Positions 1 to 64,000 of a DNA stretch of 64,000 nucleotides are shown here, piece by piece (within the stretch, counting starts at the first letter, position 1; each line of letters starts with the position of its first letter). The DNA is from Azospirillum sp. TSH100 (GTDB lineage Bacteria; Pseudomonadota; Alphaproteobacteria; Azospirillales; Azospirillaceae): the NCBI RefSeq assembly GCF_004923295.1, contig NZ_CP039637.1, positions 620,001 to 684,000 on the forward strand, given 5' to 3'. A program made the translations under genes and the position numbers. The notes below the pieces were generated by a model. It made no database searches and was not told the DNA's origin. It saw nothing but the letters and a program-made list of their open reading frames with translations.

Positions 1-2
1 TG

Positions 3-131
3 CCGCAGAGCAGTTCCACCTGCATCGGCTGCCATAACAATGCGGTGGACAGCGCGGGGCACCCCTCGGACTTCACCTACATCCTGTCGCTGGCCGCGAA
101 GAAGATCTTCCCCGCCGCCCACGCGCCCTGA
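3..131 (+). CDS. c-type cytochrome, C-terminal fragment
   Basis: The window opens inside a gene whose last 42 residues can be read. They contain a CIGCH haem-binding motif (CxxCH) followed by about 30 residues ending in AHAP and a TGA stop. Covalent haem at this motif is general knowledge for c-type cytochromes. The gene lies 59 bases upstream of the small and large subunits of a FAD-linked dehydrogenase, so it is probably the electron-accepting cytochrome subunit of that complex in the cytoplasmic membrane or periplasm. The 5' part is missing, so the number of haems and the true family cannot be stated. Confidence 0.7.
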   Translation, partial: PQSSSTCIGCHNNAVDSAGHPSDFTYILSLAAKKIFPAAHAP

Positions 132-190
132 TCACGCCTCCCGATCACGCCCCCTGCTCACGTCCCTTGCCCGACACCGGAGCGACCTCC

Positions 191-685
191 ATGAGCGCCA
201 CCATTCCCACTTCCGATATGGACAACTTCGTCGCGCTGTCGGTCATTCTGACCGGCTTCGCGGAAAGCGTCATCGCCCCGTTCTTCGACACCTACAATCT
301 CAAGGATCAGGTCTACGCCGCGGCCAAGGCCGACGACGCCGATGCCCTGTCGGCGCTGCTGGCGCAATATGCCGCACTGGCCGCGCAATCGGCGCCCCCT
401 GAGACCGTCATCGCCGCGGTGATGCAGCCCAAGGAGACGCCCACCGCCCGCATGGCCCGATCGATCATCCTGGCCTGGTACAGCGGCGCCTGGTACGCGA
501 CCGCCGACCTCTACAGCACCAGCTCGCCGCCGACGCCGCGCGTCCTCTCGACCGATGCCTACACCCAGGGGCTGATGTGGAAGGCCGGGCAGGCGCACGC
601 CATGGGGTCGGCCGACTCCGCGTTCGGCTACTGGAACACCCAGCCGCCGGCACTTGCGCAATTCACCGGCACCGCGTCCACCTGA
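191..685 (+). CDS. FAD-linked polyol/sugar dehydrogenase, small subunit
   Basis: A 164-residue protein resembling the small subunit of membrane FAD-dependent sorbitol/gluconate-type dehydrogenases (FAD-SLDH family). It has a helical N-terminal part (DNFVALSVILTGF) and a C-terminal stretch with LAWYSGAWY, typical of the family, which assists export and maturation of the catalytic subunit. I chose the ATG at 191 over an in-frame TTG at 167 because the codon and sequence from MSATIPTS look like the usual start. No clear twin-arginine signal is visible, which is unusual for relatives that carry one. It is followed after 36 bases by the large subunit. The substrate cannot be read from sequence. 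Confidence 0.75.
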   Translation: MSATIPTSDMDNFVALSVILTGFAESVIAPFFDTYNLKDQVYAAAKADDADALSALLAQYAALAAQSAPPETVIAAVMQPKETPTARMARSIILAWYSGAWYATADLYSTSSPPTPRVLSTDAYTQGLMWKAGQAHAMGSADSAFGYWNTQPPALAQFTGTAST

Positions 686-721
686 ACCAGCCGCCTGAAC
701 CAGCCCAGGGATACCACGGTC

Positions 722-2542
722 ATGAGCACCACCACCCCAGAACCCGCGGATTCGGTTCCGGTCTACGACGCCGTCATCGTCGGATCCGGCATCAGCGGCG
801 CCCTGATGGCCAAGCAGCTCGGCCTCGCCGGACGCAAGGTCCTGATCCTCGAAGCCGGCGCCGACCTGCCGCCGAACATCAACGAGTACATGCAGCGCTT
901 CTACCTGTCGCCGGCCAAGGTCCCGGAATCGCCCTACACGCCCGACCTGTTCGCCGACCCTGCCCGCTTCCTGCTGAACGACCCCGGCACGCTCAACGCG
1001 CCACGCCCGACGGTGCTGACGCTGTCGGCGGACAACTGGCAGGACCCGAAGCAGGCCTATCTGATCCAGACCGGCCCGCTGGCCTTCGGCAGCACCTACG
1101 AGCGCATCAACGGCGGCACCGCGCGGCACTGGCTGGGCACCTGCCTGCGCCTGCTGCCCAGCGATTTCCAGACGCATTACATCGACCCCGGCAAGCCCGA
1201 CTGGCCGATCAGCTACACCGACCTGGAAACGTGGTACGGCGATGCCGAGCACGAGATCGGGGTGTCGGCCGACGCCGCCGATCAGGCCTATCTGGGCATC
1301 ACCTTCCCGCCGGGCTACGAGTACCCGATGCCGGCGCTGCCCGACACGCTGGTCGACCAGTATGTGGCGGCGGGCGTCGACGGGCTGGAGCTGGACGGCA
1401 ATCCGGTGACGGTCACCATCACGCCGGCCGGCCGCAATTCCCGTCCCTACCAGGACCGCCGGGCCTGCGGCGGCAACACCAACTGCATCCCGATCTGCCC
1501 GATCCAGGCGAAGTACGATCCCAGCATCACTCTGCACGCCGCCTTGCAGACCGGCAACGTCACCATCCAGTACCGCACGGTGGCGACCGAGGTGCAGGTC
1601 GGCACGGACGGCACGGTCAGCGGCATCGCCTGGGTGCAGTACGACGACCCGAAGGGCCCCGTGGTGGCCTCCGGCACTGCGGTGGGGCGGATGTACGTCC
1701 TGGCCGCGCATGCCATCGAGACGCCGAAACTGCTGCTGATGTCCACCAATGGCGGGCGGACGCCGCATGGCGTGGCCAACTCCAGCGGCGAGGTCGGCCG
1801 CAACCTGATGGACCACCCGCTCTATCTGGCCTGGGGCCTGGCTTCCAAGCCGGTCTATCCCTATCGCGGGCCGCTGTCGACCTCCGGCATCGAGTCGCTG
1901 CGCGACGGCGCCTTCCGCAAGGACCGCGCCGCCTTCCGCATCGAAATCGGCAATGAGGGCTGGAACTTCCCCTATGGCGACCCGACCGTCAGTCTGATGT
2001 CGTCGGTGCTCGACCAGGGGATGGCCGGAGCGGCGCTGGTGGACAGCCTGAACGGCCTTTATACCCGCCAGTTCCGCATGGCCTTCCTGGTGGAGCAGAC
2101 GCCGGAGGCTGAAAACCGTGTCACCCTGTCGGCCACCGAAACGGATCATCTGGGACTGCCGCGGCCACAGATCTCCTACTCGCTGTCCGACTACACCAAG
2201 GCCGGGTTCGAGGCGGCGCGGCGCACCGCGGACGCGCTGTTCGAGGCAATGGGAGCGGAGCAGAAGACCGACAAGGAACCGGGCGATGGCCCGACCACCT
2301 TCACCTACAACGGCGGGCGCTATCAGTATTACGGCGCCGGGCATGTGGTGGGAACCTGCCGGATGGGCGACGACCCCACCCGGTCGGTGGTGAACGCCGA
2401 GCTGCGCAGCTGGGACCACGACAACCTGTATATCCTGGGCAGCAGCACCTTCCCCACCGTCGCCACCGCCAACCCGACCCTGACCATCGCCGCCCTCACC
2501 CTGCGCACGGCTGAACTGATCAAGGCCAGGCTGGCCGGCTGA
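722..2542 (+). CDS. GMC-family FAD-dependent dehydrogenase, large subunit
   Basis: A 606-residue catalytic subunit of the glucose-methanol-choline oxidoreductase family, oxidising a sugar or polyol and passing electrons to the cytochrome upstream. The FAD-binding GxGxxG motif is at residues 21-26 (VGSGISG). Cysteines at about 249, 255 and 259 (CGGNTNCIPIC) match the iron-sulfur site known in bacterial FAD glucose dehydrogenases. The C-terminal part has the active-site region GAGHVVGTCRMG and the late NPTLTIAAL segment. Together with the small subunit and cytochrome it forms the usual three-gene complex. It ends close to a long hairpin and faces the convergent GntR gene. The exact substrate is unknown. 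Confidence 0.85.
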   Translation: MSTTTPEPADSVPVYDAVIVGSGISGALMAKQLGLAGRKVLILEAGADLPPNINEYMQRFYLSPAKVPESPYTPDLFADPARFLLNDPGTLNAPRPTVLTLSADNWQDPKQAYLIQTGPLAFGSTYERINGGTARHWLGTCLRLLPSDFQTHYIDPGKPDWPISYTDLETWYGDAEHEIGVSADAADQAYLGITFPPGYEYPMPALPDTLVDQYVAAGVDGLELDGNPVTVTITPAGRNSRPYQDRRACGGNTNCIPICPIQAKYDPSITLHAALQTGNVTIQYRTVATEVQVGTDGTVSGIAWVQYDDPKGPVVASGTAVGRMYVLAAHAIETPKLLLMSTNGGRTPHGVANSSGEVGRNLMDHPLYLAWGLASKPVYPYRGPLSTSGIESLRDGAFRKDRAAFRIEIGNEGWNFPYGDPTVSLMSSVLDQGMAGAALVDSLNGLYTRQFRMAFLVEQTPEAENRVTLSATETDHLGLPRPQISYSLSDYTKAGFEAARRTADALFEAMGAEQKTDKEPGDGPTTFTYNGGRYQYYGAGHVVGTCRMGDDPTRSVVNAELRSWDHDNLYILGSSTFPTVATANPTLTIAALTLRTAELIKARLAG

Positions 2543-2547
2543 CCGGC

Positions 2548-2591
2548 GCCCGCTGCCGCGGCGAGCATCGACACTCGCAGCGGCAGCGGGC
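2548..2591. terminator. Long hairpin between convergent genes
   Basis: A 12-base perfect inverted repeat (GCCCGCTGCCGC and its complement) with a 20-base loop starts 6 bases after the dehydrogenase stop and lies before the end of the convergent GntR gene. There is no T run, so it is a plausible but not classical terminator, usable from both sides. Confidence 0.5.
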
Positions 2592-2630
2592 GGACGTGGT
2601 CTCGGCGGAATGGACTGCCCTCGGGGCGGC

Positions 2631-3368
2631 TCAAGCCTCTGGCAACTCCACCGGAGACCGGCGAGCAGCTGGTATCGGGGCGGCTCCGGTGCCCAATAGA
2701 ATACCGAGCCGCCCGGCGGCCCCGGTGATGTGGTCGGACATTGCCCGGGCAGCGCCACCGCTGTCGCGTGCCCGCAAAGCCTCCAGTATCCGCTCATGCT
2801 CCTCCAGTGTTTCCCACACACGATCCTCCTGCGCGAAGGGGAGCCTCTGGATTTCCGCGACCACCGCGTCGACGGTGCGGAACAGGTCGATGAACATGCG
2901 GTTGCCGCATCCCTCGACGATCAGGCGGTGGAACGTGCTGTCCTCCACACCGGCCTGGACGAAGTCATGTGCCTGGAAGGCGGCACGCATCCGAACAAGC
3001 GTGCTGGCAAGCGTGTCAAATGCCGCGGCCGGCAAGGCGGTGGCGGCCATCTGCACCGCCTGGGGTTCCAGCGCCAACCGCGCCTCATAAACTTCCCGGG
3101 GCGAATAGAGGTCGGCAAAGCGCCAGGCGGCGACCGGGTCTGGCGGCTTGCCATCGGTGAGAAAAACGCCGCGCCCCACCTCGATCCTGATGAGCCCAAG
3201 GGTTTCCAGCGCCGACAGCGCCTCACGCAACGAAGCGCGGCTGATGCTCAGCCTCTCGGCAAGTTCGCGCTGGGGCGGAAGCTGGTCGCCGGGACGCAGC
3301 CCCTGTTCGTCGATGATCTGGCGAATCTTCTCGACCGCCGCCTGTGGCACCAACAGCCGTCCACGCAT
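2631..3368 (-). CDS. GntR-family (FadR/FCD) transcriptional regulator
   Basis: A 245-residue regulator with an N-terminal winged helix (RPGDQLPPQRELAERLSISRASLREALSALE, residues about 26-56 region) and a C-terminal FCD ligand domain with metal-binding-like His/Asp positions (FHRLIVEG, MSDHITGAAG). The family usually represses the neighbouring catabolic operon until a carboxylic-acid ligand binds. It is divergent from the ABC importer/hydantoinase operon, with an operator-like site at 3452-3467 in the shared promoter region, so it most likely controls that operon and itself. The ligand is not predictable from sequence. Confidence 0.85.
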   Translation of the reverse strand: MRGRLLVPQAAVEKIRQIIDEQGLRPGDQLPPQRELAERLSISRASLREALSALETLGLIRIEVGRGVFLTDGKPPDPVAAWRFADLYSPREVYEARLALEPQAVQMAATALPAAAFDTLASTLVRMRAAFQAHDFVQAGVEDSTFHRLIVEGCGNRMFIDLFRTVDAVVAEIQRLPFAQEDRVWETLEEHERILEALRARDSGGAARAMSDHITGAAGRLGILLGTGAAPIPAARRSPVELPEA

Positions 3369-3420
3369 CCTGCCAATTCCTGTCTGTCCTTGCCATGCCG
3401 GGGGTGCCCCACGCGACGCC

Positions 3421-3449
3421 TTGACAATAGACCAGAAAGGGGGTGCAAT
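3421..3449 (+). promoter_or_regulatory. Candidate sigma-70 promoter of the importer/hydantoinase operon
   Basis: TTGACA at 3421-3426 is a perfect -35 hexamer; 17 bases later TGCAAT at 3444-3449 is a weak -10. It sits in the divergent region between the GntR gene and the substrate-binding protein, just upstream of the palindrome at 3452. No start-site data, so inference only. Confidence 0.45.
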
Positions 3450-3451
3450 CC

Positions 3452-3467
3452 AACTGGTCAGACCGGT
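3452..3467. promoter_or_regulatory. Candidate GntR/FCD operator
   Basis: AACTGGTCAGACCGGT resembles the TGGTnnnACC core bound by FadR/FCD regulators such as PdhR and LldR. It would overlap the transcription start region of the candidate promoter at 3421, as expected for repression. A second partial copy (ATCAGACCAAAA) follows at about 3475. Confidence 0.5.
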
Positions 3468-3556
3468 ATGGCCTATCAGACCAAAATAACATCACCGGCA
3501 CTCAGGGATTCGCGTCAGGCATTCTTCCACCCATGCAGGGAGACGCAGGTACAGCC

Positions 3557-4357
3557 ATGCGCAGACAGATTCTCAAACTCGCTCTCCTCGCGGCGGCGAC
3601 CGCCACCGTCTGGGGCGGCTTCGCACCGGCCCGCGCCGCCGACCTCGCCGTCGGCGCCAACATCGGCAACGTTCCGTGGGAATTCCAGGACGCGTCCGGC
3701 AAGTTCGTCGGGTTCGAGATCGATGTGGTCAACGAGGCGGCCAAGCGCCTGGGCAAGACCGTGGAGATCGTCAACATCCCCTTCAACGGCCTGTTCTCCG
3801 CCGTCCAGTCGGGCCGGATCGCCATGGCGATCTCGTCGATCACCATAACCGACAAGCGCCTGGACTCGGTCTCCTTCGCCCAGCCCTATTACGACAGCGA
3901 CCAGTCGCTGACCGTGCGGGCCAACACTCCGCCGAAGAGCGTCGAGGATCTGAAGGGAAAGTCCGTGGGGGTCGACACCGGCTCCACCGGCGACATGTGG
4001 GCCAACCAGAATCAGGCGAAATACAGCTTCGGCGACATCCGCCGCTATGAAGGTCTGCAGCCGGCGATGCTCGACCTCGGGGCCGGGCGTCTGGACGGCT
4101 ACATCAGCGACATTCCGGCTCTGCTCTACTACACCAAGGACAAGCCGCAGTTCAAAGTCATCCAGCGCATCCCGACCGGCGAGCGCTATTCCGTGATGCT
4201 CGCCAAGGACAGCCCGCTGCTGCCCGCCGTCAACGAGCAGATCACTGCGATGAAGAAGGATGGAACGCTGGCCGCTCTGCACGAGAAGTGGTTCGGCGTG
4301 AAGCCCGACGCCGACGGCAGCACCGTCAAGATTCTCGACATCCCGAAGAAGTCCTGA
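3557..4357 (+). CDS. Amino-acid-type ABC transporter substrate-binding protein
   Basis: A 266-residue periplasmic binding protein of family 3 (polar amino acid/HisJ type). Residues 1-25 form a signal peptide (RRQILKLALLAAATATVWGG, ending in ARAA). The mature part shows family signatures GFEIDVVNEAAKRLG, SITITDKRLDSVSFAQPYY and the two-lobe pattern ending in LHEKWFG. The ATG at 3557 was chosen because the signal peptide begins there; an in-frame ATG at 3533 is an alternative. It heads an operon with permease and ATPase genes; context with ureide-processing enzymes suggests a nitrogenous ring or acidic ureide as cargo, but this is inference. Confidence 0.88.
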   Translation: MRRQILKLALLAAATATVWGGFAPARAADLAVGANIGNVPWEFQDASGKFVGFEIDVVNEAAKRLGKTVEIVNIPFNGLFSAVQSGRIAMAISSITITDKRLDSVSFAQPYYDSDQSLTVRANTPPKSVEDLKGKSVGVDTGSTGDMWANQNQAKYSFGDIRRYEGLQPAMLDLGAGRLDGYISDIPALLYYTKDKPQFKVIQRIPTGERYSVMLAKDSPLLPAVNEQITAMKKDGTLAALHEKWFGVKPDADGSTVKILDIPKKS

Positions 4358-4441
4358 GCGCGGAGCGTCTCCCCGCCATCGGCCCAACATCATCGGACCC
4401 CATGGCCGGGTACGCCGCGCCTGAGCCGCGCGTGCCCGGCG

Positions 4442-4479
4442 CATGCCTGGACCCCATGCTTGGACCCCATGCCTGGACA
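4442..4479 (+). repeat. 13-bp tandem repeat, three units
   Basis: Three near-identical units of CCATGCCTGGACC (middle unit has CTT for CCT) lie in the 143-base gap between the binding-protein gene and the permease gene. Each unit contains an ATG. No function is evident. Confidence 0.75.
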
Positions 4480-4500
4480 TTGTCTCATGGACTTGGCCTT

Positions 4501-5172
4501 ATGGACTTGATCGACACCTTCTTCAATGGAAGGGTCCTGTGGGATTCGCTGCCGCTCCTCTTGATGGGGCTGGGGACGACGCTGTCGCTGGGGATTCTCA
4601 GCATCGCGCTCGGCCTGATCGGCGGCCTGATCCTGGCCCTCCTGCGGCTATACGGCCCGCCGGCCCTGGGCGGGCTGTGGGTGCTTTACATCGACCTGTT
4701 CCGCGCCATTCCAATCCTGGTGCTTCTGGTCATCGTCTATTACGCCTTGCCCTTCGTCGGCATCCGGCTTTCCCCTTTCGCATCCGCCACCACTGCCCTG
4801 TCCCTGGTCAGCGCCGCCTACAGCGCGGAAATCCTGCGGGCCGGCATCCAGGCGATCCCCCGCGGCCAGTTCGAGGCCAGCCAGGCGCTGGGCCTCTCCT
4901 ACTGGAGCATGATGGGGGACATCGTCCTGCCCCAGGCCGTCCGCATCGTCATTCCGCCGATGACCAGCAACTGCATCAATGTGATGAAGGACACGGCGCT
5001 CGCCTCCGTCGTGGCGATGCCGGACCTGCTGAAGCAGGCGACCCAGGCCCAGGCGCTGGCGGCGAACCCGACCCCGCTGATCGGTGCCGCCGCGCTCTAC
5101 GTCCTCCTGCTCCTGCCGATGGTCCGCGCCGTGGGCACGCTTGAGAAACACTTCGCCAGGGAGCGCCGCTGA
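4501..5172 (+). CDS. Amino-acid-type ABC transporter permease
   Basis: A 223-residue inner-membrane permease of the HisM/GlnP type with about five membrane segments ([39 protein letters not shown] and others). The EAA loop is visible at [27 protein letters not shown] start it at the ATG giving MDLIDTFF; longer readings run back into the tandem repeat and lack a sensible leader. The ATPase gene starts 1 base after its stop. It works with the binding protein at 3557 and the ATPase at 5174. Confidence 0.87.
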
Positions 5173-5173
5173 C

Positions 5174-5962
5174 ATGCAGATCGACGATGTGCAAGGAGGG
5201 GATCGGGGCGGGACGACACCGTCCGCCGCCCGGCCGATCATCTCCATCCGCGGCCTGCGCAAGATGTACGGCAGCTTCTGTGCCCTGTCCGGCATCGACC
5301 TCGATGTCGCGGAAGGCGAGGTCGTCGTGCTGCTCGGCCCGTCGGGTTCGGGGAAATCGACGCTGATCCGCTGCATCAACCTGCTGGAGACCTATGATTC
5401 GGGAACTGTTCTGGTGGACAACGTCGCGGTCCGTTCCGGCCCCGATCTGGCGGCTGTCCGCAGCGAGGTCGGGATGGTGTTCCAGAGCTTCAACCTGTTT
5501 CCCCACATGACCGTGCTGCGGAACGTCGCGCTGGCGCCGATCCGGGTGCGCAAGCTGGCGCCGAAGGCCGCGGAGGACAGGGCGATGGAACTGCTGCGCC
5601 GGGTCGGCATCGCCGAACAGGCCGGCAAATTTCCCGGACAGTTGTCGGGCGGCCAGCAGCAGCGCGTCGCCATCGCCCGCGCCCTGGCGATGGAACCGAA
5701 AATCCTGCTGTTCGACGAGCCGACCTCGGCGCTCGACCCGGAGATGGTGGGCGAAGTGCTCGACGTCATGCAGTCGCTGGCCCGCACCGGCGTCACGATG
5801 GTGGTCGTCACTCACGAGATGGGATTCGCCCGTCGCGTGGCCGACCGCGTGATTTTCATGGAACGCGGCCAGATCGTTGAGGAGGCCGCGCCCGACGCCT
5901 TCTTCTCCGCACCCAAGGAGGAGCGTGCCCGTGCCTTCCTGCAAGCGGTGCTGAACCATTGA
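5174..5962 (+). CDS. Amino-acid-type ABC transporter ATPase
   Basis: A 262-residue nucleotide-binding subunit. Walker A is GPSGSGKST at about residue 54, the Q-loop is [13 protein letters not shown], the signature is [15 protein letters not shown] and Walker B is [14 protein letters not shown], followed by the switch histidine in VVVTHEM. These are the full set for an active ATPase of the GlnQ/HisP group. It energises the permease upstream. Its stop overlaps the TTG start of the next gene by 4 bases, indicating translational coupling to the catabolic enzymes. Confidence 0.93.
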
Positions 5963-6516
5963 TCGCGCCTCTGATCATTCCGCCGGTGCCGCTGAGCGGC
6001 GAGGTCTTCGCGCCGTTCGGCACCGTGCTCGCCGCCGGGATCGGCAGATCGTCCGTCGTCAATGACGGGCGGGGTATCCGCTATGACGCCGAGCATGGGC
6101 TCGGTTTCGCCGGCGAGCCCATGCCGCCGGTGCTGGCGCTCTACCGCCTGACGCCGTCGCGTCTGCCCTTCGCGGTGACGGCGATGGAGCAGCACCCGCT
6201 GAGCAGCCAGACCTTCGTGCCGATGACCGGCGGACGCTTCCTGGTGGTGGCTGCCCTGGCCGACGCCCATGGCGACCCGGATCCCGGAACCGCCCGCGCC
6301 TTCATCGCCGGCCCCGATCAGGCGATCACCTATGCCGGAGGGGTCTGGCACTGTCCGCTTGCGGCTCTCGACGAGACTGCCGACTTCGCCATGATGATGT
6401 GGCGCGCGCCCGATCCCGATGCCGACTGCCGCGTCGTCTCCCTGTCCGTGCCGCTGCTGGTCGCAGACCACACCGCGGCGACCTGTCCGAAGGAATCGAA
6501 CCCGTGTCGAACGTGA
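5959..6516 (+). CDS. allA: Ureidoglycolate lyase-like protein (AllA family)
   Basis: A 185-residue protein matching the AllA family: [11 protein letters not shown] near the start, [23 protein letters not shown] in the middle and [22 protein letters not shown] near the end, the conserved cupin core. AllA releases glyoxylate and urea from ureidoglycolate in allantoin breakdown. The start codon is TTG, overlapping the ATPase stop by 4 bases (TTGA). Its position between an importer and a hydantoinase supports a ureide pathway, but no allantoinase or allantoate enzyme is present, so the true substrate may be a related ureido acid. Confidence 0.8.
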
Positions 6517-7757
6517 CGACCTCCCCGCTCGATCTGTCCTTTGTCCGCGCCCAGTTCCCGGCACTCGCCGGCGACTGGACCTTCATGGACAATGCCGGGG
6601 GCTCCCAGACGCTGGCGCGCGTCGCCGACCGCATCCGGGATTACCTGCTGACAAGCAATGTCCAATTGGGGGCCAGCTACGCCGTATCCCGGCAGTCGGG
6701 CGCGCGGGTCGCCGACGCCCATGCCGACATCGCCGAACTGATCGGTGCCGCCCGGCCGGACGAGGTGGTCATGGGGCCGAGCACCACGGCCCTGCTCTAT
6801 ACCCTGTCGGCGGCGATGGCCGAACAGATCCGGCCCGGTGACGAGATCGTCGTCACGAACTGCGATCACGAGGCCAACATCGGTCCCTGGCGCAAGCTGG
6901 AGGAAAAAGGCGCCGTCATCCGCACCTGGGCCGTCCGGCCGGGCAACCTGGAGCTGTCACTGGACGATCTGGACCCCCTGCTGAACGGACGCACGCGGCT
7001 GGTCTGCGTCACCCATGCCTCGAACATCCTCGGCACCATCAACCCGGTGGCCGACATCGCCCGTCTGGTCCACCGCCACGGCGCCAGGCTGCTGGTCGAT
7101 GCCGTCGCCTATGCCCCGCACCGGGCGGTCGACGTCGCCGGCTGGGATGTCGATTACTATGTCTTCAGCTTCTACAAGGTCTATGGGCCGCATTTCGCCG
7201 TTCTCTACGGCAAGCACGAGCATCTGGCGGCGCTGCCCAGCCTGAATCACTACTTCATCGACCGCTCGGTGATCCCCTACAAGCTCCAGCCCGGCAACGT
7301 GAATTACGAACTCGCCGTCGGCTGCACCGGCATCGTCGATTACCTTGCGGAACTGGGGGAGCGCTGCGGCGCCACCGGACCGCGCCGGGCCAGGATCGAG
7401 GCCGCCTTCGACGCCATCGCCGCGCATGAGGAGGCGCTTGCCGAACGGCTGCTGTCCTATCTGCGCGCGCGCAACGACGTGACGGTGATCGGCCATTCCG
7501 CCGCCGACCGGACCCTGCGGGTGCCGACCGTCAGCTTCGTCGTCGACGGGCGCCGGTCCGACGAGGTGGTGAGCATGGTCGATGCGTCGATGATCGGCAT
7601 CCGCTTCGGCGATTTCTATGCCAAGCGCCTGATCGAGACGCTGGGACTGGCCGCGGTCAACGGCGTGATCCGCGTGTCGCTTGTCCATTACAACACGCTC
7701 GACGAGGTCGACCGCCTCATTGAGGCGCTCGGCCGCGCCATGCCGGTGGGGCGGTGA
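6504..7757 (+). CDS. Class V aminotransferase/cysteine desulfurase-like PLP enzyme
   Basis: A 417-residue fold-type I PLP enzyme. The cofactor lysine is in FSFYKVYGPHFAVLYG, the pyridine-stacking His in NCDHEANIGPW, and the cofactor Asp/His region in LLVDAVAYAPH. The N-terminal MDNAGGSQTL is typical of the cysteine desulfurase-like branch. I chose GTG at 6504, 8 bases after an AAGGAA site and overlapping the previous gene by 13 bases. No catalytic cysteine loop typical of IscS/SufS is obvious, so a lyase, epimerase or transaminase role in the same catabolic route is more likely than Fe-S assembly. Substrate unknown. Confidence 0.75.
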   Translation: MSNVTTSPLDLSFVRAQFPALAGDWTFMDNAGGSQTLARVADRIRDYLLTSNVQLGASYAVSRQSGARVADAHADIAELIGAARPDEVVMGPSTTALLYTLSAAMAEQIRPGDEIVVTNCDHEANIGPWRKLEEKGAVIRTWAVRPGNLELSLDDLDPLLNGRTRLVCVTHASNILGTINPVADIARLVHRHGARLLVDAVAYAPHRAVDVAGWDVDYYVFSFYKVYGPHFAVLYGKHEHLAALPSLNHYFIDRSVIPYKLQPGNVNYELAVGCTGIVDYLAELGERCGATGPRRARIEAAFDAIAAHEEALAERLLSYLRARNDVTVIGHSAADRTLRVPTVSFVVDGRRSDEVVSMVDASMIGIRFGDFYAKRLIETLGLAAVNGVIRVSLVHYNTLDEVDRLIEALGRAMPVGR

Positions 7758-7813
7758 GCACCGGAAGGACCGAGGGATGACCGACCGATCACATCTGGAA
7801 CGGGATAAGGCAC

Positions 7814-9250
7814 ATGGCTGAATTCGATCTGGTGGTGCGCAACGGCACGGTGGTCACGGCTGCGGACGTCAGCCGTTGCGACATCGGCATCAAGGACGGC
7901 CGCATCGTGGCCCTGGCCGAACGGCTGAACGCGACGGGTCCGATCCTCGACGCCGCCGGCAAGCTGGTGATGCCGGGCGGCATCGACAGCCATGTCCACA
8001 TCGCGCAGGACGGCGATGACGGTACGATCATGGCCGACGATTTCCGCAGCGGCACGCTGTCGGCCGCTTTCGGCGGCAACACGACGGTCATTCCCTTCGC
8101 CCTGCAGCCCAAGGGCAAGTCGCTGCGCGCGGCGGTGCAGAGCTATCACGAGAGGGCGGACGGCCAGTGCCTGACCGACTATTCCTTCCACCTCATCATC
8201 TCCGATCCCACCGAACAGGTGCTGGGCCAGGAATTGCCCGCGCTGGTGCAGGACGGCTACACCTCGTTCAAGGTCTTCATGACCTATGACGACCTGAAGC
8301 TGAACGACCGCGAGCTTCTGGAGGTGTTCGACGTCGCCCGGCGCGAGAAGGCGCTGGTGATGGTCCATGCCGAGGGCTATGACGCCATCAAGTTCCTGAC
8401 CGAGCGGCTGGAGCGCGCCGGCCGCACCGATCCCTATTACCATGCCGAATCCCGCCCGATCCCGGTGGAGCGGGAGGCGACCCACCGCGCCATCTCCTTC
8501 GCCGAAATCGTCGACGTGCCGATCATGATCGTCCACGTCTCGTCCGCCGACGCCATCGAACAGATCCGCTGGGCGCAGAGCCGCGGCCTGAAGGTCTATG
8601 CCGAAACCTGCACCCAGTATCTGACCCTGACGGCGGACGACCTGAAGGGCCTGAACATGGAGGGCGCCAAATACGTGTGCAGCCCGCCGCCGCGCGACAA
8701 GGAAAGTCAGGACGCCTGCTGGACCGGCTTGCAATCGGGGCTGTTTTCGGTCTTCTCCTCCGATCATTGCCCGTTCCGCTTCGACAGCCCCGCCGGCAAG
8801 AAGAAGCAGGGCGAGCGGACGGCGTTCAAATGGGTGCCCAATGGCATCCCCGGCGTCGAGGTCCGCCTGCCGATCCTGTTCTCGGAAGGGGTGGGGAAGG
8901 GGCGGATTTCCCTGCAGGAATTCGTCGCCCTGACGGCCACCAACCACGCCCGCATGTACGGCCTCGCCCCACGCAAGGGCAGCATCTCCATCGGGGCGGA
9001 CGCCGACCTCGTGCTGTGGGATGCCGACCGCAAGATGACGATCACCCAGGATCTGATGCACCATGGGGCCGATTACACCCCCTACGAGGGGATGGAGGTG
9101 ACGGGTTGGCCGGAAACCGTCCTGCTGCGCGGCACGGCCATCATCGACAAGGGCGTCCAGACCGGCAAGGCGGGCGACGGACGGTTCCTCCATCGCTCGA
9201 TCTCGCCATTCGCTGCACCGCGTGGTCGCCGACCGACGCACTACGACTGA
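7814..9250 (+). CDS. Dihydropyrimidinase/hydantoinase
   Basis: A 478-residue amidohydrolase that opens cyclic ureides such as hydantoins or dihydropyrimidines. The binuclear metal site is complete: HVH in MPGGIDSHVHI, the carboxylated Lys in TSFKVFMTYDD, His in MVHAEGYD and IVHVSSAD, and Asp in VFSSDHCPFR. Length and C-terminal KGSISIGADADLVLWD fit the family. It ends the operon that begins with the ABC importer. With the AllA-like and PLP enzymes it suggests: import, ring opening, then ureido acid breakdown. The specific ring compound cannot be told from sequence. Confidence 0.9.
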   Translation: MAEFDLVVRNGTVVTAADVSRCDIGIKDGRIVALAERLNATGPILDAAGKLVMPGGIDSHVHIAQDGDDGTIMADDFRSGTLSAAFGGNTTVIPFALQPKGKSLRAAVQSYHERADGQCLTDYSFHLIISDPTEQVLGQELPALVQDGYTSFKVFMTYDDLKLNDRELLEVFDVARREKALVMVHAEGYDAIKFLTERLERAGRTDPYYHAESRPIPVEREATHRAISFAEIVDVPIMIVHVSSADAIEQIRWAQSRGLKVYAETCTQYLTLTADDLKGLNMEGAKYVCSPPPRDKESQDACWTGLQSGLFSVFSSDHCPFRFDSPAGKKKQGERTAFKWVPNGIPGVEVRLPILFSEGVGKGRISLQEFVALTATNHARMYGLAPRKGSISIGADADLVLWDADRKMTITQDLMHHGADYTPYEGMEVTGWPETVLLRGTAIIDKGVQTGKAGDGRFLHRSISPFAAPRGRRPTHYD

Positions 9251-9268
9251 ACCGACGGGCATTGGAAC

Positions 9269-9362
9269 GATAGCGGACCACCATTTGTGCCAGTGAAGCC
9301 CTGCTGCGCGGACATGGTGGGCGCCGTGGGCGAAGGGCCTGCACCCGGTCTGGTCCGCTATC
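9269..9362. repeat. 12-bp perfect inverted repeat flanking a 70-base core
   Basis: GATAGCGGACCA at 9269-9280 returns as its exact complement at 9351-9362. It lies in the 353-base gap after the hydantoinase gene. The core codes for nothing convincing. The arrangement could be a small non-autonomous element or insertion-sequence remnant, but I cannot identify a family or a target duplication. The rest of the gap to 9540 shows no gene. Confidence 0.6.
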
Positions 9363-9546
9363 ACGACCCATTTAAGCGAATGCTGCGCGCCCGCCAGGTT
9401 CGCACGAAATGATCCACGCAGCAGTATTATCCGCAATATCAAAGCACTACGCAACATCGCACGGCGTTCAGCCCCAAAGCCCCCTGAAACAGAGAGGTTG
9501 TTCGGATTATCAATCATCGGCGCGCAAAGCGTCTTGCGCCAAAATG

Positions 9547-9566
9547 TACGAACTGGTACGTTTGTT
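9547..9566. promoter_or_regulatory. Candidate TetR operator upstream of quiC
   Basis: TACGAACTGGTACGTTTGTT lies 38 bases upstream of the ATG of the dehydroshikimate dehydratase gene. It aligns with a site before aroQ (11520-11539), sharing ACGAA, an 8-base spacer and TTTGTT. A second TGTACGAACC follows at 9571-9580. The outer halves form a dyad, as for TetR operators; the TetR gene at 16117 is the likely binder. Confidence 0.5.
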
Positions 9567-9603
9567 GGTGTGTACGAACCATGCCGCTGCCGAAGGGGCT
9601 CCG

Positions 9604-11514
9604 ATGCCGTCCAGCGCTTTTACCTTCAAGAAGTCGATCGCCACCGTCTCGCTGAGCGGCACCCTGCCGGAGAAGCTGGAGGCGGCGGCCGCCATCGGCT
9701 TCGACGGGGTCGAGATTTTTGAGAATGACCTGCTGACTTTCGACGGATCACCGGCCGATGTCCGCCGCATCGCCGAGGGTTTGGGGCTGGAGATCACCAT
9801 CTTCCAGCCATTCCGCGATTTCGAGGCGATGCCGGACCCGATCCGCGCCCGCAACCTCGACCGCGCCGAACGCAAGTTCGACGTGATGCAGGAGTTGGGT
9901 ACCGACCTCGTGCTGGTCTGTTCCAATGTTCAGCCAACGGCCATCGACGATCCGGCCCGCGCCGCCGCCGACCTTGCCGAAATGGCGGCGCGGGCGCAGC
10001 GCCGCGGCCTGCGCGTCGGTTACGAGGCGCTGGCCTGGGGCCGGCATGTCAACCGCTGGCGTCAGGCCTGGGACATCGTGCAGCGTGCCGACCACCCGGC
10101 ATTGGGGCTGATCGTCGACAGTTTCCACACGCTGGCGCTGGACGACGATCCGTCCGGCATCGCCGACCTGCCGGGCGACCGCATCTTCTTCGTGCAGTTG
10201 GCCGACGCGCCGAAGCTGTCGATGGACGTGCTGTCCTGGAGCCGCCATTTCCGCAATTTCCCCGGCCAGGGGCAACTGCCGGTGCAGGGTTTCGTCGATG
10301 CGGTGCTGGCATCGGGGTACCGCGGCCCGCTGTCGCTGGAGATCTTCAACGACGAGTTCCGCGCCGCCCCTGCCCGCCTGACCGCCCTCGACGGACTGCG
10401 CTCGCTGATCCATGCGGAGGCCGAGGCCGGGTTCGGTCCCGGCCTGCCGGCTCCACCGGTCTGCGGCGGCGTCGAGTTTCTCGAATTCGCCGTTGATGCG
10501 GCATCACGGGATAAACTGTCCGCCCTACTCGGCAGCCTGGGCTTCCGGCATGCCGGGCGCCACCGCTCCAAGGATGTCGACCTCTACCGGCAGGGTGGCG
10601 TCAATCTGGTGCTGAACAGCGAGGAGGACTCCGCCGCGTCGGAGCATTTCCAGATGCATGGCCCCTCGGTCTGCGCCATGGCCTTCACGGTCGACGATGC
10701 CGCCCGCACCATCGCCCGCGCCGAAGCCTTGCGCTGCGTGCTGTGGCGCGAGCGGGTCGGCGACGGCGAACGCCGCATTCCGGCCGTGCGCGCCCCCGAC
10801 GGCACGCTGATCTATCTGGTCGACGAGAAGGAGGCCCGCCGCAGCATCTGGGAAGACGACTTCCACCTGTTCACTGAGGAATCGGCAGCGCAGGACGCCG
10901 GCCCCCTTTTGGGCATCGACCACATCGCCCAGGCCCTGCCCTTCGGCCGGATGGACAGCTTCGTTCTGTTCTACCGCACGGTCTTCGGTTTCGTGCCGGA
11001 AAGCCTGTGGGAACTGCCCGACCCCTACGGCCTGATCCGCAGCCGGGCGCTGGTCAGCCCCGATGCCGAGCCCGGCCATGGCGTGCGGTTGCCGTTGAAC
11101 ATCTCGGAAAGCCGGCGGACCGCCACCGGCCGCTTCGTCAGCGCCACTTCCGGTGCCGGTGTCCACCATGTCGCCTTCGCCACGGCGGACGCCGCCGCGC
11201 TGGTGAAGGACCGGCTTGCCGCCGGCGCGCCCTTCCTGCCGATCCCCGCCAACTATTACGACGATCTCGCGGTCAAGCACCCGCTGGACGATGCGGCGCT
11301 GGCGGCACTGAAGGACCGCGAGCTGCTGTATGACCGCGACGATCAGGGTGAATTCCTGCACGCCTACACCGACAGCTTCGACGACCGCTTCTTCTTCGAG
11401 GTGGTGGAGCGGCGGGCCGGCTACCGGCAGTTCGGCGCGGTCAATGCCGCCGTGCGCATGGCGGTGCAGGCCCAGCTGCGCGAAGGCGCCCGGCCCGAGC
11501 TTTATCTCGACTGA
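9604..11514 (+). CDS. quiC: 3-dehydroshikimate dehydratase fused to HPPD-like domain
   Basis: A 636-residue two-domain protein. Residues 1-275 form a TIM barrel of the xylose isomerase-like family with metal ligands in [17 protein letters not shown] and LSLEIFND; this is the dehydratase that turns 3-dehydroshikimate into protocatechuate. Residues from about 290 form vicinal-oxygen-chelate modules like 4-hydroxyphenylpyruvate dioxygenase, with His in GIDHIAQAL and GVHHVAF and Glu in FFFEVVERR. This fusion is known for QuiC1-type enzymes of proteobacteria. I start at ATG 9604 because the barrel begins with [12 protein letters not shown]. AroQ, a shikimate/quinate dehydrogenase and a TRAP importer follow, which supports quinate catabolism rather than tyrosine breakdown. 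Confidence 0.88.
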
Positions 11515-11519
11515 AAATG

Positions 11520-11539
11520 AACGAAACAGTGCGTTTGTT
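11520..11539. promoter_or_regulatory. Candidate TetR operator upstream of aroQ
   Basis: AACGAAACAGTGCGTTTGTT, a dyad of AACnAA and TTnGTT around an 8-base centre, lies in the 40-base gap before aroQ, just upstream of its GGAG ribosome site. About 15 of 20 positions match the site at 9547-9566. Confidence 0.55.
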
Positions 11540-11554
11540 TGGAGACGCCCCACC

Positions 11555-12004
11555 ATGAGCCGCCCAATCCTGGTCCTGAACGGACCCAACCTCAACCTGC
11601 TGGGAAAGCGCGAGCCGCACATCTACGGCCACGAGACCCTGGCCGATGTCGAGGCCGACTGCCGCCGCACCGGCGAGACGCTGGGCCTTGCCGTCGATTT
11701 CCGGCAGTCCAACGCCGAACATGTGCTGATCGACTGGATCCACGAGGCCCGCGAGACGGTTGACGGACTGGTCATCAACCCGGCCGGCCTGACCCACACC
11801 TCGGTGTCGCTGATGGACGCGTTGTCGGCCTGCGCCTTTCCCATCCTGGAGGTCCATATCTCCAACATCCACCGGCGCGAGGAATTCCGCCACTTCTCCT
11901 ATGTGTCGCGCGTCGCGGCCGGGGTGATCTGCGGCTTCGGCACCCAGGGCTACACGCTGGCCCTCCAGCGCATAACCCGGCTGCTTGAGAGTGCCGCGAA
12001 ATGA
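11555..12004 (+). CDS. aroQ: Type II 3-dehydroquinate dehydratase
   Basis: A 149-residue type II dehydroquinase, the normal length for this dodecameric enzyme. The N-terminal [18 protein letters not shown] holds the flexible-lid Arg and catalytic Tyr; [17 protein letters not shown] holds the Asn and substrate-binding segment; [17 protein letters not shown] holds the catalytic His and Arg. It converts 3-dehydroquinate to 3-dehydroshikimate. In this cluster it acts in the catabolic direction, between the quinate dehydrogenase and QuiC. Its stop overlaps the next start (ATGA). Confidence 0.95.
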
Positions 12005-12912
12005 ACGCCATCTCCCGGCCCTCCCCCGCTCCCGCCGCCGGAAACTCCATCCTCGTCGGGCTGATCGGCGCCGGCATCCAGGCCTCGCGCACCCCGGCGA
12101 TGCATGAGCGGGAGGCCGACGCGCTCGGCCTGCGCTGCATCTACCGGCTGATCGACCTCGACCGCCTCGGCATCGGCCCCGATGCCCTGCCGGAGCTGCT
12201 GTCGGGCGCCGAGCGCATGGGCTACACCGGCCTGAACGTCACCTACCCGTGCAAGCAGGCGATCATCCCGCTGCTGGACGAGCTGTCGGACGATGCCCGC
12301 GCCATCGGGGCGGTCAACACCGTCGTGCTGAAGGATGGCCGCCGGGTCGGCCACAACACCGATTGTTCCGGCTTCGCCGAGGGCTTCCGCCGCGGCCTCG
12401 GCAGCGTGCCGATGGACCGCGTGGTGCTGCTGGGTGCCGGCGGCGCCGGGGCGGCGGTCGGCCATGCCGCCTTCCATCTCGGGGCCGGCCGGCTGGACAT
12501 CTTCGACGCCGACCCGGCGCGGGCGGCGCTGCTGGCCGACCAGCTCAATGCCCGTTTCGGAGCGGGGCGGGCCGAGGCGATTGCCGACCAGGGCGAACTG
12601 CGTGCCGCCGTCGTGGCGGCGGATGGGCTGATCCACGCGACGCCGACGGGCATGGCGAAGTTCCCTGGCCTGCCGTTGCCGGCCGATATGCTGCACCCGC
12701 AGCTGTGGGTGGCGGAGATCGTCTACTTCCCGCTGGAGACCGAATTGCTGCGCACGTCGCGGGCCATCGGTTGCCGGACACTCGACGGCGGTGGCATGGC
12801 GGTGTTCCAGGCGGTGGATGCCTTCCGGCTGTTCGCTGGGGTTTCCCCCGATGCCGAACGCATCCGCGCGCACTTCGCGTCGATGGACGCCGGCCAGCCA
12901 GCCGCCGGATAA
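12001..12912 (+). CDS. Shikimate/quinate dehydrogenase (AroE family)
   Basis: A 303-residue AroE-family oxidoreductase. The substrate side shows [18 protein letters not shown] (catalytic Lys) and HNTDCSGF (catalytic Asp). The nucleotide side shows [12 protein letters not shown], followed by [10 protein letters not shown]; an Asp after the second strand, instead of the Asn-Arg-Thr of NADP-dependent AroE, suggests NAD and a catabolic role as in YdiB/QsuD-type enzymes. It would oxidise quinate to 3-dehydroquinate or shikimate to 3-dehydroshikimate. It overlaps aroQ by 4 bases and precedes the TRAP genes by 84 bases. Confidence 0.87.
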
Positions 12913-12996
12913 TGGTCGCCTGATAATCACCGCGTGACACTCGACCCCAATCGACACAAGACAAGCCGGCGGGACTGCCGGCACCGGGAGGACCGC

Positions 12997-13626
12997 ATGA
13001 GACAGCTGGTCGAGGCCTATTTCACCCTCATCAAGATCCTGATGGCGCTGTGCATGGCCGGCATGGTGGTGCTGGTGTTCGGCAACGTCGTTCTGCGCTA
13101 CGCCTTCAACAGCGGCATCACGGTGTCGGAGGAGATGTCGCGCCTGTTCTTCGTCTGGATGTGCTTCCTTGGCGCCATCCTGGGCCTGCGCGAACGGGCG
13201 CATCTCGGCGTCGACACGCTGGTGGCGCGGCTGCCGCGGACCGGAAAGATGGTCTGCGCGGTGGTCAGTTGCGGCCTGATGCTGTGGGTCACCTGGCTGG
13301 TGCTGCAGGGCAGCTGGACCCAGACCGTCATCAATTGGGACGCGCAGGCGCCGGCCACCGGCCTGTCGATGGGGCTGCTGTATGGCATCGGCGTGGTGTT
13401 CGGCCTGTCGACCGGCGCCATCCTGCTGCACGAGATGTATCTGCTGCTGACCGGCAGGATCTCCGACGCCGACCTCGTGATGGTCTCGGAATCGGAGGAT
13501 CTGCCGGAGGCGACCGCCCACGGTGCCCACACCGGCGGCCACCGGACGCACCAGTCCACAAACCAGGGGGGCACCAACCGGGAGGAAGCATTGCCGCTGC
13601 CGTCCCAAACCGCCTCCAGCCGCTGA
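12997..13626 (+). CDS. dctQ: TRAP transporter small permease
   Basis: A 209-residue membrane protein with four predicted spans (LIKILMALCMAGMVVLVFG, LFFVWMCFLGAILGL, MVCAVVSCGLMLWVTWLVL, GLLYGIGVVFGLSTG), the DctQ pattern. The start at 12997 follows GGGAGGACCGC. The C-terminal 40 residues (AHGAHTGGHRTHQSTNQGG) are hydrophilic and His-rich and look like a non-conserved tail. It works with the large permease and binding protein that follow; the operon context points to quinate, shikimate or a related aromatic acid. Confidence 0.85.
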   Translation: MRQLVEAYFTLIKILMALCMAGMVVLVFGNVVLRYAFNSGITVSEEMSRLFFVWMCFLGAILGLRERAHLGVDTLVARLPRTGKMVCAVVSCGLMLWVTWLVLQGSWTQTVINWDAQAPATGLSMGLLYGIGVVFGLSTGAILLHEMYLLLTGRISDADLVMVSESEDLPEATAHGAHTGGHRTHQSTNQGGTNREEALPLPSQTASSR

Positions 13627-13638
13627 GGACGCAGGACC

Positions 13639-14919
13639 ATGACCATCACCATCTTCCTCGGCTCCCTGCTGGGCGCCATGGCCATCGGCATGCCCATCGC
13701 CTATGCCCTGCTGCTGTGCGGCGTGGCGCTGATGATCCAGCTCGACCTGTTCGACGCGCAGATCGTGGCGCAGAACCTGATCAACGGCGCTGACAGCTTT
13801 CCCCTGATGGCCGTGCCCTTCTTCATGCTGGCCGGCGAGATCATGAACACCGGCGGCCTCGCCAAGCGCATCGTCAACCTCGCCATGGCGATGGTCGGGC
13901 ACATCCGCGGCGGGCTTGGCTATGTCACCATCCTGGCGGCGACGGTGATGGCCAGCCTGTCCGGCTCCGCCGTGGCCGATGCGGCTGCGCTCGCCACCCT
14001 GCTGGTGCCAATGATGGTGGCGGCCGGCCATGACCGCAACAGGTCGGCCGGTCTGGTCTCCGCCAGCGCCATCATCGCGCCGATCATCCCGCCGTCCATC
14101 GGCTTCGTCATCTACGGCGTCGCCGGCAACGTCTCGGTCACCAAGCTGTTCCTGGCCGGCATCTTCCCCGGCATCCTGCTGGCCGTCGGCCTGTGCGGCG
14201 CCTGGTGGTACGTGTCGCGCAAGGAGAACCTCGTGCCTCCGCCCCGCCGCTCGCTGCGCGAGGTGCTGGCGATCCTGCGCGAGGGCGTGTGGGCGCTGAT
14301 GCTGCCGGTGATCATCATCGTCGGCCTGAAGTTCGGCGTCTTCACCCCCACCGAGGCCGCGGTGGTGGCCGCCGTCTATTCGCTGTTCGTCGCCGTCTGC
14401 GTCTATCGCGAAATGTCGGTCGCCGACATCTACCCGGCCCTGCTGGGGGCGGCGAAGACCACCAGCGTCGTCATGTTCCTGGTCGCCGCGGCGCTGGTGT
14501 CGTCCTGGCTGATCACGGTGGCCAACCTGCCGGGGATGGTGACCGATCTGCTGGAGCCGCTGATGGGCAACCAGACCCTGCTGCTGCTGGCGATGATGGC
14601 GCTGGTGGTGGCGATCGGCACCGCGATGGACATGACGCCGACCATCCTGATCCTGACGCCGATCCTGGTCCCGGTGTGCAAGCAGGCCGGCATCGACCCC
14701 GTCTATTTCGGCGTGCTGTTCATCATCAACAACGCCATCGGCCTGATCACCCCGCCGGTCGGCACCGTGCTGAACGTCGTCTGCGGCGTGTCGAAGGTCA
14801 GCATGGAGGGCGTCATCCGCGGCGTCTGGCCCTTCATGCTGGTACAGCTGGTCGTCCTGTTCCTTCTGACCCTGTTCCCATCCCTCGTCATGGTACCGGC
14901 CGCCTGGCTCAGCCACTGA
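13639..14919 (+). CDS. dctM: TRAP transporter large permease
   Basis: A 426-residue polytopic membrane protein of the DctM family, the sodium-coupled translocation subunit. Family signatures include DSFPLMAVPFFMLAGEIMNTGG, SGSAVADAAALATLLVP and IAPIIPPSIGFVIYG, plus the second-repeat IGLITPPVGTVLN. Length is typical. It starts 12 bases after dctQ and is followed after 51 bases by the binding protein gene. Confidence 0.93.
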   Translation: MTITIFLGSLLGAMAIGMPIAYALLLCGVALMIQLDLFDAQIVAQNLINGADSFPLMAVPFFMLAGEIMNTGGLAKRIVNLAMAMVGHIRGGLGYVTILAATVMASLSGSAVADAAALATLLVPMMVAAGHDRNRSAGLVSASAIIAPIIPPSIGFVIYGVAGNVSVTKLFLAGIFPGILLAVGLCGAWWYVSRKENLVPPPRRSLREVLAILREGVWALMLPVIIIVGLKFGVFTPTEAAVVAAVYSLFVAVCVYREMSVADIYPALLGAAKTTSVVMFLVAAALVSSWLITVANLPGMVTDLLEPLMGNQTLLLLAMMALVVAIGTAMDMTPTILILTPILVPVCKQAGIDPVYFGVLFIINNAIGLITPPVGTVLNVVCGVSKVSMEGVIRGVWPFMLVQLVVLFLLTLFPSLVMVPAAWLSH

Positions 14920-14970
14920 CCTCTTCACCGACCCCTTGCCCCATTCAAGAAAATACCCGGAGGAAACCTT

Positions 14971-16005
14971 ATGAAGACGCGCATGAAGTCCCTGCTCGCC
15001 GGCCTGCTGCTGCCCGGCCTGCTGCTGCCCGGCCTGCTGTTCGCCGGTGCCGCCACCGCCGCGGAATACAAGGACCGGTCGGTTAAATTCGCCTTCCAGA
15101 ACGTCAAGGAACACCCGCAGGGCCAGGGCGCCCAGAAATTCGCCGACATCGTCGAAGCGAAGAGCGGCGGCAAGATCAAGGTCAAGCTGTTCCCCGGCGG
15201 CACGCTTGGCGGCGACGTGCAGACCGTGTCGGCGATGCAGGGCGGCATCGTCGAGATGTCGGTGATGAATGCCGGCATCCTGGTTTCCCAGGCCAAGGAA
15301 TTCGCCCTGGTCGACCTGCCCTTCCTGTTCAACAGCGCGTCGGAGGCCGATGCCCTGCTGGACGGCCCGGTGGGCGAGCAGCTGATGGCGAAGCTGCCGG
15401 AAAAGGGGTTGGTCGGCCTGGGCTTCTGGGACCTGGGGTTCCGCAACCTGACCAACAACCGCCGGCCGGTGAAGACCGCCGCCGACATCGCCGGCCTCAA
15501 GATCCGCGTCATCCAGACGCCGATCTACATCGACATCTTCAAGGCGCTGGGCGCCAACCCGGTGCCGCTGGCCTTCCCCGAACTCTACAGCGCGCTTGAG
15601 ACCGGCACCGTCGACGGGCAGGAGAACCCGGCCAAGACCATCGAGCTGACCAAGTTCAACGAAGTCCAGAAATACATGACGATCACGCGGCACATCTACA
15701 ATCCGCAGTCGCTGATCATCTCCAAGAAGTTCTGGGACACGCTGAACTCCGACGAAAAGGCGCTGTTCCAAAGCGCTGCCGCCGAAGCGACCGTCTTCCA
15801 GCGCAAGCTGTCGCGCGAGCAGGAAGCCGATGCGCTGGCGTCCCTGAAGGCCAAGGGGATGACCATCGACGAGCTGCCGGCCGACGAACTCGCCAAAATC
15901 CGTGAGAAGGTCAAGCCGGTGGTGGACAAGTACAAGACCGAGATCGGCGATGCGCTGGTCACCCAGGCCTATGCGACCATCGAAAAGAAGCGCGCGTCGA
16001 ACTGA
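14971..16005 (+). CDS. dctP: TRAP transporter substrate-binding protein
   Basis: A 344-residue periplasmic DctP-family protein. A signal peptide of about 31 residues contains the repeated segment LLLPGLLLPGLLF and ends in ATAAEY. The mature protein shows HPQGQGAQKFADIVEAKSGGK, the FPGGTLGG segment and GFWDLGFRNLTNNRRPVKT-like carboxylate-binding region. The RBS CCGGAGGAAA precedes ATG 14971. A strong hairpin follows the stop. Cargo is inferred from the quinate cluster. Confidence 0.92.
   Translation: MKTRMKSLLAGLLLPGLLLPGLLFAGAATAAEYKDRSVKFAFQNVKEHPQGQGAQKFADIVEAKSGGKIKVKLFPGGTLGGDVQTVSAMQGGIVEMSVMNAGILVSQAKEFALVDLPFLFNSASEADALLDGPVGEQLMAKLPEKGLVGLGFWDLGFRNLTNNRRPVKTAADIAGLKIRVIQTPIYIDIFKALGANPVPLAFPELYSALETGTVDGQENPAKTIELTKFNEVQKYMTITRHIYNPQSLIISKKFWDTLNSDEKALFQSAAAEATVFQRKLSREQEADALASLKAKGMTIDELPADELAKIREKVKPVVDKYKTEIGDALVTQAYATIEKKRASN
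15001..15039 (+). repeat. 15-bp direct repeat in dctP signal sequence
   Basis: GGCCTGCTGCTGCCC occurs twice in tandem and a third copy begins, encoding GLLLP repeats in the hydrophobic core of the DctP signal peptide. Such in-frame units can change in number by slippage without breaking the gene. Confidence 0.8.
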
Positions 16006-16017
16006 CGGTCAAGCGCT

Positions 16018-16047
16018 GTGGTGGAGTGCGTTCACGCACTCCACCAC
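16018..16047 (+). terminator. Strong hairpin after the TRAP operon
   Basis: A 13-base perfect stem (GTGGTGGAGTGCG with its complement) around a TTCA tetraloop, 13 bases after the dctP stop, with TTTTCTTCCC about 12 bases downstream. It should end transcription of the TRAP operon before the TetR gene. Confidence 0.8.
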
Positions 16048-16116
16048 TCCGGCATTGAGCTTTTCTTCCCGTTCGTCCATTACCTCCGGTGAAGGCGCTC
16101 TCCGCGCCGCGAGACC

Positions 16117-16818
16117 ATGGGACAGGGCATGACGGCGGACGACGCGACCGGCACAACCAGCAAGGCAACGCCAGCGGCCAAGCCAAGCCGCAAGAACGAT
16201 CCGGAAGGCACCCGCCAGGACATCCTCGAGGTGGCGACGGAGGAATTCTCCTCGCTGGGCTTCAGCGGCGGCCGGGTCGATGCCATCGCCGCGCGCACCC
16301 GCACCACCAAGCGCATGATCTATTATTACTTCGGCGGCAAGGAGGAGCTGTATCTTGCCGTGCTGGAGAAGGTCTATGGCGACATCCGCGCCATCGAGAA
16401 CCGCCTGAACCTCCAGGATCTGGAGCCGGAAGCGGCGATCCGGGCCCTGATCGACTTCACCTTCGACTATCAGGAGCAGCACGAGGACTTCATCCGGCTG
16501 GTGAGCATCGAGAACATCCACCGTGCCGAGCACATGAAGAAGTCGAAGGCGATCGCCAACCTGAACATCACGGTCATCGACACGCTGGCCCGTATCCTTG
16601 AACGCGGCCGGGATGCCGGCGTGTTCAAGGCCGACATCCAGCCCATCGACCTCCATATGATGATCAGCGCCTTCTGTTTCTTCCGGGTGTCGAACCGCCA
16701 CACCTTCAATCTGATCTTCCACCAGAACCTCACCGCCACCGATACCCGCACCCGCCACAAGCGGATGATCGCCGACGCCATCGTCAGCCTGCTGAAGAGC
16801 GAGGTGGCGGGCGCCTGA
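16117..16818 (+). CDS. TetR-family transcriptional regulator
   Basis: A 233-residue regulator. After a 30-residue polar leader the TetR DNA-binding domain is clear: TRQDILEVATEEFSSLGFSGGRVDAIAARTRTTKRMIYYYFGGKEELY. The C-terminal part (LNLQDLEPEAAIRALIDFTFDYQEQHEDFIRLVSIENIHRAEHM region) resembles the TetR_C domain seen in regulators of aromatic-acid genes. It sits directly after the quinate/TRAP operon behind a terminator, so it likely represses that operon via the palindromes at 9547 and 11520. Ligand could be quinate, shikimate or protocatechuate; this is inference. Confidence 0.87.
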   Translation: MGQGMTADDATGTTSKATPAAKPSRKNDPEGTRQDILEVATEEFSSLGFSGGRVDAIAARTRTTKRMIYYYFGGKEELYLAVLEKVYGDIRAIENRLNLQDLEPEAAIRALIDFTFDYQEQHEDFIRLVSIENIHRAEHMKKSKAIANLNITVIDTLARILERGRDAGVFKADIQPIDLHMMISAFCFFRVSNRHTFNLIFHQNLTATDTRTRHKRMIADAIVSLLKSEVAGA

Positions 16819-16877
16819 AACCCGCCTTCGGTTACGCTCCTTAGTCCTGTCCGGCATTCCAGTTCCGGCGGGTTTTT
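16819..16877 (+). terminator. Candidate terminator after the TetR gene
   Basis: AACCCGCC right after the stop pairs with GGCGGGTT at 16867-16874, followed by a run of five T (16873-16877). The 40-base loop is long, so the call is moderate. Confidence 0.5.
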
Positions 16878-16918
16878 CAGGATTTCAGCACCTCGCACAG
16901 GCCGTTTCAGGATTTCAG
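16875..16918 (+). repeat. Paired 14-bp direct repeat, candidate activator sites
   Basis: TTTCAGGATTTCAG occurs at 16875-16888 and 16905-16918, 30 bases apart, that is about three helical turns. They lie about 130-170 bases upstream of the -24/-12 promoter at 17047, the usual place for upstream activating sequences of sigma-54 activators. The remainder of the gap up to 17040 shows no gene. Confidence 0.5.
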
Positions 16919-17046
16919 GAACTCTGCCCATCACCGGCCGAAACGGGATTGGCCGCACCTCCGGATTGTTCTTGTTCATTATCGTCAGGAATACGCCCTA
17001 TTCCGCGTCGATCGCCTTCCCCCAACAGCTGAGGACCGTCCACCTT

Positions 17047-17062
17047 CGGCACGGTGTTTGCT
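17047..17062 (+). promoter_or_regulatory. Sigma-54 (-24/-12) promoter
   Basis: CGGCACGGTGTTTGCT matches the TGGCACG-N4-TTGCW consensus with one mismatch; the invariant GG (17048-17049) and GC (17060-17061) are separated by exactly 10 bases. Transcription would start near 17073, giving a leader of about 56 bases before the aldehyde dehydrogenase. The activator is probably the XylR-type protein encoded at 26529-28373. Confidence 0.75.
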
Positions 17063-17128
17063 CTGATACGGAAAGCAGCGGCTTCCGACCGCTGAGCGTC
17101 ACCGCAGAGCCACCCTCCGGAGGACCCC

Positions 17129-18592
17129 TTGGACAGCAGGACACATCCCCATTTCCTTGAACACGCTCTCTGGTCCGCCAGCCTGTTCGACGGCTCCTGG
17201 CGCCCAGCCGCCAACAGCCATACAGTCATCGAACCCGCGACCGGCGAACCGCTCACCCAGGTCGGCGATGCCGCGCCCGAAGACGTGGAGACCGCCGCCG
17301 CCGCCGCGATCGTTGCCCAGCGGGCCTGGGGCGCCGTATCCCCGCGGGAGCGCGCCGACATCTTCCGCCGCGCCGCGGCCCTGCTGGAGACGAACTTCCC
17401 GGAACTGGCCCGCTTCGTCGCCCGCGAGACCGGCGGCATCCCGGCCAAGGGGGAGCATGAGCTGCGCGAGGCGATCACCCTGTTCCATCTCGCGGCGGGG
17501 ATTCCGTTGCAGGCGGCGGGCGAGGTCCTGCCCAGCATGCCCGGACGCTTCAGCCTCGCGCGCCGCACCCCCCATGGGGTCGTCGCCGTCATCTCCCCCT
17601 TCAATTTTCCGCTGATCCTGTCGCTGCGCGCGGTGGCACCGGCCCTGGCCACCGGCAACGCGGTGCTGCTGAAGCCCGATCCGCAAACGCCGGTCAGCGG
17701 CGGCCTGATCATCGCCCGCGCGCTGGAACTGGCAGGGCTTCCGGCCGGCCTGCTGCATGTCCTGCCCGGCGGGCCCGATGTCGGTGAAGCTCTGGTGACC
17801 CATCCGGCGGTGGGAATGGTCTGCTTCACCGGTTCGACCGCGGTCGGCCGACGCATCGGCGAGTTGGCGGGCGGACGGTTGAAGAAAGTGTCGCTCGAGC
17901 TTGGCGGCAAGAACTCGCTGATCGTCCTCGACGACGCCGATCTCGACCTCGCCGCCCGCAACATTGCCTGGGGCGCCTTCCTGCATCAGGGGCAGATCTG
18001 CATGGCCAGCGGCCGCATCCTTGTCCATCAGGCGGTGGCGGCGGACCTGATCGCACGGGTCGCCGAGAAGGCGCGCCATCTGCCGGTCGGCGATCCCGCC
18101 CGCGAGCCGGCGGCGCTCGGCCCGCTCATCAACGACCGTCAGGTGGCGAAGGTTCACGCCATCGTCGAGGACAGCGTCCGGGCCGGCGCGGTGCTGGAGG
18201 CCGGCGGCCGGCGTGACGGGCGCTTCTACTGGCCGACGGTGCTGTCGGGCGTGCGCCCCGGCATGCGCGCCTTCGCCGAGGAGGTCTTCGGCCCGGTCGC
18301 CAGCTTCGTCACCGTCGCCAGCGACGACGAAGCGGTGGAACTGGCCAACCGGACCGAATACGGCCTGTCGGCTGCGGTGCTGTCCCCCAACCTCGCCCGC
18401 GCCTGGGCTCTCGCCGAGCGTCTCGACGCCGGCATGGTCCATGTCAACGACCAGACCGTCAACGACGAGTGCGTCAACCCGTTCAGCGGGCGCGGATGCT
18501 CGGGCAATGGCGGGTCGCCGTCGGACTGGCGCGAATACACGCGGTGGCAGTGGCTGACCGTCAAGCCAATGGCACCGGCCTATCCGTTCTGA
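17129..18592 (+). CDS. Aryl aldehyde dehydrogenase (benzaldehyde dehydrogenase-like)
   Basis: A 487-residue NAD(P)-dependent aldehyde dehydrogenase. It shows [18 protein letters not shown], the glycine motif [13 protein letters not shown], the general base Glu in LELGGKN, the nucleophile Cys in [11 protein letters not shown] and EVFGPVA. The C-terminal [18 protein letters not shown] is typical of XylC-type benzaldehyde dehydrogenases. The start codon is TTG, 5 bases after a perfect GGAGG. The gene is the first behind a sigma-54 promoter and is followed by an aryl alcohol dehydrogenase, so the pair should turn an aromatic (or terpenoid) alcohol to its acid. Confidence 0.9.
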
Positions 18593-18657
18593 CCCGTCCG
18601 GTCCTTTGGCCGGCTCCTTTGACCGGCCGGTTCCGAACCTTTTCTGGAAAATCCGAG

Positions 18658-19755
18658 ATGAAGATCAAAGCGGCGGTCGCGCGCGCTAACGGCGCCCCCT
18701 TGTCGATCGAAACCCTCGATCTGGAGGATCCACGCGACGACGAAATCCTGGTGCGCGTGGTCGCCACCGGGATCTGCCACACCGACCTCGTGGTGCGGGA
18801 CGGCCATCTGCCGACGCCGCAGCCGGTGGTGCTGGGCCATGAGGGCGCCGGCATCGTCGAGCGGGTCGGCGCGCAGGTGACCAAGGTGCGCCCCGGCGAC
18901 CCGGTGGTGATGACCTACAATTCCTGCGGCACCTGCCCCAGTTGCCGGGAGCATCACGCCAGCACCTGCCACGAGTTCTTTCCCCGCAACTTCTTCGGCA
19001 CCAGGCCCGACGGGACGAGCGCGCTGTCCAGCGAGGGGAAGCGCGTCCATGGCAATTTCTTCGGCCAGTCCTCCTTCGCCAGCCATGCCCTGTGCCATGC
19101 CCGCAACGTCGTCAAGGTGCCGGACGACGTGCCGCTGGAACTTCTGGGGCCGCTGGCCTGCGGCGTCCAGACCGGCGCCGGCGCCATCCTCAACGCGCTG
19201 AAGGTCGAAACCGGACGGGCGGTCGCCATCTTCGGCACCGGGTCGGTCGGGCTGTCGGCGGTGATGGCGGCGCGGCTCGCCGGAGCGGCGACCATCATCG
19301 CCGTGGACATCCGGGAGTCGCGGCTGGAGGCCGCGCTCTCCTTCGGCGCCACCCACACCGTCAACCCGGCTTCCACCGATGCCGCTGCGGAGATTCTGAA
19401 GCTGACCGGCGGTGTCCATTACGCGCTGGACACCACCGGCAACGCCAGCGTGATCCGCAAGGCGGTGGAATCGCTGGCGCCGCGCGGCCTGTGCGGCCTG
19501 CTCGGCGCCTCGCCGCTGGGCAGCGAGGTCACACTGGACGAGGTCCATTTCATGAGCGGAGGACGGCGGCTGATCGGCATCGTCGAGGGCGACACCAACC
19601 CCGACGTCTTCATCCCGATGCTGATCGGGCTGTACCGGCAGGGACGCTTCCCCTTCGACCGCATGGTCCGCTTCTACCCGTTCGACGCGATCAACCAGGC
19701 CATCGACGACATGGAGCAGGGGCGGGCCATCAAGCCGGTGGTCCGGCTGCAGTGA
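18658..19755 (+). CDS. Zinc-dependent aryl alcohol dehydrogenase (XylB-like)
   Basis: A 365-residue medium-chain dehydrogenase. Catalytic zinc ligands are in [17 protein letters not shown] and the later ACGVQTGAG; structural zinc cysteines appear in [18 protein letters not shown]. The Rossmann motif is [18 protein letters not shown], with Asp in IAVDIRESR indicating [14 protein letters not shown]-like sequence ([14 protein letters not shown]) is typical of benzyl-alcohol dehydrogenases. The 65-base gap upstream holds a GGCCGG/CCGGCC hairpin and no promoter I recognise, so it is likely cotranscribed with the aldehyde dehydrogenase. Confidence 0.92.
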
Positions 19756-19802
19756 CGCGTTCGCAACCGATCAGGTGACACCATCAGGGGAGAGCAGAGA
19801 GA

Positions 19803-21470
19803 ATGACGCTTTCAACAAAAACAATATCGCTGGGGAGTGTTGCGCTGTCCCTTCTCGTCTCCGCTCCGGTCCGGGCGGCGAGCTGGGAGGTGGGAGACGA
19901 CGGCTTCAAGATCACCTTCGACAACACCTTGAAGTATTCCAACGCCTTCCGATTGCAGGATCCGAAAGGCGGCCAGCTCACCGACGTAAACCTCGACGAC
20001 GGCAACCGCAATTTCAAGCGGGGCCTGATCTCCAACCGCACCGACCTTCTGTCGGAATTCACCGCCGGGACCAAGGATTATGGCGTCCGGCTCAGCGGTG
20101 CCGCCTGGTACGACACCGTCTACAACCACGGAACCGACAACGACACCGGTTTCGGCAATTCGGTCAGCGTGCCGGCGGACAGCTTCACCCGCGCCACCCG
20201 CCGCATCCACGGCCGCAACACCGAACTGCAGGACGCCTTCGTCTACAACAATTTCACGGTCGACGACAAACGCGCGTCGCTGCGGCTCGGCCGCCATTCG
20301 CTGGTGTTCGGCGAAAGCCTGTTCTTTGGCCAGAACGGCGTCGCGGCGGCTCAACAGCCCATTGACCTCGCCAAGCTGCTGAGCGTCCCCGGCACTCAGT
20401 TCAAGGAATTGCTGATGCCGGTCTGGCAGGCGTCGGGCAGTCTCCAGCTGTCGGAGAACCTGTCGGTCGGCGGCTATTACCAGTTCCAGTGGCGCCCGAC
20501 CCGCCTGCCCGCCGCCGGCAGTTATTTCAGCACCTTCGATTTCGTCGGCGACGGCGCCGAACGGCTGATCGCCGGCGCGCCGCTGGTCAACGGCGGCGGC
20601 CCCGCCTCCTTCTGGCGCGGCCAGGACATGAAGGCGCGCGACAGCGGCCAGTTCGGTCTCCAGGCCCGCTACACGCCGGAGGACAGCGATGTCGAGCTGG
20701 GCTTCTACTTCGCCAAGTATCACGACAAGACGCCGCAGATTTACCTGATCCCCAACGCCAACCCGTCCGCCGCGGACGTGGCGGCGGGACGGATCGGCCG
20801 GCTGCGTCTGGTCTATCCGGAAGACATCAAGACGGTGGGCGTCAGCGCCAGCACCGTGATCGGCCGGACCAACGTCGCGGGCGAAGTCTCCTACCGCTGG
20901 AACGCGCCGCTGGAAAGCGACCCGCAGACCGTCACCGACGCCGCCAACAACAGTGGCAACCCGGCCTATGCCGTCGGCCGCACGCTGCATGTCCAGACCT
21001 CGGCCATCCATGCCTTCACGCCGACGCCGCTGTGGGACGGCGCGTCGCTGGTCGGCGAGATCGCCTGGAACGACCGTCTCGCCATCGACAAGAACCCGTC
21101 CGCCCTCGACCCGCGCACCACGCGCAGCGCGCTGGCCCTGCGCAGCATCTTCACCCTGACCTATTTCCAGATCGCCAACGGGCTGGACGTCAACATTCCG
21201 CTGGGCATCGGCTGGACGCCCTACGGCCGCTCCTCGGCGGTGCCCGGCTTCGCCGGCCGGGTGTCGCGTGGCGGCGACATCACCATCGGCGCCGATTTCA
21301 CCTACCAGACCGCCTGGCAGTTCGGCACCAGCCTGACCCATTATTTCGGCGGCGGCGGGGTCGGTCTGACCCCGGTGGTTCCCGGACGCACCCCGTTGCA
21401 GGAGCTGTCCTTCACCCAGACATCCAAGGACCGCGACTTCATCGGCTTCTACGCCAAGCGGTCCTTCTGA
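19803..21470 (+). CDS. DUF1302 family outer-membrane protein
   Basis: A 555-residue protein with a signal peptide (SLGSVALSLLVSAPVRAASW) and repeated amphipathic strands ending in GFYAKRSF, a C-terminal Phe as in outer-membrane barrels. The opening GFKITFDNTLKYSNAFR and LRLGRHSLVFGESLFFGQNGVAAAQQPID are recognisable DUF1302 signatures. No biochemical function is established that I can rely on. It is encoded with DUF1329, YCF48-like and RND proteins and behind alcohol/aldehyde dehydrogenases, suggesting a role in moving a hydrophobic substrate or product across the outer membrane. Confidence 0.85.
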   Translation: MTLSTKTISLGSVALSLLVSAPVRAASWEVGDDGFKITFDNTLKYSNAFRLQDPKGGQLTDVNLDDGNRNFKRGLISNRTDLLSEFTAGTKDYGVRLSGAAWYDTVYNHGTDNDTGFGNSVSVPADSFTRATRRIHGRNTELQDAFVYNNFTVDDKRASLRLGRHSLVFGESLFFGQNGVAAAQQPIDLAKLLSVPGTQFKELLMPVWQASGSLQLSENLSVGGYYQFQWRPTRLPAAGSYFSTFDFVGDGAERLIAGAPLVNGGGPASFWRGQDMKARDSGQFGLQARYTPEDSDVELGFYFAKYHDKTPQIYLIPNANPSAADVAAGRIGRLRLVYPEDIKTVGVSASTVIGRTNVAGEVSYRWNAPLESDPQTVTDAANNSGNPAYAVGRTLHVQTSAIHAFTPTPLWDGASLVGEIAWNDRLAIDKNPSALDPRTTRSALALRSIFTLTYFQIANGLDVNIPLGIGWTPYGRSSAVPGFAGRVSRGGDITIGADFTYQTAWQFGTSLTHYFGGGGVGLTPVVPGRTPLQELSFTQTSKDRDFIGFYAKRSF

Positions 21471-21515
21471 AAACCGCGCTTCGACACCGAATCCGCGCAC
21501 GAGGAGTCTTCGATC

Positions 21516-22874
21516 ATGAAACGCATGACCACCGTTCTGGTGGCCGGCGCGCTGCTGGCCGCCGGCATGGGAACCGCCGTCGCCGCGTCGTCGGCCCAGG
21601 ACGCCGCCAAGCTCGGCGCCAGCCTGACCCCGATGGGTGCCGAAATGGCCGGGAACAAGGACGGCACCATTCCGGCCTGGACCGGCGGCATGACCAAGCC
21701 GTTGCCCGGCTATACCCCCGGCAGCGAACGGACCGACCCCTTCGCTTCGGAAAAACCGCTGTTCTCCATCACCGGACAGAGCGTCGGCAAGCATGCCGAC
21801 AAGCTGGCCGACGGCGTGCAAGCCCTGCTGGCGAAATATCCGGATATGCGGCTCGACGTCTATCCCAGCCATCGCACGGCGGCGGCGCCGCAATGGGTCT
21901 ATGACAACACCCGGAAGAACGCGACGCGCGCCAGGCTGGCCGACAACGGCTATGCCGTCGAGGGGGCCTATGGCGGGATTCCCTTTCCCATTCCAGCCGA
22001 CGGCTACGAGGCGATCTGGAACCACCGGCTGGGCTGGAACGGCGAGAGCGTCGAATTCTCGCTCGGCACCTGGATCGTTACGCCGGACGGGGCGCGGGTC
22101 CAGCCCTCCGCCGGGCAGGAGTACATCCAGTATCCCTACTACTACAAGGATGGCAGCCTGGAGAAATACGAGGGCATCAACCAGCTCGGCCGTTTCATCA
22201 ACGAACGCCCGGCGTCCCGCCGCGGCGAGGCCATCCTGGTCCATGAGCCGTCGTCCGCCGGGAAGGCGCGCGCCATCTGGCAGTATCTCGTCGGCCAGCG
22301 CCGCGTCCGCCGCGCTCCCTCCGTCGCCTACGACACCCCCGATTTCGTGACCTCCGGCGTCGGATTCTTCGACGAGGCCTTCATGATGTTCGGTCCGGTG
22401 GACGGCTATGCCTTCACCCTGGCCGGCAAGAAGGAGATGTACATCCCCTACAACAACAACCGCGCCGCCTCCGCCCCGATCGAGACGCTGATGGGATCGA
22501 AATTCCTCAACCCCGATCTGGTCCGCTGGGAGCTGCACCGGGTCTGGGTGGTGGACGCCGTGCTGAAGGACGGCCGCCGCCATGTGGTGCCGAAGCGCCG
22601 CTACTATCTGGACGAGGACAGCTGGCAGATCGTCATGTTCGACGGCTGGGACGCCCAGGGCAAGCTGTGGCGCAACAACTACTCGCTGACCCTGCTGGCG
22701 CCGGACATTCCGGCGGTGGTGACCAACGTCTTCTGGGGCGGCTACGACCTGCGCACCGGCTCCTACTATCTGAACGCGGCCTCCAACGGGCTGAGCAAGC
22801 AGTACACCGCGGTGCCCCGGCGCCCGGAAACCGACTGGAGCCCCGACGCGCTGGCCAACAGCAGCGTCCAATGA
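21516..22874 (+). CDS. DUF1329 family periplasmic/outer-membrane protein
   Basis: A 452-residue protein with a signal peptide (MTTVLVAGALLAAGMGTAVAAS). The conserved start LTPMGAEMAGNKDGTIPAWTGG and WVVDAVLKDGRRHVVPKRRYYLDEDSWQ near the end mark DUF1329, a family with LolB-like shape. There is no lipobox cysteine, so it is predicted as soluble periplasmic. It always seems to travel with DUF1302 in such clusters, which suggests a carrier or chaperone for a lipophilic compound; function unproven. Confidence 0.85.
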   Translation: MKRMTTVLVAGALLAAGMGTAVAASSAQDAAKLGASLTPMGAEMAGNKDGTIPAWTGGMTKPLPGYTPGSERTDPFASEKPLFSITGQSVGKHADKLADGVQALLAKYPDMRLDVYPSHRTAAAPQWVYDNTRKNATRARLADNGYAVEGAYGGIPFPIPADGYEAIWNHRLGWNGESVEFSLGTWIVTPDGARVQPSAGQEYIQYPYYYKDGSLEKYEGINQLGRFINERPASRRGEAILVHEPSSAGKARAIWQYLVGQRRVRRAPSVAYDTPDFVTSGVGFFDEAFMMFGPVDGYAFTLAGKKEMYIPYNNNRAASAPIETLMGSKFLNPDLVRWELHRVWVVDAVLKDGRRHVVPKRRYYLDEDSWQIVMFDGWDAQGKLWRNNYSLTLLAPDIPAVVTNVFWGGYDLRTGSYYLNAASNGLSKQYTAVPRRPETDWSPDALANSSVQ

Positions 22875-22962
22875 GCGGCCGGCCGGGCCAGCCGATCTGG
22901 TCCGGCCCCCTTTCCCGTTTCCCCTTTCGATCCCCAATGATCAACTCCCAACGGAGGGCTCC

Positions 22963-24069
22963 ATGAACGCCCCGCATCGATGGGTGCTTCTGGCCGCCGC
23001 CCTGGCGCTGTCCACACCCGCCATGGCGGCCACCCCGGCCCCCACGCCGGGTGTCGTCACCGGTGCTCCACCGGCACGCGCCGACTTCCCGGTGCTGTCC
23101 CGTCCCGCACCCCCCTCCGCGCATGCACCGGAGGCGGCGATGCTCGCCGTCGCCGCGGTCGGGAACCGTCTGGTCGCGGCGGGGGAGCGCGGCATCGTGC
23201 TGCTGTCCGACGATGGCGGCGCCACGTGGCGGCAAGCCAGGGTTCCGGTCAGCGTCAGCCTCACCGCCTTGCAGTTCGTGAATGGACGCACCGGCTGGGC
23301 GGTCGGCCATCTCGGCGTGGTCCTGCGCACCGACGACGGCGGCGAAAGCTGGCGCCTGCAACTTGACGGAATTGGAGCGGCGGAGAAGGCGGCGGCAAGT
23401 CCGGCCGGCGCGGCAGGTGCCGCCCGTTCCGGACAGTCCCTCCTGAAGGACGGGCCGGACAAGCCCTTTCTCGATCTCCATTTCGCGAACGACAAGGATG
23501 GCATGGTGGTCGGCGCCTATGGGCTGGCCTTCCGCACCGAAGACGGCGGTGCCAGCTGGACCTCCGTCATGGACGCGCTTCCCAATCCCGACGGCCTGCA
23601 TCTCTATGGGCTGCGGGCCGGCAAAGGGGCGGGAGCCGACGACCTCTACATCGTCGGCGAACAGGGGCTGATGCTGCGTTCCACCGACCGGGGCCGCAGC
23701 TTCGCGCCACTCGACTCGCCCTATGCGGGAAGCTGGTTCGGCCTGACGGTGTTCGATGACGGCAGCCTGCTCGCCTATGGGCTGAAGGGCAATGCCTACC
23801 GCTCCTCCGACCGCGGCGACCATTGGGAGAAGGTGGAGATGCCGAGCGAAACCGGCATCAGCGCGATCGCCCATAGCAGCGGCCGGACACTGGCGGTCGA
23901 TCAGGCGGGGGCGGTTCTGGAAAGCCGCGATGCCGGGCGCCGCTTTGCACTGGTTCAGCGCACCGGGCTGCCGTTGACCGGAGCCGCCTTCGCCGGCTCG
24001 GCTTCTGACGGATCGCGCGCCGTCCTGTCCAGCCTGCGCGGAATGGCCCCGCTGGCCCCCGCCCCTTAA
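22963..24069 (+). CDS. YCF48-like beta-propeller protein
   Basis: A 368-residue exported protein (signal peptide to about residue 21, AMAATPAP). Repeated units such as LLSDDGGATWRQA, LRTDDGGESWRLQ, FRTEDGGASWTSV, LRSTDRGRSFA and YRSSDRGDHWEKV are BNR/YCF48-type propeller blades. This family is named after a photosystem II assembly factor, but here there are no photosynthesis genes; members beside RND transporters are common in clusters for hydrophobic compound use. It precedes the RND gene by 20 bases and is likely its periplasmic partner. Confidence 0.8.
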   Translation: MNAPHRWVLLAAALALSTPAMAATPAPTPGVVTGAPPARADFPVLSRPAPPSAHAPEAAMLAVAAVGNRLVAAGERGIVLLSDDGGATWRQARVPVSVSLTALQFVNGRTGWAVGHLGVVLRTDDGGESWRLQLDGIGAAEKAAASPAGAAGAARSGQSLLKDGPDKPFLDLHFANDKDGMVVGAYGLAFRTEDGGASWTSVMDALPNPDGLHLYGLRAGKGAGADDLYIVGEQGLMLRSTDRGRSFAPLDSPYAGSWFGLTVFDDGSLLAYGLKGNAYRSSDRGDHWEKVEMPSETGISAIAHSSGRTLAVDQAGAVLESRDAGRRFALVQRTGLPLTGAAFAGSASDGSRAVLSSLRGMAPLAPAP

Positions 24070-24089
24070 AGACATAAAGGCTTACCGAC

Positions 24090-26522
24090 ATGATCAGCGA
24101 GGACGCCCTCGGCCAGCCCCCGGTCATCGCCCGGCTGGAGGATTTCGACCGGCAGTCGGGCAGCCGGCTGGAACGGTTGCTGTTCAACAACCGCGTCACC
24201 GTCGTGGCGCTCTGCCTGCTCGCCAGCCTGTTTCTCGGCTGGCAGGCGACGCATCTGCGGCTGAACGCCAGCTTCGAGAAGATGATCCCGACCGGCCACC
24301 CCTACATCGCCAATTATCTGGCGCACAGGTCGGAACTGGGCGGGCTGGGCAATTCGGTGCGGATCGCCGTCGAGGCGGCGGACGGCACCATCTTCGACAA
24401 GCGGTACATGGAGACCCTGCGCGCGATCAACGACGCGGTCTTCCTGCTGCCCGGCGTCGACCGTCCCTTCCTGAAATCGCTGTGGACCCCGGCGACGCGC
24501 TGGACCGCGGTGACGGAACAGGGCATCGACGGCGGCACGGTGATCCCCGACGGCTTCGACGGTTCCCCCGCCAGCCTGGAGGCGCTGCGCGCCAATGTCG
24601 AACGGTCGGGCGAGATCGGCCAGCTGGTGGCGGCCAACGTCCGCTCCAGCGTCATCTTCGTGCCGCTGCTGGACATCGAGCCGGAAACCGGCAAGCCCTT
24701 CGACTACCGCAAATTCTCCCAGAGCCTCGACGCGCTTAAGACCAAATACGAGCCGATGGGCGTGAAACTGCATGTGACCGGCTTCGCCCGCATCGTCGGC
24801 GATCTGATCGCCGGGCTGGAGCAGGTTCTGCTGTTCTTCGTCGCCGCCGTCGTCATCGCCTTCCTGGTGGTGCTGGCCTATACCCGCTGCGTGCGCAGCA
24901 CGCTGCTGGTGATGTGCTGCTCGCTGGTGGCGGTGATGTGGCAGCTCGGCCTGCTGTCGCTGCTGGGCTATGAACTCGACCCCTATTCGGTGCTGGTGCC
25001 CTTCCTGGTCTTCGCCATCGGCATGAGCCACGGCGCCCAGAAGATGAACGGCATCATGCAGGACATCGGCCGCGGCACCCATCGCGTGGTGGCGGCGCGT
25101 TACACCTTCCGCCGCCTGTTCGTCGCCGGCCTGACGGCGCTGCTGTGCGACGCCGTCGGATTCGCCGTGCTGATCATCATCGACATCAAGGTGATCCAGG
25201 ATCTGGCGATGATCGCCAGCATCGGCGTCGGCGTGCTGATCTTCACCAACCTGATCCTGCTGCCGATCCTGCTCTCCTATGTCGGCGTCAGCGCCACTGC
25301 GGCCAGCCGCAGCCTGCGCGAGGAGGCCGACATGCAGGAGGACGGCCAGGAGAGCGGGACCAAGCACTGGGCGTGGCGCTTCCTCGATCTGTTCACCCAG
25401 CGCCGCTATGCAGCCATGGCGATCGTGGTGGCGGCCCTGCTGGCGGCCGGCGGCTACCGCGTCAGCCTCGACCTCAAGGTCGGCGACCTCGATCCCGGCG
25501 CCCCCGAATTGCAGCCGGACTCCGCCTACAACCGGGACAGCGCCTTCATGGTCGCCAACTACGCCGCCAGCTCCGACATCCTGGTGGTGATGGTGAAGAC
25601 GCCGAACGACCAGTGCACCGCCTACCGCACCCTGTCGCGGGTGGACGAGCTGGCATGGCGACTGCGCCAGCTTCCCGGCGTGGAGGCCACCAACTCGATG
25701 GCGACGCTCGCCAAGCTGGCGGGGGTCGGCTTCAACGAAGGCAATTTCAAATGGTTCGAGCTGATCCCCAATGAGGGTGCGCTCGGCGTCGCCCAGACCA
25801 TCGCACCACGCGAATCCTTCAACAAGATGTGTTCGCTGCTGACACTCTACGTCTATCTCCAGGACCACAAGGCCGACACGCTGGCCCGCGTCGTCGCGAC
25901 GGTGGAGGAGTATAGCGCCCGCAACGGCGACCCGAACGTCCGGTTCCTGCTGGCGGCGGGCAATGCCGGGATCGAGGCGGCCACCAACATCGTCGTCGGC
26001 AAGGCGATGCACGAGATGCTGGTTTGGGTCTATGGCGCGGTGATCCTCCTGTGCTTCGTCACCTTCCGCTCCTGGCGGGCGGTGGCGACGGCGGTGATCC
26101 CCCTGGTACTCACCTCCATCCTGTGCGAGGCGCTGATGGTGGTGCTGGGCATGGGCGTCAAGGTGGCGACCCTGCCGGTCATTGCACTCGGCGTCGGCAT
26201 CGGCGTCGATTACGCCCTCTACGTCCTCAGCATCGTCCTGTCCCATCTGCGGGCTGGGGAAAGCCTGTCGGTCGCCTATTACCGCTCGCTGCTGTTCACC
26301 GGCCGGGTGGTGATGCTGACCGGCCTGACGCTGGCGGTGGCGGTCGCCACCTGGTACTGGTCGCCAATCAAGTTCCAGGCTGACATGGGCATCCTGCTGG
26401 CCTTCATGTTCCTGTGGAACATGCTGGGGGCGCTGATCCTGCTGCCGGCGCTCGCCTGTTTCCTACTGCCGCGCCCGAAGCCGGCGGCCGATGCCGTCCG
26501 CGCGGCCAAGGTCGTGGTCTGA
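24090..26522 (+). CDS. RND superfamily transporter (MMPL-type)
   Basis: An 810-residue membrane protein with two repeats: an N-terminal span (VTVVALCLLASLFLGW), a large periplasmic loop, a block of five spans (LLFFVAAVVIAFLVVLAYTR onward), then a second half with GYRVSLDLKVGDLDPGAPEL loop and a block including IALGVGIGVDYALYVLSIVLSHL with the family Asp. MMPL-type RND proteins move lipids or hydrophobic molecules. The gene ends 6 bases from the convergent sigma-54 activator. With DUF1302, DUF1329 and YCF48 proteins it likely forms an envelope-spanning system; direction of transport unknown. Confidence 0.87.
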   Translation: MISEDALGQPPVIARLEDFDRQSGSRLERLLFNNRVTVVALCLLASLFLGWQATHLRLNASFEKMIPTGHPYIANYLAHRSELGGLGNSVRIAVEAADGTIFDKRYMETLRAINDAVFLLPGVDRPFLKSLWTPATRWTAVTEQGIDGGTVIPDGFDGSPASLEALRANVERSGEIGQLVAANVRSSVIFVPLLDIEPETGKPFDYRKFSQSLDALKTKYEPMGVKLHVTGFARIVGDLIAGLEQVLLFFVAAVVIAFLVVLAYTRCVRSTLLVMCCSLVAVMWQLGLLSLLGYELDPYSVLVPFLVFAIGMSHGAQKMNGIMQDIGRGTHRVVAARYTFRRLFVAGLTALLCDAVGFAVLIIIDIKVIQDLAMIASIGVGVLIFTNLILLPILLSYVGVSATAASRSLREEADMQEDGQESGTKHWAWRFLDLFTQRRYAAMAIVVAALLAAGGYRVSLDLKVGDLDPGAPELQPDSAYNRDSAFMVANYAASSDILVVMVKTPNDQCTAYRTLSRVDELAWRLRQLPGVEATNSMATLAKLAGVGFNEGNFKWFELIPNEGALGVAQTIAPRESFNKMCSLLTLYVYLQDHKADTLARVVATVEEYSARNGDPNVRFLLAAGNAGIEAATNIVVGKAMHEMLVWVYGAVILLCFVTFRSWRAVATAVIPLVLTSILCEALMVVLGMGVKVATLPVIALGVGIGVDYALYVLSIVLSHLRAGESLSVAYYRSLLFTGRVVMLTGLTLAVAVATWYWSPIKFQADMGILLAFMFLWNMLGALILLPALACFLLPRPKPAADAVRAAKVVV

Positions 26523-26528
26523 CGACGG

Positions 26529-28373
<1,845 letters not shown>

Positions 28374-28415
28374 CGATCCTCCCTACGAATTGTTCTGTTG
28401 TATAACTTTTATCAA

Positions 28416-28452
28416 ATCATGAAAGAAAACGTCAATTTGCGCAATTCATGAA
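28416..28452. promoter_or_regulatory. Paired TCATGA motifs, candidate activator sites
   Basis: TCATGA occurs at 28417-28422 and 28446-28451 (the second inside the palindrome TTCATGAA), 29 bases apart and 90-120 bases upstream of the -24/-12 promoter at 28537. The spacing and the TCAkGA core resemble the paired repeats at 16875-16918. This AT-rich divergent region also carries TGATC twice at 28485-28498, reminiscent of known XylR sites. Inference only. Confidence 0.4.
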
Positions 28453-28536
28453 TCGGACACAGGGCCGTTGGTGAAATTTTCAACTGATCATATTGATCTG
28501 AATGAATTTTTCTCGCCTGGTCACCGCGCGTTCGTG

Positions 28537-28552
28537 TGGCATGCCGATTGCT
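28537..28552 (+). promoter_or_regulatory. Sigma-54 (-24/-12) promoter
   Basis: TGGCATGCCGATTGCT matches TGGCACG-N4-TTGCW with one mismatch; GG (28538-28539) and GC (28550-28551) are exactly 10 bases apart. It would start transcription near 28563, 50 bases before the serine hydrolase, and places that gene in the regulon of the divergent XylR-type activator. Confidence 0.75.
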
Positions 28553-28612
28553 GGTGGCACTGCATGTCCGCTCTCCGGAAATTTTCCGCTTCAACACTCA
28601 AGGATCCCGGCA

Positions 28613-29824
28613 ATGGAGTCACTCAGTGGGGATGGGGCCGTGTCCGCCCTGTCCGATCGCCTCGGCGCGGTTCTGGATCGCCACATCGGCTCGGGCCGCA
28701 TCGTCGGCGCCGTGGTCGCGGTGGCGCGGGACGGGGAAACCGTCGCGGAGATCGCAGCCGGATGGTCCTGCCGCGAAGAGGCCAAGCCGGCAACGGTCGA
28801 CACCATTTTCCGCTTGGCCTCCCTGACCAAGCCGATCGTGTCCTGCGCCACCCTCGCCCTTGTGGAGCGGGGCGTGCTGTCGCTCGACGGCGCGGTCCAT
28901 GACTGGCTGCCGGATTTTCGCCCCCGCCTGCCCGACGGCACGACACCGGTCATCACCATAGCCCAGCTTCTCAGCCACAGTTCCGGGTTGGGCTACGGAT
29001 TCCTGGAGCCGCCGGACGGTCCCTATCACCGCCTCGGCGTATCGGACGGGCTCGATGCGCTGGGCGTCTCGATGGATGAGAATCTGCGTCGCATCGCGGC
29101 AGCACCCCTGCTGTTCCCGCCCGGTCGCGGCTGGTGCTATTCGGTGGCGACCGACGTTCTGGGTGCGATCGTGGAGCGGGCCTATGGCGGGACGTTGGCG
29201 GAGGCGGTGTCCGCACTGGTGACCGGCCCGCTCGGTCTGGCCGACACCGGCTTCGCGCCTGCCACCCGTGACCGCCTCAGCACCCCCTACATCGATCGCG
29301 AGCCGTCTCCCGCGGTGATGGCCGACAATGACACGCTGGCCTTCGGTCCAGGGCAGCTCAAATACGTACCGTCCCGTCTGTTCGACACCACGTCCTTCCT
29401 GTCCGGCGGCGGCGGCATGGTCGGCACTGCGCCGGACTACCTGAAGCTTCTGGAGATGCTGCGCACCGGCGGCGGCGGCATCCTGCGGCCGGAAACCGCT
29501 GCCGCCCTGACCACCCACGCGGTCGGTGAGGCCGACGTCTTCATTCCAGGACCGGGATGGGGCTTCGGTCTGGGAGTCGGTGTCGTCCGGGATCCAGTCG
29601 CCGCCGGACTGCCCCTCTCTCCGGGAAGCTGGGGCTGGTTCGGCGTTTTCGGGCTGCATTTCTGGGTCGATCCGGCGCGGCGCCTCAGCGTCGTGTCGAT
29701 GACCAACACGGCGGTCGCCGGTATGGTCGGCCCCTTCGCCGATGACCTGCGCGACGCCATCGTCGGTACGCCGACGACCGCCCAGCCGGCCAACAACTCA
29801 GCCGACAGCTCGGCCGACCGGTGA
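28613..29824 (+). CDS. Beta-lactamase-family serine hydrolase/esterase
   Basis: A 403-residue protein of the class C beta-lactamase/penicillin-binding fold used by many esterases. The nucleophile motif SxxK is SLTK in RLASLTKPIVS; the second motif YxN-type Tyr is in GWCYSVATDVLG; the C-terminal block is SWGWFGVFGLHFWVDP. No signal peptide is seen, so it is probably cytoplasmic and acts on esters rather than cell wall. I start at ATG 28613, 8 bases after AAGGA; longer readings cross the -24/-12 promoter. Co-regulation with aryl alcohol dehydrogenases suggests it releases an alcohol from an ester. Confidence 0.85.
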   Translation: MESLSGDGAVSALSDRLGAVLDRHIGSGRIVGAVVAVARDGETVAEIAAGWSCREEAKPATVDTIFRLASLTKPIVSCATLALVERGVLSLDGAVHDWLPDFRPRLPDGTTPVITIAQLLSHSSGLGYGFLEPPDGPYHRLGVSDGLDALGVSMDENLRRIAAAPLLFPPGRGWCYSVATDVLGAIVERAYGGTLAEAVSALVTGPLGLADTGFAPATRDRLSTPYIDREPSPAVMADNDTLAFGPGQLKYVPSRLFDTTSFLSGGGGMVGTAPDYLKLLEMLRTGGGGILRPETAAALTTHAVGEADVFIPGPGWGFGLGVGVVRDPVAAGLPLSPGSWGWFGVFGLHFWVDPARRLSVVSMTNTAVAGMVGPFADDLRDAIVGTPTTAQPANNSADSSADR

Positions 29825-29949
29825 CTCTCCGGCTCTGTTGATAAGTCAGCCTGCGGCTGGCTGCGGCCCGGTGCAGGGCAGCCGAGGTGGATATGCCACA
29901 TCGCCCCGGCTTTCCTCACACCAATGCCCCGATACGGCGATCGGCGGCG

Positions 29950-30702
29950 TCAGGACAGGACGATCCCACCGTCGACGTTCAGCGTCTGGCCGGTGACGAA
30001 GGCGCTGTCGTCGGAGCAGAAGAAGGCCACCGGTCCGGCGACATCCTCCGGCGCGCCGATCCGCGCCATGGCGGTCTTGGCCTTCCAGCCGTCGCGGATT
30101 GCCGGATCGTCGAGGTTCACCCGGCCCATGTCGGTCAGGATGATGCCCGGGCAGACGCAGTTGGCGGTGATGCCGAGCGGCCCGACCTCCTGCGCCAGCA
30201 CGCGGGTGAAGCCCATCACCGCGGCCTTGGAGGCGGAATAATGCGCCTGTTCCGGCGCGCCGTGCTTGCCGCCGATGGAGGCGATGTTGCAGATGCGGCC
30301 GTAGCCCTGCGCCTTCATCAGCGGCAGTACCGCCTGGGTGACGAGGAAGGTGCCCTTGGCGTTCACGTCCATCACCTGATCCCAGGCGGTTTCCGGACAG
30401 GCCTCCACAGTAGCGGCGATCAGGATGCCGGCATTGTTGACCAGCGCGTGGATGGTGCCAAGCTCCGTCACGGCGCGGTCGACCATCGCCTGCACCTCGT
30501 CCTTGGCCGACACGTCGGCGTGCAGCTCGACCACGCGGACGCCTTGTGCCCGCGCCGCCTCCGCCGTCTCGGCCAGCGCGCCGGCCTGCCGGGCGATGTC
30601 GTTCAGCGCGAGATCGAAGCCGCGCGCCGCCAGACCGAGAGCGATGGCGCGGCCGATGCCGCGGCTGGCGCCGGTGACCAGCGCGATCTTCCCCTGTGCC
30701 AT
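29950..30702 (-). CDS. Short-chain dehydrogenase/reductase (SDR), operon distal
   Basis: A 250-residue classical SDR: cofactor motif TGASRGIGRAIALG, NNAG in LVNNAGILIAA, the catalytic Ser in NIASIGGKHG and YxxxK in HYSASKAAVMG, ending in VTGQTLNVDGG. ATG at 30702 follows GAAGGAGAACAACGAT. It is the last gene of the minus-strand sugar operon, 14 bases after another SDR. The active site is complete; the substrate is likely a polyol, hydroxyketone or sugar intermediate of this pathway. Confidence 0.9.
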   Translation of the reverse strand: MAQGKIALVTGASRGIGRAIALGLAARGFDLALNDIARQAGALAETAEAARAQGVRVVELHADVSAKDEVQAMVDRAVTELGTIHALVNNAGILIAATVEACPETAWDQVMDVNAKGTFLVTQAVLPLMKAQGYGRICNIASIGGKHGAPEQAHYSASKAAVMGFTRVLAQEVGPLGITANCVCPGIILTDMGRVNLDDPAIRDGWKAKTAMARIGAPEDVAGPVAFFCSDDSAFVTGQTLNVDGGIVLS

Positions 30703-30716
30703 ATCGTTGTTCTCCT

Positions 30717-31463
30717 TCAAAAAGCGGTGTAGCCGCCGTCGACGGCCAGGACGGTTCCTGTGATGAAGCTCGCCGCGTCGGAGGCGAGGAAGGCGACGGC
30801 CAGCGCCACCTCGCGCGGTTCGCCCAGCCGGCCCATCGGCGTGGCGGCGAGCCAGCGCTCGAACCATTCCCGGCGGGAACGGCCGGCCAAAGTCAGTTCG
30901 GTGGCGGTGTAGCCGGGAGCGACGGCGTTGACCCGCACCCGGCCGGCCCATTCCACTGCCAGCGACTTGGTCAGCAGATTGACGCCCGCCTTGGCGGCGT
31001 TGTAGGCGGCCTGGGGCTGCGGATGGACGACGATCTCGCCGCACATCGAGCTTATGTTGACGACCGATCCCCTGCCCGCCTCGACCATCGGGCGGCCGAA
31101 GGCGCGGGCGGTGTGGAAGACGCCGTGCAGGTTGACGTCGATCACCCGCCGCCAGTCGGCCAGATCGACCTCAAGCGCCGGCGCGTTGTGGACGATGCCG
31201 GCGTTGTTGACGAGGATGTGCGGCACGCCGGCCTCGTCAACCAGACGGGCGGCGGTCTCCTCGGCTGCCTGCGCGTCGGTGACGTCGAGGGTATAGGCGA
31301 GACCGCCGATCTCGTCCGCCAGACGGCGGGCGGCGTCGCCGTCGCGGTCGAGGATGGCGACGCGGGCGCCGGCCTCGGTCAGGACGCGGGCGATGGACTG
31401 GCCGATGCCGACGGCCCCGCCGGTGACGACGGCGAGCCGGCCACTGAGGTCGAACTCCTTCAT
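30717..31463 (-). CDS. Short-chain dehydrogenase/reductase (SDR)
   Basis: A 248-residue SDR with TGGAVGIGQSIARVL, the cofactor Asp in VAILDRDG (NAD preference), NNAG in ILVNNAGIVHN, Ser in NISSMCGEI and YxxxK in AYNAAKAGVNL. It overlaps the FGGY kinase gene by 4 bases (ATGA), so the two products are probably needed together, for example dehydrogenation before or after phosphorylation of a ketose or polyol. Confidence 0.9.
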   Translation of the reverse strand: MKEFDLSGRLAVVTGGAVGIGQSIARVLTEAGARVAILDRDGDAARRLADEIGGLAYTLDVTDAQAAEETAARLVDEAGVPHILVNNAGIVHNAPALEVDLADWRRVIDVNLHGVFHTARAFGRPMVEAGRGSVVNISSMCGEIVVHPQPQAAYNAAKAGVNLLTKSLAVEWAGRVRVNAVAPGYTATELTLAGRSRREWFERWLAATPMGRLGEPREVALAVAFLASDAASFITGTVLAVDGGYTAF

Positions 31464-32977
31464 GCCAGGCGCTCCCGCGCCGGAACCGGCCCGTTCAGTA
31501 CGCCCTTCAGCGCCGGGTAGAGGGCGAGGTAACGCTGGTAGATCTCTTCGTAGAGGGCGGATTCGCGCGGGCGCGGCTCGATGCTGGTGCCGGAGCGGAC
31601 CATCGCGGCGATGCCCTCGTCGATGCTGGCGAAGCGGCCGGCGCCATGGGCGGCCAGCACCGCCGAACCGGTGGATGGCGCGTCGGCGGAGGCCGGGATG
31701 CGCACCGGCAGGCCGGCGGTGTCGGCGTGGATCTGCATCCACAGCTGCGAGGCGGTGGCGCCGCCGCCGACCGTGATCTCGGTCGAGCTGTAGCCGCCGG
31801 CCTTGAAGGCGTCGAGGATGGCGCGGGTGCCGAAGCCGATGCCCTCGATGATCGCGCGGAAGACGTGATGCGGCTCATGGGCCAGCGTCAGCCCGACGAT
31901 GGCGCCGCGGCTGAGCGGGTCGGTGTAGGGGGTGCGGTTGCCCTGGAAATGGTCGAGCACCAGCAGCCCGTCCGATCCCGGTTCCAGCGCCGCCGCCTTG
32001 GCGTTCAGCGCGGCGAGGTCGAACGTGCCGCCGCTGAAGCGGCGCAGCCAGTTGACGATGGAGCCGGTGGAGGTCTGGCCGCCCTCGACGATCCAGCGGC
32101 CGGGATAGACGATGTCGGGATAGCTGCCCCAGACGCCGGGGGCATGCAGCGGCGCCTCGGTGACGCCGAATTGCAGGTGCGAGGATCCGGTGATCAGCGC
32201 CAGTTGCCCCGGCTGGGCGACGCCGAGCCCGATCATGCCGATCAACGCGTCCGCCCCGCCCTGCACCAGCTTGACCGACGGCCGCAGACCGAGGGTGGCG
32301 GCGGCTTCGGCCGTCAGCGTGCCGACCACCTCGCCAGGGGCCAGCACGCGGGCCGGCCATTTGCCCTCAAGCTCTTCGAGGTCGAGCGCCTTGAGGATGC
32401 CGCGAGCCCAGCCGCCGTCGCGGCTGGAGTAGTGCCAGCGCAGGCCGGCATTGTCGAGGCTGGCCACCCGTTCGCCGGTTAGGCGCAGAGTGAGGAAATC
32501 CTGGTATTCGCAGATGGTGTGGGCGGCGGCGAAGACCGCCGGCTCGTTCCGCTTCAGCCACAGCGCCTTGGGGATCATCCACTCGGCCGAGACCGGGCCG
32601 CGCCCGGCGCCGTTGATCTTCAGCGCCGGATCTCCAGTGGCGAGCACCGCCTCCGCCTCGGCATGGGCGCGCACATCCATCCAGAGCAGCGCCGGGCGCA
32701 GCGCCCGGCCGTCGGCGTCGAGCGCCACGACGGTGCAGCAGGTGGTGGCGAAGCACATCGCCTCGATGTCGGTGGCGTCGATGCCGGCATCGGCGACGGC
32801 GCCGCGGGTGGCGTCGGTCAGCGCCCGCCACCAGTCCTCCGGATCCTGTTCCGCCCTGGCGCCGGGACCGAACTGCGTCTGGTAGGCGACGGCCTTCTGG
32901 CCAAGGCAGCGTCCGGACAGGTCGTAGATGCGCGCCCGCAGGCTTTCGGTGCCGCCATCGGCGGTCAGGTAATACAT
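31460..32977 (-). CDS. FGGY-family carbohydrate kinase
   Basis: A 505-residue kinase. The N-terminal phosphate-binding segment is TADGGTESLRARIYD, WMDVRAHAEAE fits the sugar-binding strand, GGADALIGMIGLG holds the catalytic Asp, and GGGATASQLWMQIHADTAG is the C-terminal FGGY signature region. Length is typical of pentulokinase/ribulokinase relatives. It phosphorylates a ketose or polyol in the cytoplasm, which one is not readable. A repeat-rich 210-base gap separates it from the AhpD-like gene upstream on the same strand. Confidence 0.88.
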   Translation of the reverse strand: MYYLTADGGTESLRARIYDLSGRCLGQKAVAYQTQFGPGARAEQDPEDWWRALTDATRGAVADAGIDATDIEAMCFATTCCTVVALDADGRALRPALLWMDVRAHAEAEAVLATGDPALKINGAGRGPVSAEWMIPKALWLKRNEPAVFAAAHTICEYQDFLTLRLTGERVASLDNAGLRWHYSSRDGGWARGILKALDLEELEGKWPARVLAPGEVVGTLTAEAAATLGLRPSVKLVQGGADALIGMIGLGVAQPGQLALITGSSHLQFGVTEAPLHAPGVWGSYPDIVYPGRWIVEGGQTSTGSIVNWLRRFSGGTFDLAALNAKAAALEPGSDGLLVLDHFQGNRTPYTDPLSRGAIVGLTLAHEPHHVFRAIIEGIGFGTRAILDAFKAGGYSSTEITVGGGATASQLWMQIHADTAGLPVRIPASADAPSTGSAVLAAHGAGRFASIDEGIAAMVRSGTSIEPRPRESALYEEIYQRYLALYPALKGVLNGPVPARERLA

Positions 32978-33037
32978 TCCCTTTTCCTCCCTGAAGACAC
33001 GCAGCCCTTTGCGGACCGCTTTTATGGACGCCGATAT

Positions 33038-33177
33038 CCCCTCTCCCCCCGGGGAGAGGGTTAGGGTGAGGGGGACGCGTGGCGGTACTTTACCGAGAAT
33101 CCACCCTGTGCATCCCCCTCACCCCGACCCTCTCCCCGGGGGGGAGAGGGGGAAAGTGCCGGGGGGGGAGAGGGGGA
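33038..33177. repeat. Inverted pair of C/G-rich palindromic repeats
   Basis: One unit (33038-33075) reads CCCTCTCC..GGAGAGGG followed by TTAGGGTGAGGGGG; its near-exact complement lies at 33113-33151, and a partial third unit follows to 33177. The same pair occurs inside the guanidine carboxylase gene at about 51896-52043. Such REP-like units with [11 protein letters not shown]-coding potential are scattered in many proteobacteria. Here it sits between two genes of one operon and may form a strong hairpin in the transcript. Confidence 0.85.
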
Positions 33178-33187
33178 TTTTCTCCCC

Positions 33188-33523
33188 TCAGCCGAGCGAG
33201 CGGAACGCCGCCAACGCCTTGCCCGCATACATCACGGCGGGACCGCCGCCCATCTCGACCGCGACCTCCAGCGCCTCGACAAGTTCCGCCTCGGCGGCGC
33301 CGTGCCGGCGGGCGGCATCGACATGGTAGAGGATGCAATCCTCGCAACGGGTGGCGACGGAGATCGCCACCGCCATCAGCTCCTTTTGCGCTGGCGTGAA
33401 GGCCCCGGCGGCACTCGCCGCCCGGCTGACCTCGGCGAAGCCCTTCATCAGGGCGGGGGACGCCTTGGCGAAGGCGCCGAGCCGCGCCTTCGCCGCCGCC
33501 AGACCGGTCTTTGCGTCATCCAT
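33188..33523 (-). CDS. AhpD-like carboxymuconolactone decarboxylase-family protein
   Basis: A 111-residue protein of the CMD/AhpD fold. The redox motif is CEDCILYHVDAARRHGA (CxxC followed by His), which indicates a thiol-active AhpD-like peroxidase or reductase rather than a true decarboxylase. Helical pattern and length match. It overlaps the E2 gene by 8 bases. AhpD-type proteins can take electrons from lipoyl groups of 2-oxoacid dehydrogenase complexes, so its place next to a lipoyl E2 gene is suggestive. Confidence 0.85.
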   Translation of the reverse strand: MDDAKTGLAAAKARLGAFAKASPALMKGFAEVSRAASAAGAFTPAQKELMAVAISVATRCEDCILYHVDAARRHGAAEAELVEALEVAVEMGGGPAVMYAGKALAAFRSLG

Positions 33524-34805
33524 GCTGGGTCTCCTCGTCGATCAGGGCCGCGACCTCGCGCGGCGCGTCCCATTGCGGCATGTGGCCGGACGGCAGGAAA
33601 TGTGCCGCCACGCGCGGCGGCAAATTGAGCGCGTCGGTCGCGGACACGATGCGGTCGTCCAGGCCGAAGACGGCACGGACGGGAATGCGCTCCGCCAGTT
33701 CCGCCAGCGGGCGCAGCAGGTCGATGCGCTGGCGTCCGTCGGCGGTGGCGAGCGCCGTGGCCAGCGTGCGCAGGCGTCCCCGGCCCATCTCGCGCGCCAT
33801 GGCGGCAAGCGCGGCGTCGGACAGCTGGCCGCCGCGCGGTCCAAGCAGGCGCAGCAGATGCGACACCTCGCCGGTGGTTTCCGCCGCCGCCATGCCATGG
33901 ACGAAGTCGGCGCCGATCCTCGGCCCGCAGCCGGCGGGGGTGAGCAGCACGAGGCGCGCCACCCGGCCGCCGAGCCGGCGGGCGGCGTGGACGGCGGCGG
34001 CGGCGCCCAGCGAATGGCCGACCAGCACCAGCGGTCCGGGCAGGCTCTCCGCCAGCGCCATCACCGCGGCGGCCAGCCCGTCCACATCCGCCGCCTCAAT
34101 GGCGGTGGCACCATGGCCGGGCAGGTCGGGCATCACCACGCGCTTGCCGGAGCGGGCGAGACCGGAGGCCAGATTGGCCCAGGCGCTGCGGTCTCCGGCA
34201 AAGCCATGGACCAGCAGATGCACCGGCCCCGTGATCCCGGCCTGCGCATAGGCCAGCCGGCCGGCCGGCGTGTCGAGCCAGCACAGGTCGGCCGGCGCCG
34301 GGCCGGCCGAACCGGCGGCATTCTCGACATCGGCACGCTCGATCCGGCCACGGCGCCCGCTGCCATGGAGAGTCTCCAGGGCGACGCCGTGCTGGCGGGC
34401 CAACCGCCTTGCGGTCGGGGTGGCGCGCAGCCGGTCGTCGGATGAGCGTTCCGGAGCCGGCGTGCCGGCAGTGTTGGAGCGGGCGTCGGCTTCCGCCGGC
34501 GCCGGCTCCTTCGCGGCGGCGGGTTCGTCCTCGTCGGGCAGCGCGGCGGACCAGTCCTCGGTCGAGGTGACGGCGACACGGGCGATCGGGGCGCCGACCG
34601 GCACGCGGTCGCCAGCCGACACCAGCGTTTCATCAAGGCGACCGTCGCCGAGCGCCGGATATTCGACGACGGTCTTGTCGGTCTCCAGCTCCAGGATGGC
34701 GTCGCCACGGCGGAACTGCTGTCCCGGCTCGACCAGCCAGCCGACGATGACGCCCTCCTCCATCGTCTCCCCCAGCCGGGGCATGGTCAGCGTGAGCGTG
34801 GTCAT
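33516..34805 (-). CDS. acoC: Acetoin dehydrogenase E2-like protein (lipoyl domain plus alpha/beta hydrolase)
   Basis: A 429-residue protein: lipoyl domain at residues 1-80 with the lipoylated Lys in ELETDKTVVEYPA, a linker, an E3-binding domain (RATPTARRLARQHGVAL) and an alpha/beta hydrolase with GHSLGAAAAVH nucleophile elbow, Asp in FGLDDRIV and His in SGHMPQWD. This architecture, with a hydrolase fold in place of the usual acyltransferase, is that of AcoC in acetoin dehydrogenase complexes. It would receive an acyl group from the E1 and pass it to CoA. No E3 gene is present nearby, so a housekeeping one must serve. Confidence 0.9.
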   Translation of the reverse strand: MTTLTLTMPRLGETMEEGVIVGWLVEPGQQFRRGDAILELETDKTVVEYPALGDGRLDETLVSAGDRVPVGAPIARVAVTSTEDWSAALPDEDEPAAAKEPAPAEADARSNTAGTPAPERSSDDRLRATPTARRLARQHGVALETLHGSGRRGRIERADVENAAGSAGPAPADLCWLDTPAGRLAYAQAGITGPVHLLVHGFAGDRSAWANLASGLARSGKRVVMPDLPGHGATAIEAADVDGLAAAVMALAESLPGPLVLVGHSLGAAAAVHAARRLGGRVARLVLLTPAGCGPRIGADFVHGMAAAETTGEVSHLLRLLGPRGGQLSDAALAAMAREMGRGRLRTLATALATADGRQRIDLLRPLAELAERIPVRAVFGLDDRIVSATDALNLPPRVAAHFLPSGHMPQWDAPREVAALIDEETQHG

Positions 34806-35797
34806 GCCGCCACCCGTCCGGCCAGCATCCGGAGGGCGGTGTCGGCGATCAGCTGCGGGCCGGGCACCGATCCAGCTTCCAGCGCGGTGGACACCGAGAT
34901 CGGGATGTCCTCCCCGGCGACGCGGACCACCGGATCCTCAAGGAAGTCGAAGCATTCCTCGGTGATGCGCGCCGACAGCTCGGCGGCGACACCGGCGGTC
35001 ATCACGCCCTCGCTGACCACCATGGCGCGGCCGGTGCGCTCGACATGGGCGCGGATGGTGTCGAAATCGAGCGGGTTCAGCGTGCGGATGTCGATCACCG
35101 TCGCCTCGACGCCCCGGGCCGACAGCTGGCGCGCCGCCTCCAGGCAGTAATGAAGCTGGCGGGAATAGGTGACGATGACCAGATCGCGCCCCTCGCGCCG
35201 CACCGCCGCCTTGCCCCAGGCCAGCGGTTCGGCGTCGAGGTCTACGGTCTCCTTCATGGTGTAGAGCGCCTTGTGCTCGATGAAGACGACCGGGTCGGGC
35301 TTGGTCAGCGCCATGCGCAGCAGACTATAGGCGTCGGCCACCGTGGCGGGCATCGCCAGCCGCAGGCCCGGCGTATGCATCACATAGGCTTCCAGGCTCT
35401 GGCTGTGCTGGGCGCCGGCCGAGCGGCCGGTGCCGCCCTGGGTGCGCAGAACCATCGGAACGCCGATCTGGCCGCCGAACATGTAGCGGATCTTGGCGGC
35501 CTGGTTGGCGAGCTGATCCATGGTCATGCCGATGAAATCGACATACATCAGCTCCGCCACCGGGCGCAGGCCGGTCATCGCCGCACCGACCGCGGCGCCG
35601 ACGATGGCCGGTTCGGAGATCGGCGTGTCGATCACCCGCTCCGCCCCGAACTCCTTGATCAGATCCTTGGTGACGCCATAGGCGCCGCCATAGCGGCCGA
35701 CCTCCTCGCCGAGGATCACCACGTCCGGGTTTTCGGTCATCGCGTCGGCCAGCGCCTTGCGCAGGGCGTCGCGATAGGTCAGTTCCTGAAGTGTCAT
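34802..35797 (-). CDS. acoB: Acetoin dehydrogenase-like E1 beta subunit
   Basis: A 331-residue transketolase-like subunit. TYRDALRKALADAM, ILGEEVGRYGGAYG (cofactor-activating Glu), RTQGGTGRSAGAQHSQS and VVSEGVMTAGVAAE are standard for E1 beta proteins of acetoin/pyruvate dehydrogenase complexes. It overlaps the E2 gene by 4 bases and follows the alpha subunit by 11 bases. With the alpha subunit it forms the thiamine-diphosphate enzyme that cleaves an acyloin. Confidence 0.92.
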   Translation of the reverse strand: MTLQELTYRDALRKALADAMTENPDVVILGEEVGRYGGAYGVTKDLIKEFGAERVIDTPISEPAIVGAAVGAAMTGLRPVAELMYVDFIGMTMDQLANQAAKIRYMFGGQIGVPMVLRTQGGTGRSAGAQHSQSLEAYVMHTPGLRLAMPATVADAYSLLRMALTKPDPVVFIEHKALYTMKETVDLDAEPLAWGKAAVRREGRDLVIVTYSRQLHYCLEAARQLSARGVEATVIDIRTLNPLDFDTIRAHVERTGRAMVVSEGVMTAGVAAELSARITEECFDFLEDPVVRVAGEDIPISVSTALEAGSVPGPQLIADTALRMLAGRVAA

Positions 35798-35808
35798 TCT
35801 GGGTCTCC

Positions 35809-36882
35809 TCAGTCCCGCGCCAGAACGCGGTCGATGCGGGCGCGCACCGGTTCGGGTTCGGGTTCCTCGGGCGCATAGACGTCGCGGAACATCGAGGCGA
35901 GCGGCGGTTCCGTCTGCGCCACGGTGAAGTCGATGGTCGCGTCCATCTCGGCGCCGATCTCCGTATCCAGCCGGTCCAGTTCGGCTTCGGCCTCCAGACC
36001 GCGCTCGATCAGGGCCGCGCGGGCGAAGGCGACCGGATCCTGGCGGCGACCGGCCTCCTCCTCCGCCGGGTCGCGGTAGGGCGACTTGTCCTTGCGGGCA
36101 TGGCCGTAGAAGCGGTAGCAGGACACCGCCAGGAAGGCGGGCTTGCCGGCCCGCGCCCCTTCGACCAGCCGTTCGGCGGCCTCGGCCACCGCCTCGACGT
36201 CGAGGCCGTCCACCGTCTCCGCCGCGAGGCCGAAGGCGGCGGCGCGTTCGTGCAGGTTGGGGTTGGCGGTCGCCTGGGCGATGTTGGTGCCCATGCCGTA
36301 CTGGTTGTTGACGCAGACGAAGACGCAGGGCAGGCCCCACAGGGCGGCCATGTTCATGCTCTCGTACAGGATGCCCTGGCCGGTGGCGCCGTCGCCGAAG
36401 AAGGCGACGCTGACGGCGCCGGTCTTGTGGTGGCGGGCGGAGAGGCCGGCGCCGACCACCGCCGGGATGCCGCCACCGACGATGGCGTTGGCGCCGAGAT
36501 GGCCCAGCCCCATGTCGGCGATGTGCATCGACCCGCCCTTGCCGTGGCAATATCCGGCTTCCTTGCCGCCGATCTCCGCCATCATGCGGGCCGGGTCGGC
36601 GCCGCGGGCGAGGAAGATGCCGTGGCCGCGGTGGTGGGTGGTGAAGCTGTCGCCGTCGCGCAAGTGGGCGCAGACACCGGCGGCGGCACTCTCCTCGCCG
36701 ATGGACAGGTGCAGCATGGAGCCGGCCGACTGGCCGCGGACGAACAGTTCGCCCACGCGCTCCTCGAAGGTGCGGATCCGGCGCATCGTCCGGTAGAGTT
36801 CGGGAAGGCGCGTGTTGGCGCCCGCCCCGACCCGGCCCACCCGATTGCGGCCCGCCTCGGCCTGGAGGTCAGCCTCGTACAT
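35809..36882 (-). CDS. acoA: Acetoin dehydrogenase-like E1 alpha subunit
   Basis: A 357-residue thiamine-diphosphate subunit. The cofactor motif begins at GDGATGQGILYESMN and ends in NNQYG; the phosphorylation-loop-like region YCHGKGGSMHIAD and the GANAIVGGGIPAVVGAG segment are typical. ATG 36882 follows CGGAG by 8 bases; an in-frame TTG at 36900 is less likely. It is 14 bases from the sugar permease gene, so import and cleavage are on one transcript. That context differs from ordinary acetoin operons. Confidence 0.92.
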   Translation of the reverse strand: MYEADLQAEAGRNRVGRVGAGANTRLPELYRTMRRIRTFEERVGELFVRGQSAGSMLHLSIGEESAAAGVCAHLRDGDSFTTHHRGHGIFLARGADPARMMAEIGGKEAGYCHGKGGSMHIADMGLGHLGANAIVGGGIPAVVGAGLSARHHKTGAVSVAFFGDGATGQGILYESMNMAALWGLPCVFVCVNNQYGMGTNIAQATANPNLHERAAAFGLAAETVDGLDVEAVAEAAERLVEGARAGKPAFLAVSCYRFYGHARKDKSPYRDPAEEEAGRRQDPVAFARAALIERGLEAEAELDRLDTEIGAEMDATIDFTVAQTEPPLASMFRDVYAPEEPEPEPVRARIDRVLARD

Positions 36883-36896
36883 CGAAGACTCCGATT

Positions 36897-37882
36897 TCAA
36901 AGAAGGTTGAGCTTGGTGCTGCGCGAGACGACGGCGACGGCGGCAAGGATGATGACGCCCTTCACGATCGCCTGGATGTAGGTGTCCATGCCCATCAGGT
37001 TGAGGCCGTTGTTGATGACCCCGATGAAGAGCGCGCCGAAGAAGGTGCCGAGCACGGTGGCCGTGCCCGGCCGGAACATGGTCATGCCGATGAAGACCGT
37101 CGCCAGCCCGTCCAGCAGGTAGCGCTCGCCGGCATTGGGCTGGCCGGAGCCGAGCCGGGCGGCGAGCAGCGTGCCGGCCATCACCGCGAAGAGGGAACAG
37201 ACGACGAGGGCTGCGGCGCGGTACTTGCGCACGCGGATGCCGGACAGCTCCGCCGCCTTCTGGTTGCCGCCGACGGCGTAGATGTAGCGGCCGAAGATCG
37301 TCCGCTCCATGACGAACCAGGCGACCAGCACGGCGGCCAGCATGAAGAAGGCGAGGACCGGGATGCCGGCGACGCGCCCCTGGCCGAGCCAGAGATAGAC
37401 CTCGTCCAGCCCGCCATAGATCGCCCGGCCGCCGGTCATCAGGAAGTTGATGCCGTAGAGGATGGAGCCGACGGCCAGAGTCGCGATCAGCGACGGGATG
37501 CCGACCAGCGTGACGAGGATGGCGTTGGCCGCCCCGACCGCCAGCCCGGCGCCGAGCCCGGCCAGCAAAGCGAGCGGAAGCGGCACGCCCTTGACCAGCA
37601 GCAGCGGCACCAGCACGCCGGCAAGGCCGACGGTGTAGCCGACCGACAGATCCATCTCGCGGGCGGCGAAGCCGAAGGTCAGGCCGGCGCCGACGATGGT
37701 CAGCATCGAGATCTGCTGCGCGATGTTCAGCAGGTTCTGCCCGGTCAGGAAGCGGTCGACGCCAAACGAGAAGACCAGGAACATGGCGACCAGTACGACC
37801 AGCGTGCTGTAGCGCTGGACATGCTCCTTGCGCAGCCCGAACAGCCGGTCATGGCTGGGGAGGGATCCGGTGGCGGTGTCGG

Positions 37883-37886
<4 letters not shown>
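36897..37886 (-). CDS. Sugar ABC transporter permease (RbsC type)
   Basis: A 329-residue inner-membrane permease with about nine spans; the family signatures TIVGAGLTFGFAAREMDLSVGYTVGLAG and FGRYIYAVGGNQKAAELSGIRV are clear. It starts within the stop of the ATPase gene (4-base overlap). It carries the substrate delivered by the binding protein at 39501. Confidence 0.92.
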
Positions 37887-39421
<1,535 letters not shown>

Positions 39422-39500
39422 GGCGACCTCCAAGGAATGAAGCCTGCCGCCGCCGGCCCGGACGCGGAGGGATCCGCCATCGCGGGTCGGCGGCACCCGG

Positions 39501-40448
39501 TCACATGAACTGCTTGCAGTTCTGCTTGGTGATCAGCGGCGCGTCGAGATAGACGGTCTTGGTCGGGATCACCTCGGCGGCGGGCTTGCCCTTCACCACC
39601 ACGTCGTCGAGCCACTGGCCGACGGTCTTGCCCATCTCCTCGAAGGGCTGGCGCACGGTTGCGATCATCGGGCTGTCGGGCTTGCAGACCTCGGCGACCG
39701 CCTGCGGATGGCCGTCGATGCCGATCACCTTCACGTTCTTCAGACCCGCACCCTTGATGACGTTGACGGCGGCCTGCGCCGGCTCGTCCCACGGCGCCCA
39801 GACGGCGTTGATGCTGTTGCCGAAGCGCGCGACGTAATCCTCCATCGTGCGGTTGGTGTCCTCGAAGAAGGCGGTGTAGTTGATGTTGTGCTCCGCCAGC
39901 ACCTTCACGCCCGAATATTCCTTCAGCACCGTCGCCATCACGTCGCCGCGCTTGCGGGTGCCGTGATGCTCCGCCATGCGCAGGAAGACGAGGTTGCCCT
40001 GCCCGCCCATCTGGTCGAGCAGATAGACCGAGACATTCGCCGACATCGCCCAATTGTTGGTGGTCACATCGACCAGAACCCCGTCGACATAGCCGGAATC
40101 GACGGCGAAGACCGGGATCTTGGCGGCCTTCGCGGCGTCGAGGGCCGCGCGGCTGGCGCGCAGGTCGGCCATGGTGATGACGATGGCCTTCACACCGCGG
40201 TTGGCGGCGTCCTGGATGTTGGACGCGGTCGCCTCGCCCGAGCCGCCGCTGTCGAGAACGCTGATCTTCCAGTCGGTCTTGCCGCTCTGCTTGGCCCAGG
40301 CGTCGAAGCCGGCCTTCACCCGCTGTTCGGACTGTGCGGCGGCGTTGGCATGAACCCAGGCGATGTCGAGTGCCTGCGCCGCACCCGCGGCGGTCATCAT
40401 CGCGACCATCGAGACAGCCGCAAGCATTCCGGAAAGCCGGTTTTTCAT
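39501..40448 (-). CDS. Sugar ABC transporter substrate-binding protein
   Basis: A 315-residue periplasmic binding protein of the ribose/galactose family (Peripla_BP_4). Signal peptide to about residue 26 (AAVSMVAMMTAAGAAQALD), then LDSGGSGEATASNIQDAANRGVKAIVIT and IGIDGHPQAVAEVCKP, typical of the family. The second of two close ATGs (40448) has the better spacing from GGGAGG. It is the first gene of the long minus-strand operon and faces the SorC gene across the inverted repeat at 40536. Confidence 0.92.
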   Translation of the reverse strand: MKNRLSGMLAAVSMVAMMTAAGAAQALDIAWVHANAAAQSEQRVKAGFDAWAKQSGKTDWKISVLDSGGSGEATASNIQDAANRGVKAIVITMADLRASRAALDAAKAAKIPVFAVDSGYVDGVLVDVTTNNWAMSANVSVYLLDQMGGQGNLVFLRMAEHHGTRKRGDVMATVLKEYSGVKVLAEHNINYTAFFEDTNRTMEDYVARFGNSINAVWAPWDEPAQAAVNVIKGAGLKNVKVIGIDGHPQAVAEVCKPDSPMIATVRQPFEEMGKTVGQWLDDVVVKGKPAAEVIPTKTVYLDAPLITKQNCKQFM

Positions 40449-40535
40449 TTCCATTTTCCTCCCATTGCCAGCTATCTGGCTGGCGAATTCTCGATGCCGG
40501 TCTTGCGCCGACACCGAAGAGCTTGTGGCGGGTCA

Positions 40536-40566
40536 TGACAAATGTCAACACCAGATACATTTGTCA
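40536..40566. promoter_or_regulatory. Operator-like perfect inverted repeat
   Basis: TGACAAATGT and its exact complement ACATTTGTCA are separated by 11 bases, in the divergent region between the sugar operon and the SorC gene. A third identical half-site lies at 41688-41697 before the next ABC operon. Centre-to-centre spacing of two helical turns fits a tetrameric SorC regulator. CTGACAG at 40569-40575 follows directly and recurs, inverted, upstream of the 41709 operon. Confidence 0.7.
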
Positions 40567-40594
40567 CCTGACAGGGGTAGAAGGGGAGGATGCG

Positions 40595-41581
40595 ATGCGG
40601 AACGGAACCAGCGAGGGGCTGGAGGACGAGGTGCTGATGGCGCGGGCGGCATGGCTGTACTATGTCGGCGGCCTCAATCAGGAGGCGGCGGCGCGGCGGC
40701 TGGGCGTCACCCGGGCGCGGGTGAACAAGCTCCTGTCCGACGCCCGCGACAGCGGGATGGTCAGCATCACCATCAATTCCGCGAATGTCGGGCTGCTGCC
40801 GGTGGAGGAGGCGATCCGTGAGCGCTATGGGCTGGACGCCTGCATCTGCACGCCGGCGCTGACCCAGGATGCCGGCGGCGAGCGGGACGACGCGCTGCTC
40901 GCCCCCTTCGCCTTCCGCGCAGTAGGCGCAGCGGCCGCAGCCCATCTGCGGCGCCATCTGGCGGAAACGGAAGACGCGGTGGTCGGCACCGGCTGGGGGC
41001 GGACGCTGGAACAGATGACCTTGCAGATGGCGGGGGTCAGCGCGCCGAAGGCGAAATTCATCAGCCTGATGGGCTCGCTGACCGCGCGGTCCGCCTACAA
41101 TCCGTTCGACGTCGTGCATGCGCTCGCGCGGACGACCGGGGCGGAGGGTTATTTCCTGCCGGTGCCCTTCATCGCCGACAGCCTGGAGGCCCGCGAGGTT
41201 CTGTTGTCGCAGCAATCGGTCCAGACGGCACTCAAGCTCGCGCGGTCGACGACGGTGGCCTACATCTCCATCGGCGAACTGCGCGAGACCTCGCTGCTGC
41301 GAACGCAGGGTATGATCAGCGCCACCGAACTGGCGGAACTGCGGGCGGCCGGGGCGGTCGGCGACACCAACGGGCTGTTCTTTGATCAGGACGGCAAGGC
41401 GGTCGATCATCCGCTGAACCATCGCACGCTTGCGCTCGGCCTCGACGGGCTGAGGCAGACCTGCACGGTGGCTCTGGTCGCCGGCCGGACGAAGCTGGAG
41501 GCCGCCCGCGCCTTCCTCGCCAGCGGTGTGGCCCGCGGGCTGATCATCGACGGCGACACCGCGCTGGAACTGGTGAAGTGA
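40595..41581 (+). CDS. SorC-family sugar-responsive transcriptional regulator
   Basis: A 328-residue regulator. The N-terminal helix-turn-helix is AAWLYYVGGLNQEAAARRLGVTRARVNKLLSDARDSG; the large C-terminal phosphosugar-binding domain has VVGTGWGRTLEQM, FISLMGSLTARSAYNPFDVVHALA and LVAGRTKLEAARAFLASGVARGLIIDG, all SorC/DeoR-like signatures. Such proteins sense a phosphorylated sugar, here plausibly the product of the FGGY kinase. It is divergent from the sugar operon and likely binds the repeat at 40536, and perhaps the half-site at 41688. Confidence 0.9.
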   Translation: MRNGTSEGLEDEVLMARAAWLYYVGGLNQEAAARRLGVTRARVNKLLSDARDSGMVSITINSANVGLLPVEEAIRERYGLDACICTPALTQDAGGERDDALLAPFAFRAVGAAAAAHLRRHLAETEDAVVGTGWGRTLEQMTLQMAGVSAPKAKFISLMGSLTARSAYNPFDVVHALARTTGAEGYFLPVPFIADSLEAREVLLSQQSVQTALKLARSTTVAYISIGELRETSLLRTQGMISATELAELRAAGAVGDTNGLFFDQDGKAVDHPLNHRTLALGLDGLRQTCTVALVAGRTKLEAARAFLASGVARGLIIDGDTALELVK

Positions 41582-41618
41582 CAATTCCGTCGTCGTAACG
41601 GGCGGTACGCCGCCGCAG

Positions 41619-41657
41619 CTGTCAGGACCCTGTCAGACTTTCCCCTCATACTGTCAG
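41619..41657 (+). repeat. Three CTGTCAG heptamers
   Basis: CTGTCAG occurs at 41619-41625, 41630-41636 and 41651-41657 in the 127-base gap between the SorC gene and the next ABC operon; the complement occurs at 40569-40575. They may be regulator contacts or part of a promoter; no assignment is possible. Confidence 0.5.
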
Positions 41658-41687
41658 CAAGCCCCGCAATCGGCGGCCTGAGCAACA

Positions 41688-41697
41688 TGACAAATGT
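41688..41697. promoter_or_regulatory. Copy of the SorC-region half-site before the ABC operon
   Basis: TGACAAATGT, identical to one arm of the repeat at 40536-40566 (the match extends to CATGACAAATGT if one base is allowed), lies 11 bases upstream of the ATPase start and touches its GGGAGG ribosome site. Confidence 0.55.
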
Positions 41698-41708
41698 GGG
41701 AGGAAACG

Positions 41709-42533
41709 ATGAACAGGACGTCGCCGACCGTCCGTTCCGCCATCGCGGGCGCGCCCGTCGATCCGGTGGCGGCCGTGGCCCCGGCCAGCCCGTTGCTGGA
41801 AGTGTCCGGCGTCACCTTGCAGTACAAGACGTCGGATCATCTGGTGACGGCCACCTACCGGGTCGATTTCCAGGTTTTCAAATCCGACCGCTATGTCCTG
41901 CTCGGCCCGTCGGGCTGCGGGAAATCCACCCTGCTGAAGGCGATCGGCGGCTATCTGGAGCCGGTGGAGGGCGCCATCCGCCTGAACGGTCACGAGGTGA
42001 CCCGCCCCGGTCCCGACCGTATGATGGTGTTCCAGGAATTCGACCAGCTGCTGCCCTGGAAAAGCGTGCGCGAGAACGTGCTGTTCGCGCTGACCACCAG
42101 CGGCCGCGCCAAGGGGGCCGAGGCGGCGGAGCGCACCGACCATTATATCAACAAGGTCGGTCTGGCGAAGTTCGCCCACAGCTTCCCGCACACGCTGTCC
42201 GGCGGCATGAAGCAGCGCGTCGCCATCGCCCGCGGCATGGCGATGGAGCCGGACGTCCTGCTGATGGACGAGCCCTATGCCGCGCTCGACGCCCTGACCC
42301 GCCGCCGCATGCAGGACGAACTGCTGCGCCTGTGGGACGACACCAAATTCACCGTCCTGTTCGTGACCCACTCCATCGAGGAGGCGATCCGTGTCGGCAC
42401 CCGCATCCTGCTGCTGTCGCCGCATCCGGGACAGGTGAAAGCCGAACTGAACAGCATCCCGCCGGAGCATCTCGGCACCGCCGCCCAGGCGGAATTGGAA
42501 GCCCGCATCAACGACATGCTGTTCGTCCACTGA
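41709..42533 (+). CDS. Nitrate/sulfonate-type ABC transporter ATPase
   Basis: A 274-residue ATPase of the SsuB/TauB/NrtD group: Walker A GPSGCGKST, Q-loop FQEFDQLLPWKSV, signature LSGGMKQRVAIARGM, Walker B VLLMDEPYAALD and switch His in FVTHSIEEA. ATG 41709 follows GGGAGGAAAC. It starts a three-gene importer operon on the plus strand after the SorC gene. Confidence 0.92.
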   Translation: MNRTSPTVRSAIAGAPVDPVAAVAPASPLLEVSGVTLQYKTSDHLVTATYRVDFQVFKSDRYVLLGPSGCGKSTLLKAIGGYLEPVEGAIRLNGHEVTRPGPDRMMVFQEFDQLLPWKSVRENVLFALTTSGRAKGAEAAERTDHYINKVGLAKFAHSFPHTLSGGMKQRVAIARGMAMEPDVLLMDEPYAALDALTRRRMQDELLRLWDDTKFTVLFVTHSIEEAIRVGTRILLLSPHPGQVKAELNSIPPEHLGTAAQAELEARINDMLFVH

Positions 42534-42541
42534 GGCCCGCC

Positions 42542-43429
42542 ATGACCATGCACTCCACCATGCAATCCATTCTCGTCGACCGTCCGGAGATCATCCGGGA
42601 CGTGTCCCGCTCGACCGTCATCGCCGATGTCGAGAAGCCGTTGAGCGCGTGGGAGCGGCTCTACCGCGTCCCGCTGCTGCGCAAGGCGCTGATCCTGCTG
42701 GTGCTCTCCCTGATCTGGGAGGTCTATGGCCGCTGGCTCGACAACCCGCTGCTGTTCCCGCCCTTCTCGGCGATGCTCCAGGCCTTCGCCACCGACCTCG
42801 CCGGCGGCATCATCCCGGCGCGCACCCTGGTTTCGCTGCAGACGCTGGTGATCGGCTATGCCATGGGCATCCTGCTGGCGGCCCTGCTGACCACCGTCGC
42901 CATCGGTTCGCAGATCGGCACCGACTTGCTGGAGACGATGACCTCCATGCTGAACCCGCTGCCGGCGATCGCGCTGCTGCCGCTGGCGCTGATCTGGTTC
43001 GGTCTCGGCTCGGGCAGCGTGATCTTCGTGCTCGTCCATTCCGTTCTGTGGGCCATCGCGCTCAACACCCATGCCGGTTTCCGCTCCGTCTCCAACACGC
43101 TGCGCATGGTCGGCCGGAATTACGGGCTGAACGGTTTGGGGCTGGTCCGCCACATCCTGATCCCCGCCGCCTTCCCGTCGATCCTGACCGGCCTGAAGGT
43201 GGGCTGGGCCTTCGCCTGGCGCACGCTGATCGCGGCGGAACTGGTGTTCGGCGTCAGCTCCGGTTCCGGCGGGCTTGGCTGGTACATCTTCGAGAACCGC
43301 AACCAGCTGGAAACGGCCAACGTCTTCGCTGGCCTGTTCACCGTGATCCTGATCGGCCTCGTCGTCGAGAACGGCGTCTTCGCGACCATCGAGCGGCGCA
43401 CCATCCGCCGCTGGGGCATGCAGCACTGA
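42542..43429 (+). CDS. Nitrate/sulfonate-type ABC transporter permease
   Basis: A 295-residue inner-membrane permease with about six spans and the EAA-like loop LRMVGRNYGLNGLGLVRHILIPAAFPSILTGLKVGWAFAWR, characteristic of the SsuC/TauC family. A 45-residue cytoplasmic leader precedes the first span. It follows the ATPase by 8 bases and precedes the binding protein by 35 bases. Confidence 0.9.
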   Translation: MTMHSTMQSILVDRPEIIRDVSRSTVIADVEKPLSAWERLYRVPLLRKALILLVLSLIWEVYGRWLDNPLLFPPFSAMLQAFATDLAGGIIPARTLVSLQTLVIGYAMGILLAALLTTVAIGSQIGTDLLETMTSMLNPLPAIALLPLALIWFGLGSGSVIFVLVHSVLWAIALNTHAGFRSVSNTLRMVGRNYGLNGLGLVRHILIPAAFPSILTGLKVGWAFAWRTLIAAELVFGVSSGSGGLGWYIFENRNQLETANVFAGLFTVILIGLVVENGVFATIERRTIRRWGMQH

Positions 43430-43464
43430 TCCGGCAACCAAGAATTCTTATGGGAGGACCATTG

Positions 43465-44484
43465 ATGACCGCATTCGCGACCCTGCGCCGGGCCGGCGTT
43501 CTGGCGACGGCACTGATCGCACTGGCCACCGGCAGCGTCCGTGCCGAAACCGCCGAGGTCCACATCTCCAAGGGCTACGGCATCCTCTATCTGCCGATGA
43601 TCGTCATGGAGCACGAGAAGCTCCTGGAGAAGCAGGCCAAGGCGGCCGGGCTCGGCGACGTCAAGGTCGGCTGGCTGGAGCTGGACGGCGGCAACGTCAT
43701 CAACGACGCCATGATCTCCGGCAATCTCGACATCGCCGCCATCGGCGTGCCCGGCTTCCTGACGCTGTGGTCGAAGGTGAAGGGCAACGCGAAGCTGGAG
43801 GTCTCCGGTCTGGCCGGGCTCAGCGCCACCTCGCTCTACCTGAACACCAACAACCCCAACATCAAGTCGCTGAAGGACTTCACCGCGAAGGACAAGATCG
43901 CCCTGCCCGGCATCAAGACCTCGCTGTCCGCCGTCGTTCTGCAAATGGCGGTCGCCAAGGAGTTCGGCGACGACAATTACGCCAAGCTCGATCCGATGAC
44001 GGTCGGCCTGCCGCACCCGGAAGCCTATACGGCGCTCGTTTCCGGCAAGACCGAGGTGAACAGCCATCTCGGCTCGCCGCCCTATTCCTTCATGGAGCTG
44101 GAAAACCCCCAGGTGCATCGGGTGATGAACTCGGTGGACGTGCTCGGCAACATCTCGCTCGATCTGGTCTATGCGCCCAAGCGCTTCATCGACGCCAACC
44201 CGAAGCTGACCGCCGCCTTCGTCGCAGCGCTGGAGGAGGCCGACAAGCTGATCGCCGACGAGCCGGCGCGTGCGGCAACGATCTATGTCCAGTCCGCCAA
44301 GGCCAAGCTGTCCGCCGACGAGGTGGAACGGATGATCAAGGATCCGGACACCAAATTCTCGACCACGCCCAACGGCGTCATGCAGTTCGCCAACTTCATG
44401 GGGCGGGTCGGCACGATCAAGACCAAGCCGGCGACGTGGCAGGATCTGTTCATCGCCAACGTCCACTCCCTGCCCGGAAGCTGA
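43465..44484 (+). CDS. NitT/TauT-type ABC transporter substrate-binding protein
   Basis: A 339-residue periplasmic binding protein: signal peptide to about residue 27 (ATALIALATGSVRAE), then KGYGILYLPMIVMEHEKLLEKQA, LDIAAIGVPGFLTLWSK and LPGIKTSLSAVVLQMAVAKEFG, matching the SsuA/TauA/NMT1 fold. RBS GGGAGGACC. The cargo could be a sulfonate, pyrimidine-like or other organic nitrogen/sulfur compound; no enzyme in the operon helps decide. Confidence 0.9.
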   Translation: MTAFATLRRAGVLATALIALATGSVRAETAEVHISKGYGILYLPMIVMEHEKLLEKQAKAAGLGDVKVGWLELDGGNVINDAMISGNLDIAAIGVPGFLTLWSKVKGNAKLEVSGLAGLSATSLYLNTNNPNIKSLKDFTAKDKIALPGIKTSLSAVVLQMAVAKEFGDDNYAKLDPMTVGLPHPEAYTALVSGKTEVNSHLGSPPYSFMELENPQVHRVMNSVDVLGNISLDLVYAPKRFIDANPKLTAAFVAALEEADKLIADEPARAATIYVQSAKAKLSADEVERMIKDPDTKFSTTPNGVMQFANFMGRVGTIKTKPATWQDLFIANVHSLPGS

Positions 44485-44515
44485 ACGCTCACCCGCTCCC
44501 GCTTCGGCACGAACT

Positions 44516-44544
44516 GGCCCGGGTTTTCCCCGGGCCGTTTTTTT
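44516..44544 (+). terminator. Rho-independent terminator
   Basis: GGCCCGGG pairs with CCCGGGCC around a TTTTC loop, followed by G and seven T. It ends the importer operon and, seen from the other strand, lies just past the end of the kinase gene, so it separates two convergent units. Confidence 0.93.
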
Positions 44545-44548
44545 GCCG

Positions 44549-47056
44549 TTACGGTTGATGCAGGAACGCCTTCCATTGCTGGAGGAAGCGGGCGCGCTTC
44601 AGATGGTCCATGAAGACCAGCAGGGCGGGGCCGAGCGCGATCCGTTGCGTCGGGCCGCGCATCTCCTCCTGCAGATGGGTCGCCGACATCGGACCGCCGA
44701 CCGTCGGCTGGATGGAATAGAAGGCCGTGTTGGCGGCGACCACCGCCTGCCCGCGTTCCGACAGCAGGTAATCGATGAAGCGCCCGGCCAGATCCGGGGC
44801 GCTCGCCCGCTGGGGGATCAGGGCGACGCGCGTCATAACCAGCGTGTAGTCGGACGGCAGGACAATGCCGATATGCGCGCCGTGGAGCTGCCGCTCCCGC
44901 GCGTAGGATCCCAGCAGATTGTAACCGATCAGGCTCTCGCCGCGCTCGATGGAGGCCACCATGTCGGAGGTGCAGCACATCTGCCTCGCCTGATTCTCGC
45001 CGAGCGCATCGGCGAGCTGCCAGAACTGGCTGGTCAGGACGGAATCCTGTGTCGCGAACAGATAGCCGATGCCGCTCTCCTCGATGTCGTAGGTCACCAC
45101 CCGGCCGCGGTAGCGCTCCCTCCGGTCGCGCAGCAGATGGATCAGATCCTCGCGGGAGCGCGGCACCTCGCCGGCCGGAACGAGGTCGCGGTTGAAGACG
45201 ATGGCCGCCGGTTCCTGGGTGAAGCCGAAGGCGGCGCTGCGCCAGATTGCCCAGTCGGGAAGCGCCTCCGTCGCCGGGGAGCTGTAGCGACGCGCGTGCC
45301 CGTCATTGACCAGCTTCACCTGCAAGCCGGAGGCGGAGCTGATGACCAGATCCGGTACGTCGCCGGTCGCCCGCTTGACGACCGACTCGTACAGCTCCCC
45401 GGTGTTCATCTCCCGGTACTCGACGGTGACCGTCGGGTTCGCCTGCTGGAAATCCCGGATCAGCGGCTCGATCGCCGGCCGGTCGGTGGCGGCGTCGATG
45501 CGCAGCCGCTCCACCCCGCCCGCGGACGCTGGATAGAGAACCGGCTCCAGGGCCAGGGCCGGCCTGGGAAGAGTCAGTGGAAGGGCTGGCAGCATCAGGA
45601 GGAGAATCAGGCCGAACATCCGTTTCCCGGCCGGGCCGGTGCCGGCGCTCGTCTCCGCGGGGCGGTCTGGAGTCGGGAATTCCAGGCGGACGATCAGACC
45701 GCCGCCGGGGCGGTCGAGCAGGGAAAGTGCCGCATGATGGGCCTCGGCCACCGCCGCGGCGATGGAGAGGCCGAGGCCGCTGCCGGCGATCCCCTTCGAC
45801 AGCCGCCCGCGGCTGAAGCGCTCGAACACCTTGGACTTCTCCCCGTCCGGTATGCCGGGACCGCGGTCGGCGATCTCCACCAGCGGGCCGTAATCGGCGG
45901 TTCCCGGACGTACCTGCACGTCGATGGAACCGGCGCCGCCGTATTTGACCGCATTGTCCAGCAGGTTTGACAGAGCCTCCCGCAGGGTCACCGGGTCGCC
46001 ATGCAGCAGCGCGTCCCCTTCGGCCGGCTCGCGGGTCAGGGTGATGGGGGGAGCGTCGGGGCGGCCGGTCATCTGCTGGACGATCTGCCGAAGCAGAGCA
46101 TCGAGGTCCACCACCTGCGGCTGGACCGACTCCGCTCGGTGGACGACGGTCGCATGGTTCAGCAGCTGCGTGGTCAGTTCGCTCGCCTCGACGGCGTTGC
46201 GGTGGATGCGCTCGACGCGGTTCCGCAGGCGCTCGACATCCGCCTCGCGGCGCGCCAGTTCGGCCTGCGAGCGCAGCGCCGCCAGGGGGGTGCGGATCTG
46301 ATGGGCCGCGTCTGCCAGAAAGGACTGGGTGGAATCCAGGCTGGCCTTGAAGCGGACCACCAGCTGGTTGATGGCGGCCAGCAGTTGTCCGACCTCGGTC
46401 GGCACCGGGGCATCGATCGGGGTGAAGTCCTGCGGTTGCCGCGCTCGGATCAGGGCTTCGAGAAAGGCCAAGGGCGCCAGCGCCTGACGGACGCCGAACC
46501 ACAGCAGGACGCCGCCGACCACCACGGCGAAGGCGATGGGCGCGAAGGAGTTGGCGACCAGCTTTGATGCCAGCAGGTCGCGGGCCTCGCGGGTCTGGGC
46601 GACCACCACGGTCACCCATCCGGACCGCGGCACGCCGCTGATGAAACGCCCGGTGACCGCAATCCGCACCGGGGCATCGCTGTAGATGGCGTTCTGAAAC
46701 ACCGGCGTGTCGTCATGCACCGTGACGCCGGGCAGATCCTCGTAGCCGGTGACGAGCAGGCCGCCCGGCGCCATCACCTTGTAGAAGACCCGGTCGTGCC
46801 GGGCCGTGCCCAGCACGCTGAGCGACGAATAGGGCAGATCCACCGTGATGGCGCCGTTCTCAACCCGCACGGCGTCGGCGATCGACAGGGCCGACGCCGA
46901 CAGAAGCTGGTCATAGGCGCTGTCCGCCGCCTCCTGTGCATAACTGCGGACGAACAGGAACAGGATGAGGGTGACGACGCCGAGGACCACGAACATCCGG
47001 CTCAGCAGGCGCCGGCGCAGCGAGCCCCCCGCGGCGGCCCGACCTTCAGTCGGCAT
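44549..47056 (-). CDS. Sensor histidine kinase fused to ABC-type substrate-binding domain
   Basis: An 835-residue protein joining two normally separate parts. Residues 1-475: TctE-like kinase with a span (FVVLGVVTLILFLFV), a periplasmic sensor, a second span (FAPIAFAVVVGGVLLWFG), the phosphorylated His at about 252 (DAAHQIRTPLAAL), N-box NLLDNAVKYG, and ATP motifs DRGPGIP and GSGLGLSI. Residues 480-505: a signal-like helix KRMFGLILLLMLPALPLTL ending in ALALE. Residues 505-835: an iron-type (SBP_bac) binding domain with DLVISSASGLQVKLVNDGHA and PAAIVFNRDLV. Each half has the usual family length. The start at 47056 overlaps the regulator stop by 11 bases. The second half might also be made separately from ATG 45619 or released by signal peptidase. 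Confidence 0.9.
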   Translation of the reverse strand: MPTEGRAAAGGSLRRRLLSRMFVVLGVVTLILFLFVRSYAQEAADSAYDQLLSASALSIADAVRVENGAITVDLPYSSLSVLGTARHDRVFYKVMAPGGLLVTGYEDLPGVTVHDDTPVFQNAIYSDAPVRIAVTGRFISGVPRSGWVTVVVAQTREARDLLASKLVANSFAPIAFAVVVGGVLLWFGVRQALAPLAFLEALIRARQPQDFTPIDAPVPTEVGQLLAAINQLVVRFKASLDSTQSFLADAAHQIRTPLAALRSQAELARREADVERLRNRVERIHRNAVEASELTTQLLNHATVVHRAESVQPQVVDLDALLRQIVQQMTGRPDAPPITLTREPAEGDALLHGDPVTLREALSNLLDNAVKYGGAGSIDVQVRPGTADYGPLVEIADRGPGIPDGEKSKVFERFSRGRLSKGIAGSGLGLSIAAAVAEAHHAALSLLDRPGGGLIVRLEFPTPDRPAETSAGTGPAGKRMFGLILLLMLPALPLTLPRPALALEPVLYPASAGGVERLRIDAATDRPAIEPLIRDFQQANPTVTVEYREMNTGELYESVVKRATGDVPDLVISSASGLQVKLVNDGHARRYSSPATEALPDWAIWRSAAFGFTQEPAAIVFNRDLVPAGEVPRSREDLIHLLRDRRERYRGRVVTYDIEESGIGYLFATQDSVLTSQFWQLADALGENQARQMCCTSDMVASIERGESLIGYNLLGSYARERQLHGAHIGIVLPSDYTLVMTRVALIPQRASAPDLAGRFIDYLLSERGQAVVAANTAFYSIQPTVGGPMSATHLQEEMRGPTQRIALGPALLVFMDHLKRARFLQQWKAFLHQP

Positions 47057-47720
47057 TTTGCTTTTCACCCACATAGCCGACGCCATGCACGGTGCGGATC
47101 ACCACCGAGGCGCCCTCCAGCTTGCGCCGCAGGCGGGAGACCGACATCTCCACCGCGTTCGGCGTCACCGCCTGTTCCAGATCGAAGAGCTGTTCGATGA
47201 GCGCGGTCCTGGTCAGCACGCGCCCCAGATTGCCAAGGAACAGCTCCAGCAGCCGGAACTCCCGCGCGCTGAGGTCGAGCGGCCGGCCATCGATCGACAC
47301 CGTCCGCCCCGCCGCGTCGAACGCCAGATTCCCGAAAACGGCTTGGGACGAGGCCATGCCGTGGGAACGGCGCAGCAGGGCACGGCACCGTGCCTCCAGT
47401 TCGCGCAGGTCGAAAGGCTTCACGATATAGTCGTCGGCGCCGAGGTCGAGCAGATGGATCTTGGTGTCGATCTGCGACCGCGCCGTGGTGACCAGCACCG
47501 GCGTCCGGTCGCCCCGGCGGCGCAGCTGGCGCAGCAGGGTCTGCCCGTCCGGTCCCGGCAGCATGACGTCGAGGATGATGAGCTGGTAGGTCTCCGTGCG
47601 CAGGAGCTCGTCGGCCTGATGGCCGTCCGCCGCCCAATCGACGGCATGACCAAGGCCGCGCAGGCTGTCTATGACGGCATCGGCCAGATCCTCGGCATCC
47701 TCGATCACCAAGATCCGCAT
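47046..47720 (-). CDS. OmpR-family response regulator (TctD-like)
   Basis: A 224-residue response regulator. Receiver: acidic pair ED in VIEDAED, phosphorylated Asp in LIILDVMLPGPDG, Thr in VLVTTARS and Lys in DYIVKPFD. DNA-binding winged helix: LSAREFRLLELFLGNLGRVLTR and VEMSVSRLRRKLEGASVVIRTVHGVGYV. Start at 47720 chosen over ATG 47726 for better spacing from GAGAG. It is the partner of the fused kinase; TctD-type pairs usually control uptake of tricarboxylates or related compounds. Confidence 0.94.
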   Translation of the reverse strand: MRILVIEDAEDLADAVIDSLRGLGHAVDWAADGHQADELLRTETYQLIILDVMLPGPDGQTLLRQLRRRGDRTPVLVTTARSQIDTKIHLLDLGADDYIVKPFDLRELEARCRALLRRSHGMASSQAVFGNLAFDAAGRTVSIDGRPLDLSAREFRLLELFLGNLGRVLTRTALIEQLFDLEQAVTPNAVEMSVSRLRRKLEGASVVIRTVHGVGYVGEKQNAD

Positions 47721-47947
47721 CGGCATTCTCTCGTGGATTGGGCCGCGATCATACAACGCATGCGATCCGCACCATCGCGCTTTCTTGGCTCGGGCGATGA
47801 TGAAAGTCGCACACCGATGCACAAGAATGCGTCGCGCCCGATTGAAATTTAGGCAACCGCCTCGTGCCTCGCCGTCGCCCGTCCCGGAATTCCGCCGAAT
47901 CCCAGGCCACGGGAGTTGGCACGGATCCTGCGAAGTACCGGACGTAA

Positions 47948-48070
47948 AGCCGCTAGGGTTCCGGCCGGTCCGCAGTGTCATGCGATCCGGTGGCTGGTCC
48001 GAGAGCGGCGACCTGTCCGGTGAACAGCGGACGGGCACACGGCGGGACAAAAGCCCGGGAGGTTCCGAAC
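47948..48070 (+). promoter_or_regulatory. Guanidine-I (ykkC) riboswitch
   Basis: The conserved elements are present in order and spacing: CTAGGGTTCCGG at 47953-47964, GGTCCGAGAGCGG at 47996-48008, and ACGGCGGGACAAAAGCCC followed by GGGAGGTT to 48064. These are the defining blocks of the ykkC class, which binds free guanidinium. It lies 150 bases upstream of genes for guanidine carboxylation, exactly where this class is expected. Between aptamer and gene are two tight hairpins (48136-48153 and 48187-48204, the latter ending just before GGAAGGAGG), a likely expression platform; no T-rich terminator is seen. The part of the gap from 47727 to 47945 shows no gene. Confidence 0.95.
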
Positions 48071-48221
48071 ACGGAGGCGTGCAGCCCCGGTGGGACTTCC
48101 CCGCTACGCCTGCATTCCTCCCTTCACGATGCTCCGGCCGGGACGACCCGGCCCGTGGTCCATTCCGGGCCGCGCCGGGAGCCTTTGCCGGGACGGCCCG
48201 GCACGGGAAGGAGGCAAGTCC

Positions 48222-48944
48222 GTGGACAGGCAGGATGTTCTCTACGAAGACGAAATCCCCGGCGGCAAGCATTGGTCATTCACGGTCCGGCGCGGAACGG
48301 TCCTGCGACTGATCGACCGCGAGGGCGGCGCCAATGTCGGCATGCTGTTCTACAACCCGCAGAACCCGCTGGAGCGCTACAACGCTCCCGACACGCTGAA
48401 GTGCCAGCACAGCTTCAAGCTGACCGCCGGCCATTGCCTCTATTCCGACATGGGCCGCATCTTCTGCTCCATCGTCGAGGATACCGCCGGCTGGCACGAC
48501 ACGGTGTGCGGCAACTCCACCAGGGCGCTGGTGGCGGAGCGCTGGGGCCACAAGGACTATCAGGCTCACCGCAACGACTGGACGCTGAACGGCCATGACA
48601 GCTTCCTGGTGGAAGCGGCCAAATACGGTCTCGGCCGCCGCGACCTCGCCGCCAACGTCAATTGGTTCAGCAAGGTGCACACCGAGGAGGACGGCACGCT
48701 GGTCTTCGACCCGTCCGCCGCCAAGGCCGGCGCCCATGTCGATCTGCGCTTCGAGATGGACACGCTGGTGCTGCTGCACACCTGCCCGCACCCGCTGAAC
48801 CCGGCCGCCGAGTATCCGCGCAAGCCCATCCTCTACCAACTCCGCAAGGCCGAGCCGGTGGCCGAGGACGATGCCTGCAAATGCTCGCGGCCGGAGAACG
48901 GGCGCGGCTTCGCCAACAACCATCTCTATCACCTGTGCGGCTGA
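48222..48944 (+). CDS. Carboxyguanidine deiminase subunit (urea amidolyase-associated protein 1)
   Basis: A 240-residue protein of the UAAP1 family (DUF1989). It shows [37 protein letters not shown], the metal-binding [11 protein letters not shown] with Cys/His, and [13 protein letters not shown]. The UAAP pair is known to act as the carboxyguanidine deiminase (CgdAB) in the guanidine route, turning carboxyguanidine into allophanate. GTG start at 48222 lies 7 bases after GGAAGGAGG. It is the first gene behind the guanidine riboswitch. Confidence 0.9.
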
Positions 48945-48955
48945 GGGGCGCAGAA

Positions 48956-49615
48956 ATGACCAAAGCCGCCATGACCAAGGAAAGCACCCTCGATCCGCAG
49001 ACCGCCGCCTACCGCAGGATCGTTCCGGCCGGCGATTACTGGATGGAGGTGGTCCGCAAGGGCCAGACCTTCCGCATCGTCGATCTGGAGGGTAACCAGG
49101 CCGCCGACACCCTGTTCTACAGCGCCGCCGATCCGGCCGAGCGCTACAGCGCCGTCGACACCATCCGCGAACAGCGCAACGTCTACCTGTCGGTCGGAAC
49201 GAAGCTGATCTCCACGCAGGGCAACCCGATGCTGGAGATCGTCGCCGACACCGTCGGCCGGCACGACACGCTGGGCGGCGCCTGCGCCACCGAAAGCAAC
49301 ACCGTGCGCTATGCGCTGGAGAAGAAGTGCATGCACGCCTGCCGCGACAGCTGGATGCTGGCGGTGGCGGAGAATGAGCGGTTCGGCCTGACCAAGCGCG
49401 ACATCACCCACAACATCAACTTCTTCATGAATGTGCCGGTCACCCCCGATGGCGGCCTGACCTTCGCCGACGGGGTCAGCGGTCCCGGCAAATATGTGGA
49501 AATGCGGGCGGAGATGGACGTGATCGTCCTGATCTCCAACTGCCCGCAGCTCAACAACCCCTGCAACGACTACAACCCGACACCCATCGAGGTGCTGGTT
49601 TGGGACCGGGCATGA
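48956..49615 (+). CDS. Carboxyguanidine deiminase subunit (urea amidolyase-associated protein 2)
   Basis: A 219-residue paralogue of the previous gene (UAAP2/DUF1989): [49 protein letters not shown] and [20 protein letters not shown], with the same conserved Cys/His positions. It forms the second subunit of the deiminase. Its stop overlaps a possible upstream ATG of the carboxylase gene. Confidence 0.9.
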
Positions 49616-51895
49616 GGGGACCGCACATGTTCACCAAGGTCCTGATCGCCAACCGCGGCGAGATCGCCTGCCGCGTCATCCGCACGCTCGACCACCTGGG
49701 CATCGCCTCGGTCGCCGTGTATTCCGAAGCCGACGCCCAGTCCCTGCATGTGGCGCTGGCGGGGGAGGCCGTCTGCATCGGCCCCGCCGCGGTATCTGAA
49801 AGCTATCTGAACGCCGACCGCATCCTGGCGGCGGCGAAACAGACCGGCGCCCAGGCGATCCATCCCGGCTACGGCTTCCTGTCGGAGAATCCCGGCTTCG
49901 CCGAGGCCTGCGCCGCCGCCGGCATCGTCTTCATCGGCCCGACGCCGGAGCAGATGCGCGCCTTCGGGCTGAAGCACAGCGCCCGCGCCCTGGCGGAGCG
50001 CAGCGGCGTGCCGCTCTCCCCCGGCAGCGGCCTGCTGACCGACGCCGCCCATGCCAAGGCGGAAGCGGCGCGCATCGGCTATCCGGTGATGATCAAGAGC
50101 ACGGCCGGCGGCGGCGGCATCGGCATGCAGCTGTGCCGCGAGCCGGAAACGCTGGAACCGATGTTCGAGGCGGTCAGCCGGCTTTCGCGCAACAACTTCA
50201 AGGACGGCGGCGTCTTTCTGGAGAAGTTCATCGAGCGCGCCCGCCACATCGAGGTGCAGATCTTCGGCGACGGACAGGGCGGCGTGGTGGCGCTGGGCGA
50301 GCGCGACTGCTCCGCCCAGCGGCGCAACCAGAAGGTCATCGAGGAGACACCGGCCCCCGGCATTTCGGACGAGTTGCGCCGCAACCTGTTCGACGCGGCG
50401 GAGCGGCTGGGCCGCGCCGTGAACTACCAATCCGCCGGCACGGTCGAGTTCGTCTATGACGACGCGGCCGGCGAGGCCTATTTCCTGGAGGTCAACACCC
50501 GCCTTCAGGTCGAGCATGGCGTGACCGAGGAAGTCACCGGCGTCGATCTGGTGGAATGGATGATCCGGCAGGCGGCCGGCGAGGCCCTGCCGCTGGAGGA
50601 TCACCGAAACACGGCGCCCAGAGACAAGGCACAGGGTGCCTCGATCCAGGTGCGCGTCTATGCCGAGGATCCCGGCCGCAACTTCCGCCCCTGCTCCGGC
50701 CTGCTGACCGAGGCGGTGTTTCCGGCGGATGCCCGCGTCGAGACCTGGGTGGAACAGGGCAGCGAGGTGACGCCCTTCTACGATCCGCTGGTCGCCAAGA
50801 TCATCGTGCGCGGCGCGGACCGCGCCGACGCGCTGGCGAAGCTGCGCGACGCGCTCGCCCGCTGCCGCCTGTCGGGGATCGAGACCAACCTCGCCTATCT
50901 GCGTCAGCTTGCAGCCGATCCGGTCTTCGCGGCCGGCGGCATCACCACCCGCTATCTGGAAACGGTGGCCTATGCGGCGCGCACGCTGGAGGTCGTCACC
51001 CCTGGCACGCTGACCACCGTGCAGGATCATCCCGGCCGCGTCGGCTATTGGGAGGTCGGCGTGCCGCCCTCCGGCCCGATGGATCCGCTGGCCTTCCGGC
51101 TCGGCAACCGCGCGCTCGGCAACCCGGACGGGGCGGCGGGGCTGGAGATCACCGTGTCGGGCCCGACGCTGCGCTTCAACGCCGAGGCGGTGCTCTGCCT
51201 GACCGGTGCGGCAATGCCGGCCGACCTCGACGGCGCGCCGGTACGCTTCTGGGAGCCGGTGACTGTACCGGCGGGGGCCACCTTGCGCATCGGCACGGTC
51301 AGCGGCGCCGGCTGCCGCGCCTATCTGCTGGTGCAAGGCGGTCTGGACGTGCCGGACTATCTCGGCAGCAAGTCCACCTTCACGCTCGGCAAGTTCGGCG
51401 GGCATGGCGGGCGGGCGCTGCTGCCGGGCGATATCCTGCATCTCGGCGATGCGGCAGCCGGAGTTACGGGCGCGGTCGCCGGGGAAGACCGGCCGGCTTA
51501 CGGGCATGCGTGGGAAATCGGCGTCCTTTATGGCCCGCACGGTGCGCCGGATTTCTTTACCGACGAGGACATCGCCGCCTTCTTCGCCGCCGACTGGGAG
51601 GTGCATTACAATTCCAGCCGCACCGGCATCCGCCTGATCGGGCCTAAGCCGGTCTGGGCGCGCAAGGATGGCGGCGAGGCCGGGCTGCACCCGTCGAACA
51701 TCCACGACAATGCCTATGCCATCGGCGCCATCGACTTCACCGGCGACATGCCGGTGATCCTGGGACCGGACGGTCCCAGCCTGGGCGGCTTCGTCTGTCC
51801 GGCGACCATCGTCGATGCCGAGCTGTGGAAGATCGGCCAGTTGCGGCAGGGCGACACGGTGCGGTTCAAACGGCTGACGGCGGATGAGGCAATCT

Positions 51896-52043
51896 CCCCC
51901 TCTCCCCCCCGGGGAGAGGGTCGGGGTGAGGGGGAGGCGCTGCATGGATCAACTCGACATGCAGCAGCTTTCCATTCTCGCCAATCCTCGCCACGCGCCC
52001 CCCTCACCCTAACCCTCTCCCCGGGGGGGAGAGGGAATCACGT
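51896..52043. repeat. REP-like inverted repeat pair inside the carboxylase gene
   Basis: The same C/G-rich unit as at 33038-33177 occurs as an inverted pair: CCCTCTCC..GGAGAGGG with TCGGGGTGAGGGGG at about 51896-51935, and CCCCCTCACCCTAACCCTC onward at about 52000-52032. The spacer holds a TGCATG/CATGCA pair. It keeps the reading frame open, adding [12 protein letters not shown] and [12 protein letters not shown] to the protein between the two carboxyltransferase halves. Confidence 0.9.
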
Positions 52044-53099
52044 CAGGGCGGGAGAGGGAAAGAGCGACTCTCCCATCCTCCACAGCATTCCGGCGACCGC
52101 CAGCCGTCCGGCCGTCGTCTACCGCCGGGCCGGCGACACATATCTGCTGATCGAGTACGGACCGCTGGTGCTGGATCTCGACCTGCGCTTCCGTGTCCAC
52201 GCGCTCCAGAGCTGGCTGCGGGCGCAGGCGTTGCCGGGCATCCTCGACCTGACTCCCGGCATCCGCTCGCTCCAGATCCATTACGACAGCCGCCGGCTGC
52301 CGCTCGGCGCGCTGCTCGACCGGCTGGTCGGAGCGGAGGACGAGTTGGCGGCCATCGACGATCTGGCGGTGCCGACGCGCATCATCCACCTGCCGCTGTC
52401 CTGGGACGACGAGGCCACCCGCCTCGCGATTTCCAAATACATGCAGTCGGTGCGCGCCGACGCCCCCTGGTGCCCGAGCAACATCGAGTTCATCCGCCGC
52501 ATCAACGGCCTGGACGACATCGAGGCGGTGAAGCGCATCGTCTTCGACGCCAGCTATCTCGTGCTCGGTCTGGGCGACGTCTATCTCGGCGCCCCGGTGG
52601 CGACACCGGTCGATCCACGCCACCGCCTCGTCACCACCAAATACAACCCGGCCCGCACCTGGACGCCGGAAAACGCGGTGGGCATCGGCGGCGCCTACAT
52701 GTGCGTCTATGGCATGGAGGGGCCGGGCGGCTACCAGTTCGTCGGCCGCACCTGCCAGATGTGGAACACCCACCGGACCACCGACGCCTTCGAACCGGGC
52801 AAGCCCTGGCTGCTGCGCCACTTCGACCAGATCCGCTTCCACCCCGTCAGCCATGACGAGCTGATGGCCTTCCGCGCCGACTTCCCGCTCGGCCGGGCCA
52901 GCCTGCGCATCGAGGAGGAGAGCTTCCGCCTCGCCGATTACCGCCGCTTCCTGGCGGAGAACCGTGACAGCATCGCCGCCTTCAAGACGCGCCAGCAAAC
53001 AGCCTTCGAGGAGGAGCGGGCGCGCTGGGAGGCGTCCGGCCAGATCGGCTATGCGGCGGAGCTGCCGGACGGCGCCGGCGCGGAGGCCGAGGCCGATCT

Positions 53100-53105
53100 C
53101 CCCCC
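53100..53105 (+). other. C6 run at the apparent frameshift of the carboxylase
   Basis: Before this run the carboxylase is read as ..EAEADLPP; after it the biotin domain is read as [14 protein letters not shown] in the -1 frame. Seven C instead of six would join them exactly. A homopolymer indel, phase variation or -1 ribosomal slippage could each explain it. Confidence 0.8.
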
Positions 53106-53344
53106 GGCGGCGAGGCGGTGCCGAGCCCAGTGCCCGGCAGCGTCTGGAAGATCGCTGCGCAGCCGGGCAGCAGCGTCAAGGCCGGCGACCCGCTGCTGAT
53201 CGTCGAATCGATGAAGATGGAGATCGCCGTCGCCGCGCCGGTGGCCGGCACGGTCGCCGAAATCCGCTGCGCCGAGGGGCAGGCGGTGACACTGGGCCAG
53301 ACCCTGGCCGTCCTGCTGCCCGAAGCCGCCTGAGGAAGACCATC

Positions 53345-55156
53345 ATGACCATCAACCTGGAAATCGCGGCGCTCGCTGCCGCCTATGCCGACGGTAGCCT
53401 GACGCCCGAGGTGGTGCTGGACGAGGTCTATGCCCGGATCGCCGCGCGCGGCGAACGTCCGGTGTGGATCCATCTCGTGCCGCAGGCCGATGCCGCCCGG
53501 CAGCTGGAGGCCGCAGGCGCCCGCAAGGCGGCGGGGGCGGAGCTGCCGCTGTTCGGCATCCCCTTCGCGGTGAAGGACAACATCGACGTTGGCGGCCTGC
53601 CGACCACCGCCGCCTGTCCCGACTTCGCCTTCGTGCCGGACCGCTCGGCCACCGTGGTGCAGCGGCTGGTCGAAGCCGGCGCCATCCTGATCGGCAAGAC
53701 CAACCTCGACCAGTTCGCCACCGGTCTGGTCGGCACCCGCTCCCCCTATGGCGCCTGCGCGTCGGTGTTCGACGAACGCTATGTGTCGGGCGGGTCGAGC
53801 GCCGGGTCGGGCGTCGCCGTCGGGGCGGGGCTGGTCAGCTTCGCGCTGGGTACCGACACGGCGGGATCGGGACGGGTGCCGGCCGCCTTCAACAACATCG
53901 TCGGGCTGAAGCCGACCAAGGGGCTGGTCAGCACCTCGGGCGTGCTGCCCGCCTGCCGCACCCAGGATGTGGTGTCGATCTTCGCCGGAACGGCGGGCGA
54001 CGCGCTGGCGGTGCTGCAAGTGGCCGGCGCCTATGACGAAGCCGACGCCTATTCCCGCAAGGCCCCGCCAGCGGCGGTCCAGCCGGCGTCCTGGCCGGTC
54101 GGTTTCCGCTTCGGCGTGCCGGCGGACGGGCTGGAGTTCTTCGGCGACGAGGCGGCGGCAGCCCTGTTCCGGTCGGCCGTCGACCGGCTGACGGCGCTGG
54201 GCGGAACGGCGGTGGAGGTGGACTTCACCCCCTTCCGCGAGGCGGCACAGCTGCTCTATTCCGGCCCCTGGGTGGCGGAGCGGCTGGCCGCCATCCGCAG
54301 CTTCGCCGAGACGAAACCGGACTCCATCCACCCGGTGGTGCGCGGCATCGTGCTGGGTGCGGCGAAGATCGGCGCGGCGGACGCCTTCGCCGGCTTCTAC
54401 AAGCTGGCCGAGCTGACCCGCCGGGCGGAGGCGGAATGGGCGAAGATGGATGTCTTCCTGCTGCCCACCACCGGCACGACCTACAGCATCGAGGAGCTGC
54501 TGGCCGATCCGGTGCGGCTGAACAGCAACCTCGGCCTCTACACCAATTTCGTGAACCTGATGGATTTGTCGGCCATCGCCGTACCCGCCGGCTTCCGTGA
54601 GGACGGCCCGAAAAAGGGCCTGCCCTTCGGCGTCACGCTGATCGGTCGTGCTTTCGCCGACGGGGCGCTGGCGATGCTGGCCGACCGCTTCCACCGCGCC
54701 CAGGCACTGCCAATCGGCGCCACCGGCCAATTGCCGGAAGGTCCGGCTCTGGACACCGATGTGCCGGCCCCCGGCACGGTGCGCCTCGCCGTGGTCGGCG
54801 CCCATCTGACCGGCCAGCCGCTGAACCACCAGCTGACCGGCCGGCAGGCCCGTCTGGTCGGCACTACGCGGACGGCGCCGGGCTACCGCCTCTACGCGCT
54901 GGCCGGCACCAGCCCGGCCAAGCCGGGGCTGGTCCGCGACCCGGACGGCGCCGGCGGCATTGAGCTGGAGGTTTGGGAGCTGACCGAGGCCGCCTTCGGC
55001 AGCTTCGTCGCCGAGGTGCCGCCGCCGATGGCGATCGGCACGGTGACGCTGGAGGACGGCGCGACCGTCAAGGGTTTCCTCTGCGAACCCATCGCGCTCA
55101 CGGGCGCTGAGGACATAACCGCTTACGGCGGCTGGCGCCGCTGGCTTGCGCGCTGA
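53345..55156 (+). CDS. atzF: Allophanate hydrolase
   Basis: A 603-residue amidase-signature enzyme of the AtzF/DUR1 type. Catalytic triad: Lys in [11 protein letters not shown], first Ser in [14 protein letters not shown] and nucleophile Ser in [13 protein letters not shown]. The C-terminal domain from about residue 470 ([39 protein letters not shown]) is the second domain that decarboxylates the intermediate. It turns allophanate to ammonia and carbon dioxide, the last step of the guanidine route. It starts 11 bases after the carboxylase gene. Confidence 0.95.
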
Positions 55157-55198
55157 CGACACACGGCAGACGACACTCAACGGGAAGGGGATTTGAAG

Positions 55199-56278
55199 AT
55201 GCGGACCTTGCTCAAGCGCGTCGTGTTCGGCGTGGCCCTCGCTGCAACCGTGGCCGCCGCCCAGTCGCCGGCCATGGCGGCGGAGAAGAAGAGTTTCCGC
55301 GTGGCGTGGTCGATCTACGCCGGCTGGATGCCGTGGGGCTATGCCGCCGACAGCGGCATCATGAAGAAGTGGGCCGACAAGTACGGCATCAAGATCGACA
55401 TCGTGCAGATCAACGACTATGTCGAATCGATCAACCAATACACCGCCGGCGCCTTCGACGGCTGCGTCATGACCAACATGGACGCGCTGACCATCCCGGC
55501 GGCGGGCGGCGTCGATTCCACCGCCGTGATCGCCGGCGACTATTCCAACGGCAATGACGGCATCGTGCTGAAGAAGGGCAAGACCCTGAAGGACATCAAG
55601 GGCCAGAAGGTCAATCTGGTCCAGCTGTCGGTGTCGCATTACCTGCTGGCCCGCGGGCTTGAGTCCGTCGGCCTGCGCGAGAAGGACGTGACGGTGGTCA
55701 ACACCGCCGACGCCGACATCGTGTCGGCCTTCACCTCCTCGCCCGACGTCACCGCCACCGTCACCTGGAACCCGCAGCTGAGCGAAGTCGCCAAGACCCA
55801 GAGCGCCACCATGGTGTTCGACAGCTCCAAGGTGCCGGGCGAGATCATGGACCTGATGGTCGTCAACTCCGCCACCATGAAGGACAACCCGGCCTTCGCC
55901 AAGGCGCTGGTCGGCGCCTGGTACGAGATCATGGGGCTGATGACCAGGCCCGACACGGCGGAGGGCAAGGCGGCGCTGGAGGCGATGGCCAAGGCGTCCG
56001 GCACCGATCTGGCCGGCTACAAGCAGCAGCTCGTCACCACCAAGATGTTCTACACCCCGGCCGACGCGGTGGGCTTCGCCACCGGGTCCGATCTGGTCAA
56101 GACCATGGATCTGGTGCGGACCTTCTCCTTCGACCACGGGCTGCTCGGCGAGGGCGCGCGCAGCCGCGACGCGGTCGGCATCGCCTTCCCCGGCGGCACG
56201 GTGCTGGGCGACGCCAAGAACGTGAAGCTGCGCTTCGATGCGGAGGTGATGAAGCAAGCCGCCGCCGGGACTCTCTGA
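55199..56278 (+). CDS. ABC transporter substrate-binding protein (guanidine/NitT type)
   Basis: A 359-residue periplasmic binding protein: signal peptide to about residue 27 (VVFGVALAATVAAAQSPAMAAE), then WSIYAGWMPWGYAADSGIMKKW, GCVMTNMDALTIPAAGGVDSTAV and VNLVQLSVSHYLLARGL, of the NitT/TauT class. ATG 55199 lies 8 bases after GGGAAGGGG. Being in the riboswitch-led operon it probably binds guanidine or a guanidino compound. Confidence 0.9.
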   Translation: MRTLLKRVVFGVALAATVAAAQSPAMAAEKKSFRVAWSIYAGWMPWGYAADSGIMKKWADKYGIKIDIVQINDYVESINQYTAGAFDGCVMTNMDALTIPAAGGVDSTAVIAGDYSNGNDGIVLKKGKTLKDIKGQKVNLVQLSVSHYLLARGLESVGLREKDVTVVNTADADIVSAFTSSPDVTATVTWNPQLSEVAKTQSATMVFDSSKVPGEIMDLMVVNSATMKDNPAFAKALVGAWYEIMGLMTRPDTAEGKAALEAMAKASGTDLAGYKQQLVTTKMFYTPADAVGFATGSDLVKTMDLVRTFSFDHGLLGEGARSRDAVGIAFPGGTVLGDAKNVKLRFDAEVMKQAAAGTL

Positions 56279-56281
56279 TCG

Positions 56282-57106
56282 ATGCGCCGGATCATCAACC
56301 GGCGGCCGGGGCGTGGGGGCATCGTCTTCTGGGGTGCCCTCCCCTTCCTGGGCGCGGCGGCGCTCTATGCCGTCGCCTCCGCCCTGCGGCTGGCCGAGAA
56401 CCCGGCCGACAAGCTGCTGCCGCCGCTGTCGGCGATGGCGGCGGCGGTCGCGCGGATCGCCTTCACCCCCGATGCCCGCACCGGCGATTACCTGATGTGG
56501 GCCGATACGCTGGCGAGCCTGCACCGGCTTGGCCTCGGTCTCGGGGTGGCGACGGCGGCGGCGTTGGTGATCGGCATCGCCATGGGGCTGATCCCCTATG
56601 TGCGGGCGGGCCTGTCGCCCTTCGTCGCCATCCTGTCGATGGTGCCGCCGATGGCGGTGCTGCCGGTGCTGTTCATCGTCTTCGGGCTGGACGAGCTGTC
56701 CAAGGTGGTGCTGATCGTGGTCGGGGTGGCACCCTTCCTGATCCGCGACCTCGCCATGCGCACCGGCGAACTGCCGGCCGAGCAGATCATCAAGGCGCAG
56801 ACGCTGGGCGGCAGCACATGGCAGATCGTGCTGCGGGTGGTGCTGCCGCAGATGCTGCCGCGGCTGGTCGACGCGGTCCGCCTGTCGCTCGGCCCGGCCT
56901 GGCTGTTCCTGATCTCGGCGGAGGCCATCGCCGCGACCGAGGGGCTCGGTTACCGCATCTTCCTGGTCCGGCGCTATCTTGCGATGGACGTGATCCTGCC
57001 CTACGTCGCCTGGATCACGCTCTTGGCCTTCCTCTCGGACTATCTGCTGCGCCTGTTCAACGCCCGCTGTTTTCCCTGGCTGAAGGCCGGAAAGGGGTCC
57101 GCATGA
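56282..57106 (+). CDS. ABC transporter permease (guanidine/NitT type)
   Basis: A 274-residue permease of the SsuC/NrtB family: spans include VFWGALPFLGAAALYAVASAL, LGVATAAALVIGIAMGLI and FVAILSMVPPMAVLPVLFIVFG; the EAA loop is AEQIIKAQTLGGSTWQIVLRVVLPQMLPRLVDAVR. It starts 3 bases after the binding protein and overlaps the ATPase start (ATGA). Confidence 0.92.
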   Translation: MRRIINRRPGRGGIVFWGALPFLGAAALYAVASALRLAENPADKLLPPLSAMAAAVARIAFTPDARTGDYLMWADTLASLHRLGLGLGVATAAALVIGIAMGLIPYVRAGLSPFVAILSMVPPMAVLPVLFIVFGLDELSKVVLIVVGVAPFLIRDLAMRTGELPAEQIIKAQTLGGSTWQIVLRVVLPQMLPRLVDAVRLSLGPAWLFLISAEAIAATEGLGYRIFLVRRYLAMDVILPYVAWITLLAFLSDYLLRLFNARCFPWLKAGKGSA

Positions 57107-57909
57107 GCCACGTGTCCGTTCGCGGCCTGTGGAAGGAATATCCGGGCCAGGTGGTGCTGGAGCGCGTCGATCTGGAAATCCCGTCCGGCGAGTTCTGCGC
57201 CCTGGTCGGCCCGTCCGGCTGCGGCAAGACCACCTTCCTGCGCATGCTGCTGGGCCAGGAACGGCCGACGCGCGGCGGCATCCTCCTCGACGGCCGGCCG
57301 CTGGTGGCTGAGCCCGGCCCCGACCGCGGCGTGGTGTTCCAGCGCTATTCGGTCTTTCCCCATCTGACGGTGCTGGAGAATGTCATCCTCGGCCGCGAGT
57401 TCGAGGGATCCCGCCTGCTCGGCCGGCTGTTCGGTGCCCGCCGCCGCGCCGCCGAGGAGGAGGCCAGGGGCATCCTGGCGGCGGTCGGGCTCGGCGACCA
57501 TCTGCGCAAATACCCGGCGGAGCTGTCCGGCGGCATGCAGCAGCGCCTCGCCATCGCCCAGGCGCTGATCCTGAAGCCGAAGATCCTGCTGCTGGACGAA
57601 CCCTTCGGCGCGCTCGACGCCGGCACCAAGGCGCAGATGTACGAGCTTCTGCTGCGCCTGTGGTCGGAGCGGAAGATGACCGTCTTCATGGTCACCCACG
57701 ACCTGAAGGAGGGCTTCACGCTCGCGACCCGCGTGCTCGCCTTCGACCGGGTGCGGATCGATCCGACCGATCCCGGCGCCTATGGCGCGCGCATCACCTA
57801 CGACTTGCTGCTGGCCGAAAAGGATGTGGTTCAGCAGAGGCTCTGCGCCACGGGCGGGCGGTCACGGGAAACGGAGGATCGCCTTGGAACGCTTGTCGCG
57901 ACTCATTGA
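57103..57909 (+). CDS. ABC transporter ATPase (guanidine/NitT type)
   Basis: A 268-residue ATPase: Walker [11 protein letters not shown]-loop [12 protein letters not shown], signature [15 protein letters not shown], Walker [13 protein letters not shown], switch His in MVTHDLKEG. It completes the importer at the end of the guanidine operon. The last 30 residues ([18 protein letters not shown]) are not conserved in the family. A 12-bp tandem repeat starts just past the Asp/His end of the gene. Confidence 0.93.
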
Positions 57910-57967
57910 GATGACCAGGGAGATGACCAGGGAGATGACCGGGGAGACGGCCGGGGAGACGACCAGG
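57908..57967 (+). repeat. 12-bp tandem repeat, five units
   Basis: Five units of GAGATGACCAGG (later units drift to GAGACGGCCGGG and GAGACGACCAGG) begin at the stop of the ATPase gene. The following 75 bases up to the convergent SDR gene show no gene and no clear terminator. Confidence 0.9.
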
Positions 57968-58043
57968 GCGGCGCTGCATGCCCTGTTGCTGACCCGCGCG
58001 AAGGCGGCGCACCCCTGGCTCTTCACCGCCCCGGCCTCCCCCG

Positions 58044-58775
58044 CTACATCGTCCAGCCGCCGTCGATGACGTGGATCTGGCCGGTGGTGTAGGTGGCGGT
58101 GGCGAGGTGGAGCGCCAGTTCGGCGATCTCCTCCGGCTGGCCGATGCGGCCGATCGGCTGGCGGGCGATGAAGGCGGCGCGGGCGGCCTGATAATCGCCC
58201 TGGGCCGACAGCCGCTCCTGAAGCGACGGCGATTCGACCGTTCCCGGACAGATGGCGTTGCAGCGGATACCCTTGGCCACATAGTCGGCGGCGACCGACT
58301 TGGTCAGGCCGATGACCGCCGCCTTGCTGGTGGTGTAGGCGAAGCGGTTGGGAACCCCCTTCACGCTGGACGCCACCGACGACATGTTGATGATGCAGCC
58401 GTCGCCGCGGTCCAGCATGCCGGGCAGCACCGCCCGGGTGGTGCGGACCAGCGCCTTGACGTTGAGGTCGAGGGCGAAGTCCAGTTCCTCGTCCTTCAGC
58501 TCCAGGATCGTGCCGTTGTGCACGACGCCGGCGCAGTTGAACAGGATGTCGACGCGGCCGATCTCACCCAGGACGGAGCGCACGGCCTGATCGTCGAGCA
58601 CGTTCAGCACCCGCGTCTCGATGCCTTGCCCCGCCAGTTCGGCCAGTTTGGCGCCGTTGGCATCGGTGGCGAAGACGGTGGCGCCTTCGCGGGCGAACAG
58701 TTCGGCGGTCGCCCGGCCAATCCCCTGGGCGGCGCCGGTGATGACGGCGATCCTGCCGGCCAGCTTTCCGGTCAT
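58044..58775 (-). CDS. SDR, 2-keto-3-deoxy sugar acid dehydrogenase-like
   Basis: A 243-residue SDR: TGAAQGIGRATAEL, Asp in VFATDANG (NAD), NCAG in LFNCAGVVHNG, Ser in NMSSVASSVKG and YxxxK in AYTTSKAAVIG. The sequence SVASSVKGVPNRFAYTTSKAAVIGLTKSVAADY is typical of the DHRS6/2-keto-3-deoxy-L-fuconate or -rhamnonate 4-dehydrogenase group. A KdgT permease and an FAH-family hydrolase lie upstream on the same strand, which fits the oxidative route: keto-deoxy acid to diketo acid to pyruvate and lactate. ATG 58775 follows AGGAG. Confidence 0.87.
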   Translation of the reverse strand: MTGKLAGRIAVITGAAQGIGRATAELFAREGATVFATDANGAKLAELAGQGIETRVLNVLDDQAVRSVLGEIGRVDILFNCAGVVHNGTILELKDEELDFALDLNVKALVRTTRAVLPGMLDRGDGCIINMSSVASSVKGVPNRFAYTTSKAAVIGLTKSVAADYVAKGIRCNAICPGTVESPSLQERLSAQGDYQAARAAFIARQPIGRIGQPEEIAELALHLATATYTTGQIHVIDGGWTM

Positions 58776-58842
58776 GGTCAAACTCCTGAAGCGATGCTTG
58801 AAAGGTTTGAAAGGCGATTCCTGTCGAAGAACGGGCGCGGAA

Positions 58843-59856
58843 TCAGTCCACCGGCGTCGCCACGGCCGGCATCATCGGGGTGTCGGCGCGGTTCGTCTCC
58901 GCCAGCCCCTGGCCGAAGCGCTTGTACCAGAGGCCGGTGATGACCGGCACGACGACAGAGGTGACAATGATGCAGATCGCCACCAGCACCGTTGCATCGG
59001 CCGCCGCGGGGGCGAATTGCGGGGCGACGGCGGCGATCGCCACCGGATTGGCGGCGGCGGCACCCGCCGTGGAAGAGGCGGCGATACCGGCGGTGCCGGT
59101 GCCGCGGCCGATGATCTTGTCGGCAAGGATCAGCGGAATGCCCGTCAGCACGATGACGCCGAACGCCAGCATGAGCCCGAGCCCGAGCAGCGGCGAGAAC
59201 AGCGTGCCGAGATTGATGGTGTTGCCGAGCGCGAAGGCGAAAAAGGGGATCATCAGTTGGCCGCCCGGCGCGAAGAGGGCGCGCAGCTTCGGATCCAGAT
59301 TGCCGAGCGCGAAGCCGGCCAGGAAGGGCAGCACCGCGCCAATGAAGATCTGCGGCTCGAAATGCGCGGCACCGGATGCGCCGAGGATGATCATGCTCAT
59401 CAGCGGACCGGATTCGATGGAGGTCAGCACGAAGGCACCGGCCTCCTCCTTGGTGCCGTAGGTCTGCATCAGCGAGGCGTAGAGCCCGCCATTGGTCATG
59501 TCCATGGCGCAGACGATGGCGAGGATCGACAGCCCGGCGAAGAAACCGCTGTGGATGCCCTCGGCCGGAATGAACTGCGAGGCCACCAGCACGATGATCC
59601 AGGCGGCGAGCAGCTTGGTCAGTACCAGCGTGCCGGATTTGCGCAGCACGGTTCCGGTGGCGCTAAGCTTGATCGACGCGCCCATGCAGAAGAACCAGAC
59701 CGCCAGGATCGGCACGACGCCGGTCATGATGCCCTGGGTGAAGCCCTTGAAATAGCCGGGCGCTTCGGGAACGAAGGTCTTGCACAGGGCGCCGAGCAGC
59801 AGCGGCACCAGCATCAGGCCGCCGGGAATCCGGTCCATTGCGTCTTTTATGTTCAT
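58843..59856 (-). CDS. kdgT: 2-keto-3-deoxygluconate permease family
   Basis: A 337-residue membrane protein of the KdgT family with about ten spans: [24 protein letters not shown] at the start, [42 protein letters not shown] and [16 protein letters not shown] are family signatures. It imports 2-keto-3-deoxy sugar acids by proton symport. Substrate here may be a 6-deoxy analogue, judging from its neighbours. About 270 bases upstream to the FAH gene hold no gene I can support. Confidence 0.9.
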
Positions 59857-60126
59857 CGGGCGGGTCCTCCGCAGATCTCGGATGAATGAGCGGGCGTCAT
59901 CACCGGCAAGGGCGATTCCCCGCTTTCTGAATTGATTGGAAGGGACGGCGATCACGCGACAGGGTGCGCCGGTCGGACCTTGTCCGCCAGCTGGTGGGTG
60001 TCAGCGTCGATCGTCACAAAAGATGGGCGGGACGCGCCGGACGGCCGAACCGTTGGCCAAGCCCGCGCGTCTCCGGTTCCTCGGTTTCCCGGAAGGGCCG
60101 CGATCACCCGCGGCCCGCAACACTGG

Positions 60127-60972
60127 TCAGGTGGCGGCGACGCGCTGGTTCTGCACGCCCAGCCCCTGGATTTCGACGCGGATGCTGTCGCCCGGCTTCA
60201 GGTAGCGCGGGGGCTTCTGGCCCATGCCGACGCCCGGCGGGGTACCGGTGGTGATGACATCGCCCGGCATCAGCGTCATGAACTGCGAGATGTGGGACAC
60301 CAGGAACGGCACCTGGAACACCATCGTCCGGGTCGAGCCGTTCTGCATGGTCTGACCGTTGACCGACAGGCTCATGGCGAGGTTCTGGACATCCTCGATC
60401 TCGTCCTTGGTGACCATCCAGGGGCCGAGCGGACCGAAGGTCGGGCAGCCCTTGCCCTTCGCCCACTGCCCGCCGCCGCGCTCCAACTGGTAGGCGCGTT
60501 CCGACACGTCGTTGCACACGCAATAGCCGGCGACATAGTTCAGCGCGTCGGCCTCCGACACGTAGGAGGCGCGCTCGCCGATGACGATGGCGAGTTCGAC
60601 CTCCCAGTCGGTCTTCTCGGAGCCCGGCGGGATCAGCACGGTGTCGTCCGGACCGACGATGCAGGACGGCGCCTTGTTGAACAGAACCGGCTCCGCCGGG
60701 ACCGGCATGCCGCTCTCCGCCGCATGGTCGGCATAGTTCAGCCCGACGGCGATGAAGTTGCCGACACCGGTCACGCAGGAGCCAAGCCGGACCGAACCGG
60801 AGACCACCGGCAGATCATCGACCGAAACCGACCGGATCTTGTCCAGGCTGCTTTTGCTCAGCGCGGAACCGTCGATGTCCTTGACGACCGATGAAAGGTC
60901 CCGGATGGCACCGTTGCTGTCGATCAAGCCGGGCTTCTCTTCACCGGGAGCCCCGAAGCGGACGAGTTTCAA
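60127..60972 (-). CDS. Fumarylacetoacetate hydrolase-family enzyme
   Basis: A 281-residue FAH-family protein. Metal ligands are seen in ELAIVIGERASYVSEADALNY (Glu) and the DWEVELA segment; the C-terminal FLVSHISQFMTLMPGDVITTGTPPGVGMG is the family hallmark. Start codon is TTG, 9 bases after AAGGAGA. Members beside keto-deoxy acid dehydrogenases (LRA6 type) hydrolyse 2,4-diketo-3-deoxy acids to pyruvate and a hydroxy acid. Length matches. It is divergent from a GntR regulator. Confidence 0.9.
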   Translation of the reverse strand: MKLVRFGAPGEEKPGLIDSNGAIRDLSSVVKDIDGSALSKSSLDKIRSVSVDDLPVVSGSVRLGSCVTGVGNFIAVGLNYADHAAESGMPVPAEPVLFNKAPSCIVGPDDTVLIPPGSEKTDWEVELAIVIGERASYVSEADALNYVAGYCVCNDVSERAYQLERGGGQWAKGKGCPTFGPLGPWMVTKDEIEDVQNLAMSLSVNGQTMQNGSTRTMVFQVPFLVSHISQFMTLMPGDVITTGTPPGVGMGQKPPRYLKPGDSIRVEIQGLGVQNQRVAAT

Positions 60973-61038
60973 AGCGCTGTCTCCTTGTACCGGCCAACCT
61001 TGCGATCGTTGTCCAAGGCGGTCATTTTCCGTGATTGC

Positions 61039-61050
61039 TATGTTACCATA
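61039..61050. promoter_or_regulatory. Candidate GntR operator
   Basis: TATGTTACCATA, palindromic at 10 of 12 positions, lies in the 167-base region between the FAH gene and the divergent GntR gene. Its size and place suit an FCD-type regulator. Confidence 0.4.
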
Positions 61051-61139
61051 CAGTTTCCATGGATCATTTGTGCTGTCAATGGTTTTCGAATGAGCGTAGG
61101 ATTTTCGAAAATGTGGATGCGGGTTCTGAGGAAGCAGTC

Positions 61140-61826
61140 ATGAAGGACCGTGCCGAGGCACGCACGCTGGCGGGCGACGCCTATGCCGTCATTCACCGGG
61201 CCATCCGCTCCGGCTTGCTGAAGCCCGGCCAGCGCCTGCGCTTCGCCGATTTGCAGGCTCTGTGCGGCATGAGCGTTTCACCGGTGCGCGAGGCCCTGGT
61301 CCGGCTGACCGCGGAGGGCTTCACCGTTTCCGACGATCACCGGGGCTTTTCGGTCGCTCCGCTGTCGATCGCGGAACTGCTGGACATCGTCGGCACCCGC
61401 AAGCTGCTGGAGGGGGAGGCGCTGCGGCTGTCGATCGAACATGGCGATTCCGACTGGGAAGGCCGCCTGCTGGCGGCGCACCATGTGATGTCGCGGCTTC
61501 CCCGCGAACGCGACGACCTGCCGACCGCCATCCGGGAGGATTGGGACCAGCGGCATGCCGATTTCCACCGTACCCTGATCTCGGCCTGCCGGTCGCCGAT
61601 CCTGATCGAACTGTGCGAGAAACTGTTCGTCCGAGCGGACCGCTACCGCCGCCTGTCGGTCAGCGTCCCCAACCAGTCCCGCGATGTGGTTTGCGAGCAT
61701 GAGCGGATCATGGCCTTCGCGCTCGACCGGAACGCCGATGGAGCGGTGGCTGCCCTGAAGGAACATTACCAGCGGACCGCCGATGCCGTGGAGAGGCTGT
61801 TTCAGGACGGCGCCATGGTGGACTGA
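61140..61826 (+). CDS. GntR-family (FCD) transcriptional regulator
   Basis: A 228-residue regulator. Winged helix: DAYAVIHRAIRSGLLKPGQRLRFADLQALCGMSVSPVREALVRLTAEGF. FCD domain: ELLDIVGTRKLLEGEALRL and metal-type His in ADFHRTLISACRS, VCEHERIMAFAL and LKEHYQRTAD. It is divergent from the keto-deoxy acid module (FAH, KdgT, SDR) and likely represses it. Confidence 0.9.
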   Translation: MKDRAEARTLAGDAYAVIHRAIRSGLLKPGQRLRFADLQALCGMSVSPVREALVRLTAEGFTVSDDHRGFSVAPLSIAELLDIVGTRKLLEGEALRLSIEHGDSDWEGRLLAAHHVMSRLPRERDDLPTAIREDWDQRHADFHRTLISACRSPILIELCEKLFVRADRYRRLSVSVPNQSRDVVCEHERIMAFALDRNADGAVAALKEHYQRTADAVERLFQDGAMVD

Positions 61827-61840
61827 TGGGCCCTTCGCCA

Positions 61841-61879
61841 TAGGTGGCGGGGCTCGCCCCATGGAATCCTATCCTTTTT
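61841..61879 (+). terminator. Candidate terminator after the GntR gene
   Basis: ATAGG and CCTAT enclose a GGGGC-TC-GCCCC hairpin, followed by six or seven T (61874-61880). Some mismatches in the outer stem lower confidence. Confidence 0.45.
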
Positions 61880-61913
61880 TGCCATTGCGCCCGCGAAATG
61901 GCTTGGTCACTTT

Positions 61914-61933
61914 GTGAGTGAACATTCATTCAC
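61914..61933. promoter_or_regulatory. Palindromic TetR operator before its own gene
   Basis: GTGAGTGAACATTCATTCAC is a dyad with one mismatched pair, 11 bases before the TetR ATG at 61945. TGAATGAA-type palindromes are classic TetR operators, so the gene is probably autoregulated, with the following lipid genes under the same control. Confidence 0.7.
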
Positions 61934-61944
61934 ATGATGCTGCC

Positions 61945-62517
61945 ATGTCCATCGACGTTCGTCAGAAAGTCCGTGACGCCGCCGTCGCGCTGTTCGCCCA
62001 GAAGGGGGTGAAGGCGACGACGGTCCGCGATATCGCCCGCACCGCCGGAGTATCGGAAGGGGCGCTCTATCGCCACTGGCCAAGCAAGGAGGAGCTGGCG
62101 GCCGACCTGTTCACGGCGGAATACACCGCCATGTCGCAGAGCCTGCGCGACGCGGCCGGAAAGGGCCCGGCGCCCGAGCGGCTGCGGCGGATCATCCACC
62201 ATGCCTTCCATCTGGCGGAGGCCGCACCCGACCGCACCCGTTTCCTCCTGCTGTCGCAGCATGAGGCGCTGCCGCTGGTGCCCAAGGACCAGGAAACGCC
62301 GGTCGACGTGATCTGCGGCGTCATCGCCGACGGCATCGCCGAGGGCAGCATCGTGCCGGCGGACCGAAATGCGCTCTCCCACATCGTCATCGGCGCCATC
62401 GTCCTGAACGTGCAGTCGCAGGTCTACGGCCGGCAGACGGCGCCGCTCTCCAGCCTCGCAGGAGCCATCGCCGACGCGATCCTCACCGGGATCTCCAGGA
62501 CAGGAGCCGCACAATGA
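61945..62517 (+). CDS. TetR-family transcriptional regulator
   Basis: A 190-residue regulator with a clear TetR helix-turn-helix: DAAVALFAQKGVKATTVRDIARTAGVSEGALYRHWPSKEELA. ATG 61945 chosen; an upstream in-frame GTG at 61918 lies inside the palindromic operator and is unlikely. It overlaps the next gene by 4 bases, so it shares a transcript with phospholipid synthesis genes and may respond to a lipid or membrane signal. Confidence 0.9.
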   Translation: MSIDVRQKVRDAAVALFAQKGVKATTVRDIARTAGVSEGALYRHWPSKEELAADLFTAEYTAMSQSLRDAAGKGPAPERLRRIIHHAFHLAEAAPDRTRFLLLSQHEALPLVPKDQETPVDVICGVIADGIAEGSIVPADRNALSHIVIGAIVLNVQSQVYGRQTAPLSSLAGAIADAILTGISRTGAAQ

Positions 62518-63176
62518 GCCCCCCCACACCCGCCGGAGACCGGCGCCCGATAGCGACCCGTTCGGCCCGCTGGGCACAGAGGCTGGCAGCGTGGCTGACC
62601 ACGACGCCGGTCACGCCGAACCAGATCTCGCTTCTGTCGGCGGTGTGGGCGGGGATCGGCGGCGCGCTGCTGCTGCAAGGCGGCGCCCTGGCCTGGATCG
62701 GTGCCGCGCTGTGCGTCCAGCTGCGCCTTCTGTGCAACCTGCTCGACGGCATGGTCGCGGTGGAGGGTGGCAAGGGATCGCCGGTCGGCGCGCTCTACAA
62801 CGAGATTCCCGACCGCGTTGCCGATACCGCCTTTCTGGTGCCGCTGGGCTATGCCGCCGGTCTGCCCTGGCTCGGCTGGGCGGCGGCGCTTGCCGCCATG
62901 ATGACCGCCTATGTCCGAACCTTCGGCGGAGCCCTGGGACTGGCGCAGGACTTCGGCGGCGTGATGGCGAAGCAGCGCCGCATGGCCGCCCTGACCGTCG
63001 CCCTGCTTGCCCAGGCGGTGGAGCATGCGCTGTGGGGGACGACGGTCAGCCTGCTGGCGGCAGCCTGGATCATCATGGGCGGCAGCCTGCTCACCGTCGT
63101 GACCCGCACGCTCGGCATCGCCCGCCGCCTGAAGGCCCACCATCTGGAAACCAGCCATCCGGAGGCCCGGTCATGA
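62514..63176 (+). CDS. CDP-alcohol phosphatidyltransferase-family protein with altered motif
   Basis: A 220-residue membrane protein with about five spans. The CDP-alcohol motif (DxxDGxxAR..GxxxDxxxD) is visible but changed: NLLDGMVAVEGGKGSPVGALYNEIPD, where the first Asp is Asn, Arg is Val and the third Asp is Asn. The remaining DG and last Asp are kept. This could be a distinct subgroup or a protein with altered metal use. It overlaps both the TetR and acyltransferase genes, which supports a role in phospholipid synthesis. Confidence 0.8.
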   Translation: MSPPTPAGDRRPIATRSARWAQRLAAWLTTTPVTPNQISLLSAVWAGIGGALLLQGGALAWIGAALCVQLRLLCNLLDGMVAVEGGKGSPVGALYNEIPDRVADTAFLVPLGYAAGLPWLGWAAALAAMMTAYVRTFGGALGLAQDFGGVMAKQRRMAALTVALLAQAVEHALWGTTVSLLAAAWIIMGGSLLTVVTRTLGIARRLKAHHLETSHPEARS

Positions 63177-63859
63177 TCCCTCTTCTCCAACCGGTGCTCC
63201 GTCACGGTCTGCTGGGGCTGACCCGCCTGCTGGTCGGCGCCCGCGCCAGCTGGGAAGGCGACGCTCCCCCCGCGGGCGCCGCGGATGTACCGCGCATCTA
63301 TTTCGCCAACCACACCAGCCACCTCGACACGCTGGCCGTCATGGCAGCGTTGCCGGCAGACCTGCGGGCGCGGACGCATCCGGTGGCGGCGCTCGATTAT
63401 TGGGGCGGCTCCGCCCTGCGGCGGGGGGTGGCGGTTGGCTGCCTGAACGCCCTGCTGGTCGACCGCACCGGCAAGGCGACGGCGGACGTGATGGACGCCA
63501 TGACGGCGGTGCTCGAACGCGGAGAATCGCTGATCCTCTTCCCCGAAGGCACCCGGGGCGACGGCACCGTGGCCCCGTTCAAGAGCGGCCTCTACCATCT
63601 CTCCCAACGGGTGCCGGCCGCCGAACTCATGCCGGTCTTCATCGAGAACCTGCACCGAGTGATGCCGAAAGGCATGCCGCTGCCGGTGCCGCTGATCTGC
63701 ACCATGCGCTTCGGTGCCCCGCTGGAACCGGTGGAGAGCGAAGGCAAGGCGGCCTTCCTGGAACGGGCGCACAAGGCGCTGGTATCCCTGTCCCCATCCA
63801 AATCCCAATCCTCTTCACACTCCACCTCCCAGTCCTCAGGCCAAGGGACCGTCCAATGA
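63173..63859 (+). CDS. 1-acylglycerol-3-phosphate acyltransferase-like (PlsC family)
   Basis: A 228-residue acyltransferase. The catalytic H(x)4D is NHTSHLD; LFPEGTRGDG is the glycerol-phosphate binding block. A short hydrophobic N-terminus anchors it to the membrane. The last 25 residues are almost all Ser/Gln/Lys (SKSQSSSHSTSQSSGQG) and look like a low-complexity tail. Start at 63173 overlaps the preceding stop. It would acylate lysophosphatidate feeding the CDP-alcohol enzymes. Confidence 0.88.
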   Translation: MIPLLQPVLRHGLLGLTRLLVGARASWEGDAPPAGAADVPRIYFANHTSHLDTLAVMAALPADLRARTHPVAALDYWGGSALRRGVAVGCLNALLVDRTGKATADVMDAMTAVLERGESLILFPEGTRGDGTVAPFKSGLYHLSQRVPAAELMPVFIENLHRVMPKGMPLPVPLICTMRFGAPLEPVESEGKAAFLERAHKALVSLSPSKSQSSSHSTSQSSGQGTVQ

Positions 63860-64000
63860 GCAGCGCGATGACCGCAGTGACAAGTTTCTTCACCACCACG
63901 GATCCGCTGTTCCTCTGGCTGTCGGGCGCCGCCCTGGGCCTGCTGGTCGTCGCCACACTGATCGGCGCCGTCCTCGCCCACCGCGTACAAACGCCGGCCG
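63856..64000 (+). CDS. Membrane protein N-terminus, probable phosphatidate cytidylyltransferase
   Basis: Only the first 48 residues are in the window: a short leader, one span (LFLWLSGAALGLLVVATLIGAVLAHRV) and QTPA. It overlaps the acyltransferase gene by 4 bases. In similar clusters the next gene encodes a CdsA-like cytidylyltransferase, and the start resembles those proteins, but the diagnostic region lies beyond the edge. Confidence 0.45.
   Translation, partial: MSSAMTAVTSFFTTTDPLFLWLSGAALGLLVVATLIGAVLAHRVQTPA

Follow-up and report, generated by a model that had tools for sequence, protein, structure and literature searches.

In the window analysed here (the whole 64,000-nucleotide stretch of DNA from Azospirillum sp. 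TSH100), a TctE-type histidine kinase and a solute-binding protein (SBP) are encoded in one uninterrupted frame, and the same arrangement recurs in related genomes and in other families. We think it probable, with moderate confidence, that the gene belongs to a three-component sensor of a carboxylate-type nutrient, in which kinase and SBP are translated as a single polyprotein that signal peptidase probably splits. The sequence evidence for this reading lies in the single frame, its conservation and repeated origin, the loss of a second start, the signal-peptide character of the junction, and the domains on either side; its cleavage, docking, ligand class, and regulated genes we infer. The relatives used for comparison, after duplicates were removed, comprised 59 fused, 32 tandem, and 12 divergent genes and 22 solitary SBP genes.

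According to the model, the kinase part would insert with two membrane helices and end in the cytoplasm, after which the internal signal sequence (residues 478-502) would re-engage Sec and export the SBP. Signal peptidase I would then probably cut after ALA502, so that each membrane kinase would be matched by one free SBP. A loaded SBP would dock on the periplasmic 2CSK_N domain and switch the kinase, which would phosphorylate the response regulator encoded at 47046-47720.

The fused gene and its parts

The frame has 835 codons and lies on the minus strand, running from an ATG at 47056 to a stop at 44549-44551, as checked among the open reading frames of the window; the plus strand over 44549-47056 is interrupted by stops. 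The original prediction had the interval right, and the strand can now be added to it. It had also described a complete TctE-like kinase and a complete SBP within one 835-residue frame, the second half retaining a start like that of a signal peptide, and all of this is borne out by the frame, by Pfam, and by the match to PDB 3c9h (Table 1).

Table 1. Positions in the window of the fused gene, its parts, and its neighbours
Feature	Coordinates	Strand	Basis
Fused gene, 835 aa: TctE-type histidine kinase, internal signal segment, and SBP	44549..47056	-	Frame and Pfam
Kinase part, residues 1-461	45674..47056	-	Pfam, invariant residues, hydrophobicity
Variable linker, residues 462-477	45626..45673	-	
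Internal signal-peptide-like segment KRMFGLILLLMLPALPLTLPRPALA, residues 478-502	45551..45625	-	
Internal ATG (Met480), without Shine-Dalgarno-like sequence	45617..45619	-	
SBP, residues 503-835	44552..45550	-	SBP_bac_11/SBP_bac_6, PDB 3c9h
OmpR-type response regulator, Response_reg and Trans_reg_C, 224 aa	47046..47720	-	Pfam
Convergent ABC transporter: ATPase, BPD_transp_1 permease, NMT1-like binding protein	41694..44484	+	

In the kinase part, Pfam places 2CSK_N at residues 26-165, HisKA at 244-300, and HATPase_c at 353-463, and hydrophobicity indicates transmembrane helices at about 17-37 (TM1) and about 171-193 (TM2). Invariant residues were compared among relatives; H252 of HisKA lies within AAHQIRTP. 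The linker that follows varies among orthologues by indels that are multiples of three only. It gives way to a segment built like a signal peptide (GKR, then a hydrophobic core, then PALA), in which a signal peptidase I site is predicted after residue 502, between ALA and LEP. The SBP half, matched by SBP_bac_11/SBP_bac_6 at residues 522-780, is AfuA/3C9H-like and resembles iron-type ABC binding proteins, its closest solved structure being PDB 3c9h (residues 491-832, E 6.5e-70). An AlphaFold2 model built with seven close orthologues reached a pLDDT of 34.7 and was set aside.

Fate of the internal segment

The original prediction allowed that the SBP might be either tethered beside the sensor or released from a polyprotein by signal peptidase. 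These were apt alternatives, and the short core and constrained cleavage region appear to favour the polyprotein. The (-3,-1) rule is weak evidence by itself, because it is also satisfied after TM1 in 70 of the 91 kinases; for that reason the strict A-x-A count was supplemented by tests of core length and selection. The hydrophobic core has a median length of 14 residues at the fused junction and 15 in the signal peptides of tandem SBPs, against 16 for kinase TM1 and 20 for TM2. Cores at the junction differ from TM2 (p 2e-18) and not from the signal peptides of unfused SBPs (p 0.59), p-values that treat related sequences as independent. Selection was gauged across seven orthologues, where dN/dS is 0.72 for the linker (462-479) and 0.82 for the n/h region, and 0.14 for the c-region (498-506), the last figure coming from only nine codons, part of which form the start of the mature SBP and may own some of the constraint. 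The same orthologues give 0.14 for the kinase catalytic region and 0.15 for the SBP. A hydrophobic core that drifts while the cut site stays fixed is what one expects of a cleavable signal peptide, and the observed ratios match it. The internal segment thus looks like a cleavable signal peptide.

Perhaps, however, the segment stays uncut and serves as a third membrane anchor, holding the SBP beside the kinase sensor domain so that ligand is presented in cis. The chain and its topology would be the same, all 59 fused sequences keep the linker and segment open, and cores of 18-25 residues occur in some relatives. We consider this unlikely, though it deserves to be taken seriously, since in median length and hydrophobicity the cores come closer to the cleavable signal peptides of unfused relatives than to kinase helices, and it is the c-region residues that are constrained, whereas the helix itself drifts. 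Cleavage therefore seems distinctly likelier than tethering, judging from these sequence features. A more elaborate possibility, which we put forward tentatively and with some doubt, is that the uncut chain is the working receptor. Both ends of its catalytic domain would be anchored to the membrane and its own SBP leashed in the periplasm for intramolecular presentation of ligand (or else freed by signal peptidase in a regulated way), a layout that would have been reached independently in several lineages.

Unfused SBPs of three more distant Pseudomonadota (L131, L132, and L145) have apparent twin-arginine-like signal peptides, not the Sec type. Linker length varies by group, from 1 residue in Rhodobacterales through about 16 in the window gene to up to about 60 in others. 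In the Rhodobacterales fusions L168, L169, and L170, the signal core begins one residue after the last kinase strand, a layout that would press the catalytic domain to the membrane.

Neighbouring genes and the role of the binding protein

Immediately upstream is the response regulator gene, which shares 11 bases with the kinase start, an overlap also seen in relatives. The ABC transporter that converges on the fused gene is NitT/TauT-like, has a binding protein of its own, and is recognisable in most orthologous loci; it is a candidate for the system's regulated target. A scan for promoters found none. No tct genes surround the window copy or its orthologues, but in the family at large such genes are common neighbours: among the 47 fused loci with enough flanking sequence, 27 have tct genes, 9 a malic enzyme (mostly with citrate lyase), and one a 2-hydroxycarboxylate carrier, while the 16 tandem loci include 9 with tct genes, 2 with a 2-hydroxycarboxylate carrier, and 1 with aconitase. 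Since a genome search finds 1 to 7 TctA matches per Azospirillum genome, adjacency to tct is far above chance, although the loci are related and not independent. The ligand class of the family is accordingly predicted to be citrate/tricarboxylate-like, as judged from its neighbours, with the window copy itself lacking tct genes nearby.

A link to guanidine was considered and dropped. A Guanidine-I riboswitch (81.7 bits, window 47942-48063, plus strand) precedes two DUF1989 urea-amidolyase-associated proteins and a urea/guanidine carboxylase-like gene. The riboswitch is found also at the locus of the closest orthologue (L009) and is absent from the loci L010-L014; it and the urea carboxylase cluster border the system in the window and L009 alone. 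As they do not do so in L010-L014, the adjacency was treated as incidental. Also nearby is a GC-rich dispersed palindromic repeat, with copies at 51895-52050 and 33045-33153 of the window. The former sits in frame inside the urea carboxylase gene, which stays open, and the L009 gene aligns across it.

One might suppose that the fusion is real and the chain cleaved but that the SBP is a component of transport and not the sensor's partner, two overlapping genes having merged neutrally. Its resemblance to iron-type ABC binding proteins would fit, as would locus L108 (4488-10824), where another SBP belonging to the same family comes after the fused gene, along with apparent permease and ATPase genes. 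This reading strikes us as quite improbable: no second permease/ATPase set adjoins the window gene to serve the fused SBP, and the coupling to the kinase gene is tight in many lineages. The L108 layout suggests that the sensor SBP derives from an AfuABC/FbpABC-like transporter.

A sensing role has precedents. In Bordetella, citrate-loaded BctC interacts with the kinase BctE (PMC5812351) and is required for the induction of bctCBA (PMC5812351, PMC9602780). The BctDE-BctC system of Bordetella pertussis shares with the window a TctE-type kinase, a response regulator, and an SBP tied to the system, and shares with most relatives a context of carboxylate uptake. Of the features typical of TctDE/BctDE systems, the window has the 2CSK_N/HisKA/HATPase_c kinase and the adjacent OmpR-type regulator but not an adjacent tctCBA. 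BctC, however, is a transporter SBP of the TctC/Bug family with its own gene, whereas the window has a dedicated SBP of the SBP_bac_11/6 type, carried on the kinase chain. Separate periplasmic binding proteins also convey ligand to the kinase in HptA-HptS, TorT-TorS, and LuxP-LuxQ (PMC8534201), but these are two genes and two chains; in the window there is one chain with an internal signal sequence. The adjacency of genes that marks such couples has become fusion in the window and is seen as overlap or close spacing in the 32 tandem relatives. Counting against a sensing role, two sensor kinases of PAO1 are not activated by the SBPs of neighbouring genes (PMC11113362).

Two other kinds of protein resemble the window protein in architecture. 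BvgS and EvgS join an SBP-like (Venus flytrap) domain to a kinase in one polypeptide, as it does, but their flytraps are N-terminal, before the transmembrane helix and kinase, while the window SBP is C-terminal and would need a further crossing of the membrane. FbcH of Bradyrhizobium is a cytochrome b/c1 polyprotein, encoded by one gene and cut into its two partners by signal peptidase at an internal signal sequence. Its products are subunits of a respiratory complex; those of the window chain would be a sensor and its ligand-binding partner.

Translation, spread, and origin of the fusion

The SBP might be translated separately from an internal start, making the fusion an incidental product of read-through. 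The original prediction pointed to position 45619 as a possible start, and an ATG is indeed there, but it has no Shine-Dalgarno-like sequence and is not a likely second start. Nor is it conserved: Met480 is replaced by Ile in the 96% identical orthologue L009 and by Ile or Leu in the nearest orthologues generally. A start codon with a Shine-Dalgarno sequence is found near the signal segment in 28 of the 32 tandem genes and in only 3 of the 59 fused genes (Fisher p 6e-16); the other 56, the window gene included, lack it. The linkers of the 59 fused sequences also showed neither stops nor frameshifts. Separate translation is therefore very improbable, and since the start and ribosome-binding site of the SBP are mostly lost in fused genes, translation probably yields the fused chain alone.

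A search of related genomes for the same fusion, as the original prediction had proposed, showed that 35 of the 45 Azospirillum genomes have one or more fused genes and that further genera of Azospirillaceae have them too. Orthologues of the window gene are fused in six other species (96 to 86% identity), and the genome of the window holds a second fused paralogue (C3:664304-666793, 57%) and, on C2, an unfused, divergent kinase/SBP pair. Fused forms occur also in a second alphaproteobacterial family, in Peteryoungia, and on plasmids of Sulfitobacter, Palleronia, and Salipiger. Long open frames in G605, G644, and G812 looked like fusions and were rejected, their kinase and SBP being in different frames. 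One Azospirillum genome (L122, G018) keeps an unfused tandem with an ATGA overlap and adjoining tct genes. That an artefact of assembly or sequencing deleted a stop, a possibility raised by the original prediction and favoured by nothing else, is already refuted by independent genomes: orthologues 96, 91, 90, and 87% identical, from separate assemblies, are fused alike, and so are genes in distant families.

The original prediction attributed the fusion to local loss of a stop codon between adjacent genes. This does not hold, as the fusion is old and conserved and has more than one origin, and stop loss alone could not have produced it. Tandem pairs nearly always overlap, typically as ATGA, the SBP starting within the kinase stop codon, and in 32 of 32 the SBP is read in the -1 frame with respect to the kinase. 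Fusing such a pair takes a change of frame, which by this comparison means a small net insertion or deletion towards the end of the kinase gene. Two trees, one of the SBP and one of kinase+SBP, each require 4 changes of the fused label, and starred branches force at least 3 of these, although trees alone do not distinguish gain of fusion from its loss. Placing all fused genes in one clade was rejected (p-AU 3e-36); they fall into Azospirillaceae, Peteryoungia with the second family, Rhodobacterales with G405, and G326. Several independent fusions appear the simpler reading, because under repeated splitting the same -1 overlap and a ribosome-binding site would each time have had to arise anew.

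No kinase-SBP fusion was found described in the literature searched, in which subscription journals were poorly covered. Two-component sensing that depends on an SBP is already known, and the window system is best explained as a variant of it that follows the logic of BctC and BctE, with a dedicated SBP translated as part of the kinase chain. In RefSeq plasmid records such a fused gene is annotated as one protein named 'extracellular solute-binding protein', so its kinase half may escape censuses of two-component systems.

Only about ten couples of kinase and SBP have been characterised, and gene neighbourhood is an unreliable guide to the partner (PMC9602780, PMC11113362). The physical joining of the two is a far stronger pointer to the partner than neighbourhood is, and it fixes their supply at 1:1. 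The convergent fusions and their unfused relatives make a ready set for testing how SBPs switch kinases and, if the chain is indeed cleaved, the family would provide an uncommon case of a bacterial polyprotein split by an internal signal peptide.
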